In this document: piece by piece, positions 1 to 64,000 of the stretch
Layout of the letters: every line of letters starts with the position of its first letter
Numbering within the stretch: position 1 is the stretch's first letter
NCBI RefSeq assembly: GCF_000165425.1
Contig: NW_001799649.1
Location: 227,565-291,564 of the forward strand
Direction: 5' to 3'
DNA from: Paramecium tetraurelia
Lineage: Eukaryota; Ciliophora; Oligohymenophorea; Peniculida; Parameciidae
Length of the DNA: 64,000 nucleotides
The notes under the pieces: model-generated
Database searches by the model: none
Told to the model about the DNA's origin: nothing
What the model saw: the letters and a program-made list of their open reading frames with translations, nothing else
Position numbers and translations under genes: made by a program

Positions 1-2617
1 TAAGGTGCGGTCTCACCTCTGGAAGAGTTTTTTCAAGTTTCCTCGATCTTTAACCAGATAGAATTTTATAGACCTCTTTTTAAAATAATGATATTATAAG
101 AAATCGGTAATTTGTCATATGTTAATTGGTTAAATTATCGTAGTATATAATTTATTCGATATCTATATATGCAATTTGATACTGGAAAGTGGAATTTGTT
201 GTAGTACAAATTCTAAAAAATAATTAATAATAATAATTTTTTTATTGAAGCCATCATAAAGAAACCTCTACCTACCTTCAAATAAGACATAAGACACTTA
301 ACTGATAATTTAGGAAATCCATAAGGCATTTATGAAATTTTTTTAAAATTCAAATTATTTTCCTTTAATTGATTCAACAATTATTTCTAATATACATGAA
401 AATTATTGTCCATTTATTGTAAACTTACTCATAGATATATTATATATTAGTTTTTTTGGAAATTTATTTGATCTTAGTAAACTGATATATAGAAAATTAG
501 GATATAAAAATGTACTCTATTTATACAAACAACTCAGATTCTTAGTCAAAACGAAATATATGTTGTTTAATGAGAATATTTTAATTGATTATTATTTACA
601 AAACATATAAATATAGTATTTAATCATTAAGGATTATTAGTGTTTTTAATTAATTTTGGTAATCCTTTACTTCTTTTTTATAATTTACTTTTATAAGTGT
701 GTATATGTACCTTTTAGAAGCAAACAAGAGATTAATATTGGCTAACAGGATTTAGTAAGGGATGGTTGGTAATTTATTTGATTTCTTCTCAGGATGTTTA
801 AATTGACATCTTTCTCCATAACAACAATAACTTTTAATGTAAATTATTATTGATACCCATCTTAAGTGTAATTTTTACAAGTTTTAGTCTTGTAATTAGA
901 GGGAACATGGACTTTTTATCTCACTTCATCTTTTCCATGAGCAAAGGCACACTAATTTTATATTTTATAGAATACTTATTAGCCATAAGGACAATATCCT
1001 TCGATCGCCCAATATTTACAAATCTAAACAGGATTTATTAACTAATTTACTTCAGTTTTGACTTTCACTTTGTAGGAAGCCTTTTTATTCGTTTTTTTGC
1101 TTGGCATTACTTCATCCAATTATTCATCTGAAATACTCTCACTAAATAATTAATATTTTTGTTATACCAACTCTTTGTAGAGTGATTGCTATCAAATTCA
1201 TCACATGAAATTTGTTAATTCATTTTAAATAAAGTAATTAATATCTTATTTTAAAATCTTAATAATATTATTAAAACCAATCCATACTATATATATTAAG
1301 GATGATGCGTACTTAATAATATTATTAAATCTTTAGAAATTGCCGGGATTACTAAATTTAAATAAACTAGAGCCATTAAATGAAAATAGATAATTATTTT
1401 AATTCTGCAATTCCTATTTTTGAATAATTGCCAAAATAATGGAGAAAAGCATGGGTAATTGGGTTTCAACTATTTATGTCTATTTTTAATATATTAGAAT
1501 ATGAAGATCATTAATAATCATAATTGGGATACTTAGTTGTTCATGACAAACAACTATTATAATAATTACTAATTAAATGAATTATTTATTTAATCAATTC
1601 GATATTTATCATCACCTTAATTTTGCATCTTTAACCACCATACTCTACATTACTTAAAAAATACTAATAACCTCATTGGTTCAAAATTATAAAGAAAATG
1701 ATGATTCATAAGGTAATTATATTAATTATATAAGATAACAATACCCTAATACATTTTGAATTATTCATTAGCTATCCAACTTTACTAATGCTCATCAGTA
1801 CAATTGCTAATACAGCATAATTATTGTTTGCCTTGTTTTTGCAATAGCTATCAGGATTTTCACTTTTAATTTGTTTTATTGCAGCGTCAATATTTAATGG
1901 AATTTCAATTTGGTGGTCATTAGTTAAGCTAAGAAGAACTTCCTACAGAAAGTCTAGATTATTGTGGATCTTATCATAAAATCTTCTGCTTGTATTTAAT
2001 TATTTAAATATTTTAGATAGTAATTTTTTTTTATCTAGACTTCAATCTTAGTGGATTGACTATAGGAATATCATTTGCACTTTAATTGGTTGGAATATTT
2101 TTAGGGATGGCCATAGGATCGTTAAACATACAAGATGCATATGGAGAATTTAAATAGTAATTTTTGGACAATCCTTAAGCAACATCAATTAAATAATAGA
2201 TACTTTTCCATATATATTATGGACTCCTGCCATTTTTGTCATTAATAAGAGTTAGTCATGAAATTGTATTTCACAAGCTTTTCAATAACCCATTTGATTT
2301 GTTGTATTTTGCTTTAATTCAGTTTTTCTAAACAAGGATAATGACTTATAATGATGAAAATTGTTTAAAATCAAATTGGGGAATTAAAAGCTTGAAATTA
2401 GCCAAGTAACACATATAAATGATATCAATTTAGATCACCAATGTATTATTTATTGATATATTAATGCATAATATCTTTGAATAGAGTAGATTCATTCGAT
2501 TTTAATAATATAAAGAATATAGCTTTATGTGATTTCATGATATTTGTTGTTTCTAATGGAGCAGTTGGATTATCCTCAATTTTAGTCTAAAAGTATTTGT
2601 AAGAATAAAAAAAATGA
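1..2617 (+). CDS. Probable multi-pass membrane protein gene, 5' end outside the window, exons unresolved
   Basis: Under code 6 the plus strand carries a succession of open stretches rich in Leu, Ile, Phe and Tyr. Frame 1 is open from base 1 to the TGA at 370-372, another frame from about 368 to the TGA at 779-781, and another covers roughly 785-1128. A well-behaved stretch starts near 1775, crosses a plausible 25-nt intron (GTATTT...TTTTAG) near 1990, and gives hydrophobic segments such as SGLTIGISFALQLVGIFLGM. A C-terminal segment containing FVVSNGAVGLSSILVQKYLQ ends at TGA 2615-2617. I could not join the pieces into one continuous frame, and 1130-1770 is very AT-rich. It may be one gene with many small introns or a decaying copy. 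The family is not recognised. Confidence 0.35.
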
Positions 2618-2811
2618 ATAGCCATTATAATATGTACATTAAAAATTAATATTTAATTAATCTTCCAAAATTCTGAATTACCATCAACATTTTAGATGCA
2701 TTGATTTAGCTATTCTACAAGCTACTTATTTATTCTCAATCAATATTATAAATAATAATAAAAAATCAAATAATAAGCAATTAAATCATAGAATGATAAT
2801 TTATTATAAAC

Positions 2812-3285
2812 TCAAACTTCCTAACACATTCCTTAAGTTGGAGTTACTAATTCTTAGAGATTATGGGATGTTTATTAAAAATTGAACCCTTCTTAATCCT
2901 TTGAATTTGATTATTATTATTTTTCAGTAAGAGTTGAATTCTTCATACTATCATTTTCTTTTTCATTTTCACTATCTCCATCAAATTAGAATGCTGCCTC
3001 TAAATCTTATTATTTTATTTTGCTAGGTTTACATTTTGTATTTTTGGTGACTGTAGCTGTTGTCTTAGAAGTTTTAATTTTAATGTTTTGCTTCTGATTA
3101 GATATTTCTTGAGAATTCTGTTTAACTACTTATTCACAGAAAGTTACTCGCTATTCAGAAAATATCTATCCTGAACCTTAATTTTAAACAGTTAGCGGTT
3201 TGTTTCTAAAATATTTTCTCAAATATAATCCTATAAAAGTTAGAAGCAGAAAGAGCAAAATGAAAATAAATAGAGTTTACAACAT
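2812..3285 (-). CDS. Small single-pass membrane protein, or C-terminal exon of the neighbouring coiled-coil gene
   Basis: The frame opens with ATG at 3285 and runs to TGA at 2814-2812, giving 157 aa without an intron. Residues 3-25 form one strong transmembrane helix (LFIFILLFLLLTFIGLYL) followed by basic residues (RKYFRN). The rest is hydrophilic, Ser/Thr/Lys-rich, then acidic and Gln-rich. The TGA that closes the long coiled-coil frame upstream (3300-3298) is in the same frame and only 12 nt before this ATG. This could therefore be the membrane-anchored tail of that protein if a small intron removes the stop. As a separate gene it would have almost no promoter. Function unknown. Confidence 0.5.
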
Positions 3286-3297
3286 TATTTAAATATT

Positions 3298-6200
3298 TCA
3301 ATTAAATTCTTAGTCTTAATGTTTTGATGCCACCATCCTCGAATTCAATATATTGGTTTGGACTACTCGTTTTACATAGGTACCGTCGTCAACTTTATTG
3401 ATAACTGATTCCCTAGTCTTAATAGTAATAAAAATATTTACTCTAAACACTGATTCAGTTTTCATTCCTTCATATGCTTAATCATATTTTGCTATGACTT
3501 AACTATATTTGTTTATATGATCTTTATAGTCTAATTGACATTGATCATATTCTGCCTAAAGTTTATCGGAATATTTTTTTAGCTATGAATTTTAAAGGGT
3601 TAATTCTTCATTTTACCTTTTTAATTTATCTATCTCTTCATTCTATATTATAATTTTAGTTTCAAATCCTTTTATTTAGTTTAGAAGTTTTTGATTTTCA
3701 ATTTTGAGCATATCTGTTTCATTTTTTTGTAAATTTCCTGTAGTTTACCTAGATTGTGCAAAATTATATGCATCCTAAACTTCATTTTCCTTAGTCTTTA
3801 TGTCATCCTTTAAATTTTCAATTTCTCTCCTCAACTTTTACAATTCAGACTTATCTTTAAGAGCCTATGAACTTAATTGAAAGTTTTTAGCTGTTGATTC
3901 ATCTCTTTCCTATTTCACAGTTTCATATTCTGCTAAAGACACTGTTTCAGTATCTAATTTCAATCTAAAATCTTCCAATTACTTTATTCTGATATTATTC
4001 TATTCCTCTAACTTCTTATTCTCATCTTGCAAATGCTATTCAGATGCTAACAAGGAATCATATTTAGTTTGTAATAATCTCAATTATGATTCCAAACTAT
4101 CCTTTAGAGCTTAGAATTTCAATTCATTGTCATTTGTATCCAATTTGAACTTTTACAGCAATTGTATTTCTATTGTTAAACTTGAGAATTGCTATTATAT
4201 TATAACATATTTATCTTAAAGATCATTAAATTCTCTCTATATATCTTCATAGCTATTCTCTAATTAATCATGCTTAAGTTATAATTAAGATAATCGTTAT
4301 TCAGTCTCTTACTTTGATTTCTTCAATTAATTAAGTTGGAATTCTAACTTCTGTTATAAATCAACTTTCTCTTATTGTAATTCTCTCTCCCTCTCTTCAT
4401 GTTAATCAGATAACTGAGTAAGTTTAGACTTCCATAACTTTTCATCTTCTTAATTTTACCTTTTTTATTGGTCAATGGTATTATTTAACTTTTACAATTT
4501 CATGCTGTTATTTTATTCTAATTCACTAAATTTCGTATCTCTTTCTTCTATTTCGTGAGTCATTTATATGATTTGTCTCTCTAAATCCGAAATCTTTTAT
4601 TTAAATTAGTTTATTTGTTAATTTGCATTCTTAATTTATTTATCCTTTTCTTGAATATTTCCTTATAACTATTCTTATTATTATTATTAATTCATATAAA
4701 ATTCATTATATTCGTTAGTTAAATCATCATGCTATTAAGTAATAATTGATAACTTCTACTCTAAGTCTTATTTCTATTTAAGTAATTGTTCATATTACAA
4801 TTATTAATCCTTTAATTATGACTTCAATTTTTCTTTATCTCTTTCTTAATTCTTAATTTCTAACTTCAGCTGCTCTAATTCTTCTTATAGTGATTCCAAT
4901 TATTAATTCAAATCAGATCCCTTGTTCTCTTCAAATTTAATTCTAATCTCGTATTCCTAGATTTGTTTCTACAAGAGTTGTATCTGTCTTTGTAAATCTT
5001 TATTCGAATTTGAAGATTTGAGCATGCTTTCATTTAAACTATTCTCCAGTTGTTCTTTTTCTAATTGTATCTCTGAAATTCTTTCTTTTAACTCATTTAT
5101 TGTTTAAGTCATCTATTAGATTTGTTTTTAAAACTGATTTTTTTGCTATTATTACTCTTACTATGAATTTTAATATTATTATTATAATTTACTGAGTTAA
5201 ATCTCTAATTATGAAATTGTGATGGTGGAATTTTCTTCCATTGTCTTGATAGTTTATTTCAATTATGAAATTTCAGTTTCCCTTTCCTTAATCGTTTGTT
5301 TGAGCTTTTCCTTATCCTTTTCTGAGTTTTTCAATTGGGATGTAAATTAAGTAGATTATTATTGGAGTTACTATTGTAATTGATTGATTTCCAATTCCAA
5401 TTGTGTAACTTTTTCACTATAGCTTTCAGTAGTTTATTGCAATGTTTTTTTTAATTGTGATAACTCATTTTCCTTGTCTTTTAGCTTCTTTTCCATCAGT
5501 TAGAATTATTGTGAGTAATCTTATAAGGTTGAATTAAACTCTTCCTTCTCTTTGTCTGATTCATTTTTTAGATTATTGAGGTCATTGGTAGCTTGTGTTA
5601 ATCTATATTTGAATATAAACAATAATTTACTTTTATTTTAATTGTTTTATTTCATTCTCGTATAATTCATTTTTCTTAGATACACTATTTTATAATTATT
5701 ATTATTATTCTATTAATTATTAGTATTGTTATTAGGAAGCCTCCAATTAATATTACAATTCATCAAGACTTTACTAGGATTTTCTAATTAAATTTAATAA
5801 GATACCCTGAGATTTATTACAATTATGTCTTGAGACGATTGATCTCTAGAGTTAAATTAGCGATTTATGACTCATACTATTATCTCATGTATTCATATTC
5901 TGATTGCAGTTGATTTATTTGATTTTGCAATTAAGAATTTTACGTTTTTTGATTTTCCAATTCAGCTTTGATTCTATTCAAGACAGAATCCTATTCTTGT
6001 TTTTACTATTGCAATTTCAAAATTTGATCTCTAGAATTAGTTTATAGTTCAGCATAAGCTTTATCAGATGTATTTTTGTGATCTCTGATTTATACAGTGA
6101 ATGATTCAAATTATTGTTTATTTTTTTGTCTTTCCTAATCCAGTTATTTTGTCAATTCATCAATCTTCTATTACTTCTGTTTCAATTCTAATTTTAGTTA

Positions 6201-7352
6201 TTCTATCATTTATTCCCTCTCTTACAATTGCAATTACAAATTCGATATCTTCAATTCGTATGAGATTTTTAATTCATTAGATCCCTTTTGTAAATTTTAC
6301 GATCTTAAATTGAGCTAACAATTCACTTGATATTTATACTTAATTTTCAAATTAATGTTAACGATCTTCTAATTATTAAACATGAGATTCTTCAATAAAT
6401 TTCATCTTCTTGTTGATCTTCACAATCTTAATTTACAATCTTTCAATTTCATTGTAAGCCAGAAATACTCTACATAGATGATTAAAATATAGAATTACTG
6501 ATGTGATAATTGCAATTGCTATGTCAACTTTTCATCTTCCAATTGTTCAGTGTAATCTTAAGAATCCTTCAATTAATTTGATAGCAATGTAATCTTCTCA
6601 ACCTAATGATAACTACTATTTATACATATTCTTCAATCTCCAATTTGGAAGAGTGAACCAATTAATCATATTTTGAAGTGGTTATTTGTAATTGTTTTTA
6701 CATTTCCTACATCTTCTCAAAAAATTGTCTTTCCTATCCCTTTTGACTCATCCTAAAGATCAATATAAGTATTACAATTGCAAAGTAAGTGAATCTATCT
6801 ACCTCTATAAATCCTCATAACCAGACATGTGATCAATCGAAGTAACCTTCTGCAATTGTTCTTCTAATTCTACAATCCTTTGTTTGAGTAGTTTTATTTG
6901 TATCTCTAAATCATTTTTCTCTAAATTGAAATCTCTCTACATTCCTGTCGATTATCGTTCGATAGTTGATTACTTCAAATACTCGAAATGTTATCTATTG
7001 AAATATTTGGAAATATGTACTTCTACAACGTTAGTTTTCTTTCAGCTTCTGTTTATTAGGCTATTAACGACTCCTCAAGCATTTTAATACGTGCCTCGAG
7101 TTAAGTGACATAGATTTGAACTCTTTCTAGTTCTCTCGTTTGCTTGTTATTCTCTTGGATAGCAGTTTCCTTTTCCAGGTTAGTTTTACTGAGTTGCATC
7201 TTGAGTTGCCTGATTTATTCTCTCATCTATTGGACGGATTATTAATCCCTATTAAAAAGAGTGGATTAGGTGTTATCCGACTATTTATTTAGATTGACAG
7301 ATGGTGAAAACAATGAATACGGTTCCTTTTCATTGGGATTTTATTTATACAT
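3298..7352 (-). CDS. Giant coiled-coil protein (roughly 1,200-1,300 aa)
   Basis: The start is ATG at 7352, opening MYKQNPNEKEPYSLFSPSVN. Almost the whole product is heptad-patterned Glu/Lys/Gln/Leu coiled coil. Several introns of 23-29 nt are needed near the 5' end, for example about 26 nt (GTACAT...CAATAG), 23 nt (GTAATACTTATATTGATCTTTAG) and 29 nt, plus a 28-nt intron near 5605. From about 5600 down to 3450 one exon is continuously open. The C-terminus is ambiguous: one frame ends at TGA 3300-3298, while another frame around 3355-3300 has a compact protein-like stretch (IEFEDGGIKTLRLRIQ). The architecture resembles golgin-, centriolar- or cortex-type scaffolds, but no family signature is visible. 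Confidence 0.75.
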
Positions 7353-7551
7353 TAAATTTAATTCTCATTAATTTAAGTGGAAAATTAAATGAAAAAGTAT
7401 TATAATAATATCAATTGTGAGTTGGAATACAAATTTTAAACACTTTTGTATTATAAATTGTTCCACATTAATCTACACATTCAGAATTTATAATGATAAA
7501 TTGATTATTTCTTTGGATTATATTATTTAATTAAATTAATATAGAATACGG
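7353..7551. promoter_or_regulatory. Divergent intergenic region (candidate bidirectional promoter)
   Basis: This 199-bp AT-rich stretch lies between the start codons of the coiled-coil gene (minus) and the kinase gene (plus), so it must hold both 5' ends. No specific motif is recognised. Confidence 0.3.
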
Positions 7552-9344
7552 ATGTCAAAAAAGACTGTGGGATCAAAATACGAATACGAACTTTCAAATA
7601 GATTGGGTTAAGGAGCCTTTGCAGAGGTGTACAAAGGGAAAAATAAAGTGACAGGCGAAGTGGTGGCTATTAAGGTTATTAAAAGATCACTTTTGGCAAA
7701 ATATGGGTACGATTATATTTCTATTTGTTTAAAGAGATGACATTCTCAAATAAATTCATCAGGAAGTCAGTATATTGCAATCGCTGATGCTTTCCATGAG
7801 GAAAACCTTGTGTCCATTTATAAATAAAATATATGAATGTCTTGAGACTTCAAATAACATTTACATAGTTTTGGAATTTTGCAATCAAGGAACTTTACTG
7901 GATAAAATAAAAAAGACTCGTAAGCTCCCTGAAGATGAAGCTATTTTTGTGTTCTTCCAATTGGTGTAAGCCTTAGACTTTTTGTGCGATAACAACATTG
8001 CACATAGAGACATCAAACCTGAGAATGTCTTCATCAAGGACGGAGTGTACAAATTAGGAGACTTTGGATTTGCGGGTCAAAAATCCCTTTACCAAACTCA
8101 TTTAGGAACATATCCATATATGGCACCTGAATTTTTTAATTCTTCATAATATGACGGAAATCAAGTGGACATTTGGGCATTGGGATTATTATTCCACGAG
8201 ATTCTCTTTGGAGAGATCTACTTCATTGGAAACAGTCAATATGAAGTGTCTCAGAAGATCTTAAACAAGTAATATACATTGGGATCCCAACATTAATGTT
8301 GCAAAGAGATCAGGGATTTGTTGCCAAGAATGGTGGAGAAGGATAAAACTAAGGTAAGTTAAAATGAATATCATTGTGTAGCGTATAACAGCTAAATAGA
8401 TATTGGAGTTGCCCATATTCTAGAAGTACAAGAATGATAACAGATATTTGGAGATCGAGGAGAAGGAGAGACAATTTTGGTAATAATACTTGAAGAGTGA
8501 GAACACTAAAACTGAAGATGACATTTTAAAGGCTTAAAAGGAGGAAGAAGAGAGACAACGAAAAGAAGAGGAAGAGAAACAAAGATAAGCTTTGGAGAAA
8601 TTGTAAAGAGAGGAAAATTAAAAGAGAGAGAGAATTAATTAATAGATCCCTAAGATTATTGATGTGATCAATGACATGAGGAATGGCATCATGATTATCA
8701 TCAAATTATGCGAATTTCTACAAATTAACTTCAGTGAAGTCTGCAGATATGATATCTTCTACATTCTAAAGCAAGGATATCAACAATAACATCTCTTGAA
8801 AGAGAAATTGGATAATGCTGCAATGTTTACTAAGGAAGACCATATAGACTTTTAGAATATCGATCACGAGGTGTGGGACTACTTCTATCAAGATCAAAAG
8901 TATAATACTAATTTAATCGTAGGGTGTAATGTTTGATCATCGAAATTGAACATGATAGAAATCAAGTAAGGAAATCATACATCGATCAATTCAACTATTT
9001 GAACAATTATACTACTATCTAATACAATGGGTATCTCTTAGAATTCCAATAAGTATAATCTTGAATATATTGCTTAGATTGGAAATCTAGATATTACTGG
9101 TGGAATCCCTAAGGAATTATTCTTGAATCAATTGGCTTCCACTATCACATTTTTGAAAGATGAAGAAACCAAATAGAGTGATTATGGGATTAAGTAATTG
9201 TTGAAGAAGGCTATTATTTGGATATTTGTTGTCGCATTCTACCAAGATCTGGTTTCTGGCAATAAGGTTAACATTTCCAAGTTCTTGAGAAGCATCGATA
9301 GTAATGAACCAGAAGAAATGAAAAAATGCTTATATTCATAATGA
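7552..9344 (+). CDS. Serine/threonine protein kinase, ULK/ATG1-like in overall look
   Basis: The start is ATG at 7552 and the stop TGA at 9342-9344. Introns at 7707-7734, 8354-8381, 8900-8922 and 9053-9077 (28, 28, 23, 25 nt) leave 562 codons. The N-terminal kinase domain is complete: glycine loop LGQGAFAEVYKG, catalytic lysine in VAIKVIK, HRDIKPEN catalytic loop, DFG, and MAPEFF in the activation segment. After about residue 260 comes a Lys/Glu-rich coiled coil, then a helical C-terminal domain of about 230 residues. That order (N-terminal kinase, linker, helical C-domain) fits the ULK/ATG1 type, but I cannot exclude another ciliate-expanded family. All active-site residues are present, so it should be active. 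A sorting nexin gene follows after 21 bp on the same strand. Confidence 0.9.
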
Positions 9345-9365
9345 TATAGATTATTAAAATATTAA

Positions 9366-10715
9366 ATGGATCAATAAGCAGACGGCGAAGGCAATTTAGG
9401 AATTTAAGTTCAAGTGGGCGATCCCATTGTCAAAAAGGATGGCCTCAAGAATTACGTTGTTTACACACTCAAAGGTTCTGATAAGGATGGCTAATTCGAA
9501 GTATTACGTCGATTCAATGAGTTTGATTGCTATCGGTATGTGTGAATTCTATGTAGAATTACTCTTCAGATAAGATGGCCTGGATGTTACATTCCTCCAT
9601 TACCAATCAAAAAACCAGTTGTAAGTGTTCTCATATTATCAAAAGGGAAATATGGATTAAAAGTTCATTGATGAAAGAATGCATTATCTCAATCTCTTTA
9701 TGATGAAGATGGCAACAATCCATCATTTATGGTATTCCGAAGAAACTAAACTCTTCATTAAAGCTGGTGGCGATATTGAAAAAGTATTCATTTATCATTA
9801 TTTCTCTAGTAATTAGTTGCATAATAAAAACCAACTCCTGGTGATATTATCTACAAATATGAAACAGTGTTTAAAGAATTTTCAGGCAAAGAAATTAATG
9901 ATCAATTACTCTCTAAGATTGGCAATTTCTCTTTGTTCTTAAAGAGAATACAACCATAATTAGAAATCTTCTAATAATAAGCCAAGTAACTTGTGCAAAC
10001 AAGGTAAGCATATCCATCTTTATTCTAGAATTCAATGCCAAGAAAATATGAATCTCTTGTTAGACTACTTAATGCCTGAATACGAAAAGAATTGTTTAAC
10101 TGAGTATGTTGTGAATCCAGAGAATAAACTTGTTTTCGTATAACATACCACAGAATTATACCAATAATATGTTATTTTAGTTTTTAAATTTTAGCGAGCA
10201 GCCAATGAGAAGAGTGCTCTTGATAATTTTGCTTTGGCTATCAAAATAGAAACAAGAGACATTGATGCTGTTCTAGAAGCCATACAATCCAGGGAAAAAT
10301 ATGAATAGATTAAACAAAACTATTTGACTAAATTGTGTAGTTTGAGCAATGAGAAAAAAGACATTGAGAATGGCAAAACTACTTTGAAATCTTTGTTTAA
10401 TTCAAATAAGGAAGAATTAATCCAAAAAACATAGCAATAAATTGATAATGTAACTCTATTCCAATACTCTACATATAGATTTAGAAGGAGATTGAATAGT
10501 TGACCATCCTATGTGATATGATAACCATAATTATTGGATATTTCATTCTACCTACATACAAGGTATTCATCTAATAAATTTATTTTAAGCAAGAAAAAGA
10601 AAAAAATTATTACTAATTATTAAAACAGATGGCACAACATCAAGTTCAGAAGGCCTAAGCAGAGAGAAATTATTGGTTAGATTTAGATAAAAATCAAATG
10701 TTCAATGATGTCTGA
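9366..10715 (+). CDS. PX-domain sorting nexin with probable C-terminal BAR domain
   Basis: The start is ATG at 9366 and the stop TGA at 10713-10715. Six introns of 21-29 nt (21, 25, 26, 25, 24, 29) and a probable seventh of 27 nt leave about 390-399 aa. Residues 15-110 are a PX domain: RRFNEF carries the phosphoinositide-contacting arginine pattern, and WPGCYIPPLP is the Pro-rich PX loop. The remaining 270 residues are helical and charged, as in SNX1/2/4-type BAR domains that dimerise on endosomal membrane. The inferred role is PI3P-dependent endosomal or vacuolar membrane sorting. The PX call is firm; the BAR call rests on length and helical character. Confidence 0.88.
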
Positions 10716-10811
10716 ATTTTATATCTAAATATTACATATAATATAACGATTGATGTAATCAAAGTAGACTTTTAAGACAGTAATTCGACTATATATATGC
10801 AATTATTTAAC

Positions 10812-11568
10812 TCATAATGATATTTCTGGTGAATCAGCATCTTCAAATATAATATCTTCATCTTCTTATTCTTATTCTTTTTCCTATTCCTATTCACTAA
10901 TTTCTTTTCTAGGAGCCATGCCATTTCTCTTTTTAGGTTTCACTCCTTCTTTGTGATAATTGTGGATATGCATGACCAACAAGCGATGTGATTAGAAATC
11001 TTTGTTACAAATTGAGCAATTATAAATTTAATAATTATTAGCATGCTTTTTAAGAACATGAGCTGTTACGTAAGTGAGAAGATTCTAAAACTTACAAAAT
11101 GGACAATGAGCAAGCTTCTCTCTAGCTTCGCCTCTTGAGTAGCGAAATCCATCTGTTATTACAATGAATCTATAAACTTGCTACCTCAAAGTTCTATAAT
11201 AATACTGATTGTGAGCTGCCATCACTTCTTCAAAGGTTTCCGCTTTCAAACATTCCAGTGCTCTCCACTATCGAAATTATTCAACTGTCTTGATTATTAA
11301 CTCCTTGCTTTGGCGATGATTCAAATGTTAGTCAGAGACTTCCACTTAATATGGAACCAATTCTTTGAATTCTTCCGGAATTGAATCTACTACTTGAGTT
11401 AATTAAGGTAAAATATCTTTCGCTTCCTATTTTCCTTACATCTATTATAAGTTCTACAAAGCCTACTGTAATAGTTAAATCGTATGATTCAGCAAATTCA
11501 TTAAAATAAAATACTCGTATAATCCATTTTGAATTTGGCTGCTTAATTATAATTACTTTATCATTCAT
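10812..11568 (-). CDS. C2H2 zinc-finger protein with acidic tail
   Basis: The frame ends at TGA 10814-10812. Two consecutive C2H2 fingers lie near the C-terminus: C-x2-C...H-x4-H in CPFCKFQNLLTYVTAHVLKKH, and CSICNKDF...HIHNYH. A Lys/Arg patch and a Glu/Gln-rich acidic tail follow. Two starts are possible: ATG at 11441, giving an intronless 209-aa protein, or ATG at 11568 joined through a 25-nt intron (GTAGGC...ATAATAG), giving 243 aa. The frame stays open without an ATG far upstream of 11568, up to the stop of the Q/N-rich gene. The real protein may therefore be longer (see the finding on 10812-12553). The likely role is nucleic-acid binding in the nucleus. Confidence 0.75.
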
Positions 11569-11748
11569 CTCACCAAGTGTAAATATTACTTTCTGCGGTA
11601 ATTCTATAATTTAAATTCGAGTTTGGATAGAACCTTGTTAAACATTCCAATCCTACTTGAAGTAATGAATGCTAAAGGGAGTAATTATTAAATTCTAAAG
11701 TTAAATCTCAACTTCTTGTTTATAATATTCATAAAATATATATATATA

Positions 11749-12553
11749 TCATTTAATACTAATAGCTTATTCCGGAAGCTTTACTCTAATGTCATTTTCA
11801 ATGATTTGCTTTATACACTCAATTACAAATTCAGAATTTCCATCCTTAAAGTATTAATTTAAACTCTTCACCAATTACTTTTTATCCTCTTCACTTTTCA
11901 CATCAACACGTGGGTATTTTTGCTAAATAATATGAATAATCCTTTAATACTTGTTAATTTCTAGGCTACATTAAAGGTGATTAACCAGGCAAAGATTACT
12001 AAGGAACAATGTTGCCAAAAGCTTAAGCATCCTTGAATTATTATTGAAATTATTATATAGGCTTTGTTTCACATTCTTGAGGTTTTTGGGGTTAAATTTA
12101 ATATTTATTAGCACCCTATTAATTTAGATTTATAGAATTTGGGGTAAATTTAGCATCAGCTTTTGGAGGTATCTGAATAACTTACGGCTTTTGAATGTTT
12201 TAATTGAAATTGTTTTAATTAAAATTGTTGTAATTTGGTGGATTAGCATTATTATTAGGGATCTATTGATTATTAATGAAGTTTCCAAATTATGCTTAGG
12301 CTTAAAATTATCCTGCAGGCTTTGGTTGTTGGAAGCTCTATTAGTTTTATTGATTGAATTAATTGAATTATGAAGAAGGATTAACTTATCCCTATTACAA
12401 AGTTGGATGTGATGTTGGAGCAAAATTTTAGGGCTACCCACTTACCGGTTGTTAATTTTTATTTAGGTATGGAAATTAGTTCATTGGTTGATTTCCTTGT
12501 TGTAAAAATGGTTGGGCTTACTTACATTAATTCTATTAAGAAAAGTTATTCAT
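11749..12553 (-). CDS. Gln/Asn-rich low-complexity protein
   Basis: The start is ATG at 12553 and the stop TGA at 11751-11749. One 28-nt intron (GTATTAAAGG...TTTAG) leaves 258 aa. The first 190 residues are Gln/Asn/Pro-rich (FNQFNQQNQQSFQQPKPAGQ and similar), many of the Gln encoded by TAA/TAG. The last 60 residues are a folded-looking helical segment. Composition resembles prion-like or assembly-prone regions of RNA-binding and transcription proteins, but no binding domain is visible here. Past the TGA the same frame remains open into the zinc-finger gene. Confidence 0.7.
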
Positions 12554-12632
12554 TAATTTTAATAATGGAATAATTTTTATTATTTTTGTGTGTTATATAT
12601 AATATAGAAATATTAATAAAAATAAAATTGGA
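12554..12632. promoter_or_regulatory. Short divergent intergenic region
   Basis: Only 79 bp of AT-rich DNA separate the start codons of the Q/N-rich gene (minus) and the WD40 gene (plus), so both promoters must lie here or in the flanking coding sequence. No motif is recognised. Confidence 0.3.
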
Positions 12633-13790
12633 ATGAGACCCAAACCCAGAGCTAATAATAAAGAGCAACAAAATGTGGAGGAATAATAGCCTTAACATGT
12701 AATAAAGGAGGAGAAACCTATTAGTGATAAATATCAAGTGAAATACAATTCAAAAACACAATTGAGATTAGATGAAAAGGAGAGTTTTGTATTAGGAGTG
12801 CCAGGGACTAAAATTTATAGTGTGAAATGGGATGCTGAGGATAAATATATTGCTTGTGCTTGTGAAAATGGGACGGTTCGAATTTTCAATGTCAGAAAAA
12901 GGTAACTGTCCTATTTGATCAATTCTCTTGTTCCCAACATCCCGTTTTCATATGTTAAATGGAGACCTCAAGCTTAGCAATTTAAGACGAGAAACATCTT
13001 TGTAACTGGAAACACAAAGGGCGAAGTGCAACATTGGCATATGACTAGTGGGAAATGTTTGGGAACAATGAAGGAAGACAATTCTGATATCTATTGTATA
13101 GATTACAATTAAGATGCAACCAAATTAGCGGTATGTGGATTGAATCCAATCATTCGTATACATGATGAAGAAAAAAGAGTAGTTGATGTTAGACTAGGAG
13201 TAGAATAAACATAACCACCAGGTCATAATAACAGAGGTATTAATTAAATATTATATATACAGTTTATTGTGTTAAATTTCATCCTCAAAATCCTAATATG
13301 TTGATATCAGGAGGTTGGGATTACAGAGTCTTAATCTGGGATATTAGATAAAAGAAGCCAGAAGCTAATTAGATTTACGGTCCCGTTGATTTGTGGTGAT
13401 GGTATAGATATGAGAGAATCTTTTGATGGATAGCAACTGTTAACAGCATCATGGTCATAAGAGAAACAGTTGCAAACTTGGGATCTTAGAACTTGTAAAC
13501 TTATTTGTAACTTTGATTGGAATTCTCAAATAAAGGTTAGTAACCAACCGTGCTAATTGTATAGTGGATAATTCTCAAGGTAGTTTGATAATCAATTGAC
13601 TTTGGCAGGAGGATCAGGTGAGAATGAAGTGAGGATCTTTGATTCACAAGATTTTGACAATGCCTAAATATGCATCCATGATCTTTGCAGAGAAGTCAAT
13701 ACTGTAGACTGGGCACACAAAGATTCCAGATTTGCATTCTCGGGTGGTGACGGCTACTTGAGAATATTTGAAATATAATAAATAAATTGA
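12633..13790 (+). CDS. WD40-repeat protein, carrying an apparent 1-nt frameshift
   Basis: The start is ATG at 12633 and the stop TGA at 13788-13790. One 26-nt intron lies near 13237 (GTATTAATTA...ATACAG). The product, about 375 aa, is a series of WD repeats with motifs such as VKWDAEDKYIACACENGTVR, GGWDYRVLIWDIR, LQTWDLR and GGDGYLRIFEI, forming a beta-propeller scaffold. At the CCC of 13382-13384 the frame breaks: upstream reads IYGP, while downstream WD sequence (LICGDGIDM...) continues in the next frame, as if one C were extra. No GT-AG intron explains it. The stop is 4 bp before the next ATG. Confidence 0.85.
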
Positions 13791-13794
13791 TTTA

Positions 13795-16698
13795 ATGTAA
13801 GAACGGTTTATGAGGGCTATTCAAGAGTTGGATACCCTTTTAAGAGAAACTGAAACCGGCAAGATTAAGCTCAGTCTTACTCTTAAAGATCTAGCGCAAC
13901 TGCATCACTTACAGTCCAGACTTCAGGAGTGTAAGTTTCTCAATTCAATCTATTCCGAGGAAAGCAGAATTAAGTAACAAATCAACGATTCATATTAAGA
14001 TAATACCTTAACAAATCAGTGACAGTCAATCTATAAATTCAAGAAGAACTGTGTTCAATTATAGAATCAAAAATGGAATCAATTGCAGTATTTCATTTAA
14101 TAATATAATCAAGTCTAATTTCAATCATCTAGATAAATTAATTCTCTATATCTTGAATTAAACAATGAATAAAGCAACTATGAAGAATGTACTTAGACAA
14201 ATTAGCAATATTATATTGGGCAGCAATAATTTCACTTTGCTAAGATTTTAAGAAAAATCCGTAGAGAGTGTCTCTACTGATGAATTTATTGAAGTAAATT
14301 ATTGTTCTCAAAATAGCAATAACTAACATTAGAATAGAAATTACAACTCTATTAATAATTCCGTGGCGACCAACTCGAAATCCTCACTTTTAAACCCACT
14401 GGGCAATTGCAATAGATATTCAAAAGCAGCTCTTTATAGGTCATTAGAGTACCATAGAAACTGAATGCCTAAACCCATTCTTCACTCATAATATATGAAG
14501 TATAACAGTTTGCCAAATTGCCTCAATCGAAACCCCATCAAATTAAACTGATTTGTGATCAACTAATTACTATAGGTTATGACTATTTAAATGAGAATTA
14601 CCAGTAAACATTTCTGCTCAATATCATTTAGTAAAGATGACTTAATCAATTCAGTCAGAGCCATAGGTTAGTTTTTAATTAAAAATGCACCAATCTTATT
14701 TTAGGAATGCATTAGGAATGAAATCGAAAAAAAACTCAACACTAAATGGTAATAGTTTAATTTTATTAAAAGTGAAATTATTTAATCAACCAAAAACTCA
14801 AAAGACACTAGTTTTGCAATTTTAGAAAATTAAACTTAGTGCTTTATTCCAGTTATGTCGAATCATGTTGTTTAATTCTATTTACATATGGAGAATGTTT
14901 CATTGGACATAATCACTTTTGCAGATTTTGTATTAATCCATATGATTGAATTTAGATGTCACAATTATGGTAGTATTTCAAGCATTGCTTAAGAGAATTA
15001 AAAGATAAAGAATTTCTATACTAAATCATAGAAGTAAGTACACCAACCAAATTAGTAATTGCGTCTGATCTACATCTGAATATTATTTATTAGAGTGGTT
15101 CTGTGCCTTCTTCATGGAATTTCTTGGATCTCAGCAATTAATAAATCGATTGTTATTAAAACTTGACAGAAATAAAAATGGAAGAAATCTACAAAACCAT
15201 GTTGCTATCATCTTTAGATGAAGTATAGAAGAGTAAAAAAGGAGCAATCGATGTTGGTTAAATCATTTATCATGATAAATATGTAGATATTGCAATTTAT
15301 GTGAAAAAAGATGAGAAAAATGAAATTAATTAATTTTTTATTGTTTTTGATCAACCCAAGAAAAGATTTGAATCAAAACGTCACTCAAAAAGTGAAATCA
15401 AAGAATCTGAAACTCTGGCAAGCTTAAAATAGGAGAAAATAGAGAAAGCATGTTTAGTATTACAAGAGACATTAAATTTGAATCTATAAACAGATGAGAT
15501 AATTGATATGCTCAAAGAACATGCATTGATGACAATCATTGAACAAAAAGAATTAATAACTGAAGACATCAGATAAACCTATGTTTTAGAGTATTATAGA
15601 AACTCTGAATAGGTGTAAACTTATCGTAGGACAGTGAGTGAGTCAGATACTCCTTTTGCAACTAAAACGTTGATTCAAGAATAATAATTGACTAATGCAA
15701 AAAGTATTAAAGTATCTAATAAAAATAGAAATGGAACTGTTTTAATTAAGACCTGATGATTTGGAAAATCTGAATAACTGGTGTTTTGATATTACAATAT
15801 AGAAAGATCAAATAAAGCATTATACTTGGGCATTGTTCCATTTATTAAACTATTTTGACAAATACCAGATGTATAAGGAAACATTTTTTCAATTTTTAGT
15901 TGCAATAGAGGAGAGATACAACAGTCGTCGTAATCCCTTTCATAATTTTGAGCATGGTTTTACCGTGGCTCATGCATGTTATTATATGATAAAGAATAAG
16001 CTCTTAGATGAATATTTGGATTAAACCGAATAATTTGCAGCAATATTGTCGTCGCTTTGTCATGATATTGATCATACAGGTCGAACAAATGGATTCGAAG
16101 TTGCTAGAATGTCTAAATTGGCAGTGAGATATAATGATGAAAGCGTGTTGGAGAATCATCATGCTGCAATGGCCTTTAAAATAATGCAGAGGGAGAAATA
16201 TAATATTTTATCAAATCTTTCTCAAGAGCAATTCTAGAAGGTGAGGAGATTCATGGTTTCCAATATCTTAGCAACAGACATGAAGAAGCACTTTGATTTA
16301 GTGTCATCTTTAGAGATCAAGTATAAAAATGGAGAAATGAACATCGTCAATATGGACACCAAAAGAGTGCTTTCAGGGTTAATAGTGCACACTTGCGATT
16401 TAACACAACCTACAAAGAGGTTTGAAATAACGAAGAAATGGTCGATTAGAATACAGAATGAGTTTGACAATCAAGTGGAAGAGGAGAGGTTATTGGGATT
16501 ACCGATTACTTAACATTTAGTGTGTTAAAATTTACCAAAATAAGAATTATCATTTATTAGAGTATTTGATTAATTATAATTTAGAATATCATCCAACCAT
16601 TGTATGCGTTGACGTCGTCGATTTTGAATAATGGATTATCTGTTGCTTTGAAGTGTTTGGAGGAGAATGAGAAAGAATGGACGAAATTACTGAATTGA
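13795..16698 (+). CDS. 3',5'-cyclic nucleotide phosphodiesterase with GAF-like N-terminal region
   Basis: The frame starts at ATG 13795 and ends at TGA 16696-16698. Introns include two of 26 nt near 13975 and 14098, one at 14294-14316 (23 nt), one of 28 nt near 14608, one of 25 nt near 15702 and one of 23 nt near 16561. Junctions between about 14660 and 15110 are unresolved. The N-terminal 600 or so residues are mixed alpha/beta with GAF-like stretches. The C-terminal PDEase domain has the full metal-binding set: NPFHNFEHGFTVAHA, HDIDHTGRTN, ENHHAA, ATDMKKHF and the late Asp in VHTCDLTQP. It should hydrolyse cAMP and/or cGMP; specificity cannot be read. It is followed after 37 bp by a guanylyl cyclase gene on the same strand. 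Confidence 0.88.
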
Positions 16699-16735
16699 AA
16701 GAAACAATAATGAATTGATTGATTTAATAATAATT

Positions 16736-19700
16736 ATGTTTTATAGTAACGAAAGAGCTGAGAAATTGGTGGAATGGTTTCGATAATTCATTCAAAATTT
16801 CTATTCTTAGAATGCACAAATGATCACGATGGAAATGAACAAAGGCATTTTGACTCTTTTGAGTGTACCTCAAGAACAGAATGTGTTTTGTTCCCAAGAG
16901 TATACAGTATTTTCATTTCAACATTAAAGGTAGTAAATTTCATACCAAAAACATTGTTACGTTGTTTTATGAGAATCAGCAATGTATTCCTACTTGTGAT
17001 TTCATTGATAATGATCATAAATCCATCCTTGTCTCCATACTATATTTGGATGATAATAGTGTAAATTGCAGCTGGAGCCATCGTGTTTATTTGCAATGAG
17101 GCCTTATGTGATTGGTAAAGAAGAAACTCAGACAAATTGGTGAATCAGCAATTTACAAAGAAAGGAGGTCGAAATGGTGTGATAGAGGAGATCAAATGGT
17201 AAGACATTAATATAGGGGATGTTCTGATACTAAATAAAGGGGATATGGTGCCAGCCGATATTATCGTCTTGGACACTGGATAGGTGAGAGATCGAGAAGC
17301 AGTTTGCATGGTAGATTCGTCTTATTGTGATGGAAAGAGCACATTCACAAAAAAGAAGAGTTGTTATTTGACTTAATGTAATTAAGAATCATTATATGAC
17401 AAGTAATCGTATTAAGAACTAGACAGAAATCTTAGTTTGCTGAATATAGAAAATTATTAACTGGTCGATTAGAATATGAAGTACCCAATAGACATTCAAA
17501 TATTTTCAGAGGGAGATTGAAATTGAAGAAGGATCCCAAGGTTGAATTTTTGTCTATTGAGAATCTCATACTTTAAGGATCAACTATAAAACAGACATCA
17601 TGGTTATTTGGATTAGTTGTATATGTTGGTTCTAAAACAAAGAACTCTATGAGTTCAAAAAGAAATAAGGCTAAATGCTCTCATGAAGAAAATCTTATTG
17701 ATTTCATATCATTGTGTATGATAACGTTAATTCTATTTTTCTGTTTAGTATTATGATTGGATTTATAATTTTAGATATCAATAATAGTGCTGTTAGCTAG
17801 ATCAGATGACCTAACCTTTGCATTGAGGATTGATAAGAACACATAAAATGGGATGAAGATATTCAACCTTCTCATTCTGTATAGTTAATTCATACCAGCG
17901 AATATTTTCATGATTTTAGATTTAATCAATATAGTAAACAAGATCAAATTCAAATTACAAAGACCTCAAACCTTTTCTGAATTGGGTTCTTTGGATTATA
18001 TGTTATTGGATAAGACTGGCACTATTACTACATCATATTATAAATTAGATAATTTTTAATTCGGATCACAAGTATTCAACCTGAATCATGATTAACTCTT
18101 CAATCAATTAACCAAGAATAAAAGGAGTGATGAGGAAGAAGACGTTGTCAAATTTGCATCCATCTTTGATCAAGAATACTATATACCCATGGAATATGAT
18201 ACAGTCAATCGTAAGACTAGTCAAGTGATTGATCTAATGCCAAACATCAATAAAAAAGTGTTAAAATCAGTTACAACTGATAATAATCAATAAATCTTTA
18301 ATTAGATTCTTGAATAACAATATCAATTACAACCAAACAGTGTGAGAAGTCAAGATTTTCATGACATGGTTAGTCTGCGTAAATCAATGCTATTCTAACA
18401 TAAGAAGAGAAATTTATTGCATCAACATTAATCTTTGATGAGCAACAATAATGACGAATTTCTACAAATGATCAATCAATATAAACATAAGTCTCCACAA
18501 TTAGAATATGCTGAATTGCAAAATGAAAATGCTCTCTATTATGATTGCTTCATGAAATGTCTCATCTTGTGCCATGAGGCCAGACCAGTGTATTTGAATG
18601 ATGTCTAATATGAATCATTTTCTAAGAATGAGGAGATCGCATTAGGATTTGCTAGATTATGTGGTTATTAATTAGAATCCTTTAATAAATTTGATTGTCC
18701 TGATGCTTATCTATGTAAAATAAGAAATCAAAAAATCTAATATGACATTTTGGGATTAAATTAATATACTGAAAATCGAAATGTTAATTCAATTGTTGTC
18801 TAATCCTAAAAGAGTGGAGATATTGGAGATTGGGATCCCTGTGCAATATCTCATCTGAGTGGTGAAGGCTCCAAGAATAAGTCCTTACTCATTTGCAAAG
18901 GCGACTATGATGCCATCAAAACCAAATTGCAATTGACTCCAAAAGAGAAAGAAGAATTAGAATAACACATTTAAATTTTAAAAATGAGAGGAGTTAGAAT
19001 GATTCTCTATGGAACTAGAGTACTGAATGAAAAAGAAACAGAAGAATATAAAAAACAGTTCAATTTATTAAAAAACTCTCTTACCAACCAGGATGAATAA
19101 TTAGAATAATTGGCCATACAATACGAATAGCAATTATCCATTATAGGCATGATTGGGTTTAAGGAAGAATTAAAATAAGATGCGCATGAGTTTATCCAAT
19201 CTATCAAAAGCTAAAATATACATATATGGCTTTTAAGTGGGGATCAAGAGGCACAAACCATCAGTTGCGCTTAAGCCTTATAAATAAATGAATCCATTTA
19301 CAACAAATATCTTCAGATATCGTAAACAGAAAACGAAAAGATATGGTTTCAATTAAACACTTGCATAGGCATCATTTAATCAGAAATGGTCAAATAATAG
19401 TTGTGCAATGAAGATTTCAATACTCTTATCAATTCAAGCAATACCATTTATGATGGAATAAATTACCAAAAGATGCTCAAATTTACACTTTTAGTTAATG
19501 GAAATGCTCTAAGTATAATCTAAGGTGATAATGATTTATTGAGTCATTTTAGATTTTTGGCAGGAATATGCAAAAATGTTATTGGGTATAATATGAATTA
19601 ACAACATAAAGAGATGATGTGCAAAATCATTAGAAATTCACTTAATAAGCATGTGATTGCTGTAGGAGATGGATTCAATGATCAATTAATGATGCAATAT

Positions 19701-22700
19701 TCTAATATTTCTGTTGAGGTTATTAATAATAAGAATAAGCAATCAATTATAAATACAGGTGATATAAAAGTCTAATATTTGGGTGAAATTAAGGAACTTC
19801 TATTATAAGGTAAGATTTATTAGGAAAAATTGCATCATTTAATTATGTATTGTTTCTATGCTTCAGGATTAATAGGGATGTCATTATTCTTTTTTAATTG
19901 GTTCTGCTATTTCACATCAACCAGTCTCCATGGAAGTCTTACTTTATTTTTGTATATACAAATATTTATTGGAATAAATGCACTTTTAATTGGACTATTC
20001 TCTAGATAGACTTCATATTACATTAATCAACTTTACCCTTCACTCTATATTGATGGCCAGATTAGAATAAAAATCATTTGGAAATTGTTTTTGTTGAACA
20101 TTATGGAATCCTTTCTAACTTCAGCAGCTGTATTTTACATGATCCTTTACTAATTCAACTATGCAATGAATGACAAAGGATAAATTATTGGCTTAACAAT
20201 GAATTCTTTAGGCATTATATATTGTTTTATCATCGTTATAACCTTTAGAGTATTCTAGGTATTGAATTCCTTCGGGAAATTAATGTAGCTGAAATTGGTC
20301 ATTATTCTTGTTTTAATAGTCATCCTTTCAGATGAATACAAAAATGAAACATATCAAATTTTTACACGCTATTAGTGCATCATTTCTATGATAATCTCAT
20401 TAATCTTATCATTTACTATTAAATACATATTTTAAGATATTATTCGATTGAGGATTTTCCCTAGCGTATATGAATAGATGGCATTTCGATATGAATTGGA
20501 TAATGAGTCAATCAACAGTTAGTAAATAATCAATCAGCATTTGGATTAATAGATGTATATAAACTTATCATGATATAATAGAAACATTTCGCAAATCATA
20601 TCTCAAGTATTCAAAGATTGTAAAGTCTTATCCCCCTACATTTAAGAAATATTGAACCCTGGTGATACAAAAATCACTGAAATGAGATTATCTAAGTTGA
20701 CTCTCAAAATAAATGACCTAATCGTGGAACAAAAGTTTCTTTCTATTAAACTGCAAGAATCACTAAATTCTTATAGATTATTTCTTATTTTATTGTTAAT
20801 CTACTTTGGAATTTATTGTTTAATCGATTATTTCATAAATCTTTAACAAATCCGAACTGGTGCACTTTATTTATGCCTCTTCTGCATTTTTGCTATTATC
20901 ATCATATACGTAATGAGCAAGCACTTGCAATAAAATTACTATACACATTCACACATGATCTTTATTGTGTTTTATATCATAAAGATATCCTTGGATTGGC
21001 TGAGTGATGATTTAAGTTTCATTATGTCATCAGTATTAGTAGCATTATTTACAACCAATAACACTATGAACATCAACATCATACCAATTTTTGCATATAA
21101 TATCGTTTATATCATTCAATTAATAGCAAGAATCATCTTGGTTCTCATTGCTGATTCATCCTTATCTACTTAAGGCTATTATAATCATACTAGGGTTGTG
21201 ATTTATGGATCTAGTACCTCGATTATTTTGATGTTAAGTCTAACATTCAGTTTACTCTACACATTATACAAGACAATATAACGTCGAAGAACTGATTTCT
21301 TAGCCAAGTATTATATTGAATAAGACAACTTGGCTGCCAATGACATTCTTTCCATCTTAGTACCAAAATTTGTTCGCAATCAGATCCAACTTGGCAGTTT
21401 ACATATGCAGGAAGCCTAAAATGATGTGTCTATACTATTTTGCTATGTTTGTGATTTCGATTCTATAATGAAGGAAGAGGGAAGAAATGTTGTATTGATG
21501 TTGGACTCTTTGTTCCGAATCTTTGATAATTTATGCTTATAACATGGAGTTTAAAAGATAGAAACTGTTGGTTATACATATATGGCAGCCACTGGTATTA
21601 AGGCTTCTGAAATTAATATCTCGCCTCACATGTTAAAAACAGAAAAAACCATGAGACTTGTCAATATGGCATTCGATATGATGGAACAAATTCAAGGAAG
21701 GCAATATGGCAAAGGAAATTAAATTGAAATGAAAATTGGTATCCATGTGGGGAGAGTTATTGCAGGTCTCATTGGGCATCATAAGCCCCAATTTTCTTTG
21801 ATAGGTGATCCAGTCAATTAAACTAGTAGGGTTGGTTCTACTGGAGATGTTGGTGCAATCACACTTTCTGCAGAAGCATTTAAATAAGCCAAACAGGGAA
21901 TAAAATACTATAATAAAAAATAAAAGGAAGCAAAAGGATTGGGATTGATTGATACATATTAAGTATTTAAAATTAAGCCAAACAATTATCAAATACCAAT
22001 CAATTAATTAAGATGGTAATAAATAGCAAAATTGGTCATAAAATAATAGAAACTTAAGAGAAACCTAGCAGGGGCAGTTCAAAAAGAAAGCATTTTATAA
22101 AAGATTTAAAACTCATTAAATAATTTGCATGATAATAGCTGGGGTAGTTAAAAGATTTCTAATTCACCAAAAACATAATTTGCATAATCTCTATTAAATG
22201 TTCCTTCTTTGCCTGACCAACGCAGGCATAGTTAATTAGATACTATTCCCATATAAAGTTTAGCAATTTTAGATAGTGAGGAGACTTAAATACATGATCA
22301 GTAGCACGTATAAGATGATGAAAATAAATATAAAGGGTTATTAAAGCCTAACATACTTTTAATGATTCCTGAGAGCTAAAACCTAATTAAGAATGGTTTT
22401 TATAATATACATTATGAACAACAATAATACGAAAGTTATTTTGCTTTGTTGACACTATGGATCATCTTTTTCGTAATAACATTACTTAGCATTATTATAA
22501 GAGAATTTTTTGGTTAATCATACGACATATTTTTTATAAGAGTAAGTAATTATTATTTATAATTAGTCTTTGTTCTTGTTTTGCTTAATATTTTTGTTAC
22601 CAATTATTAAATAAACCTATAAAAATATCTACATAAATTGGATCTTTTATGTTGTTTTTTTATATGGATAATTTGCAGTTATCTATGGAACATTCTTAGC

Positions 22701-23745
22701 TAATAACAAGTTAGTTACGATAATTTCAATGGTTGAATTGGTATATTTAGTTGTAGTCGTTTGTTCTTTGAAGATATTCACTTTTGTTTAAATCCTAGTG
22801 TTCATGATATTGGTTTTCACATCCTTTTTAGCCCTCTCTATCAACAATAATTCACTGACCCATTAATACATTTTTTATATATTGTCCTCTTTGGTTTTAT
22901 GTCTAATTGGATATTATAAGGGAATGTCCGAATTAATAGAAATGTATAATAATCTTTAGCTGAATGAACAAAGGAAGGCCAAATAGATATCATTAGTAAG
23001 TTAGCTCTTACCTACACATTCGTATTTGAAGATGAAAAATAACACTCTCTATAATAGATCAGAATTTATTGATGATTTAGATGATGTGACTTTATTATTT
23101 GCAGATATAAAAGGATTTACTGAATATTCTCACACCTAAACCCCTGAAGGAGTTGTCACGATGTTAAGAAATCTCTTCACAGAGTTTGATAAATTATGTT
23201 TACAATATAATGTATACAAAATGTACACAATTGGCGATTGTTATGTTGTTATGGGATTTTAATAGGCTACCAAAAGAAATGTAAAATATAATATTTAAAA
23301 TTAGCCAATTTAAGAGGCCATTAACACAGTTAAGATGGGTTTTTCTATGATTGAAATAATAATGGAGGTGAGAAAATTAATTGATTTTCCTCTTTTAAAT
23401 ATGAGGATTGGTATTCATACAGGGTCTATAATTGGGGGGATTATTGGAACTGATATTGTTCGTTATGATATATATGGATAGGATGTCAGTATAGCTAATA
23501 AAATGGAGAGCTCAGGAAGCGAAGGGCATGTGTAAATATCAGAGACAACTAAATTAATGATAGAGAGGGCTGAGAGAAATCCTTTTGTGTTTTAATTCAA
23601 ACAAAATGTTGAATTGGCTAAATTCAATACTTCTATTAATGGGTACATAGTAGAATGGGAAAGGAAAAATAGAGATAGAGGGGAGAGCCACTTTAGAAGT
23701 GAACCTTACATAACAAGAGATAAAATGCAAAGTCAAAATTTATGA
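16736..23745 (+). CDS. Guanylyl cyclase with N-terminal P4-ATPase-like domain (bifunctional ciliate type)
   Basis: The start is ATG at 16736 and the stop TGA at 23743-23745. Introns at 16907-16929, 17403-17422, 17748-17774 and 22542-22566 leave 2,304 aa. Residues 1-1200 form a P-type ATPase region of flippase type: N-terminal EYTVVNFIPK, DKTGTIT with Asp402, GDGFND near 954, and multiple membrane spans. Two membrane/cyclase cassettes follow. C1 (about 1540-1700) keeps Asn1671 and Arg1675 (PVNQTSR), with Glu1586 and Ser1664 at the base-selecting positions, but has Tyr at both metal sites (FCYVC, VGYTY). C2 (about 2080-2260) keeps both metal Asps, 2092 (FADIKGF) and 2136 (IGDCY). This matches the known ciliate guanylyl cyclase architecture, in which the C1/C2 roles are swapped relative to mammalian adenylyl cyclase. 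It is predicted to make cGMP at ciliary or cortical membrane. Confidence 0.96.
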
Positions 23746-24542
23746 GCTATTAAATTTGTTGACAAATAATTAATTTACAAACATTAATATTATAATGAAT
23801 ATGTATATTAATACATAATTAGATTAATTTTTGTATTGAGAAATTTATTTTGATAGGTTTACTATCCAGTCCATTATTTTTAACTAAAACTGCTAGAGCG
23901 ATTACAAGGCTTGCAAATCTGATTAATGCCATTTAGAGTGTTTGCATGGAACATTTCACAAAAGGAATATATTGATTATTTTAAAATCAACTATCAGGGT
24001 TTATTATTTTATTAAATTAGATTCATTGGTGAAAAACTAAATGAAAATACCAAAATCAGCTAATTTGTTTCTTATTTATACATAATATTAAAACTACTTT
24101 ACCAGATAATTTACAAATTTCACATATAAGGGCTTACACATTTATTGTACAAGTACTTTGCTGTGATAATTTCAGATAAAGTTTAATATCAATAATATAA
24201 TGAAATAGAGAATATTGCATTTCATGCTTCTTGATTTTTTGGGTATACCTATATAAACATTTATTGTCATGGGGGAACATCACATAGTATTTAATCATTC
24301 ATCAATTATCTAGCCTCTTGGTTTACTAAGGATCTTCTAATTCAACAAAAGTCTTTCAAGTTAATTATCTCTCAAAATTATCATCTAATTGTATGAATGT
24401 ATTTTTTTTTATAATATTGTTCCAAAAGAACTAAATGTTATACAATATTTTTCAGGAGTAAGTGTCTTATTAGTTTTGTAAATCACATTTGTAGAGTCTT
24501 GAATAATTAATTAATTATTAAAATTCTTATATTATATTAGTT
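23746..24542. other. Long AT-rich intergenic region with short coding-like fragments
   Basis: This 0.8-kb gap lies between the cyclase stop and the convergent coiled-coil gene. Short plus-strand pieces look protein-like (near 23858-23985 and 24110-24210) but are broken by TGA and have no consistent frame or intron pattern. They may be a gene relic. Nothing complete is seen. Confidence 0.4.
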
Positions 24543-26636
24543 TCATGCTTTAGGTTGAGTCAACCCATTTGATTTATTTCCTGAACTGCTTTCTCCTTTT
24601 ACTCCACCGATTAATTGATTTCTTAGATTTCGAGACTCCTATTAGGCTTGTTATAATTATTCCTCTAAAGTGTTGTTTTATTCAACAATCTATTCCAATT
24701 GTTCATTCAATTTATTGATCTCTTCCTTCAAACCTTAAAATTTCTTTATTACATCCAAATACCTTCTGCCTTTGCCTATTCCTTTTAGGCTCTGTCATTT
24801 TATTTCTCTCCATTAGACACGCTCTTCACATATTTTTCTTTCCAACTTTCAATCTCTCTCAAATTGTCCTAAATCTTCAATTCTTAATTTTATTTATCCT
24901 TCATCAAACTCTCTCCTGTTGCTTTTAGTTTCTCCATTTAAGTTCTGATCTGCTCGTTTTCAATCAACAAATCTATCATCTATGATTAATACTTACTTGC
25001 AATTCTATTTTCCAAGGCTTTAATTTCATTTTAATATCTTTATGCTTGAGTTTTCAACTTATTTTATTCAATTGATGAACTCTTCATTTGTTCTTGAATT
25101 GGTCTTTAAGCCTCATTAAACTATTTCTACTAATTCTACAATTCTATTTTCATTTGATCCTGAACTTATTTGACTTCCTAAGCACACTCTAACTTAATCT
25201 ATTAGATTGCATTATCCTTTTCATAAATAGCCTATTTGACTTAATCTTACAGTTGATTAATTTTTTAAGTCTTCTCTTTAATTTCTTAATTCTAGGAATC
25301 AACCTTTTCTTGGAGTTTCTAAATTTTATTATCAAATTCAGTTAGTTTAGTTTGTTCCACTTTTAATTTTAGATCACTCAAACTTTTCTCTCTCACTTTA
25401 GTTGGTAGTTATTTCAACTTTTATTGTAATTCTTCTATTTTGGCTTCATTAGCCTGTTGTATTTCCAATAACTTCTCATTGCCCTTCTCCAATTCAGAGA
25501 TCTTTTCTTTGTTACTTGCTTCATCCATTCTGATTTTTTATTGCAATAAAAAATTTTATTCACTCAATTAATTGTTTTTTTTAAGCAATTTCTCATATTA
25601 TTATTGAATATCATCAGACTCTCCTTAGACAGACTTAATACTTGATTATGTTAATTTTGACATTTCAGACTAAAGATTAGATATAGTATTTTTGGCTGAT
25701 TTCAATTCTTCAACATAATTATTATTTTGATTGTTCAGACTCTAATTTGCCTTTAAATTTTAAATTAGATCAGTTTTCTCTTTTATTTCCAATTTATGTT
25801 ATTCCTTCAACTTTAACATATCCTTCTGATGATTTTCATTAAGTATTTTAATCATCCTCTAGAATTTGTCCTCTTATTGTAGTTTAACTTCGTTATTTTA
25901 GGTTCCTATTGTTTTCTGCAAATTACCGTTTTCCTCTAAGAGTAACTATATTTTGCTTGTTAAATCTTAAACCTTCAATTAGAGGTCACCATTTTGTAGA
26001 GTCAAAATTTCAATTTCCATTGCTCTCTTGTTTGCAAGTACTCCTAATGAAGCATCAGTTGAACATTATTTTTCTCTATGACTCAGTTTCTCCCTTAAAT
26101 CCTCGATTAGGTGATTTCTGTCCTTGAGTTAATCTTCAACTTAATGCAACTAATGGTTAGGTTTGATTGATTACTTTGATTTTTTATGATTAGATTTCAT
26201 CATTTAATCTTTTTTCACAAAGAAAGCGATCTCGTACTTATTATTCCAATTTCTGAATGGTATCTGTCACATCCGTCTATTAATTACTTCTTTACATCTC
26301 TAATAATTATACTATTTTATCATTCTCCTCAAGCAACATTCCAATTTACTGATCCTTCTTCTCCCCAATCAACTTCATCTACCTGACATCGTTCAATGCA
26401 TCTTCAAATTGCCTTCCTATTTATTATGTCTCCTAAGTTGCCTCCTCCAATTGGGATTGCTATCTCTAAATAAGATTATCCTATTATTTCAATTTCAATT
26501 CCAACTCAGAGATTTTCCTCTCCAAAACCTTCCTGGCCGCTAACTCTTTAGAAGCATCTGAGACTTCCTTAATGATTCTAGAAGGACTTTGATGCTAAGC
26601 AATTTGAATCCCACTATTGTTACCGTGCACACTCAT
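24543..26636 (-). CDS. Coiled-coil protein, 679 aa
   Basis: The start is ATG at 26636 (MSVHGNNSGIQIAQHQSPSR) and the stop TGA at 24545-24543. Two introns, 25 nt (GTAATCAATC...CATTAG) and 29 nt (GTATTTGGAT...TTTAAG), leave exactly 680 codons. After a Ser-rich head of about 30 residues, nearly all the protein is heptad coiled coil rich in Glu, Lys, Leu and Gln, ending in a short Gly/Ser tail (GGVKGESSSGNKSNGLTQPKA). No catalytic motif is visible. It is probably a structural component of cortex, basal body or cilium; this is inference from composition only. Confidence 0.88.
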
Positions 26637-26710
26637 TTACAACTGCAGATTTATTAATAAAATATTTAAAATTGCCATATACTTGAAGATTTAATTACTA
26701 TAAACAAAAT

Positions 26711-28356
26711 TCAGTTATCAGAATCATCATCTTAGTCATCCTATTCCTCTGCCTCCTCTTAATAGTTTTCAGGATCTCCCTCGTATTCACTTAAACCTTC
26801 ATAATCCTCCTAAGCCACATCGTCCTTCTTCTTGTCCTCCTTATACTTTCTAATCTCATCCAACACGAATTCTTATTCCTTCACATCGTCAATCTCTTAT
26901 TCAGACTCTTCAAGTTCCTCCCCTGCCTATTGTCTCTACTTCTCGGACATCACCTTCTACTTAATCAATTCCTCCTACTCATAAATCAACCTCTAAGCCT
27001 CACTCTATAGATTACTCTCTCCTTTTCCTTTTTTACTGTTGTGCTATTCAATTAGTCGAATTAAATCCTTGACTTTTATTTTGTTGCCCACAAAACCAAA
27101 GTCTTCTGAAGTTCTTTTCAATTATTTCTCCAAAAACAGTGTGTATTCATAGAACCACTTTTCATTTGAGAATATCGATAAGTAAATTACGATCCTATTA
27201 ACAACCTATTGGCAAAAGTCAGCCCAAAATGTTCCTGACTATTTGTATTTGGGTTTAATGGAGATATTGATCAAAAAATCATAAGGTTTCACACTGCTCT
27301 TCAACTTCCTCCTCTTTAATTCTGCGCAATTCAACATTCTGAGGATATAACTCAACAGGTTTTGATTGACCTTATACACCTGAGACACTTTGATAAGGAT
27401 ATCAATCAACTGTAATTGGAAAGTGTAATTGTCGATGCAAGGATAAAAGTCCAAGACAGATTGAGCTATTTGAATGAAGGGAGGCATCAAATCAGCCAAT
27501 TGATTCTCCCTCTTGTGAGTGCATATCACTTGTGCCCACAATTTGAGGACATACAATGTTTGTTAATTGTAAATGGATAACACATTCTATTGATTCTTAG
27601 AGACACTAGCATCTCTGATTTTTTTGACCAATTTTTGTAAACTCAAATACACCACTTAATAGGCTTGATTCATATTCATATTACACAACTCGGTGACACA
27701 ATTGATCATGAAATTGATTGCTTCATAATTCCTCCAAAGCACATGTTTAGCTGATTCCAAATATTTCTCATAAAATTTCTACATAATCACATATATTCAC
27801 ATACCTTCAAGATGTCTTGTTGTTGATGATCAGGCATCGATTAGAACACCTTTCTGACTTATAAGAATGCTTGCAATTTGATTTACAAGGATAAGTGATC
27901 ACCCCACACTTGTATCAATAATTTCAAAGCCTTCTTTTACAAACTCTCAAAGGCTGTCAATATAACATTCAAATGTTCTAGAGCTCGTATCACAAAGAGA
28001 ATAGTGTCCTCCTAAGCCTCTTGTGTCTCGATGGTGTGTTCCAAGAAATTCATAGCCTTAATTAGAAATCCCCTTATGATCACTTGATGAATGTGAGACT
28101 CGATATGCTCTCTCTTAAATGTGTCAGCGTAATCAACTTGATAAAATTCTCTCAAAATATTTGGAAGTTCTAGCAATGAGAATCGTATTATCTTAGAGTA
28201 ATCTTCAGGTTCCTTACAATACTTTGTAATCGCTTAATCAGGCTAATCTTCATCCTAATCTCCTTGAGATGCGAGTCTAAAAAGCTTGATTATTAGTGAA
28301 ATGCTCTTGAAATTAGGGGACTCTGTGAGTTTCCCAAAGAGTTGATTAATAATCAT
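26711..28356 (-). CDS. NOC2: NOC2-family nucleolar complex protein
   Basis: The start is ATG at 28356 and the stop TGA at 26713-26711. One 26-nt intron (GTATGTGAAT...TATGTAG) leaves 539 aa. The alpha-solenoid sequence matches the Noc2 core, including the LYVLKLWAQV segment, the LNPxxxY-like VLDFYPCIDNYTFQLQLIDI, and the KPYDFLINISIKPKYK motif (KPLDF-x5-K in the family). An acidic Glu/Asp tail follows. Noc2 pairs with Noc1/Noc3 in nucleolar assembly and export of the 60S subunit. The protein lacks the long N-terminal extension of yeast Noc2. The predicted start is 9 bp from the divergent kinesin start, so a later ATG is possible. Confidence 0.85.
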
Positions 28357-28365
28357 TAATTAAAT

Positions 28366-30646
28366 ATGTTACTTGATAACATTAAAGTATGCAGCAATTA
28401 TATATATTCAGGTTGCCATTCGTATACGACCATTCACAAATAGAGAATTGGAGATTTCTGACATTACGACTCTCTTAGTCTTGGATAAAGAGACCGTCTC
28501 CACTATTCCTCCCATCGAAGCTGGAATCAGGTAGAATCAAAAAACTTACAATTTCAATTGGGTCTTTGATAGAATGATATCACAAAAAGAAATCTTCGAA
28601 ACCACCCTTGAGTATTAAGTCCTTTCAGTACTTGATGGAATTAATTTTACCATAATGAGTTACGGAGCATCAGGTTCTGGCAAATCACATACGTATAAGA
28701 ATTATTCTCTAAATTATAGACTAGTCAAGTATGCTGAAGATTACGGATTGCTCATTCGTTCTATCAACAAAATCTTTTAAACCATCTAGAATAAGAAAAG
28801 ATAAATTGCTATTAAATTTTCCTATTTGGAAATCTCACAAGAGTAACTCTACGATTTGCTTAATAACATGAACACCAATCTGGATATTAGAGATGATTAG
28901 GACAAAGGTGTAGTTATACATGGAATAAAAGAAATGGAAATTGCTAGTACACAAGAATTGATTCAACTTATTCAAATAGCTAAGAAGTAAAAATCACTTA
29001 AATAACATGAATTACTAATCTTCTCTCTCTATATCTAAGACCATCCCGATGGAAAATTGGTTGTATCTAAATTGATTTTTGCTGACCTTGGGTGGGTGGA
29101 AAGGGGAGCTCAAAAGAAAAAAAATATCTCCCTCTAGGTTCTCAATAACTGCATTTCTCTTCTGAATGAAGCAAAGAAGAAGAACACTCAAACATTCATA
29201 CCTTACAGAAATAGCAAATTAACTCGGTTATTGAAAGAATCGTTGGGAGGGAACTCAAAAACTCTCATGATTTCCTGTGTAAGTCCTGCTATCTTGGGAT
29301 ATGAGGATACTATCCAAACACTAGAATACAGTTAGATGGCTACCACTATCACAAATTAGACTTCAATTAAGGTGTTTTAGGATAATGAATAATAATTAAT
29401 TATGGAGTAAACTAATCATGATTTAGTTAATTAAAATGAAGAATTAAAAAAATAGTTAAATAAATAATCTCAAAAATAAAATGAAGTTATTCAAATGCAA
29501 TAAATTGAGAAAAATATCATTCAGCATTTCAATCGAGAATCTTCAATACAGGAAGATATATTTAAAATGTAATATGAAGCAGAATAGATGAAATAAGGGA
29601 TCAAAGACAAATAACAATTATTAGACAAAATCGATTTATCAGAAAGGAAAAAGTATAATCAATTGAGAGATGAAATTGAAAATGATTAAGAAAAGGTTGA
29701 ACTTCAAGAAAATGAAATTAAAAAACTGCAAAAATAAACCAATGATTTCACTATCCAGAGGAAAGCATTATAAGATGTAAAATCTTTATTCATTATAGAA
29801 TATAAAATAAAATAGTTTAGTTGACGTTGATAAATTATATCTCACTAATCTAATCGAAAAGTTTATACTGAAATTGCAATTACAAGAAATCAAAGCAAAA
29901 GAATCCATCTATCAATTACATCAACAAGAATAAGAGAAATTGCTCTCCCTTCAAAACAACTAAATCACCCTTAGAGACAGGATCATAGAAGAACAAAGAA
30001 AATAAATAACATAAAATTTTAAATTAAATTCAACCAAACGATATACTAAAAGCGATGGAAGTAGTCAACTAATTACTACATCCAAATCGAAGTTCAAATT
30101 GAATCCAATCCTTCCAAAGGTTTCTGGTATCTCTTATTTTAATTCTTAGATATACAATAAGGCTAAGAACCGTACTTGTACAGACAGAGCTCTTCAAGAT
30201 AGACTCCCTAATTACAAACCCCTAAGAAGAAATCAAAGTCTAGATCCAAATCTAAATCAAGAGACAAATTCAAAACCAAAATACCGAATAAAAATGTCAT
30301 TGATAACCTATCAACTCCTCAAATTCATAGGTATAATGCTTTGGATAGAGCTTCTCCTTCTAAATTAATTGATTCAAAATCTATGGTGGCACTTCCTCTG
30401 ATTTAATCGAATAGAAGCGTTACCAAGTTTGTATATGATTCGAAAAGTGGAGGTTATAAGTTTTTAGAAGAGTAGTCTATATTCCCTTAATAAGTGTAAA
30501 AACAGTAATAAAAGCAAATACCGATTGAATAAGATAAGTCTTTTCTAATAAATTCGAGTAGAGGTAAGAATGATTCTTTGCAATATTAGGATCTTCGGTA
30601 TAAAAGAATCACATCAAATAAGGTCTTCTTTTACCTGGTAAAGTGA
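28366..30646 (+). CDS. Divergent kinesin motor protein
   Basis: The start is ATG at 28366 (MLLDNIK, then a 25-nt intron, then VAIRIRPF). The stop is TGA 30644-30646. Introns of 25, 27, 22 and 23 nt leave 727 aa. The N-terminal motor (about residues 5-330) has P-loop [12 protein letters not shown] and the end of the motor, [21 protein letters not shown]. The nucleotide switches are unusual: switch I, normally N-x2-SSRSH, reads KSLKQH, and switch II, normally DLAGSER, reads DLGWVER. A coiled coil of about 180 residues and a basic, Ser-rich tail ([15 protein letters not shown]) follow. It probably binds microtubules, but ATP turnover may be weak or absent. Confidence 0.9.
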
Positions 30647-30950
30647 ATGAATCACTCTATGTTAAAGGGTTCATTAATAAGGAAATAGAAATGAAGATGA
30701 AACTGCATTAATTAAACTTAAAAATGAAGAAAGCACCTCAAAAAAAATGATTAATCTTTTTTATTAACTTATTTTTTAACATTCTCATTATTCAGACATA
30801 TATCCTTAAGTTATTATTGCAATTTTATGAGAATTTAAGACTCAATTTAATTAGAGTTTCAATTCAATTTATACCAATTATTGGATATGAGTTATTTTTA
30901 ACTATAAATCACGATTTTAGGTATAATAAATATAATAAATCACAAATAAA
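30647..30950. other. Convergent intergenic region
   Basis: This 304-bp AT-rich stretch between two converging genes should hold both 3' ends. No gene or structured element is seen. Confidence 0.4.
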
Positions 30951-32442
30951 TCATCTCTGCCTATATAATTCAATCTAAATTAACAAAAATGAAATACTAT
31001 CTATCTAACCGTAAATTCAAGTGCAGGATCTTTTTATTTTATTTCATTGAAAATCTATAAAGCTTTTTCTTATTCATTATTTAGAAGTAAAATTTAACCT
31101 CTTTACAATTTCCCTTTTATATCATCTTAAAAATTTCGACAATAAATATCATTATAAGACTAAGCTTTTTTGATTTCATTTAAATTTATATAGATCAATG
31201 CTGAATTACATATTTTATTTACCTAAATAGAAGTGAGCTTAAGTTTTCTAATTAATATCAATGCACTACTCGAAACAAAAAATAGCATTTTCTTGTTGTG
31301 CTTCCTCCAGAGCTATTCTTCCTTTCAATAATTAATAACAATTACCTTACATTAAATATGCCTTCTCATTATGGGTTTGTAATATTATTTTTTGAAAATA
31401 TTCTTGTGCCTTAGGATACAATTCCAATTCAAATGATGAAACACCTCAAATTTATAAATTAGATACCTGCTTAGTATAAAGCTTCTATGTTTTTATTGTT
31501 ATTTTAAATAACAACATCAAATTATTCCAGGGCCTCCTTATATTGCTTATTTTCTTACAAAAGTATTCCATGCAAAAAGCACAGATTACTTGAGTTAAAA
31601 CAATACTATTTAGCTCTCACGCATTCATCTATTGCCTTTTTGTTTTATTTTTATTCTCCATAAGACAATACTAGATTAAATGTATGAATTGTAATACTTT
31701 TATAGATCCATGCCTATTCAAAATTCTGTTTCAACTTGATCGCTTTTTCAAATTGCTCTATAGATAGCTTGTAGTTTTGTAGCTTAAATTCTTTCATTCC
31801 TGAATTTAATGATATACATGTGTACCTTAATCAAATATAACTGATGATGAATCATTTTGATTAATAATTGAAATCTATTAAGATTAAAATTGCTATCTTT
31901 TATCGATAAATAACTTACTTGGTTTATGTTAATTCAACCATTTGACCAGTAACAAGATCTAATTGTCTAATGATATTGGATATTATTTAGGATTACTAAT
32001 TGGATTTACTAATTACTTAGAATAGATTAGATGAGCTTTGATTCTAACTAGCACTGGTTGCTTTTTGAGAATTGCTTAATTTTTAAATTTGTTCTTTGCT
32101 AGGTGAGAGTTCACTAAGTTTTTGTTATAAATCATTATCGAATATAAATTTTCGCTTTTCCAAGAATTCTTCAAATTATTTGTAAAATATATTGCTTTAA
32201 TTGGGTTCCTGGTAAGTGATTTTTAATTCGGTGATATAGGTAATGAATTGCAAAAGTGAGTTTACTTTTGATTGTAAAATTGATTGGGAATTTTCTAAGT
32301 ATGTCAATACAGGTTTTGAATTGTGGCCGGGATGGTATTGCTATAAACAGAATTTGCAAGACAATTTCTGTTGTTAACATTCCAAATCGATGCATACGTT
32401 TTAGACGATTTGATTTGCATGTTATCTGCAGTATATTGGCAT
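30951..32442 (-). CDS. B-box-like zinc finger plus TPR protein
   Basis: The start is ATG at 32442 and the stop TGA at 30953-30951. Introns of about 22-26 nt are needed, including 26 nt (GTACACATG...TTCAG), 22 nt (GTATCTAATT...TTTGAG), 22 nt (GTAAATAAAA...ATTCAG) and 23 nt near the 3' end. The N-terminus reads CRQH...VCIDLEC...LSCKFC...HPGH, a B-box-type C/H cluster within the first 45 residues. A coiled-coil, Ser/Gln-rich middle follows. The C-terminal 220 residues are tetratricopeptide repeats (for example YKLSIEQFEKAIKL, YKEALEQFDVVIQ, NEQEKALQIFNEI). It is probably a protein-interaction adaptor; this combination is common in ciliates and function is unknown. Confidence 0.8.
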
Positions 32443-32596
32443 TCTACTTATTGATTAAATTGAATGATAAATATATGAATAAGGGGAAAATATATTATTG
32501 CTGAGATTTAATTTATATTAGGTGAAAACATGTGTAGGAACATGTAAATTTTTGCAAATATATATTGCCTATATAACAATATTTAGAATAATTAAA
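32443..32596. promoter_or_regulatory. Divergent intergenic region (candidate bidirectional promoter)
   Basis: This 154-bp AT-rich stretch lies between the start codons of the zinc-finger/TPR gene (minus) and the channel gene (plus). No specific motif is recognised. Confidence 0.3.
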
Positions 32597-35500
32597 ATGA
32601 GTGTTAGATCATTGAGATATTCGCAGAATAGTATGAGGAAAAACAAAACCGAACCTGACAAGCTTAGCAGATTCTATCCGAATGATATGAGAGGTACTTA
32701 AAAATGAAATGTTTCCTAAGGGCCATTTAAATACGAACCTCTTTAAAATATTGCACATCCAATATAACCGGAGGATGATATTTCAATAAAAGATCCAACT
32801 CTGAAAACAGTAGACAAATCGAGGATTTCTCAATCTTTTTATCAAAATAACTCTCCGCAATTGAGCTTTAGATCGAGGACTCAAAAAAGCGAACCTGAAG
32901 AGAGTCCATTTGTTTTAAGTTTTCCACCGAAATAGCTGGAGAATATGCGCAAAAGAACCAAGAGCAGATAAATATTTAACTTTGTCGAGAGATTGAGAAG
33001 AAAGTTCAGAATAGACAACATGGCTAAGAAATTTTAGTACTTATACGATTAGGAAAACAATTTCGTAGACTACAGTTGTAATTATAATATGATAAAAAGA
33101 GGGACCTTATTGCCATCCTCCAGAATACTGCAAAGTTGGAATGTGGCCTTCTATATTTTGTTGCACGTGATACTGGTTTTTGTCCCTTTGTCTACGGCCT
33201 TGGAAATCCAGGACATAAATTACGTCTGCGTGGGGTTCAAATTAATAGATGTCGGAATTCAGTTATGCAGTTCGTTCACTCAAAATGGATTATTGATAAC
33301 GAATTTCAAATAAATATCGCTTAGATACTACAAATCGTTTTTGTGTTACGATGCTGTATAACCTTACTTATATCCAATAGATTACAATAATAGGATTTGT
33401 ATTCTTGAACACACTGCCCTAATCGATTAAATATAGTGTACTTACACTGATAGTTGTCAGTTAAATACGGAGGTATTATGAGATAGAGGTGTTTTTAAAA
33501 TTGTAAGTGCCTGATTTAATATTTAGTGAGTATAACTTGTTCTCTCCTCCTTTGTAAATCATAAACAGCATTATTAAGATAGTCCTGCTCATTCACATCA
33601 TCACTTGTTATCAATACGGGCTATTTTATCACAGCAATTCGTTATTTGATTCTTATTTGTCTACCTTCAGTATAGTGATTTCTATTTACACTTTCAATTC
33701 GAATTACCTACCCAACGGTTAGAACGAAATGATATTTTACAGTTGCGTTGCCTTTAGTTCAGTCCTTAGTTTCGCTTATTTATTGACTCAGTGTCTATAT
33801 CTGTTTAAGAATGCGAGGTTCGCTACTCAATTGAGTGAGTTTTTGGCTATCAATAAATTGGATTCGAATTTGAAGTGCAAAATCATCAACCATATTTTGA
33901 ATCAACCTAAGTTTTACCACAATTAGTTTGTATCAAAATTATCAGGACAATTGCTTCAGGAATTCAATACGATTTAGAGATTCCAATTGCTTACTAAATA
34001 TTTTAAATACTACAATCAGCACACCATATAGACTTTAATCAATTTTAGCGAAGATGTTATATGTCAACCAAATCAGATAATCGTAACAGAATCTGAATAT
34101 GACGATTGTTCGTTGTACTTTATAGTGGAAGGCAATTTTAAGGTCGTCAACAAGATGGGAGTCCAACTCTAAATTTTGGGAGTAATATAGTAAATAATTT
34201 TTTCAGCCAGAATAAACGTTTGGTGAAGTCTCATTTTACACTCAATTGCCTCGATCTGCCACAGTCGTAAGTGAAGGAGTCTGTAGGTTGTTGAGAATAA
34301 GGAGAGATATCTTCCTAAAACTCTTGACCTTCAGTGATAAAGTATTGATAGTCCCCTTAGTTTTAGTAATATTTCTACAGCATGAAGGACAGAATCCTCA
34401 TACATAAAGATTTGCCATGCCAATGTTTTTGCTGTTCCTCTTATGATCATTTGATAACCAAATGTCCATTGCTAACATTTAGACCAGACAGAGAAAAGGT
34501 GATTAAATCACTTATATATCCCCGAAGAAATTTGAGACAAGAATGTACGAATATTGTTAAATGCTTAAGATAAACGGAGAACAGTCAAGGATACCAGGGC
34601 TTATGAATTTGTAAAGGATGTAGAAGCAAACCAAGATTACCTGTTATAATTGTATTCGGATAACCATTTTCAATCCTCAAATCAATTTAGCCAGTCAAAT
34701 TTGCCATATGATGATGTGTACATCAAGGAGAGTTATGCATCTGCTCAAAGTTTTAGTAGAGTCAGCAGAGAGAAATCGCTCTTGAAAAGTACTTCCCTAA
34801 TGAGAGAGAAATCATTACATGACTAATAATAATCTATCATGAATGATGTGTAAGTATTTCTTCTATCATTTTACAGTAGCAACTTAGACACGACTGATAA
34901 GTAATACATCCAACATTAAGGGGAAATGGATGACGAGAAATTCATCAGTCTGGTGAGGAAGGATTAATAGAAGAATACTTTTGCAACTGCTGGATTTGGA
35001 AATGCTGGATAATAATCTATTAAAGATTAGAAATCATTGAACATCATCGTGGAGAATGAAAGCTCAGAGAATTCCCCATCTTTAGAAAATGCTTTGGATT
35101 TGACTAATTAATTACAGAGAAATAAAGATCCGAAATTAACATTCAATTACAACTTCGATAATCAGATGAATGATTTACAGAACAAGTATCAACAATATTA
35201 AAGAAATGCCACTGAATCAAATCATTCAATGATGCGATAAGATAATCGACAACCCTCCATTCGATAGAACTCCTCCAGATCTCAAACCTATAGTCCGATC
35301 ACATCAAATAATATCACTGCCAATTCATTTAGATCCCAAATGAAATAAAATGATAATACACAATCAGCTTCAGGTCTTCATAGGAGGTTAACTTATGAAT
35401 CATTACATTCTCTAGATCCATATCAGGAGTGGCTAGATAGTATACTGACAGTCCAGAAATCTAAAGTAGAAGAGGAACCAATCGAAAAAAGTCAACCAAA

Positions 35501-35852
35501 ACAGGAACGAAGATCTCGATAGCTCATTCGCAGTTTCAACCATTCAGTGCATTCGATGTATATATTGATTAATCTTGTAGAATCCTGTGGGCTTTACACT
35601 TGGAGACAGTGATTTTGAGAAGCTGTACTTATTCGAAATCTATCTGCCTTACAACAATTATGATATTGTGATCTTCAAGTATATACACTATTCACTTTCC
35701 TTAGATTCAATCAGTTTAATAGGAGTAAACAATTAAAAAGACTCTCTAGATACTTCTTTTCGTTCAAGTTAGCCCAGTAGATCCAAAAATTGAAAGCCAA
35801 GTAATCATTATTAAATAAGCATTTAAGATAGCACAATACAATTTAGAATTGA
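32597..35852 (+). CDS. Cyclic-nucleotide-binding-domain ion channel with altered pore signature
   Basis: The start is ATG at 32597 (MSVRSLRYSQNSMRKNK) and the stop TGA at 35850-35852. Several introns are needed, for example 27 nt near 32692, 25 nt near 34190, 25 nt near 34350, 25 nt near 34542, 27 nt near 34852 and 26 nt near 35680; the junction near 33435 is uncertain. A basic cytoplasmic N-terminus precedes membrane helices (QSWNVAFYILLHVILVFVP and following). The pore loop near 33660-33720 reads IYTFNSNYLP where potassium channels have TVGYGDI-x-P. A C-linker and cyclic-nucleotide-binding domain follow (TESEYDDCSLYFIVEGNFKV, FGEVSFYTQLPRSATV), then a long Ser/Gln-rich tail. The family is CNG/HCN/EAG-like; ligand and ion preference cannot be inferred. 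Confidence 0.87.
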
Positions 35853-35884
35853 ATAATTTATATATAATTTTTGGATATTAAAAT

Positions 35885-36682
35885 TCAATCTTGCATTTAG
35901 TGTCTTAGTTTTTGTTTCTTCTCCACCTACTTATCGTAATCCTCAATAAACTTATCAAACGCAGCTGGATCCACAACAATCAGCTTGGAAAAACTAAAGA
36001 ACCACTCATCAATGTTGACCTAAATGAAGATTATGACATATTTTATGTACTCCTCTTTCAGGATTGCATAATGCAACTGATTTTATGAAATCCTTAGCAT
36101 CCTTTTCAGCTTGATTGTCAGTAATAGTATCCTCAATGTACTTATTGAATTTCACTGCCTTAGCATTATCGATATATTTAGAATTATCATAATCGATGTC
36201 CTCAAAAATTGCTTACAGCTTTTATTTTTATGGTTGTTTTAACGCATTAAAGGCCTTGCTTTCGGCTGTGAGATTATTGATAAGAGTTCTGATTTCTGTG
36301 ATTCCATCACCAGGTCTACATTATCATCTTTTAATTACCTCTATCCTGATTGATTCTTTAAATTTGGATCGGCTTGATTGATCACAAGCAACAAAACAAT
36401 TTCCTTATTCATCTTCTCCGCTGCCAAATGCAAAGGTCCTGATCCCTATGCATTGTACACTTCCAAAGAAGCATCATTCTAAATCAGATATCTGACAACT
36501 TCCAAATGATTGTGCATTATAGCATAAAACATTGCAGTGTTTCCTTAAATCTAGAAAAACACACTACCTTCCTTGTCTTGATAATTGACATCCACATTCC
36601 CCTAGACCATCGCTCTCTTCATCTCCTCCATAGAACCTTTTTGAGCATACGTAAGAAATTATTCATTATGAAAAGTTTCCAT
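35885..36682 (-). CDS. Ankyrin-repeat protein with EF-hand-like C-terminal half
   Basis: The start is ATG at 36682 and the stop TGA at 35887-35885. Introns of 24, 23 and 31 nt leave exactly 240 codons. Residues 8-105 hold about three ankyrin repeats (GNTAMFYAIMHNHLEVVRYL, GSGPLHLAAEKMNKEIVLLL). The C-terminal half is helical with a Ca-loop-like DYDNSKYIDNAK and a second pseudo-loop near GVNIDEWFFSF, so it resembles degenerate EF-hands. It ends in a Lys-rich helix. It is probably a binding adaptor; calcium binding is doubtful because loop position 12 is Lys rather than Glu. The channel gene converges on it with 32 bp between the stops. Confidence 0.83.
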
Positions 36683-36888
36683 TATATATATATTATAAAT
36701 ACAATAGATTTTGTGATCGTTGATATTAATAAGATTACTCTTAATACCACATATTCTCATTTAGAGATAAATAGATATTTTGAAATCTTGTTTAGATTTC
36801 AAGTTAGATCAAATTGAAGTTATAGACAAAACTAGTATATTAATGAAGGTGATGTATGATTTATATTAATAAAGGAGCTTAGGAAATT

Positions 36889-37017
36889 ATGGAGGTTAAT
36901 GAAGTTGAGTTTATTTTGTTTTCTAAAAGACTTATTCAAATGGGTATTCTCAAATATAGAAGATTTTTTAATACACTCAAGACAAATGAGTAAGAGGGAA
37001 TTGTTATTGAAAAATGA
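36889..37017 (+). CDS. Possible very small ORF, 42 aa
   Basis: ATG at 36889 opens a 43-codon frame closed by TGA 37015-37017 in the 553-bp gap between two minus-strand genes. It has a basic helical look (LFSKRLIQMGILKYRRF) and one in-frame TAA. Nothing else supports it, and it may be chance. The rest of 36683-37235 holds no recognisable element. Confidence 0.15.
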
Positions 37018-37235
37018 AGCAAACTTATTGTTCTAATCAAGAAATCAAAGATTAACATGTGTTAAATCTCTGCTCATGTTTTATTTCAAGCTATTAAGTT
37101 TTTGCCTTCTTAGAAATTCCCCAAATTTGTAATTAACAAATAGAATATGGATCCAAAATTATCATAATAAACCAGAACTATTGAGAATAAATATGGAGGA
37201 TGGTGCTGACAAATTAAAATATGTATTTGGAATAT

Positions 37236-38063
37236 TCAAGTATGTTCGACTTTCCCATATTTCTAGTCATTTTTCCAGACTAATTCTTACTAATCTTCGT
37301 TTCCAAATTTGCTTATAGCATATCCTTCTCTTTGGTTGTAGCTAAATCCTCCTTTGTAATATGATTCATCATCCCAAATGAAGCTCCCTTATTCATGCAT
37401 CTGCCATTAATTTTCTTCATAAATAGCCGATCCAATGTATTTTCCTGTTTTGTATGTGATATCCCCCTTGAATCTATTAGGTTCAATAAAGGTGCCTACC
37501 ATTTTCCAGTAATAATTTTAATCCTTTGATTCTATTTCCCCTTACCCAGATAACTGATTGTTTTTAAATTAACCTTTTATGTAATAAGAATTTTCTATAT
37601 ATATGGACCCCTAGCCATTCATCTAACCATTTTCCCATTATCCTTCGTATGACTTGTTATTCGTAGCCTTCAATTTCCCATAACCCTATGGCTTGCCTTT
37701 ATTGAAATTGCCATAATAACACTCGTAATGAGTTATCTATTGCGTATCATAAACACAGTATAATGTTAAGCCTTTTCCTTGCAAGCAATTATTTTGCCAG
37801 AACCCTACTTTGTATGAGTATCCATCCTTAGATATCCATTCCCCCTTGCCCTTTGGTTAGGCTCCATCAGTTTCTCCCCTGTAAAAGCCATTTTACAAAT
37901 TTCGAAATGGCACTTTCCTGTCTATCGAATCATACAACTTCTTCACATCAACGTCAGAATTAATATGCTCATTGATTGTTACCTATAATCTTGAGAAATA
38001 ATCTAGATAAACTAAACAAATAGATTTACATTATGGGGTATTATGACCTTAACTTATAATCAT
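37236..38063 (-). CDS. MORN-repeat protein, 275 aa
   Basis: The start is ATG at 38063 and the stop TGA at 37238-37236, 276 codons with no required intron. After about 60 residues, Gly/Tyr/Asn-rich repeats of roughly 20-23 residues follow the MORN pattern (Y-x-G-x-W-x-NG-x-x-x-G-x-G): GETDGAQPKGKGEWISKDG, YEGQWENGQMNGQGSIYI, IKGQFKNNQLSGQGEI and YKGGFSYNQREGYAI. MORN proteins act at membranes and ciliary or basal-body structures. Many TAG/TAA Gln codons lie between conserved positions, which confirms code 6. The N-terminal 30 residues could instead include a small intron or later start. Confidence 0.88.
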
Positions 38064-38253
38064 TTTATTTTATTTTAATGAATATATGAAGAGTAAAGCT
38101 CAAATATATTATATTTTTTTCATTTCAACATTCCCTACCAATTGGATAGTTTTTATATCATTTCAGAAGTTGTTGACAACAAAATAGTAGTTCTTTTCTA
38201 AAGATTATTTATTTATTGCATTTAAATTATATTTTTCTATTATAAACTTATAG

Positions 38254-38439
38254 ATGAGAAGGCTGAATCCATTTCACAATATAAGGTCTTATTACTAAGG
38301 AATATAAAAATTATAGAGAGTATTTAGTTGTAAAAGTGATGAAACTACACAAAAAGGAAGGTAATTCAATTAGAATGAGTTGAATGTTTAAATATAATTA
38401 AGAAAATAAGCAGAAAGTGGGAATTAGTTTACCAATTGA
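38254..38439 (+). CDS. Possible small protein, 61 aa
   Basis: ATG at 38254 runs to TGA 38437-38439. The product is Arg/Gln-rich (MRRLNPFHN...) with seven in-frame TAA/TAG codons. It lies in the 555-bp gap 38064-38618 between two minus-strand genes. There is no family signature, and support is limited to an open frame with Gln codon use. Nothing else is evident in the gap. Confidence 0.2.
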
Positions 38440-38618
38440 TCTTCATCTTTTATATAAAACCATAATATCAAATACATAAATAGCCATGAGTATGACCAAA
38501 TGAGAAACTAATTGGAATTGAAGAGAGAGGATATGGAGTTGGGAGATAGGAATTGAAGTGAATCTATAGAGTTTTGGTCGAAACATGCTTTGTTTGAGTG
38601 ATGTTTATTTAGACATAT

Positions 38619-39291
38619 TCATAACATTTAATCTAAGGCCTTAATAGCTTGTTTCCTTTTGAGAGGAGCATTGTATGGATTTAAGTCAAGTTCTTGTTTG
38701 CGCTCTTTTTGTTTGTTCTTTCCCAACTGCTTAGAGAATTGATCCTCGTCGAATTGATATTGATATTTCCTCTTTTCCTCTTTCACTTGCTTCTCAGTCA
38801 ATTCCTTCCTTTACTTCTAGACCTTTTCATTCTTAAAGATGACAGGGGCGTATAATAATGTATTTAAGGAGCAAGTGTTAGTGGATGGTTGATTCAAGGA
38901 TTGGATTGACAATTGGCATCTTTGCCTTAAATTGTTTTGCTCGTCGATTTCCTATGAGTTGTACTTCTCTTTGTAAATTGATTCCATGACTTAGGTAAGC
39001 AGTCTGTTGAGAGATAAGTCACTATTATTGCTATTTCTTTTGAAATGTTGCAACAAGGATGTACAAGTTACGCTCAATTGGTCGAGTGCCATTAAAACAT
39101 GAAAGATGTCTCCTTCTTATCTGCCTTGCAATTCATACAATCTCCTGGAATTGGAACCCACTTTGCGTATCACTTTTATTTTGTGTTATTAAATTACTCT
39201 TTATCAGGAATTCAGCCAGAAGATTGATTCCTTGTTCTTGGCAACTGCTGACACCCGAATTGAGAAGCATTTACGCAACGTATATCTTCAT
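38619..39291 (-). CDS. Hypothetical protein with two unusually short introns, 211 aa
   Basis: The start is ATG at 39291 (MKIYVAQMLLNSGVSSCQEQ) and the stop TGA at 38621-38619. A continuous frame requires introns of 18 nt (39121-39138) and 19 nt (39004-39022), leaving exactly 212 codons. The N-terminal half looks globular and helical (GINLLAEFLIKSN); the C-terminal half is Lys/Glu/Gln-rich helix. No family is recognised. It is divergent from a RING gene whose start lies 16 bp away. Confidence 0.65.
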
Positions 39292-39307
39292 CTAAATAAA
39301 TAAGCAT

Positions 39308-40389
39308 ATGGACATACCAATTTACCAAGAGATTGTTCCTTTGATCTACTCTATTTAAGCATTCTAATTATTATTATTAATGAATCAATAATCATTGCCT
39401 TAATTGCAAAGATTCAAACAAATTGCTCAGACACCCGATGAAAATTCGAAAAGAGCAGATGAAGTGACTCGATTGAAGTAATAGGTTGCTCAATTACAAA
39501 AATAGATTGAATTTGTACAATAGAACAAATCATTCGTTATGAAAATTCAAAATCAGTAATGCACACTCTGTCTCAGATATAAAGTACAAAGGTACTTGAT
39601 TTATTGTAGACCTAAATTGAATAACTACTCAAGCAGGAAAAATAGATCAAGAAATAATACGAATTTAAAATTGAAGAATTGTCTTAAGGTTAAAACCAAT
39701 CAATTTCAAAGTAAAAACCTTCCCAAACTTCACAAACTGACAAGGTTCCTACTTTGGATAAAGAGATTTAAGTTGAATTGTTGATTGAATCACAACCCCA
39801 ATAAAATTAAATTGATAATCTCAAACAATCGCCTTTGGTGAAATAATACGAAGAAATAATCATAGATTTTCATAAAGATTACCAAAACAAAGTCTATTAA
39901 GTGTTATAATATAAAGAGTTATATGAAAAGTAGAAATAGCAATATGAGCAATTCAAATCCTAACATACAAATTGTAATGAGAAGATTCATAAATTACAAA
40001 TTGAAGTAAGCCTACTTAAGGATACTTCCAATCAATACAAATTGCCCGATAACATTATGAATCTTAAAAGATCGATTGATTGCACAATAGAATAGAATAA
40101 GATGAATTAAATTGTGATGAAGACTCAGGAGGGTGATTCTTCAATAAAGATGTATTAGTAACTATAATAGATAGAGACTGATCTCTATGTCAGTCTAAGA
40201 TGCTCAAAATGCAAAGAGTTGCTTATAAATCCATTCACTTTTGTGCCTTGTTTTCATAGTGTTTGCCAAAGATGTCATTGCAATAAGTGTGAAAGATGCT
40301 AAAAAGATGCTACTTCTTTTAGAAATCTGAATTTAGATCTCTTAGTTAAGGTTTATCATTAGATTAAGGATATCCAATTAAAAAGATGA
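39308..40389 (+). CDS. RING-finger protein with coiled coil, 351 aa
   Basis: The start is ATG at 39308 and the stop TGA at 40387-40389. One 26-nt intron (GTACAAAGGT...TTGTAG, near 39589) leaves exactly 352 codons. The N-terminal 280 residues are mostly Gln/Lys-rich coiled coil. A compact C-terminal RING lies at about residues 288-325: C-x2-C in CSKC, then PCFHSVCQRC (C-x-H-x2-C-x2-C), then CNKCERC. This spacing fits a small zinc-binding RING of E3 ubiquitin ligases, so a ligase role is the likely inference. The substrate is unknown. An isolated CxxC at residues 86-89 (CTLC) is probably not part of the RING. Confidence 0.82.
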
Positions 40390-40415
40390 TAGATAAAATA
40401 TATATATATAATTGT

Positions 40416-41900
40416 TCAAGATTTAGTTCTTTTTTCATCTTTTAATGCTTAGATTCTCCAACTTTCAGAGAATTCATTTAATTTCTGCATAAATTCTTGA
40501 TGAAAACCAACATTTTCTGAATGTTCTGGAAGTTAAAGTTTTTGCATCTATTTCTGTTGGTGGTGTTATATGGTTTGTTTTTGGTTCTACTATTTCTAAT
40601 TGGCTTGAGTAGAGGTACTTTTCTTTTGGATATTGGATAGATCCAACTTCAACTTCACATTAGATTTAGTATCGAGAACGTTGGCATTTTTATACTCAAA
40701 TTTTCTAACACTTTCAACAACGGATTCATTGTCAAATCTATTAAGGAAACAGAAGCTGGACTCATCAGAATCGTTGACAACCGAATTGTCTGCATCATGA
40801 ACACTGCGTTCATAATGATGGTACTTGTGAACAAGGGATTTCTCTGTTTATTCAGCAACACTATCATCATTTAAGACTTCCTCATTATAGATTTTTTCAA
40901 TGTCCACACCACTTTTTTTGATTGCCAACACCAATTTAATTAACTTCGCTTCTTTTTCGCTCATTTCTTGAATCTTTTATTGCATGATATCTTGCATTTC
41001 CTTTAACTAAATTGTATCCATGCTATCAATGTTGTTGCTCTAAGCATTTTTGTTATTTGCAATCTACTTGGGTGTTTTAAGTTATTTAACAGTTTCAAGC
41101 AAGATGTCCCTCTCTTGCTCAACTTACTTATAATTGGTTTACCATAGATCCCTTTCTCTGCGTATTTAGTCAATCATCTCATAAAACTTCTCCTCCTGTT
41201 CGCATAAGATTTGAATGCACATATTGTTGTAGAGTTCGAATAGATTATTGATTAGTTACTATTGGACATCACTCAGATCACTTAATGATGCAAATTGTTG
41301 TTTGTATAGTTGCATGGGCTTCTGCTGTTTTTAAAGATGCTCTTTATGGAATTCCCATCTGGAGAACTATTTTTTGTTAATCAAGGAGGCTTGGATTTGT
41401 GTGTTGAGATTCCAAAGTTCTTAATTCCTTTTGACGGGTTTCCTTTGGCCTGGACTCTGAGAATCACTCGTGAGGTTGCTGGTTAGATTCTATTTGGATC
41501 TATATAATAAAGTGAACACATACAGTTGTTAAAGAATGTTGGAGGACAGGATGTGACTGTCACCAATTAATTTGCGTAGTTTGAGTCCATTTTGGGACCC
41601 ATACATTGAGTCATCTTCAACTTACATGGTGGCGAAGGCAGAGACACGACTTTTGGAGCTGCTGTTGGTTCGATTGTTGTTATTTTCCGAGATGTTGTTT
41701 TTGTGTTGCTTATACCGCTTCTCTTCGATAGATTTGGAAGTTGGCACCGCTTATTTGATGGTCAAACGCTATTGCTGAAACTTTGGAGGGATGTGGAAGA
41801 AGTTGTTGTGTTCTGGACAAATGTTTGGCTGAGATGTTTATTTTGGAATCACTACCCTTGCCATGGCTTCCTTCACCGTGTTGGGGGTTACTCGTTGCAT
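40416..41900 (-). CDS. Coiled-coil protein, about 486 aa
   Basis: The start is ATG at 41900 (MQRVTPNTVKEAMARVV) and the stop TGA at 40418-40416. The frame is open throughout. A 24-nt GTATGT...ATATAG segment near 41510 is a likely in-frame intron, so the product is 486 aa, or 494 if it is retained. The first 170 residues are basic, Ser/Asn-rich and disordered; the middle (about 190-330) is coiled coil; the C-terminal part is acidic and then Gln-rich. No catalytic motif or known domain is seen. The RING gene converges on it with 26 bp between the stops. Confidence 0.82.
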
Positions 41901-42148
41901 TTCAGATAATTTAATTTTTATATACAATCATCGTACAAGTTAACCAAATCTTATTAATGCTCTAGTTAATGTTGATTGATCCTAACAATATTTATGTTCA
42001 GAACGAATAGCTGAATTTGGAGAACCATTACAAATAGATTAGGGTTATCATAGGGAAACCCCCATATTCTAAGGAGTATTTTGAGATTCTAAAATTTCTT
42101 ATAGGTGTAATGTGTTAAATATTAATAAAATAATTTAAATTCAAAAAG

Positions 42149-43169
42149 ATGAATGCGATTTAGGAAAACAAATTATTTGTTTAGCAAATTAAATAGAAAC
42201 AAGACGAATTTAAAGTATAAATTCAACAAATAATAAGAAAACCCTTCAATTTCAAATTAAGAAAGAGCCTCCTCTTTTGCAATAGCATAATTTCAATTAA
42301 CTCACCTCTCCAAACCAAAGAAGAGAACAAACTCCTAACCAAAGAAAGGGCAAGATTGAAAGTACTGTTTTCTGATTAACTTTAAGATGATAATTCATGT
42401 TCGCCCACTCTCTTTCGCACTCCACAAATCAGCTTGCATCAAGAGCAAAACAAAAGGCAACATCAATTGAGCAACAACAGAAGTCGCAATGAGAATCTGT
42501 CGACCTACAAGGAGAGAAGAGAACCGAACAACGATTCTGCCGCTAATGATTACTCCAGAGTGTTGGAGGAAGTGATGAAGAAATACAGACAACTGAAATC
42601 AGAATTGTTGACTAAGGACAAGGAAGTCTAGAAGACCAGGTTTTATAAGGAGGAATGGCTGAAAGAGAAGGTTTGGATTTATTATGTATAACAAATAGAA
42701 ACGCAACGAATAGTTGTAAGAGAGGAACAGGATATTGAAAACCAAAATGCTGAAAATCATCGAATTAGTTCAATAAGATCAATTGAAATAGAATGATGAT
42801 TCGGAGGTAGTGTCATTCTAATAACATTTTAGTCACTAGGGTATAATAGCTAGTCTCTCAACAGAAAATAAGTATTTACGTTAGATGTTGCACCTACATG
42901 ATGTTACAGATATCTCAAGTCAATTGGAGCAACTAGAAGGCGAGCAGGATTAGGAAGTAGTCTACATCGATAATATCTTGAATACTTTCCTTGGCGATTT
43001 GAAGACCATTCAAAAGAATAGAAGAGAAAAGAAGGACAATTAATAATTAGGTACATGATGTGATGCGAATATTCTAGGTCAATTCAATTCATTGTCGCTA
43101 ACAGTTTTGAACAAAGAATCAAGCTTTGTTGATTTGTCAGAGGATAAGCTTCTAATGGAATAATCATGA
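42149..43169 (+). CDS. Coiled-coil protein, 321 aa
   Basis: The start is ATG at 42149 and the stop TGA at 43167-43169. Introns of 28 nt (GTTTGG...AAATAG, near 42670) and 27 nt (GTACAT...TTCTAG, near 43051) leave exactly 322 codons. A Gln/Lys-rich N-terminus and a Ser/Asn/Arg linker lead into two coiled-coil stretches (for example YSRVLEEVMKKYRQLKSELL). The C-terminus is acidic. No family is recognised. The 248-bp gap before it (41901-42148) separates it from a divergent coiled-coil gene and presumably holds both promoters. Confidence 0.78.
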
Positions 43170-43263
43170 TTTAATTTTTATATTTTTAGAGAATTGTCAA
43201 CAGCATCTTGAATAATGATTCTTCTATAAGAGATATTTGTTTTTACTTTATAAAATTAATAAA

Positions 43264-45547
43264 ATGTAAAAGAGAGAAGACATGATAAAACAGTTATAGA
43301 ATCTGCAAGACCCCTATGTATTGCAACGTCAAAGGTAACAGGATGTCAAAAGGAAATATGAGCAATTGTTGGCATAAGTCAATTTGATTTACGATGAAGA
43401 TGGAAAGGAACGTCAATATACTGCTGATTTTCAGAGATTCATTCATTTTTATAAATTTCTGGCTCGTCGACCAGACAGTGAATAGTCCAATTAATCAGTG
43501 ATAAACAGATTGCAATTATGGGTGCCTGACACAATAGTGTTGAATGATAAAGAAATGCCAAATTATTGGTTATATTCAGATTCAAGAGGTTATGTATTTA
43601 GAACAGATACCTTTACCTCCAAAAATGTTATTAGCAAATTGGCCAATTACACATCCCCAGATGAACTTGTAGCAGTTGTTAAAAAACAATAGTTTCGCAA
43701 CATGGGAATTAGTAGGCAATGAAGTAAAGTTGGTATGTTGTAGAGATTTACAATCATAAATAAATGTCAACTTCTCAAATCGCATGGACATGTGTGTCAT
43801 CCAGAAGTTCGTCAAGAGCAATGGACCTAAAGCATTTATCTGTAGAACCATTTGGAGAAAGGATAAGAACCCCTATTGCTACATCATAACAAACAAAGAG
43901 GATTTCTTCTCTCCATCAACCAATCCCAAGACTGAAATGACCAAATATGCAACCAATGTGAATCTGCAAAACTCATGCACTATTGTCAACACTTGTAGAG
44001 GCAAATATGTTGATGAAACTGTCCCTTACGTTAAGAATCTTCTCACTTACATCTATATTCATTTGCACATCACCTTTCTAGAATTCTCAGCTGATTTCAT
44101 AAAAGATGAAAGTGGAATCTGGTGGTTTATCAATGTGAAGGGATTCATTATTGACAAAAGTCCAGAAAAGATCATGTGGAAGTCCATCACTCATTATGGA
44201 GAAGAAATTAATGAGGAAGAGGGCTAACCAATAGTGTAAGAACGCAATTCAACTCCCAAGGCCAAAGTTGCTGACATGTGTTAAAAACAAAAGATTTGCA
44301 AGTATTGTGAGCAATCCTATCCAGAATAACATTTATAATATAAGATGACTCTTAAGATGATCATTCAAACTGATAAACATCTCTACTGGAGAGGTAAGAC
44401 ATTCAATTGGATTGACAGGTCTGATGTCACCAATCTTGAAGTCAGCAACCTTTATCATGAACATAAAGTTTGTAAACCAATGTTACACTTTATACAAGGA
44501 AACAGAATAGCTAATTGAATTGTAATTGCAATTCAATAAGTTGTTGGGATTGCCTAGTGATTATGATACTATGAATTAAATGTTGACCCTCAAAGCCAAT
44601 CAAATAAATAACGAAACTGTTAAGACTGGATTAGAGGATTCTAAATAAATATTCAACATCTCAGCCACCAAGCAATTGATACTTAATAATTAACTCATTC
44701 CTATGATTCATAATACAGTCATCAAGAACCTCAATAGGTTTAGATTTATGATTTTAATACATTCTATCAGGGATGTCCCTTAAAATGTAGACCTGTCTAA
44801 ACATTATTACATTGAATGCAATATATTCGACCAGAAATTCAAAATCAAATTAGATTTGATCCAAGGTTAGTTATTTGACAAAGGGTATTTCTTAACGTTA
44901 AATCGTATGCGACTTTACTATTTCTTTAGTGATCAACGCAAAGGGTGGGTAGATTATGTAAATCAGTTAAAAGTACTGCCTATGTATCTATACTAAGACA
45001 ATACAAGGATTGGCACATTAGAATTAGAACTCTAAGATCTCCTATCCGAACGAGTCATAAGAAGAGAATTCCTTAAGGTGTTTAGTGTGAAGGATTGTTA
45101 TCCAATATTGAGTTGGTCGCTTAATGTATTCAATGTTTAATAATTTAGTTAACATTAGGACTTGTAGATTCAGGACCAATCAACGTTACAAGAATTAAGT
45201 TACAAGATCATTTCGGAATTCAATTACCAAATCCAGATTATTGCACTTGTGAACCTCTGCCTGCTGAATGGATGACCATTTTAAATCAGAAAAAGGATGT
45301 GGAGCAATCTAGATTTGAAAGATAAATGACTGCCTAGACTTTAAAACGAGTTTCCACAGCCCATGCCAAATTGTAGAAGAGTAAATTCGAGGGATCCTCA
45401 GTGTAATAAGAAATGGAGTCTTTCAATGATTCTACCAAGGAGTTATACAGTTAATTAAATTTAAAGAAAGAAATTCAAATGTATGAAGTAGATGAGGACG
45501 ATCGCAGACAAAAGAAAAGAAGACAATTTTAATAGTATGATTTATGA
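43264..45547 (+). CDS. Hypothetical ciliate protein, about 740 aa, with an apparent frameshift
   Basis: Two in-frame ATGs (43264, 43282) open the gene; the stop is TGA 45545-45547. A 23-nt intron (GTATTCAATG...ATTTAG) near 45125 restores the frame before DSGPINVTRI. The frame breaks at the A6 run 43681-43686: upstream reads DELVAVVKK, while the downstream TWELVGNEVKLVCC continues in another frame, consistent with one extra A. A second shift near 44470 can be bridged by a 31-nt GTTTGT...ACAAG intron or by another indel. The N-terminal half looks globular with Trp/Tyr-rich stretches and Cys pairs (CKYCEQSYPE). The C-terminal 100 residues are a charged helix. No known domain. Confidence 0.7.
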
Positions 45548-45568
45548 TATAGTATTTTTTGTTAATTA

Positions 45569-47478
45569 TCATAATGTTATAATCAAACCCAATTTCTTAA
45601 AATCAGCTATCTTCTACTTTACATTTCTGGCATTAATCTTGTTTTATGATACTATGATATTCTTAAGATGAATGCCAATCAATCCATTTTAATATAACTA
45701 GAATAACGTATCGATGCTTTTATCAGTTAATGAGTTCTGCGATAAATTTACACTCTGAATATTATCATTCTATGACAAAGCTATTTTAAATAAATCAATA
45801 AATGTATAAATACCCTTAAATAATTGCAAGAGTTGATCATCCAACAATTTGGATTTCATGATTTTCACACTTTTGACCTTCCAATGTTTAATTTCATTCC
45901 CCAGAATTGCCAACATATCTTTTTCTAGATTATTGAATTCTGCCACATCTGTCTTCCCCTTCCTTAATTCATCCATGTACAATTGTAATTTCATTGGCAC
46001 TTAAGATTTCTTTCTGCAAATCGAAGCTCTATTGCTTTCCTACTATTGTTAATTGATAATTTACAATTGGTGATAAAGAAGGATCACAATTTTCAGTGTT
46101 CAATTGATTTGTTGGAGTGGCACTCCTGTAAACCCTTTTGATTTGATTAACAGGCTCTGCTTCATTTGCAAATGTGGCACTTACATCATTTAATAAATCA
46201 GTTTCTTCGATGGATTATTGCATAGTAAATGAACTCAGTAGATAGGGTGATTATTGAGATTAATTATTATTATTGCTGGTGATCAACTCAGGACCTTCAA
46301 TTATTTTACAAAAGTCTTCCAATTTTAAAGCATTCCAATTAAATTTAACATTAATTTCTAAACCAATCAGTTAATCCCTTTTGGCTATAATTTATTACTG
46401 GTTTTTCTTGATTTCTCTTATTTAATTAATGAATACTCTTACTATTAGAGTTGAAGTCCATTGGCTCTCAAACTATCGGTTAGATTGAGTAATTCCCAAT
46501 ATTTAACCTATTCTGTGAATTACTCAAAAGCACTTTATGCTAATTTGATCCAAGATTGGCATTCCTTCTCTATATGGATAGTATTGTTCCACCAATCACT
46601 AAACTTATTGATATTATTGGATGTAGCAATCATTATTTGAGACACTAACTAACATTAGAACAGTATATACTTACAATCTTTTCTTTTTAATCTATTTTAT
46701 CTCTCAACTCCCCGAATTCCTTCTTCAACTTATCGACGGCAATTCGTTGCATTTCTGATACTTAGGCTTACAGATCCGATTCATGTTTGGTTCTGGAAAT
46801 GGACTGGGATTCTTTATGAATTCTTTCAACCATCTCTGTAAGTTCCTAGGCCTTCATCTCCAGAAGTGAAATGATATCCTCTTCGCTATAGATGTAATGA
46901 CCCTTGTGAGTTCCAAAGAGAGCACAATTTGTACAAATCATAGTTTGGCATTGGAGACAAACAACTTCGAGTTGTCTGCGATGGGTTTGACACAATTTCC
47001 CAGAATTATAAGAGTAATTTAGAGAGCCAAAACTATCGTCTTGATCTCGGAATCGTTTTAAATTCAATTTCTAGGGTTTCTTAACAGAAGTAGCCAAGTC
47101 ATCCAAGAAGTTACTGTCGATACTTGTTTCATCTGATGGCCATTCTTCAAAGGTTTGATTACTCATTTTCGATTCTAAGTTTATTGGTCGTAGATTCTTA
47201 GGTTTTTATAATTACAGAATTCGCAACAGGCTCTGATTGAGAGGGAAGTCATCTAGTTTCAATTAGTTTTATTTGATTTGTTACAACTAATGTAAAAGGC
47301 AAAACACTACTTAGGACAAATCATGTTATAAATGTATAATCCTATCAGCCTCAATGGTTTGGTCAACTATTTGTTAAACACACAATTAGCAAATAGTATC
47401 TCCAGTATTTGGAATCAAGCGAGGCCATCTTACACAGATGTCTAAGTCTTGGCCGCAAAATGAACATAAGAGTTCCAT
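45569..47478 (-). CDS. TRIM-like protein: RING-type finger, B-box, coiled coil, leucine-rich C-terminus
   Basis: The start is ATG at 47478 (MELLCSFCGQDL) and the stop TGA at 45571-45569. Introns of 26, 26 and 22 nt leave exactly 612 codons. The N-terminus has a RING-like cluster (CSFC...GDTICQLC). Residues about 145-185 form a canonical B-box: C-x2-H, C-x2-C in VVCLQC, C-x2-C in ICTNC, H-x2-H in THKGH. A coiled coil follows, then a Ser/Asn linker. The last 120 residues contain leucine-rich-repeat-like strands (IQSVNLSQNSLTDKSIDTLF). RING/B-box/coiled coil is the TRIM layout of E3 ligases or scaffolds; the LRR-like tail would select partners. The first finger pair is unusual, so ligase activity is uncertain. 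Confidence 0.82.
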
Positions 47479-47685
47479 AACGATTTAATTTTAAATTTTA
47501 TAGAATATTTTTAATTATTTTATTTCTCTCTTATAATCTCCTTTGTAGTTTTGTTATCTGCAGTACCCAATATCCCTGTATATCTGTATATCTATATATC
47601 TGTTTAAGCAAATGGCTCCTGCCATCATATTATTCGGATTGATATATTTTATTTTTATGATGAAGAATATAAATTTTATTTTCTA
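47479..47685. promoter_or_regulatory. Divergent intergenic region (candidate bidirectional promoter)
   Basis: This 207-bp AT-rich stretch lies between the starts of the TRIM-like gene (minus) and the coiled-coil gene (plus). It includes a short imperfect repeat of tatctgtatatc type near 47575-47605. No defined motif. Confidence 0.3.
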
Positions 47686-50072
47686 ATGTAAGACAATCGA
47701 GTTAGATACATGTACAACTTTCCTTATATTCAAGAAATTCTGCGTATTCTGATGGTAGAAAGGACCTTTCTAAAAACATGGACGTTGTGTGTTTTGCAAT
47801 GGCTGTTGAATTGGACAGAATGATACAAGAAAACAATTTGCTGAAGGAGGAAGTCAAGGAAGTCTCTAATCTTAGAGTGGATCGACTCAATTATGAGAAG
47901 CAAATTGGAGACTTGATGAATAAGATACAATAGCTACTAGCTGAAAATGACATGCTAAAACGGGATAATGACAAATTGAAGACACTCCTAAATCAAGCTA
48001 ATTCAAGGATTCAATAGCTGGAGGGACAAGTTCAAGACTTCCAATAGGAAATACAGACAGTGTCCAATAAGCTGGAAGACATTACTGGGGGAGATGGTGG
48101 TAAATCAAATAGTATGATTTCTTATTTTAGATTTTGACATTGAAGCATTAAAATAGAAGGCAGAGTTGTTGGATAGCTTAGCTAAAGATGGACAATCAAT
48201 GGAGGATCTATCTGACTTGTTGGATTCACTTAGAGAAAAAGCAGAAAAATATGATCATCATTTAGAACTATTAAATGGAAGAGATCTTGAAGATATTTTA
48301 AGTGATCTCGATGAATTAGAAAAGCTGAGGAAATTGGTTAAAGATCTTTAAGCCAAATTGAGTGATATGTAGAAGGAATTAGATGCATTGAAGAAAAAGT
48401 CAAAGGAATTAGATGACATGAAGAAGAAATTGGGAGATGACCCCAATAAGGAGGTTGACAAATTGAGAAAACAATAAAAGGATTAAGAAGATCTCAAGAA
48501 GAAACTGGCTGACGCTTTGAAAGAAATCGAATAATTAAAGAAATTATTGAATGATAAAACTGCTGAATGCAATAGGTTAGGTTAATAGGTTGCTCAACTC
48601 ACTTAAGATAATTAGGCTAAAGATCAAAGAATCTAGGAATTGGAGAGATATGCACAACAATACCAGGAATTGCAAATTAGAGTCAATAAGTTGGAGTAGG
48701 AATTAGATAATTTGTAACGACAATTGAAGGATAAAAATCAATAATTAGAAGATAAAACTAGATTGATTGATAATTTAAATAGAGAGATCTAATAGTTGAA
48801 GGCTGAGTTATAAAGATTAAAGGATTAGATTGCCAATTTGGAGAGAGAAAAATAACAATTATTGCAGCAGTTGCAATAGTTGCAAAATCAACTTGCATAA
48901 TTGTAAGACTTATAAAGAAATTCTTAAGCATAATTACAATAATTAAATTCCATTGCTAATCAAAATGATGATGATAAGGAGAGATATGAACAAGAAATAG
49001 ATGAATTGAAAAATGAAATTGAATCACTCAAAGAAGAAATTGAAGAATTGAATGATTAGATAGCAAAATTAAAGAGAAAGATATCAGAATAGGATGATTA
49101 GATTGATTCATAAACTAAAACTATATCTAATAAGATTGCAAGAATCAAAGAATTAGAAGATCTATTGAATCAAAAAGAAAAAGCAATCAAAGAACAAGAA
49201 ATTAAAATTAAGAAATAACCTGGTTCAAGTGTTGTTTCTGGTGGCAGAGGAGGACAATCAGGATAACCAGGATAAGGTGGTTCTGATGTTAACAACAAAT
49301 CTTTGGCTAATTAATTATAAGGGGGAACTGGATAACCAGGCAGTTATGGATCTAAAAGTGGTCTTGGATAAGGGGATGAATCTTAAAGCACTGTGCTTTT
49401 GAGTCAATATTAAGATGTTTTATTGGCTTATTTGTTGATTGCAGCAGAGAATGAAAGAATTAGTGAGGCTCTAAAAAACACAATTCAAGATTATGAACAC
49501 GTATTAGTTGACTTAAGAAATGCTGAAGGAGAGATCTCTTATTTAAAGAAATCTATCTCAGATTTGCAAGCTTCAATTAATGATGTAAGTAATTCTTTGA
49601 TATTTAGCTTCGATTGCAATTGGATGAGGCAAGAAGAAAGGCTATGAGCAATGATGAATTAGAAAAATTAAGAAGGTAATTGATAGACTATGAAAACAAA
49701 ATAGCCTTGTTGTCAATGGAATTGTAGAGACAGAAGAATGTCTCTGCTTCAGGAATATAAGTGATGTCCTAACAATTGTCTTAATAAAATACATTTGGAT
49801 ATGAGGACAAATAGATCAATTTAGATTAATAATAATTCAGGTCACAGAAAGGATCATAACGAAATTTGAATATCAATGGTGATGATGAATCTTGGAGATT
49901 ACAGAAAATCATTGAAGATTAATTATGTTTGATAGTCCTTATGTCAGCTGAACTCGAAACCTTAAGATCATAGGAGTAATCTAATCAAAAATTGAGTTAA
50001 TCAGGAATTCAAAGATCAACGGTTTAAACTAGTTAGGTTTAGGTGGGCTACGGAAAAAGCACATTATATTGA
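47686..50072 (+). CDS. Long coiled-coil protein with Gly/Gln-rich linker, 769 aa
   Basis: The start is ATG at 47686 (MQDNRVRYINSAYSDG) after choosing a 23-nt first intron (GTACAACTTT...TTCAAG). Two further introns of 31 nt (near 48102) and 23 nt (near 49587) leave exactly 770 codons. The stop is TGA 50070-50072. Almost continuous heptads run from residue 40 to 500. A Gly/Gln/Ser-rich flexible linker (GGRGGQSGQPGQGG) follows, then two short helical segments that both begin AxLLxxAENERI-like or LIVLMSAELETL. The paired helices joined by linkers suggest a structural scaffold protein. Function is not recognised. Confidence 0.85.
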
Positions 50073-50131
50073 ATAATCATATAGTAAAACATCAATAAAT
50101 TATAATTGATATTCAATATATATATATACTA

Positions 50132-51252
50132 TCATTTCTTTGAAGATTAATATAAGCTTTGGGATGATTATCTTTGATAAAAGGGGTAGAGCCTGTCAGT
50201 ATTAGATAGACTATTAAATTGATTATTGGGTTCTTCCTGTTTTTTGTTGTAATCCATGTAATGGTATTTTGGCAGTTATTGTGATTTGTCCTCTTTCATA
50301 AAGGAGTAATCAAGCAGAGATTTGTATTATACATGTTCCGTTTTTAATCTCTCTTAATTGTAATTGTAGGGAGAGGCCTTCTCTTGCAATTGCTTGGGTT
50401 ATTTCTGAATCTCCAAATGAGATAAATACATGTGCTAAGGAGCAACCTTCTTATAATCTAATTGAGTCTATTAAACCTATTGTTATTGTTTCTATTATTG
50501 CAATTGTGATCTATCCAAAATCTGCTATTTTTATAGCTAGACTGCTGATTTCTCGATGTAGTCGTTTAGATCTTAATTGTAGGAAACTAATAGTGGAATA
50601 AATAGATTTATTACCTTTTGGTTTAACTTCTTTAAATTCCAGATTTTATTGGATGTAATTTCTAATAGATTTTAGTTCTGGAGATGCATCTTCTTAACAT
50701 GCCTTTCTCAGTTTGTCTAGGGCGTCTGACAAATTCAAGATTTCTTTGCAAATCAGAGAAAACTTTTAAAATTGAGCGGCCTCCATTTTTTATAATTATC
50801 CTTAAATGTCGCTGATGTCCAATTCCTTGACTAGAGAGTCGATGGTCGATGAATTATAGTATTTTTTAGATATGTTTGTAATGTGTTCGACGGTCCTATT
50901 GAATGGGTTGTAATGCTTCTTGACTTTGTCCTTCAATTCTGTGCATCTCTTCTTCAGTGTTTACATTATGTCTGTTTAAGCTATTTGCATTAGTTGGTCA
51001 AGAGTGTTGTTTATACCTTCCGCATTCTGCACGTCTTGGATTCTTTAAACCAGAGAGTCACTATCATAAAGAGACACATAATCACTTTGTAATCATGGTT
51101 TCGAATTCGTTAATTTAAAGAACTTTGGAATCGTGACGCTTATGATCCCAAGCACAGGATTTGCAAATCAGTCTCCGATCAGTGCATTCCTTTAGAGTAC
51201 AAACGAATTCTATGGGGTTTCTGTATTTGCAAACGCATAATCGATGATTCAT
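50132..51252 (-). CDS. B-box-like zinc-finger coiled-coil protein, 355 aa
   Basis: The start is ATG at 51252 (MNHRLCVC) and the stop TGA at 50134-50132. Introns of 25 nt (GTGATTATGT...GATAG) and 28 nt (GTAATAAATC...CTATTAG) leave exactly 356 codons. Residues 3-45 are a Cys/His cluster of B-box type: CVC, FVC...KEC, LICKSC, DHKRH. A helical region of about 170 residues follows, then a Gln-rich tail with polyQ encoded by CAA/TAA/TAG mixes. It resembles the first modules of the TRIM-like protein 3 kb away. It is divergent from the next gene, with only 6 bp between start codons. Confidence 0.8.
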
Positions 51253-51258
51253 TAATAT

Positions 51259-51792
51259 ATGAAAAAGAAATAAGTCAAATCAAAATCCCCAACGCCTGTT
51301 AAATAACATACTGCAATCGACACTCCAAGATTCAAGGAAAAGGCTTCGTAACTGTCTCAAATACCTCAATCCCCCAAAATCCAATTAGACTCAGAGTACT
51401 TTTCTTTTGGTGGAATGGAGCAACACAAAAAGCAATCTAAATCTGTCCATGAATTCAACGACAAAGATAAGAAACTCAATAATAGCTTTACCAAGGATAA
51501 AAAAGTTACAGACACTAAGCCTTAAAAAGTTTAGATCTTTAATAACAACTACCAAATAATTAACATCAATCAAATTGAGAAAAAGGAATCAATTCGTTCC
51601 TTACAGAGATAATTTCAATAGATTTTGGAGAACCAAGTACCTAAAAAGTCAGCTACTCCTGTGAAAACTAATCCATCTAGTAGTCCTATATAAAGTACAG
51701 CAACCAAAGCTCCCGCCTTCCCTTCAGCCAATAATTACTTCTAAAGAATCAAAAAATCAGGTTAATCCACTTTGTTAAGGAAAAAGTTTTGA
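51259..51792 (+). CDS. Hypothetical basic, Ser/Lys/Gln-rich protein, 177 aa
   Basis: The start is ATG at 51259 and the stop TGA at 51790-51792, 178 codons with no intron required. The composition is disordered: Lys, Ser, Gln, Pro and Asn, with a short amphipathic helix near residues 105-130 (EKKESIRSLQRQFQQILEN). There is no domain signature. Its start is 6 bp from the divergent B-box-like gene, and its stop is 15 bp before the next ATG on the same strand. Confidence 0.7.
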
Positions 51793-51807
51793 TTAATAAA
51801 TATATAT

Positions 51808-52230
51808 ATGAATTAAACGAGCCTCTCTCCCAAAGTACACAACATTAAATTCGATCAATATTCTTTAAATATGAAAAGTGTCTCTCGATGTAAAACTGAA
51901 TTGGGTATAGTTCATTAAAAACCAATGATCAACTTAAAACAAATTCTTAAGGATCACAAATCATTTAGTAATCACACCCAAATTGAAACAGCTCGAACAT
52001 ACATGGTGGCAACAGATTCATAAAAAAGATTCCTAATTCAAAAACGAGGATCTCGAGTTGCAGCATCAAAACCAAGATATTCTGAAGACTTAGAGAAAAT
52101 AAAATAAAAATTTATTAAAGTAGCCGAAAGCTGGCATCAAAAAGAAGAAAATTATCTCAAAGAACAAACTCTTCTGAAGTAAGAAATTGCGAGATTGCAT
52201 GTGATTATTTAGCATCTTACAAAAAAATGA
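51808..52230 (+). CDS. Hypothetical protein with C-terminal coiled coil, 140 aa
   Basis: The start is ATG at 51808 (MNQTSLSPKVHNIKFDQYS) and the stop TGA at 52228-52230, 141 codons uninterrupted. The basic Ser-rich N-terminal half gives way to a helix over the last 45 residues (EDLEKIKQKFIKVAESWHQK). It is 15 bp downstream of the preceding gene on the same strand. The two could be one transcription unit, or one gene if an intron removes the TGA. Family unknown. Confidence 0.65.
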
Positions 52231-53109
52231 AAATCTTCCTATTTATTTATAAATTTACTAAACTTCATTTTCAATATCCTATTATTTCTAAAGCTTTTGC
52301 TCTTGTGATTAATTCTTTCATACTGTTTAACCACAACTACTCAATACTGTAATAATAATTATTGATTAAATTGCAAAACATTTTATTACATTATAGAGAT
52401 GACCACTTATATCAATAAATATGATCTGTTCTTTGGATTCAAAAATGATTGGAAAATTAGTTATTCTACTTTGTTTAAGATTACTTATTTTCTAAAATTA
52501 ATAAATGTAATTTATACTTTTAATATATTATCTGTGTATACTTATATTCTTAAAGAATTCTCTAGGCTTTTTAAGTTTGATTATCTTGTTTTAAATATTT
52601 AAGCCTTGATCTTTTAATTCTGACAACCCCTCTATGATAAAGTGAGAATTTTTTTTAAAGAACATTAACGATATTAGTTACATACCTTAAATTATTCATT
52701 TGTAACTATATTTTTGCTACATAACAAAACTAGAATTAGTTTAATAATTCTTCATAAATTGAAAATTAAGATAAATCTTCTGAAGCTTTTGAAATACTCT
52801 TAATGTAACCTTGCATATAATAAATTAATATGACATATAGAGATACTACTTTTTATATCAAAAAATCTTTATCTACAAAATAATAAATTTAGAATAGAAG
52901 GGAGATCATCAGTATTATTCTTTTAAAATTTTGTTTGATAATGTCGATCATTTTAGATACAAATTCATTTAATCAATAGTTGAAGACAATCTTGGATATA
53001 GACAAACTTAATTGGTATTTGAAGTGACTCATAATGTCAGCCATTATTCTTATGATTATTATGAGATGTTATATTATTTGAGTATAATCAATTTAAATTT
53101 TATTTTTTT
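52231..53109. other. Long AT-rich intergenic region with one weak ORF
   Basis: Most of this 0.88-kb gap shows no coding pattern. A 74-aa frame (52399-52623) is rich in Phe, Tyr, Ile and Leu. It has one in-frame TAA and no close relative in look to the neighbours; it may be a membrane-protein relic or chance in AT-rich DNA. No other element is seen. Confidence 0.35.
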
Positions 53110-54993
53110 ATGGATAAATTTGAGAAGCGCCTAAACCAAGTAAGTATGGGAACACCCAAAAATCCGGTTATTCAATAATCCACTCTTAAATAAACTGATG
53201 CAGCAAAGAGCTACGCTTCTTTTAATGATTTTAATAAAATAGGAGATTAATATGATAATGAAGCTGTTAATTTGAGATCGCAAGTATAAATATTAGAGGG
53301 GAAGCTATAATTTTACGAACGAGAATTTTAAATCAAAGTAATGATAATATTGTTACAAATTTAAGTAAGCATCTCTTGAGAAGCGAATACAATAATTGAT
53401 ATCCACTTCATCATAGTTAACTCAATAGAATACGCAATTAAAGTTGCAATACTCAGCCTTATTGAATGAGTATCAGCTTCTTTAAGAGAAATTGGTATAA
53501 TAGGAGAAAGGGCAGAAGGAATACGAAGAGAAAGTGAGATCATAACTTGACGGTTTGAATAAATTCTAAATGGAAAAAGAACAATTAATATAGTATGCAA
53601 ATAAATGTCGAGAAAGATCAAAATAAAGGAAAATCAAAGTCAAAGACTTGACAGCTAAAGTATAAGATCTACAAGAATAAGCCAAATAATATGAATTATA
53701 ATTTGAATAAGCCAACATTGAAAAACAATAGATTTACGATTAATTGCAACAACAAATCTTATTGCTTTCAGAATAGAATGAAGATTGGCAACTAAAATAT
53801 GAAGCAATTGTTGAAAATTTCAAGCATCATCTGGCAGATTAAAATGATAGCCAATAAGAAGAACAATTATTAGCTACTCATACCATATTGGATCAGCATG
53901 AAGCCTAGACAGTTTAGCAACAATTGGAGAATCTGAGTTTAATAAATAAGGAACTAAACCAATTATTGAGTCAATTGAAAAATGCCAATTAAATCAACTC
54001 TTCAGCATTTGAAATGCCTCAAATAAAAGAATTAGCAGAGATGTTTAATAGAATGATAGATAAATTAATGGAATTATAATAGAAAAAGACTTAGCTTAAG
54101 GAATAACTTAAAGTATAAATATATAAATAAGATTTTATTAGTAAAATTAATTCCATTTATAGCAGTAGGTTTCAATAAAATCTAGTTCTGGGAATTAGAG
54201 TCCGAACATGCATGATGAGAGAACTAAAATGCTCTTCGAATAAAGAATCCTTGAATTAGAGCAGTATGAATGATTTAATACTAGATTCTATTAGAGAGAC
54301 AAGAAGCAAGAAAAGGTTCGATCCATTACTCAACCAAAATATAATGATCAAAAACTAAAATAAGTTATTTCAGTTATCTCCTAAATGCTGGAAGAATTTC
54401 TAATTTAACAAAGAACCCTATCTCTTTTAAATCTTTAATTGAATGATATGCAATAAGATCTCAGAATCCAGCCAAACAGAAAATTGTTCAAAGTTGTGAC
54501 TTGGGTCATTATTACAATAACTCGTATTAAGAAAATCAAGAATTCTTCATATTATCAATAGTTTGTCTAATACAACAAATTAAGAATTGAAATGCCTATT
54601 TTTGATTCATTTAATCAAATCCTGGAACTTGTTACAAGTCAACAATCTTTAATTGACACATTGTAAAGAGCTGTTGATCAAAAAGGATCTGACGGGGCAC
54701 TATAAGAATAAGAAATATAGTAGATGGTTGATTAAGAATTGAGAGAATAACTAATGGCTTTGTAGATTGAACTTGACAATAATAATAAGAAGATGATTGA
54801 ATATAAATTGAAATCAGAATAAGATATTGAAGAAAGAGATTAGCATATTCTTGAGTTGCAGGAATAGCTTTAAGAACTCCCTAACGATTACAATTAAGAA
54901 TTGCTGGAACAATTGGAGGATCAAAATAATAGAGTTAAGAATATTGAAAATGAATTTAATGTTTTGCAGGATTTGATCAATTCGTTAATGTGA
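53110..54993 (+). CDS. Long coiled-coil protein, 601 aa
   Basis: The start is ATG at 53110 (MDKFEKRLNQVSMGTPKNP) and the stop TGA at 54991-54993. Introns of 28 nt (near 53339), 29 nt (near 54111) and 21 nt (near 54265) leave exactly 602 codons. Residues 55-330 are Gln/Glu/Lys/Leu coiled coil. A central globular-looking segment with a hydrophobic patch (LFKVVTWVIITITRIKKI) separates it from a second coiled coil to the C-terminus. No catalytic motif is visible. It is likely a cytoskeletal or ciliary structural protein by composition only, and it sits upstream of CFAP46 on the same strand. Confidence 0.85.
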
Positions 54994-55341
54994 TTATTGT
55001 TATATCAATATTATTCTATTTGGATTTCACCCAAAGAATAAAGTCCATCTTATATTATATTAAATAACTTATAATTTAAGAGAATCTATAATAGAATATT
55101 AGAATAGAATGGTTTTATTATCATAATTATTTGTATAAGGATGATAACTAAATAGGTAAACTGAAATTTTATTTTATTTAAATTTGATATATAATGTTAT
55201 CTGCTTCATATATTATCATGAACATTCTCTATCAAGAACAAGAGATCTTTCTTATCAAACAAAGTTAATATATTTATAGGTTCAAGAAATCATAGAAAAA
55301 AGGAAGCTATATTTTTGATTAATTTTATATTTTAAAAAGTA
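54994..55341. other. Intergenic region upstream of CFAP46
   Basis: This 348-bp AT-rich region should contain the 3' end of the coiled-coil gene and the CFAP46 promoter. No recognisable motif or gene. Confidence 0.35.
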
Positions 55342-58300
55342 ATGAGTAATGAAGAGTATATAATTGATAACTTAATCAACGAAGCTAGATTCTTTATTGA
55401 TCACAGAGATGATAACGAGACCTTTCTGAGTCAAAGTTAGGATTCTATAGATAAAATCAACCAGATCCTAAAGAAAAATATCAGGTATGCATATCAATAA
55501 TATTCAGATCATCATTTCTAGATATTTCATAAGAGGTGATCATCAAATATTGTGAGGCTTGTTTGATTGTGCCAGACAAGGCTCATATCGCACAATAATA
55601 CATAGATTTGTATTTCCAAAGGAACACATCATAAGGGCAGTTTTACATCCGCGCATTATTTATAAAAGCTCGTCTCATATCAATGAATGGACATGACCGT
55701 CTACTAAAGGCAGAAGACATGATAAAGAATCTAAAACTCTCTCTCACATATGTGCAATAAGGATTGGATATCATTTCCAAACCTGAGAATAAATAGAAAT
55801 ATGGTTTTCTCATTTACAATGCTTCTATTTGTGTTTATAACATTATTCGTCCTATGCTAAAACCCTAATGGCAATTATCATTTGTGGATATTCTGGATAA
55901 AATAGATAAAATGTTTGAAGAAGTGGATGAAGCCGATTATGACTGGAGATGTCGTTTTACATGGCTTCTTTTCTATTGTTTGTACGATGATAGGAAGGCT
56001 GATGCATTTAAATTACTGGATCGTTTGTGGGAAACCACAAAAAAGAAAGGAGATTGCGATTTCTAAAACTCATTGTTAAGATTGAGAATTCACATTGGCA
56101 AAGAATATAAGCAAGCCTTGGATTCTGCCTTCAAAGAATCAGAGTCTGCTCCATCAGAAAAGGCTTGGAAATCCTTATTTATGCTATAGAAAATGAGAAG
56201 TGGATTAATCCCTGAAGCCTAAGTAGAAAAGGAGTTGATCAATTTAATTAATTCAATTTCGAGTGCAGTGCTACCTGGCAATGAAGTGGCAGCAACCAAC
56301 AAACTAGCACCAGTGTTTTAGGAAAGATTAGCAGAATCTGGAAGGGTGGCACTTCAGTATAACTTAGTCAACATAGCAGATTCAATTACAGCATTTTTAA
56401 GTAGAGTGAGACAATTGCATTAGAAGGCATACATTTTACATGAATACAACAAGGCTGAATTGTTTATCAAGAAGGCTGGTCCACTTATCGACAATAAAAC
56501 AGGAATGAGATTGAATTCTCTTTAAATAAAGATGTAAGAAGTCGAAAGAAGAATTGAGGCTTTGAAAACAATGGAAAAAGTGATGGTCACAAATAAGAAA
56601 TTAAACGACCCTGACTTAATATTTGAAGGTGCTGTTTTAATATGGAATATTTCCCTACCATTTTTGAATGCTCAATATAGAGTTCATGTCTACAAGGCTT
56701 TTTCCATGGCTTGCTAATTGTTAGAACAACTCCAATGTGTTGACCATGCTTTAAGAGTGAATTTCCATATAGAATTAGCCAAAAGTGACTTACAAGAAGA
56801 TTTAGCTGTTAAAGCAGAGTAACACATAAAGAAAGCCTTGTAACTTGATTACAGTGTGCCATTGGGGAAAGTGCAATTTAAATATGATGAAGGAGAGGAT
56901 TTGGGATTGTATTAAAGACCATATGATAAATATTTACGTAATTTAGAGGAGAAGATTAGACTGAAGTTAAATATTTATCAGGAACCAAAAAATGATATTG
57001 AAAGAGTGATTACTCAGTTAGAGAATGTGTAAGCAGCCAAGTCTGAAAATCTCAGGATTGATATCTTATAAAAGTGCTTAGGAACCATTGTTAATTTGTA
57101 GGAATAAGAATATTGGTATGATACAAAATTAGACCTTGTAGAGGAAGAGTAAAACAGAGAAAAAGTATTAAAGAAGCAAGAAAATTTATATCAATTTAAA
57201 TAGAAGAAATTATTAGCAGCTGAAATTGCAAGACTAGCATTTGAATGGGAATTTAATGATTTAGCATTTAAAGCGTGTGAATTTGTATGCAATGACACGT
57301 GGGATGTTAAGAATGCTTCAGAGATGATTTTGGCTTAAGTAGAATGTTAATATAGAATGGCCTAAATGATAATTGATAATTTGATTAAGGATAATTTTGA
57401 AATTCCTTTTGCTGATCCAATTAGAGTAGAAGAAAATGAGAATGTGGAAGAGTTAAGTTAAGAAAAGAAGGATCAAGTGTTGTCATTAAAAAGAAAGATG
57501 TGTTCTAATTTTGTCAAAGGATTGAAGTTGGCAGATTCAATTAAATAAACTTGGTTAGTATTTAATGGGGCCATATACATTTGGAATAACTTCTTAACAA
57601 TTTTCCGTAATCCTATTAACGATAGTAAGTTATTGCCAGAAATCACCAATTTATTGAAAGAATTTTTTGAAATTATGAAGAATTCTTTGAAGGAAATTGA
57701 AAAAAAATTGATAAATGATTATGATATCGATACTAAAATATAGGTATTGGCTAATATTGGATTGGTTTATGCAAGGTTGATGGAAGGCAAGGCTCAATAT
57801 GATGAAGTTATGAGAGTATGTGAGGCACTTTTACTAACACCATTATCTCCTCACACTCGTAAATTGATCAATTCAATCAAAGCAAGAGTGTCAGGTACTG
57901 CTAAAACTAGTGCAGCTAAGCCAGGAGCATAATAAGATAAGAAGGGAACTAAATAACCATAGTAATCATCCTCTGATAGTGTCATCTTTGATGTTGTTTC
58001 GTAATTGGAAATTATTTAAAATTCAACCAATAAAGCACAAACTTAGGATTTGATTAAAAAATGCTTTGAAACTCTTGTAGGATGGACAGCAAAAGAGAAT
58101 GATGAGACTGAACTAGAGTTGCATGCTGAATTGTGGGCAAGATTAGCCAGATTGTCATTAAATGAAGAGACCATATTAATGTACAAGTATTCATTGAGAT
58201 GTGTTCAATATTCATTACAATTATTGACATCGGATTTATCCACTATTCCAGCATCAAGGTTAAGGTGGTATTCATTGGCTGAATACATATATAGTGAGAA

Positions 58301-61300
58301 TTTATTAAGAATGCTTAACACAGAAACACAAGAGACTGAGTCTTAAGAATCGTTGCTGTTTTCAAGTTTGTTCCATGCAATTGAAGCTGCCAATAAAGGA
58401 TTAAAAGCAGGAATCAATAGTTTAGTGTTGGATGCATCCAAATAAGTATGGAATTTATGCGCAAGATTGGAAGAGAGTGCTTAAAACAGAAAACATTTGA
58501 TTAAGCCAGTCTATTCTTGTTTGAATTATTTGAAAGAATGCAAAGAAAAGAGTGAACCTGATCTAGTGTTATTGCTAGCCTAATTACTCTTTAAAAGTGC
58601 TTTAGAAAATGAAGATTACAAGTTAGGGGAAATGGCAGCTGATATGGTATTTGAATTAGTACCCAAAAATATGGCCAAACCCATTTGGGAAGCCAAAATG
58701 ATTTTTATGAGCAAACAAGGCAAGAATGAATTACAAGCAATTGTCAATATGAAAGAAGCAGACGCATCTCTTTAAGCCAAGGTTTGGATCAGATTAGCCA
58801 GAGTTTCGAATAACCTTTATAAATAATATACAGCCTATAATAAAGCCATTGAATTATTGAAGAAGGATTCATCGGTGGAAATTGTTGAAGTCTTAATAGA
58901 ATTTTCTGAATGGTTACTCAGAAATGGAAATGAAAAATAATTAGTAATTGAAAATTTAATGTAAGCAGCTGATACTTTAATTGAAATTGAAATGGAGGAT
59001 GATGAGGAAGAAGAAGAAGGAGATGAAGAGCAGAACTCATCAACCATTTTCAGCAGAAGTACAAGAGGCAAAAAGTCTACTGTTTCCAAATAATCAAAAC
59101 AAAAGTCTAAAATGACGAAGAAAACTACTAAGAATACTGTTAAATAAAATAAAAGCAAAGAATAAAAATCATAAATATCTGGTTAAAAATCAAGTAATTA
59201 AAGATTTTCAAGAGCTGCAAATGTTAGAACTACTACAATCAAAAGCAATAAATAGAAATCAAAAATATTTAGACCACGAGAGGAGGAAGCTAATCCAAAT
59301 AGATTGAATTGTGCTCATTATGAACGATTAATGAGAATCCACATCATGCTAGCCATGATTGCTGATACAATGGAATAATCTATTCAATTTGCTATCGATG
59401 CTAAAGTATTTTTAGTCAAAATCATTGAAATCTCATTTCAAACTATGAATGAATTTGAAGAGAATGCTGCTAAATATACAAATATCATTGACGAAAAAAC
59501 AAGCAAATAACAATAATAATAGCCGAAACCTCAATAATAAGATGATTTCTCACCCAGATACCTGTTACCTACTTGCATCTAGGATTGGATCAAATTGCAA
59601 TTTAGTAAAGAGTTCCTAGAACGAGTAAAAAGCTATGAAGATTTCAACTTTATGGGTAAGTACTTGTTTGATAAGGCTTAATTGACTTACACCTACATAA
59701 ACAATCTTATTAGCATATTTGAAAAATACGGTCTCTAAATTCATAATATACCTATTTTTGTATTTTAGAAGTTCTTTGTTAAGGAAATATTGAATAATTC
59801 TTATTTAGATAGATTAATTGATGTCAAATTTAGCAAGTGCTTACACTTAGTAGGATTTCATAGTGAGGCCGATTAAATGTATCAACAATCAAATATTGTT
59901 AAATTTAAACTCACAGAATAAGAGAAAAAGCAATTGCTTGCGAAAACTGAATCTAGTGTTTTGCAATAAAATCGATCAAGACCTGCAGATATAATGGAAC
60001 AGAATCTACCTTAAGCCAATATTATTAGTGAGATCTTCGTCTACACAATTCTAACAGATTTAGGAAATGAGTTAATATTCTAGGGAGAGATATATAGGGC
60101 TAAAGAATTATTGGCTGAATCCCATAAGCATGCTAAAATAGTCTCAGATTTAGAGTTAATGGGTAGAATCTTATGTCTTCAAGGTCAAATTGCATTCCTG
60201 GAGGGGGAATTCAAAGATTCAATTGAAAACCATAAACTATCCCACAAATTGATTAAAAATGTGAGTTAATGGGAGGTCTCATCTATTGAGACATACAAAA
60301 CCTTATATAAGCTTGGAAAATACGATGACATCAGACAATTTTTAAAATAGATTACAGAAGTCTTGTTAGAAGTCTTAAATAAACCCAACTATTAACCTAA
60401 TAAATTGCAGATTTACCAAACATTAACTACTTTGTACATTTTACAATCAAAAATATCAGCAAAAGACTTATTTAAAGAATTTTCTTATGAAGCATTTAAA
60501 TTAATAGCAGAGAACTTGGAAAAATCATTAAAGTGTATTTAACATGGTGGATTTATGACACATCAGGTAGACCTCATCATTAATTTGGTCAATAAAATTC
60601 TAATTTTTATTAGAAATAGAAATTATACTAAAATAGACTAAGTAGAAATTTACTTTAAAATACTCTAAAGATTATAAAATTCTATATTGAAACCTCTAGA
60701 ATAATAGAGTAGATCACTTTTAAAGTATACTTTATTAATTGAGAAAGAATAAGAGTCCATAAGATCTCCGATAATGGATTAATAAGCAAAAATAAGAGTG
60801 ATAATGGCATCTTGTTTTATTGAGATGGGATTGATTAAATGGTTAAGAAAGCAACAATCATTACCTGATCTCTAAGGGTCTGATGATGATAACAATAATG
60901 ATCAACAAGAGGATAAACCTATCGAATAGTTAAGTAATTATGAACCTCTTTAGAAATTCTTAACTTAATTAACAATTAAGATTTAAAGAGCAATTCAACC
61001 GTTGCCTTAACGATTGGAGTCTTTTGAAAAGGCTACTGCAATTTTGATATCAACCTTGAAATAGTTGAAAAAGGATTCATTTTGGTACACTATTGCTGAA
61101 ATTGAATTAGTAAGAGCTAAGCGATTCTTGGCAATCAGTAAGCAATAATTGGATGATGTTTGGGATGCACCAACATTGTCTTAAGATTAAATACCATAAT
61201 AAAATGAAGAAGATAATATGTTCGATTACAAGACAGATGCTTTGCAAAGTGCACTTAAACTAATTAAAGATCTAGAATCAAAGGGGTTCAATGTACTTAA

Positions 61301-63078
61301 AGCAAAAGGAGACAATTAAACTATCCCATTGGAATGGAGTATATTTGGATTCAAATAAATGAACTTTTACTTGAAGATGTTATATGAATCAGCATTAGAC
61401 ATATTAGGAATTAAAAGTCCTGAGATTTCATATGATTATCTTTGTAAGTTCCAACACTTTTCATTTTGTGAATAAATGTTTAACATGGTCAGATAATCAT
61501 TCTTTGGAAAGCATAAGATGATAGTGTACATCAGACTGATTAAGATGATCAATGCTGAATGCGGTTATTTAAGTTTAGAAGCAATAAAATTGCTCACAGA
61601 AGCTAATAAATTATGGGATAATCTTATGATATTCCCATTAACTGAATTGCAATCCCAATTGTAATAAAGTGCTGGTTTCCTCATAATGCAGATGAGTCAA
61701 AATAAGTCTTGTCTATATTTAGGATACTTACATAATACAAAATCGCCAGTTTATAAGGTCTAACGATTGCCCCTTGATTCTAAGAGCCATGATTAAATGA
61801 ATCAAATGAAATCTAATTTAGATTAAATTAAAAATAATCTGATCAAGACTCCTATAATTTAATAATAGGATTTCATCAAATTGGAAGATGATATGGAAAA
61901 GGAATATGGTAAATATTGCTAAGAAGTGGAGTCATTCATGAGCTTTGTTTCTTAGATGATTGATGAAAATATAAACACTCAAGAAGAAGTGCCGCCACCT
62001 GTTATTGATCCTAAGGCTCCTCCTCCCAAAAAGGATTAAGGAAAATAAACTAAGGGGAAGCCTGGTAAAGATGAAGTGGCCTCATACGAATCCACTTTAG
62101 AATAGGCTCCTGGCAAGATTGACACCGTAGTCTTATTACTGGATCCTAAATTCTTTGACTATCCAGTTGAATAATTGAGTGTATTTTATAAAGTGGCTGC
62201 AATGTCTAGAGACTTTAGTATGGCTGTGTATGTGAGAAGATTAAAGAGTGTTGGTTTCTAAGTTCAATTGAATAATAGTTAGAAGGGAATTGAAAAAGAT
62301 AAACTGAAATATTTGACTTACGATTTCAAAACAGAGGATTAGGATTTGAATTTAGACGAATTTAACTTATAAAAAACATTGACTGAAGTATAAAAAACAA
62401 CACCACAACTGAAATTTGAAGGAGTATAATTTTTGTATTATATTTTAGACCTTTTCTTAAAGTAGATTGGCATCATTAGGCGAGTTGTAAAAGTACTCCT
62501 AGACAGGTTCTTCAATCCTTTGGTATGGGTCTCCTGGAGTGTTGAATATCCTATCTTCCAAAGTAATAATTGATCTTTCAGAAATAAACACTTCAAAGTT
62601 TTGGGTCATATTTGATAAGATGAATGCTAAGAAGAGTTTGATAGAAAAGTTCACATCTTTGGACCCAGATGGAGAGAAAACCCATATTTTAGAATAGAGT
62701 TTCAAGATCTCCGTTTTTTTGACTCTCATTGACGTCAGCACTATCTTAACCACCTAATGGTCTCCTTAAACAGTTGAATATCTGAGAGCGTTTGAAAATT
62801 TGATCAAGCAATTAACTGAAGATATTTATGTTGCTGCTTGTTTACAGAAATATAAAGTATTGAATTAATGCTAATTGTGATAGGCTCCGATCATCAAATA
62901 TGAGGATGAGAATGGAAATATAATAGAGAAGAAACCTTAGCCAGTCGAGGTTAAGAAGGGAGGCAAGGCTGAGCCAGTTTAGGATACATCAAATTGGAAG
63001 GAAATTTAGATAGAGAAAAAGCGTATCTATACTCATAATTTTGTATTCGTGGGTTTGCCTAATTTAAGACTGATTTGA
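55342..63078 (+). CDS. CFAP46: Cilia- and flagella-associated protein 46 (central-apparatus C1d component)
   Basis: The start is ATG at 55342 (MSNEEYIIDNLINEARFFID) and the stop TGA at 63076-63078. Introns of 23 nt near 55482 and 25 nt near 62427 leave exactly 2,563 codons, so one exon is about 6.9 kb. The protein is an alpha-solenoid of TPR-like helices along its length. It contains the segment AIYIWNNFLTIFRNP followed by LLPEITNLLKEFFEIMKNSL, typical of CFAP46/TTC40. The length (2,562 aa) is near that of the animal and algal proteins. CFAP46 belongs to the C1d projection of the axoneme central pair and is needed for ciliary beat. Lys/Ser-rich and acidic low-complexity inserts occur near 59000-59270 and 61980-62070. 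Confidence 0.88.
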
Positions 63079-63097
63079 TTTATTTTTATTAAAAATA

Positions 63098-63521
63098 ATG
63101 TTTACCGAGTAACCATATTACGAGGCTAAAGTGTTCCTTAAATCATACAATGATGCCATCTCCTGTTTGAGGTATTAGTTGTTGATGTAATTCCTCTAGA
63201 GAAGCTGCAGAATACAGAGCCCATGTTGAATTCTAGGAACATGCTCTTTAATCCCTGGCCACAGCTCGTACAAGATAAGAAGTAATCAGAATACATAAAA
63301 TAGCTTGATGTGAGAGATGGTCAAGTAGTGCCTGGACTCAATTTCGCCTAATCTAAATAGACAAAGCTCTTCCAATTCTCTAAGTATTAATTTATACTTA
63401 ATTTTACAGTCATGTGTTTTCCAAATACTTAAAGGGATTTGAAGAATACACAGGAAGTTTCAAGGGCTTCCAATCGATTCTGAACGAAGGTCTTAAGAAG
63501 ATGAAGTCAGATGTCAAATGA
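63098..63521 (+). CDS. Small hypothetical protein, about 118 aa
   Basis: ATG at 63098 (MFTEQPYYEAK) and TGA 63519-63521. The main coding stretch reads KLQNTEPMLNSRNMLFNPWP...VVPGLNFAQSKQTKLFQF, joined through a 26-nt intron (GTATTAATTT...TTACAG, near 63389) to HVFSKYLKGFEEYTGSFKGF. Joining the first exon needs either a 41-nt intron with a GTGTTC donor or another solution, so the 5' part is tentative. The gene starts 19 bp after the CFAP46 stop on the same strand. No family recognised. Confidence 0.6.
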
Positions 63522-63811
63522 GATATGATCAATGAGATTATATTATTATATCAACAAAGATAGTATTAGTATTTAAAGTCATACCGCATCAGTATGAGGT
63601 TTTCAGTTATATAAATATATCCATTAAAAATATCTTGAAGATAGACTGAAAGTGCAATTTCTTGTACTACTTTATGGAATAGAAGGGTCTATAATGAAGA
63701 AAATGTGAATTTATTTGAGTGAACACTAACACATTGATTTGATAAGAAAAATGGCTATTTAAATACAAATATCCATTTTCAGAATATCTAAATTTATTTT
63801 ATTAAAATAAA
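63522..63811. other. Intergenic region upstream of ATP synthase beta
   Basis: This 290-bp AT-rich stretch holds no coding pattern. It should include the promoter of the downstream ATP synthase beta gene. Confidence 0.35.
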
Positions 63812-64000
63812 ATGCTGACAAGGGTATTAGCCAGATAGATGCGTGCAGGTATTTACAAATTTTGATATCTTCATAGCATTCTCTGCCGCTAAGAAGTAAG
63901 CAGAGACTACAGCAACTACAACAACAACCAAAGCTACTACTAAAACAACCACAGGTCAAATTGCTTAAGTTATTGGTGCTGTCGTCGATGTTCAATTTGA
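63812..64000 (+). CDS. Mitochondrial F1 ATP synthase beta subunit, N-terminal part (runs off the window)
   Basis: The start is ATG at 63812, encoding MLTRVLARQMRA. A 28-nt intron (63849-63876) is followed by AFSAAKKQAETTATTTTTKA and then GQIAQVIGAVVDVQF at the window edge. The latter is the conserved first beta-barrel strand of ATP synthase F1 beta (GxIxxVIGxVVDVxF). The Arg-rich, acid-poor first 12 residues plus the Ala/Ser/Lys stretch look like a mitochondrial targeting peptide, and the Thr/Lys-rich spacer is unusual in length and composition. The catalytic subunit makes ATP in the mitochondrial matrix. The P-loop and the rest lie outside the window. Confidence 0.9.

Follow-up and report, generated by a model that had tools for sequence, protein, structure and literature searches.

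A Paramecium tetraurelia ATPase–guanylyl cyclase with one probable split catalytic site and a flippase-like half that lacks pump motifs

Guanylyl cyclases fused to an ATPase are reportedly known from Paramecium, Tetrahymena and Plasmodium, in work said to be that of Linder et al. (EMBO J, 1999). The inverted arrangement of the cyclase domains in alveolates is described in PMC5746546 and, together with its residues, in PMC6592433; both papers cite Linder et al. 1999. In the Toxoplasma protein TgATPaseP-GC, C1 and C2 are inverted, C1 carries the Asn/Arg pair and the guanine-type Glu, and C2 carries both metal-binding Asps and the phosphate Arg, all as in the gene reported here; one metal Asp of its C1 is replaced by Glu, whereas our gene has Tyr at both positions, its base pair is E/A rather than E/S, and its ATPase half keeps the full set of DGET, DKTG, KGAD and GDGxND, which our gene does not (PMC6592433). 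The architecture is also common to Plasmodium PfGC-alpha and PfGC-beta (PMC6592433, PMC7858053). DGET is said to facilitate dephosphorylation, and both the ATPase domain of PfGC-beta and the GDGxND of PfGC-alpha are called degenerated (PMC6592433). PfGC-alpha keeps NGET and DKTG, unlike the DKTG-less ciliate paralogues described below, and its Asp is irreplaceable: three transfections with D756N in DKTG gave no parasites, and the authors conclude that cGMP synthesis lies downstream of the ATPase (PMC7858053). Because PfGC-alpha combines a GDGxND called degenerated with an irreplaceable DKTG Asp, motif loss is no proof of lost function (PMC6592433, PMC7858053). In Plasmodium the pump Asp appears essential.

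Among ciliates, two ATPase-cyclase fusions are listed for Tetrahymena (PMC3143110), and for P. tetraurelia one guanylyl cyclase is mentioned along with its paralogue and with cyclase sequences described as 'many other' (PMC9608856). Guanylyl cyclase, PKG and phosphodiesterases are described as integral to Paramecium cilia, where cGMP antagonises calcium-driven beat reversal (PMC4588038); cilia are a plausible setting for the cyclases considered here.

Our gene lies in a 64,000-nt stretch of P. tetraurelia DNA (the window). No open reading frame of at least 150 codons is listed there under the standard code as against 97 under code 6; the organism therefore reads TAA/TAG as Gln. Assembly size, this code and the very short introns are in keeping with Paramecium. 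Built by codon and homology scoring and then translated, the gene model comprises 2,290 codons plus a TGA (23743-23745) in genetic code 6, with four introns of 20–27 nt (Table 1); removal of intron 1 restores a stretch, GRLEYEVPN..., that resembles that of the sister gene L020. The first-pass annotation of this DNA had placed the start at 16736, but the ATG at that position is in another frame, and the frame of the P4-like N-terminus is open from the ATG at 16774. The residues it named are all present, its numbers being ours plus 14.

In all likelihood, the product belongs to the alveolate ATPase-GC type of membrane guanylyl cyclases, with one catalytic site split between C1 and C2 and an ATPase half that is regulatory and does not pump. 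Behind this reading stand sequence, alignment, conservation and the predicted fold of the C1-C2 pair of a paralogue, from which we infer GTP turnover, the loss of pumping and the regulatory role. The gene resembles the ATPase-guanylyl cyclases of Paramecium, Tetrahymena and Plasmodium in domain order, inverted C1/C2 and organism group, and it differs from them, in a comparison by description only, in belonging to a set of 33 or more paired genes within one genome and in having Tyr at both C1 metal positions.

Table 1. Positions in the window of the fusion gene, its domains and key residues, and neighbouring genes
Feature	Position	Strand	Basis
P4-ATPase-like domain fused to two-domain guanylyl cyclase (gene)	16774..23745	+	codon and homology scoring, translation
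Exon 1: P4-ATPase N-terminus, TM1-2, first part of actuator domain	16774..17402	+	6k7g match; PF00122, PF16209 under cut-offs
Actuator motif DGKST, Lys188 for Glu of DGE	17329..17343	+	aligned to DGETN (6k7g), DGEKN (genome's own P4-ATPases)
Intron 1, 20 nt	17403..17422	+	gene model
Exon 2	17423..17747	+	gene model
Intron 2, 27 nt, in-frame TGA inside	17748..17774	+	gene model
Exon 3: TM3-4, N and P domains, TM5-10	17775..20554	+	PF16212 71.6 bits; P4-ATPase chains, best E 2.7e-33
TM4 motif IPANI replacing IPISL	17892..17906	+	alignment
Phosphorylation motif DKTGT (Asp397), intact	18009..18023	+	alignment
P-domain motif GDGFND, intact	19665..19682	+	alignment
Intron 3, 27 nt	20555..20581	+	gene model
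Exon 4	20582..22541	+	gene model
Cyclase domain C1 (extent of PF00211 match)	21411..21965	+	PF00211 129 bits
Tyr1533, metal position 1 of C1 (FCYVC)	21444..21446	+	alignment
Glu1572, guanine-type base residue of C1	21561..21563	+	alignment
Tyr1576, metal position 2 of C1 (VGYTY)	21573..21575	+	alignment
Ser1650, second base position of C1	21795..21797	+	alignment
Asn1657...Arg1661, transition-state pair of C1	21816..21830	+	alignment; 33/33 paired genes
Lys1696 of KG motif, C1	21933..21935	+	alignment; 33/33 paired genes
Intron 4, 25 nt	22542..22566	+	gene model
Exon 5	22567..23745	+	gene model
Cyclase domain C2 (extent of PF00211 match)	23077..23619	+	PF00211 148 bits
Asp2078, metal position 1 of C2 (FADIK)	23104..23106	+	alignment; 33/33 paired genes
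Asp2122, metal position 2 of C2 (IGDCY)	23236..23238	+	alignment; 33/33 paired genes
Arg2178, gamma-phosphate Arg of C2	23404..23406	+	alignment; 33/33 paired genes
Ser2206...Lys2210 replacing Asn...Arg in C2 (DVSIANK)	23488..23502	+	alignment
WD40-repeat gene	12588..13304	+	profile match
Cyclic nucleotide phosphodiesterase gene	15695..16698	+	PDEase_I, E 4.7e-70
Noc2 family gene	26711..27790	-	profile match
Kinesin motor gene	28373..29824	+	profile match
Open frame of 2,345 codons	55536..62573	+	CFAP46 N-terminal TPR match

Residue roles follow the scheme that PMC6592433 gives for class III cyclases. As first annotated, C1 has the Asn/Arg pair (N1657/R1661), Glu with Ser at the base positions (E1572/S1650) and Tyr for both metal Asps (Y1533/Y1576); its position for the gamma-phosphate Arg is Lys (K1629). 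C2 likewise agrees with the annotation in having both metal Asps (D2078, D2122) and Ser/Lys for Asn/Arg (S2206/K2210), and its base positions are Y2118 and D2199. In the mechanism that we propose, C2 would supply the two metal ions through its Asps together with the phosphate Arg (R2178), and C1 would do the job of mammalian C2 by supplying the guanine contact, the transition-state pair and Lys1696, whose role we take to be that of the KG-motif Lys of class III cyclases. The mirror-image second site would be dead, with Tyr, Lys, Gln or Glu for one or both metal Asps on the C1 side and a C2 side lacking Asn/Arg.

Searches against solved structures show a preference of each whole domain for the opposite mammalian half, so the case for the swap is broader than a handful of motifs: C1 scores higher with the second half of the mammalian enzymes than with the first (60.7 versus 38.2 bits for AC5, 63.4 versus 34.1 for AC8), and C2 scores higher with the first half than with the second (87.9 versus 65.3 bits for AC8, 83.9 versus 43.0 for AC9). 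None of the 40 (C1) and 43 (C2) distinct PDB sequences matched is an ATPase-cyclase by name. The predicted fold of the C1-C2 pair of the paralogue L012 (mean pLDDT 63.5, pTM 0.53; both cyclase domains good, linker and membrane part poor) matches the mammalian adenylyl cyclase C1-C2 pseudo-heterodimer in structure comparison. The window gene shares this pairing with AC5, AC8 and AC9 but differs from them in that the roles of C1 and C2 are exchanged, a guanine-type Glu stands at the base position and an ATPase half is added; its metal Asps are in the second cyclase domain, rather than the first as in mammalian membrane adenylyl cyclases. In the window copy, a crude hydropathy profile has 14 peaks upstream of C1, a count that takes in the ATPase, and 4 in the stretch from C1 to C2, where L020 has 6; the ATPase-GC type leads one to expect six before C1 and six between the domains.

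To place the gene in its family, we screened the assembly (69.07 Mb, 231 contigs), where a profile search put PF00211 matches at 105 places, and modelled 33 paired genes, window gene included, setting aside a single-match locus that is partly N, a single C2-like match with its upstream region only partly covered (L045), two weak single matches and five weak fragments. As the genes are related, such counts measure how well residues are conserved across the family's divergence and do not amount to 33 independent trials. The C1 Asn, Arg, Ser and phosphate-position Lys and the C2 Asps and phosphate Arg occur in all 33, and the guanine-type Glu of C1 in 32, the exception being a Gln at a doubtful splice (L035). 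At the C1 metal positions, by comparison, 24 genes have Asp, five Tyr and four Glu at the first, and 26 have Lys, five Tyr and two Gln at the second. On these counts, the residues of the presumed working site are constant, and those of the vacated site are variable. The two alignment patterns that the first-pass annotation had named as contrary to its reading are absent: both metal Asps together in C1 (0/33) and an Asn or Arg at either position of the C2 pair (0 of the 32 rows readable at this site). The residue split, the matches to mammalian halves and the 33-gene alignment together support one active site per C1-C2 pair with C1 in the mammalian C2 role. Tyr at both C1 metal positions holds for the window copy but not as a general trait, being confined to 5 of the 33 genes, which form one clade with 100/100 support in the tree. 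Within the alignment, L026 seems to carry an unspliced in-frame intron and L028 has a gap in C2; in the sister gene L034, a short C1 stretch is out of register, through either sequencing error or real damage.

The N-terminal half is homologous to P4-ATPases, with PF16212 matched over exon 3 and a Dnf2 chain as the best structural hit (Table 1). A query of exon 1 extended to 17478 matches the phospholipid-transporting ATPase chain 6k7g at E 9.6e-16, and PF00122 and PF16209 under their cut-offs. Homologous in sequence to the flippases Dnf2, Drs2 and ATP8A1, the window gene differs from them in lacking the actuator Glu, PISL and KGAD; KGAD reads KGDY, and TGDK reads SGDQ. The window gene shares with its four sisters a Lys at the position of the actuator Glu (5/5), and all five keep DKTGT and GDGxND intact.

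Loss of pump residues extends well beyond this clade. The ATPase half is covered whole in 20 of the 33 genes and partly in three (L038–L040), the other ten lying outside the count. None of the 20 combines DGE, DKTG and GDGxND, and none has PISL. Only L011 keeps the actuator Glu, and its DKTG reads DKTC, as it does in L012; DKTG is kept in nine genes, absent as a stretch in six (L013–L018) and replaced by ENPQ in L022, L024 and L028, as if a new conserved sequence had taken its place. GDGxND is kept in two, and GDxxND in five more (L009–L012, L021). The routes of loss thus include a Lys at the actuator position, a DKTC, an ENPQ where DKTG would be and a deleted DKTG. All seven stand-alone P4-ATPases used as a control, the best-scoring of the same genome rather than a random draw and with lower-scoring non-cyclase matches left out, have DGE, PISL, DKTGT, KGAD, TGD and GDGAND. 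PF16212 exceeds its cut-off at five guanylyl cyclase loci, exactly the Tyr/Tyr clade, and at none of the others, in a frame-by-frame search that can miss intron-split matches. For the most decayed forms, the profile evidence that the P4 fold persists is weak: five members of the group with the most decayed ATPase match the window subfamily with probability 69 and E 4e-5, and a second comparison is not independent, as the two alignments share rows. CDC50 genes exist in the genome, with 24 matching pieces.

We compared nine gene pairs for dN/dS, four of which have unsaturated dS in the ATPase half. In these, ATPase-half omega is 0.046 (L011/L012), 0.105 (L014/L018), 0.074 (L015/L016) and 0.056 (L025/L027), and C1 and C2 omega is 0.011–0.081. 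The range of 0.07–0.11 in L014/L018 and L015/L016, both without DKTG, indicates strong constraint, and 200-codon windows of the four pairs stay at 0.02–0.18 except for one at 0.273 (L014/L018). In those subfamilies at least, simple decay therefore does not account for the missing pump residues. The remaining five pairs have saturated ATPase-half dS, with pN/pS at 0.109–0.417, highest between the window gene and L020; saturation in the ENPQ pair L022/L024 means that its omega carries no constraint signal for that form. Constraint on the ATPase half would accordingly apply to the measured subfamilies and is not extended to the window copy, the fastest of its clade.

That speed gives some ground for viewing the window copy as a drifting or decaying duplicate of little function, with its four sisters doing the work. 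Its end branch, the longest of the clade, is 0.14 against 0.005–0.031 in the sisters, its ATPase half is 54% identical to three of them that are 82–90% identical to each other, and its ATPase-half pN/pS against L020 reaches 0.417 (dS saturated). We nonetheless consider decay unlikely: the frame is open across 2,290 codons, all catalytic cyclase residues are kept, and pN/pS is 0.15–0.22 in C1/C2. Among 32 C1 columns invariant in the other 32 genes it changes just one, Val to Leu, and its six flagged C2 columns are adjacent and apparently lie in an insert absent from most rows. A cyclase with both C1-C2 interfaces active, or with its domains working as homodimers, would fit the Asp still found at C1 metal position 1 in 24 of 33 genes, but it is extremely improbable given that position 2 is never Asp and that the C2 pair positions hold no Asn or Arg in any of the 32 readable rows.

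The remaining alternatives concern the ATPase half. A working, if unusual, lipid flippase would explain the clear P4 homology (best E 2.7e-33) and the retention of the domain; we think it very unlikely, as Glu to Lys in the actuator, PISL to PANI and KGAD to KGDY alter positions that are intact in the seven stand-alone P4-ATPases examined. More room, although still doubtful, should be given to a half that remains an enzyme, in which Asp397 is phosphorylated and its own actuator cannot dephosphorylate it; the half would then gate the cyclase as a phospho-switch, either one-way or reset from outside. The intact DKTGT and GDGxND beside a Lys for the actuator Glu in all five genes of the clade would suit such a switch, as would PfGC-alpha, with its irreplaceable DKTG Asp and an ATPase placed by its authors upstream of cGMP synthesis (PMC7858053). 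As a general device it fails, since DKTG is gone in 11 of 20 paralogues with an intact cyclase site, and KGAD has become KGDY in the window gene. Some phosphorylation chemistry may nevertheless remain in the window copy, whose DKTGT and GDGxND are intact.

The reading that we prefer is a regulatory half that does not pump. This copy keeps the P4 layout and phosphorylation motif and lacks the actuator Glu, PISL and KGAD; the half would no longer pump lipid and would instead serve the cyclase as a regulatory or sensing module embedded in the membrane. The motif pattern and the constraint measured on forms without DKTG suggest a pump-dead, conserved pseudo-flippase, unlike Plasmodium GC-alpha. 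With moderate confidence, we extend this to the ciliate at large: several loss routes, a domain under selection and an invariant cyclase site would fit a flippase half that is now a conserved pseudo-enzyme, a receptor or membrane sensor gating cGMP synthesis without ATP-driven lipid transport, unlike its apicomplexan relatives.

The class itself is not new, as the first-pass annotation had said: the inverted alveolate arrangement has been published with a residue-level account (PMC6592433). With the split site established for alveolates, what our analysis adds on the cyclase side is a family-wide table of residues that never change. Of greater interest is that pump residues are missing from every one of the 20 genes whose ATPase half was modelled; the titles and abstract openings searched, mostly outside subscription journals, held no description of such losses across ciliate cyclases, a weak indication of novelty. 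A family that keeps its cyclase while losing pump residues in several ways would let one ask directly what is needed: pumping, phosphorylation or just a folded membrane domain.

The likely stop of the phosphodiesterase gene lies 75 bp before the cyclase start on the same strand. We rejected a fusion of the two, as four TGA codons, its own stop included, stand in that frame before the cyclase ATG, and also a general pattern in which each such cyclase has a phosphodiesterase in front of it, as tblastn of the other cyclase loci covered returned nothing convincing (best E 0.044). As the genome carries dozens of each, the two may be neighbours by chance. For one cell, 33 or more genes for two-domain guanylyl cyclases together with 69 PDEase_I pieces make a large cyclic-nucleotide set.
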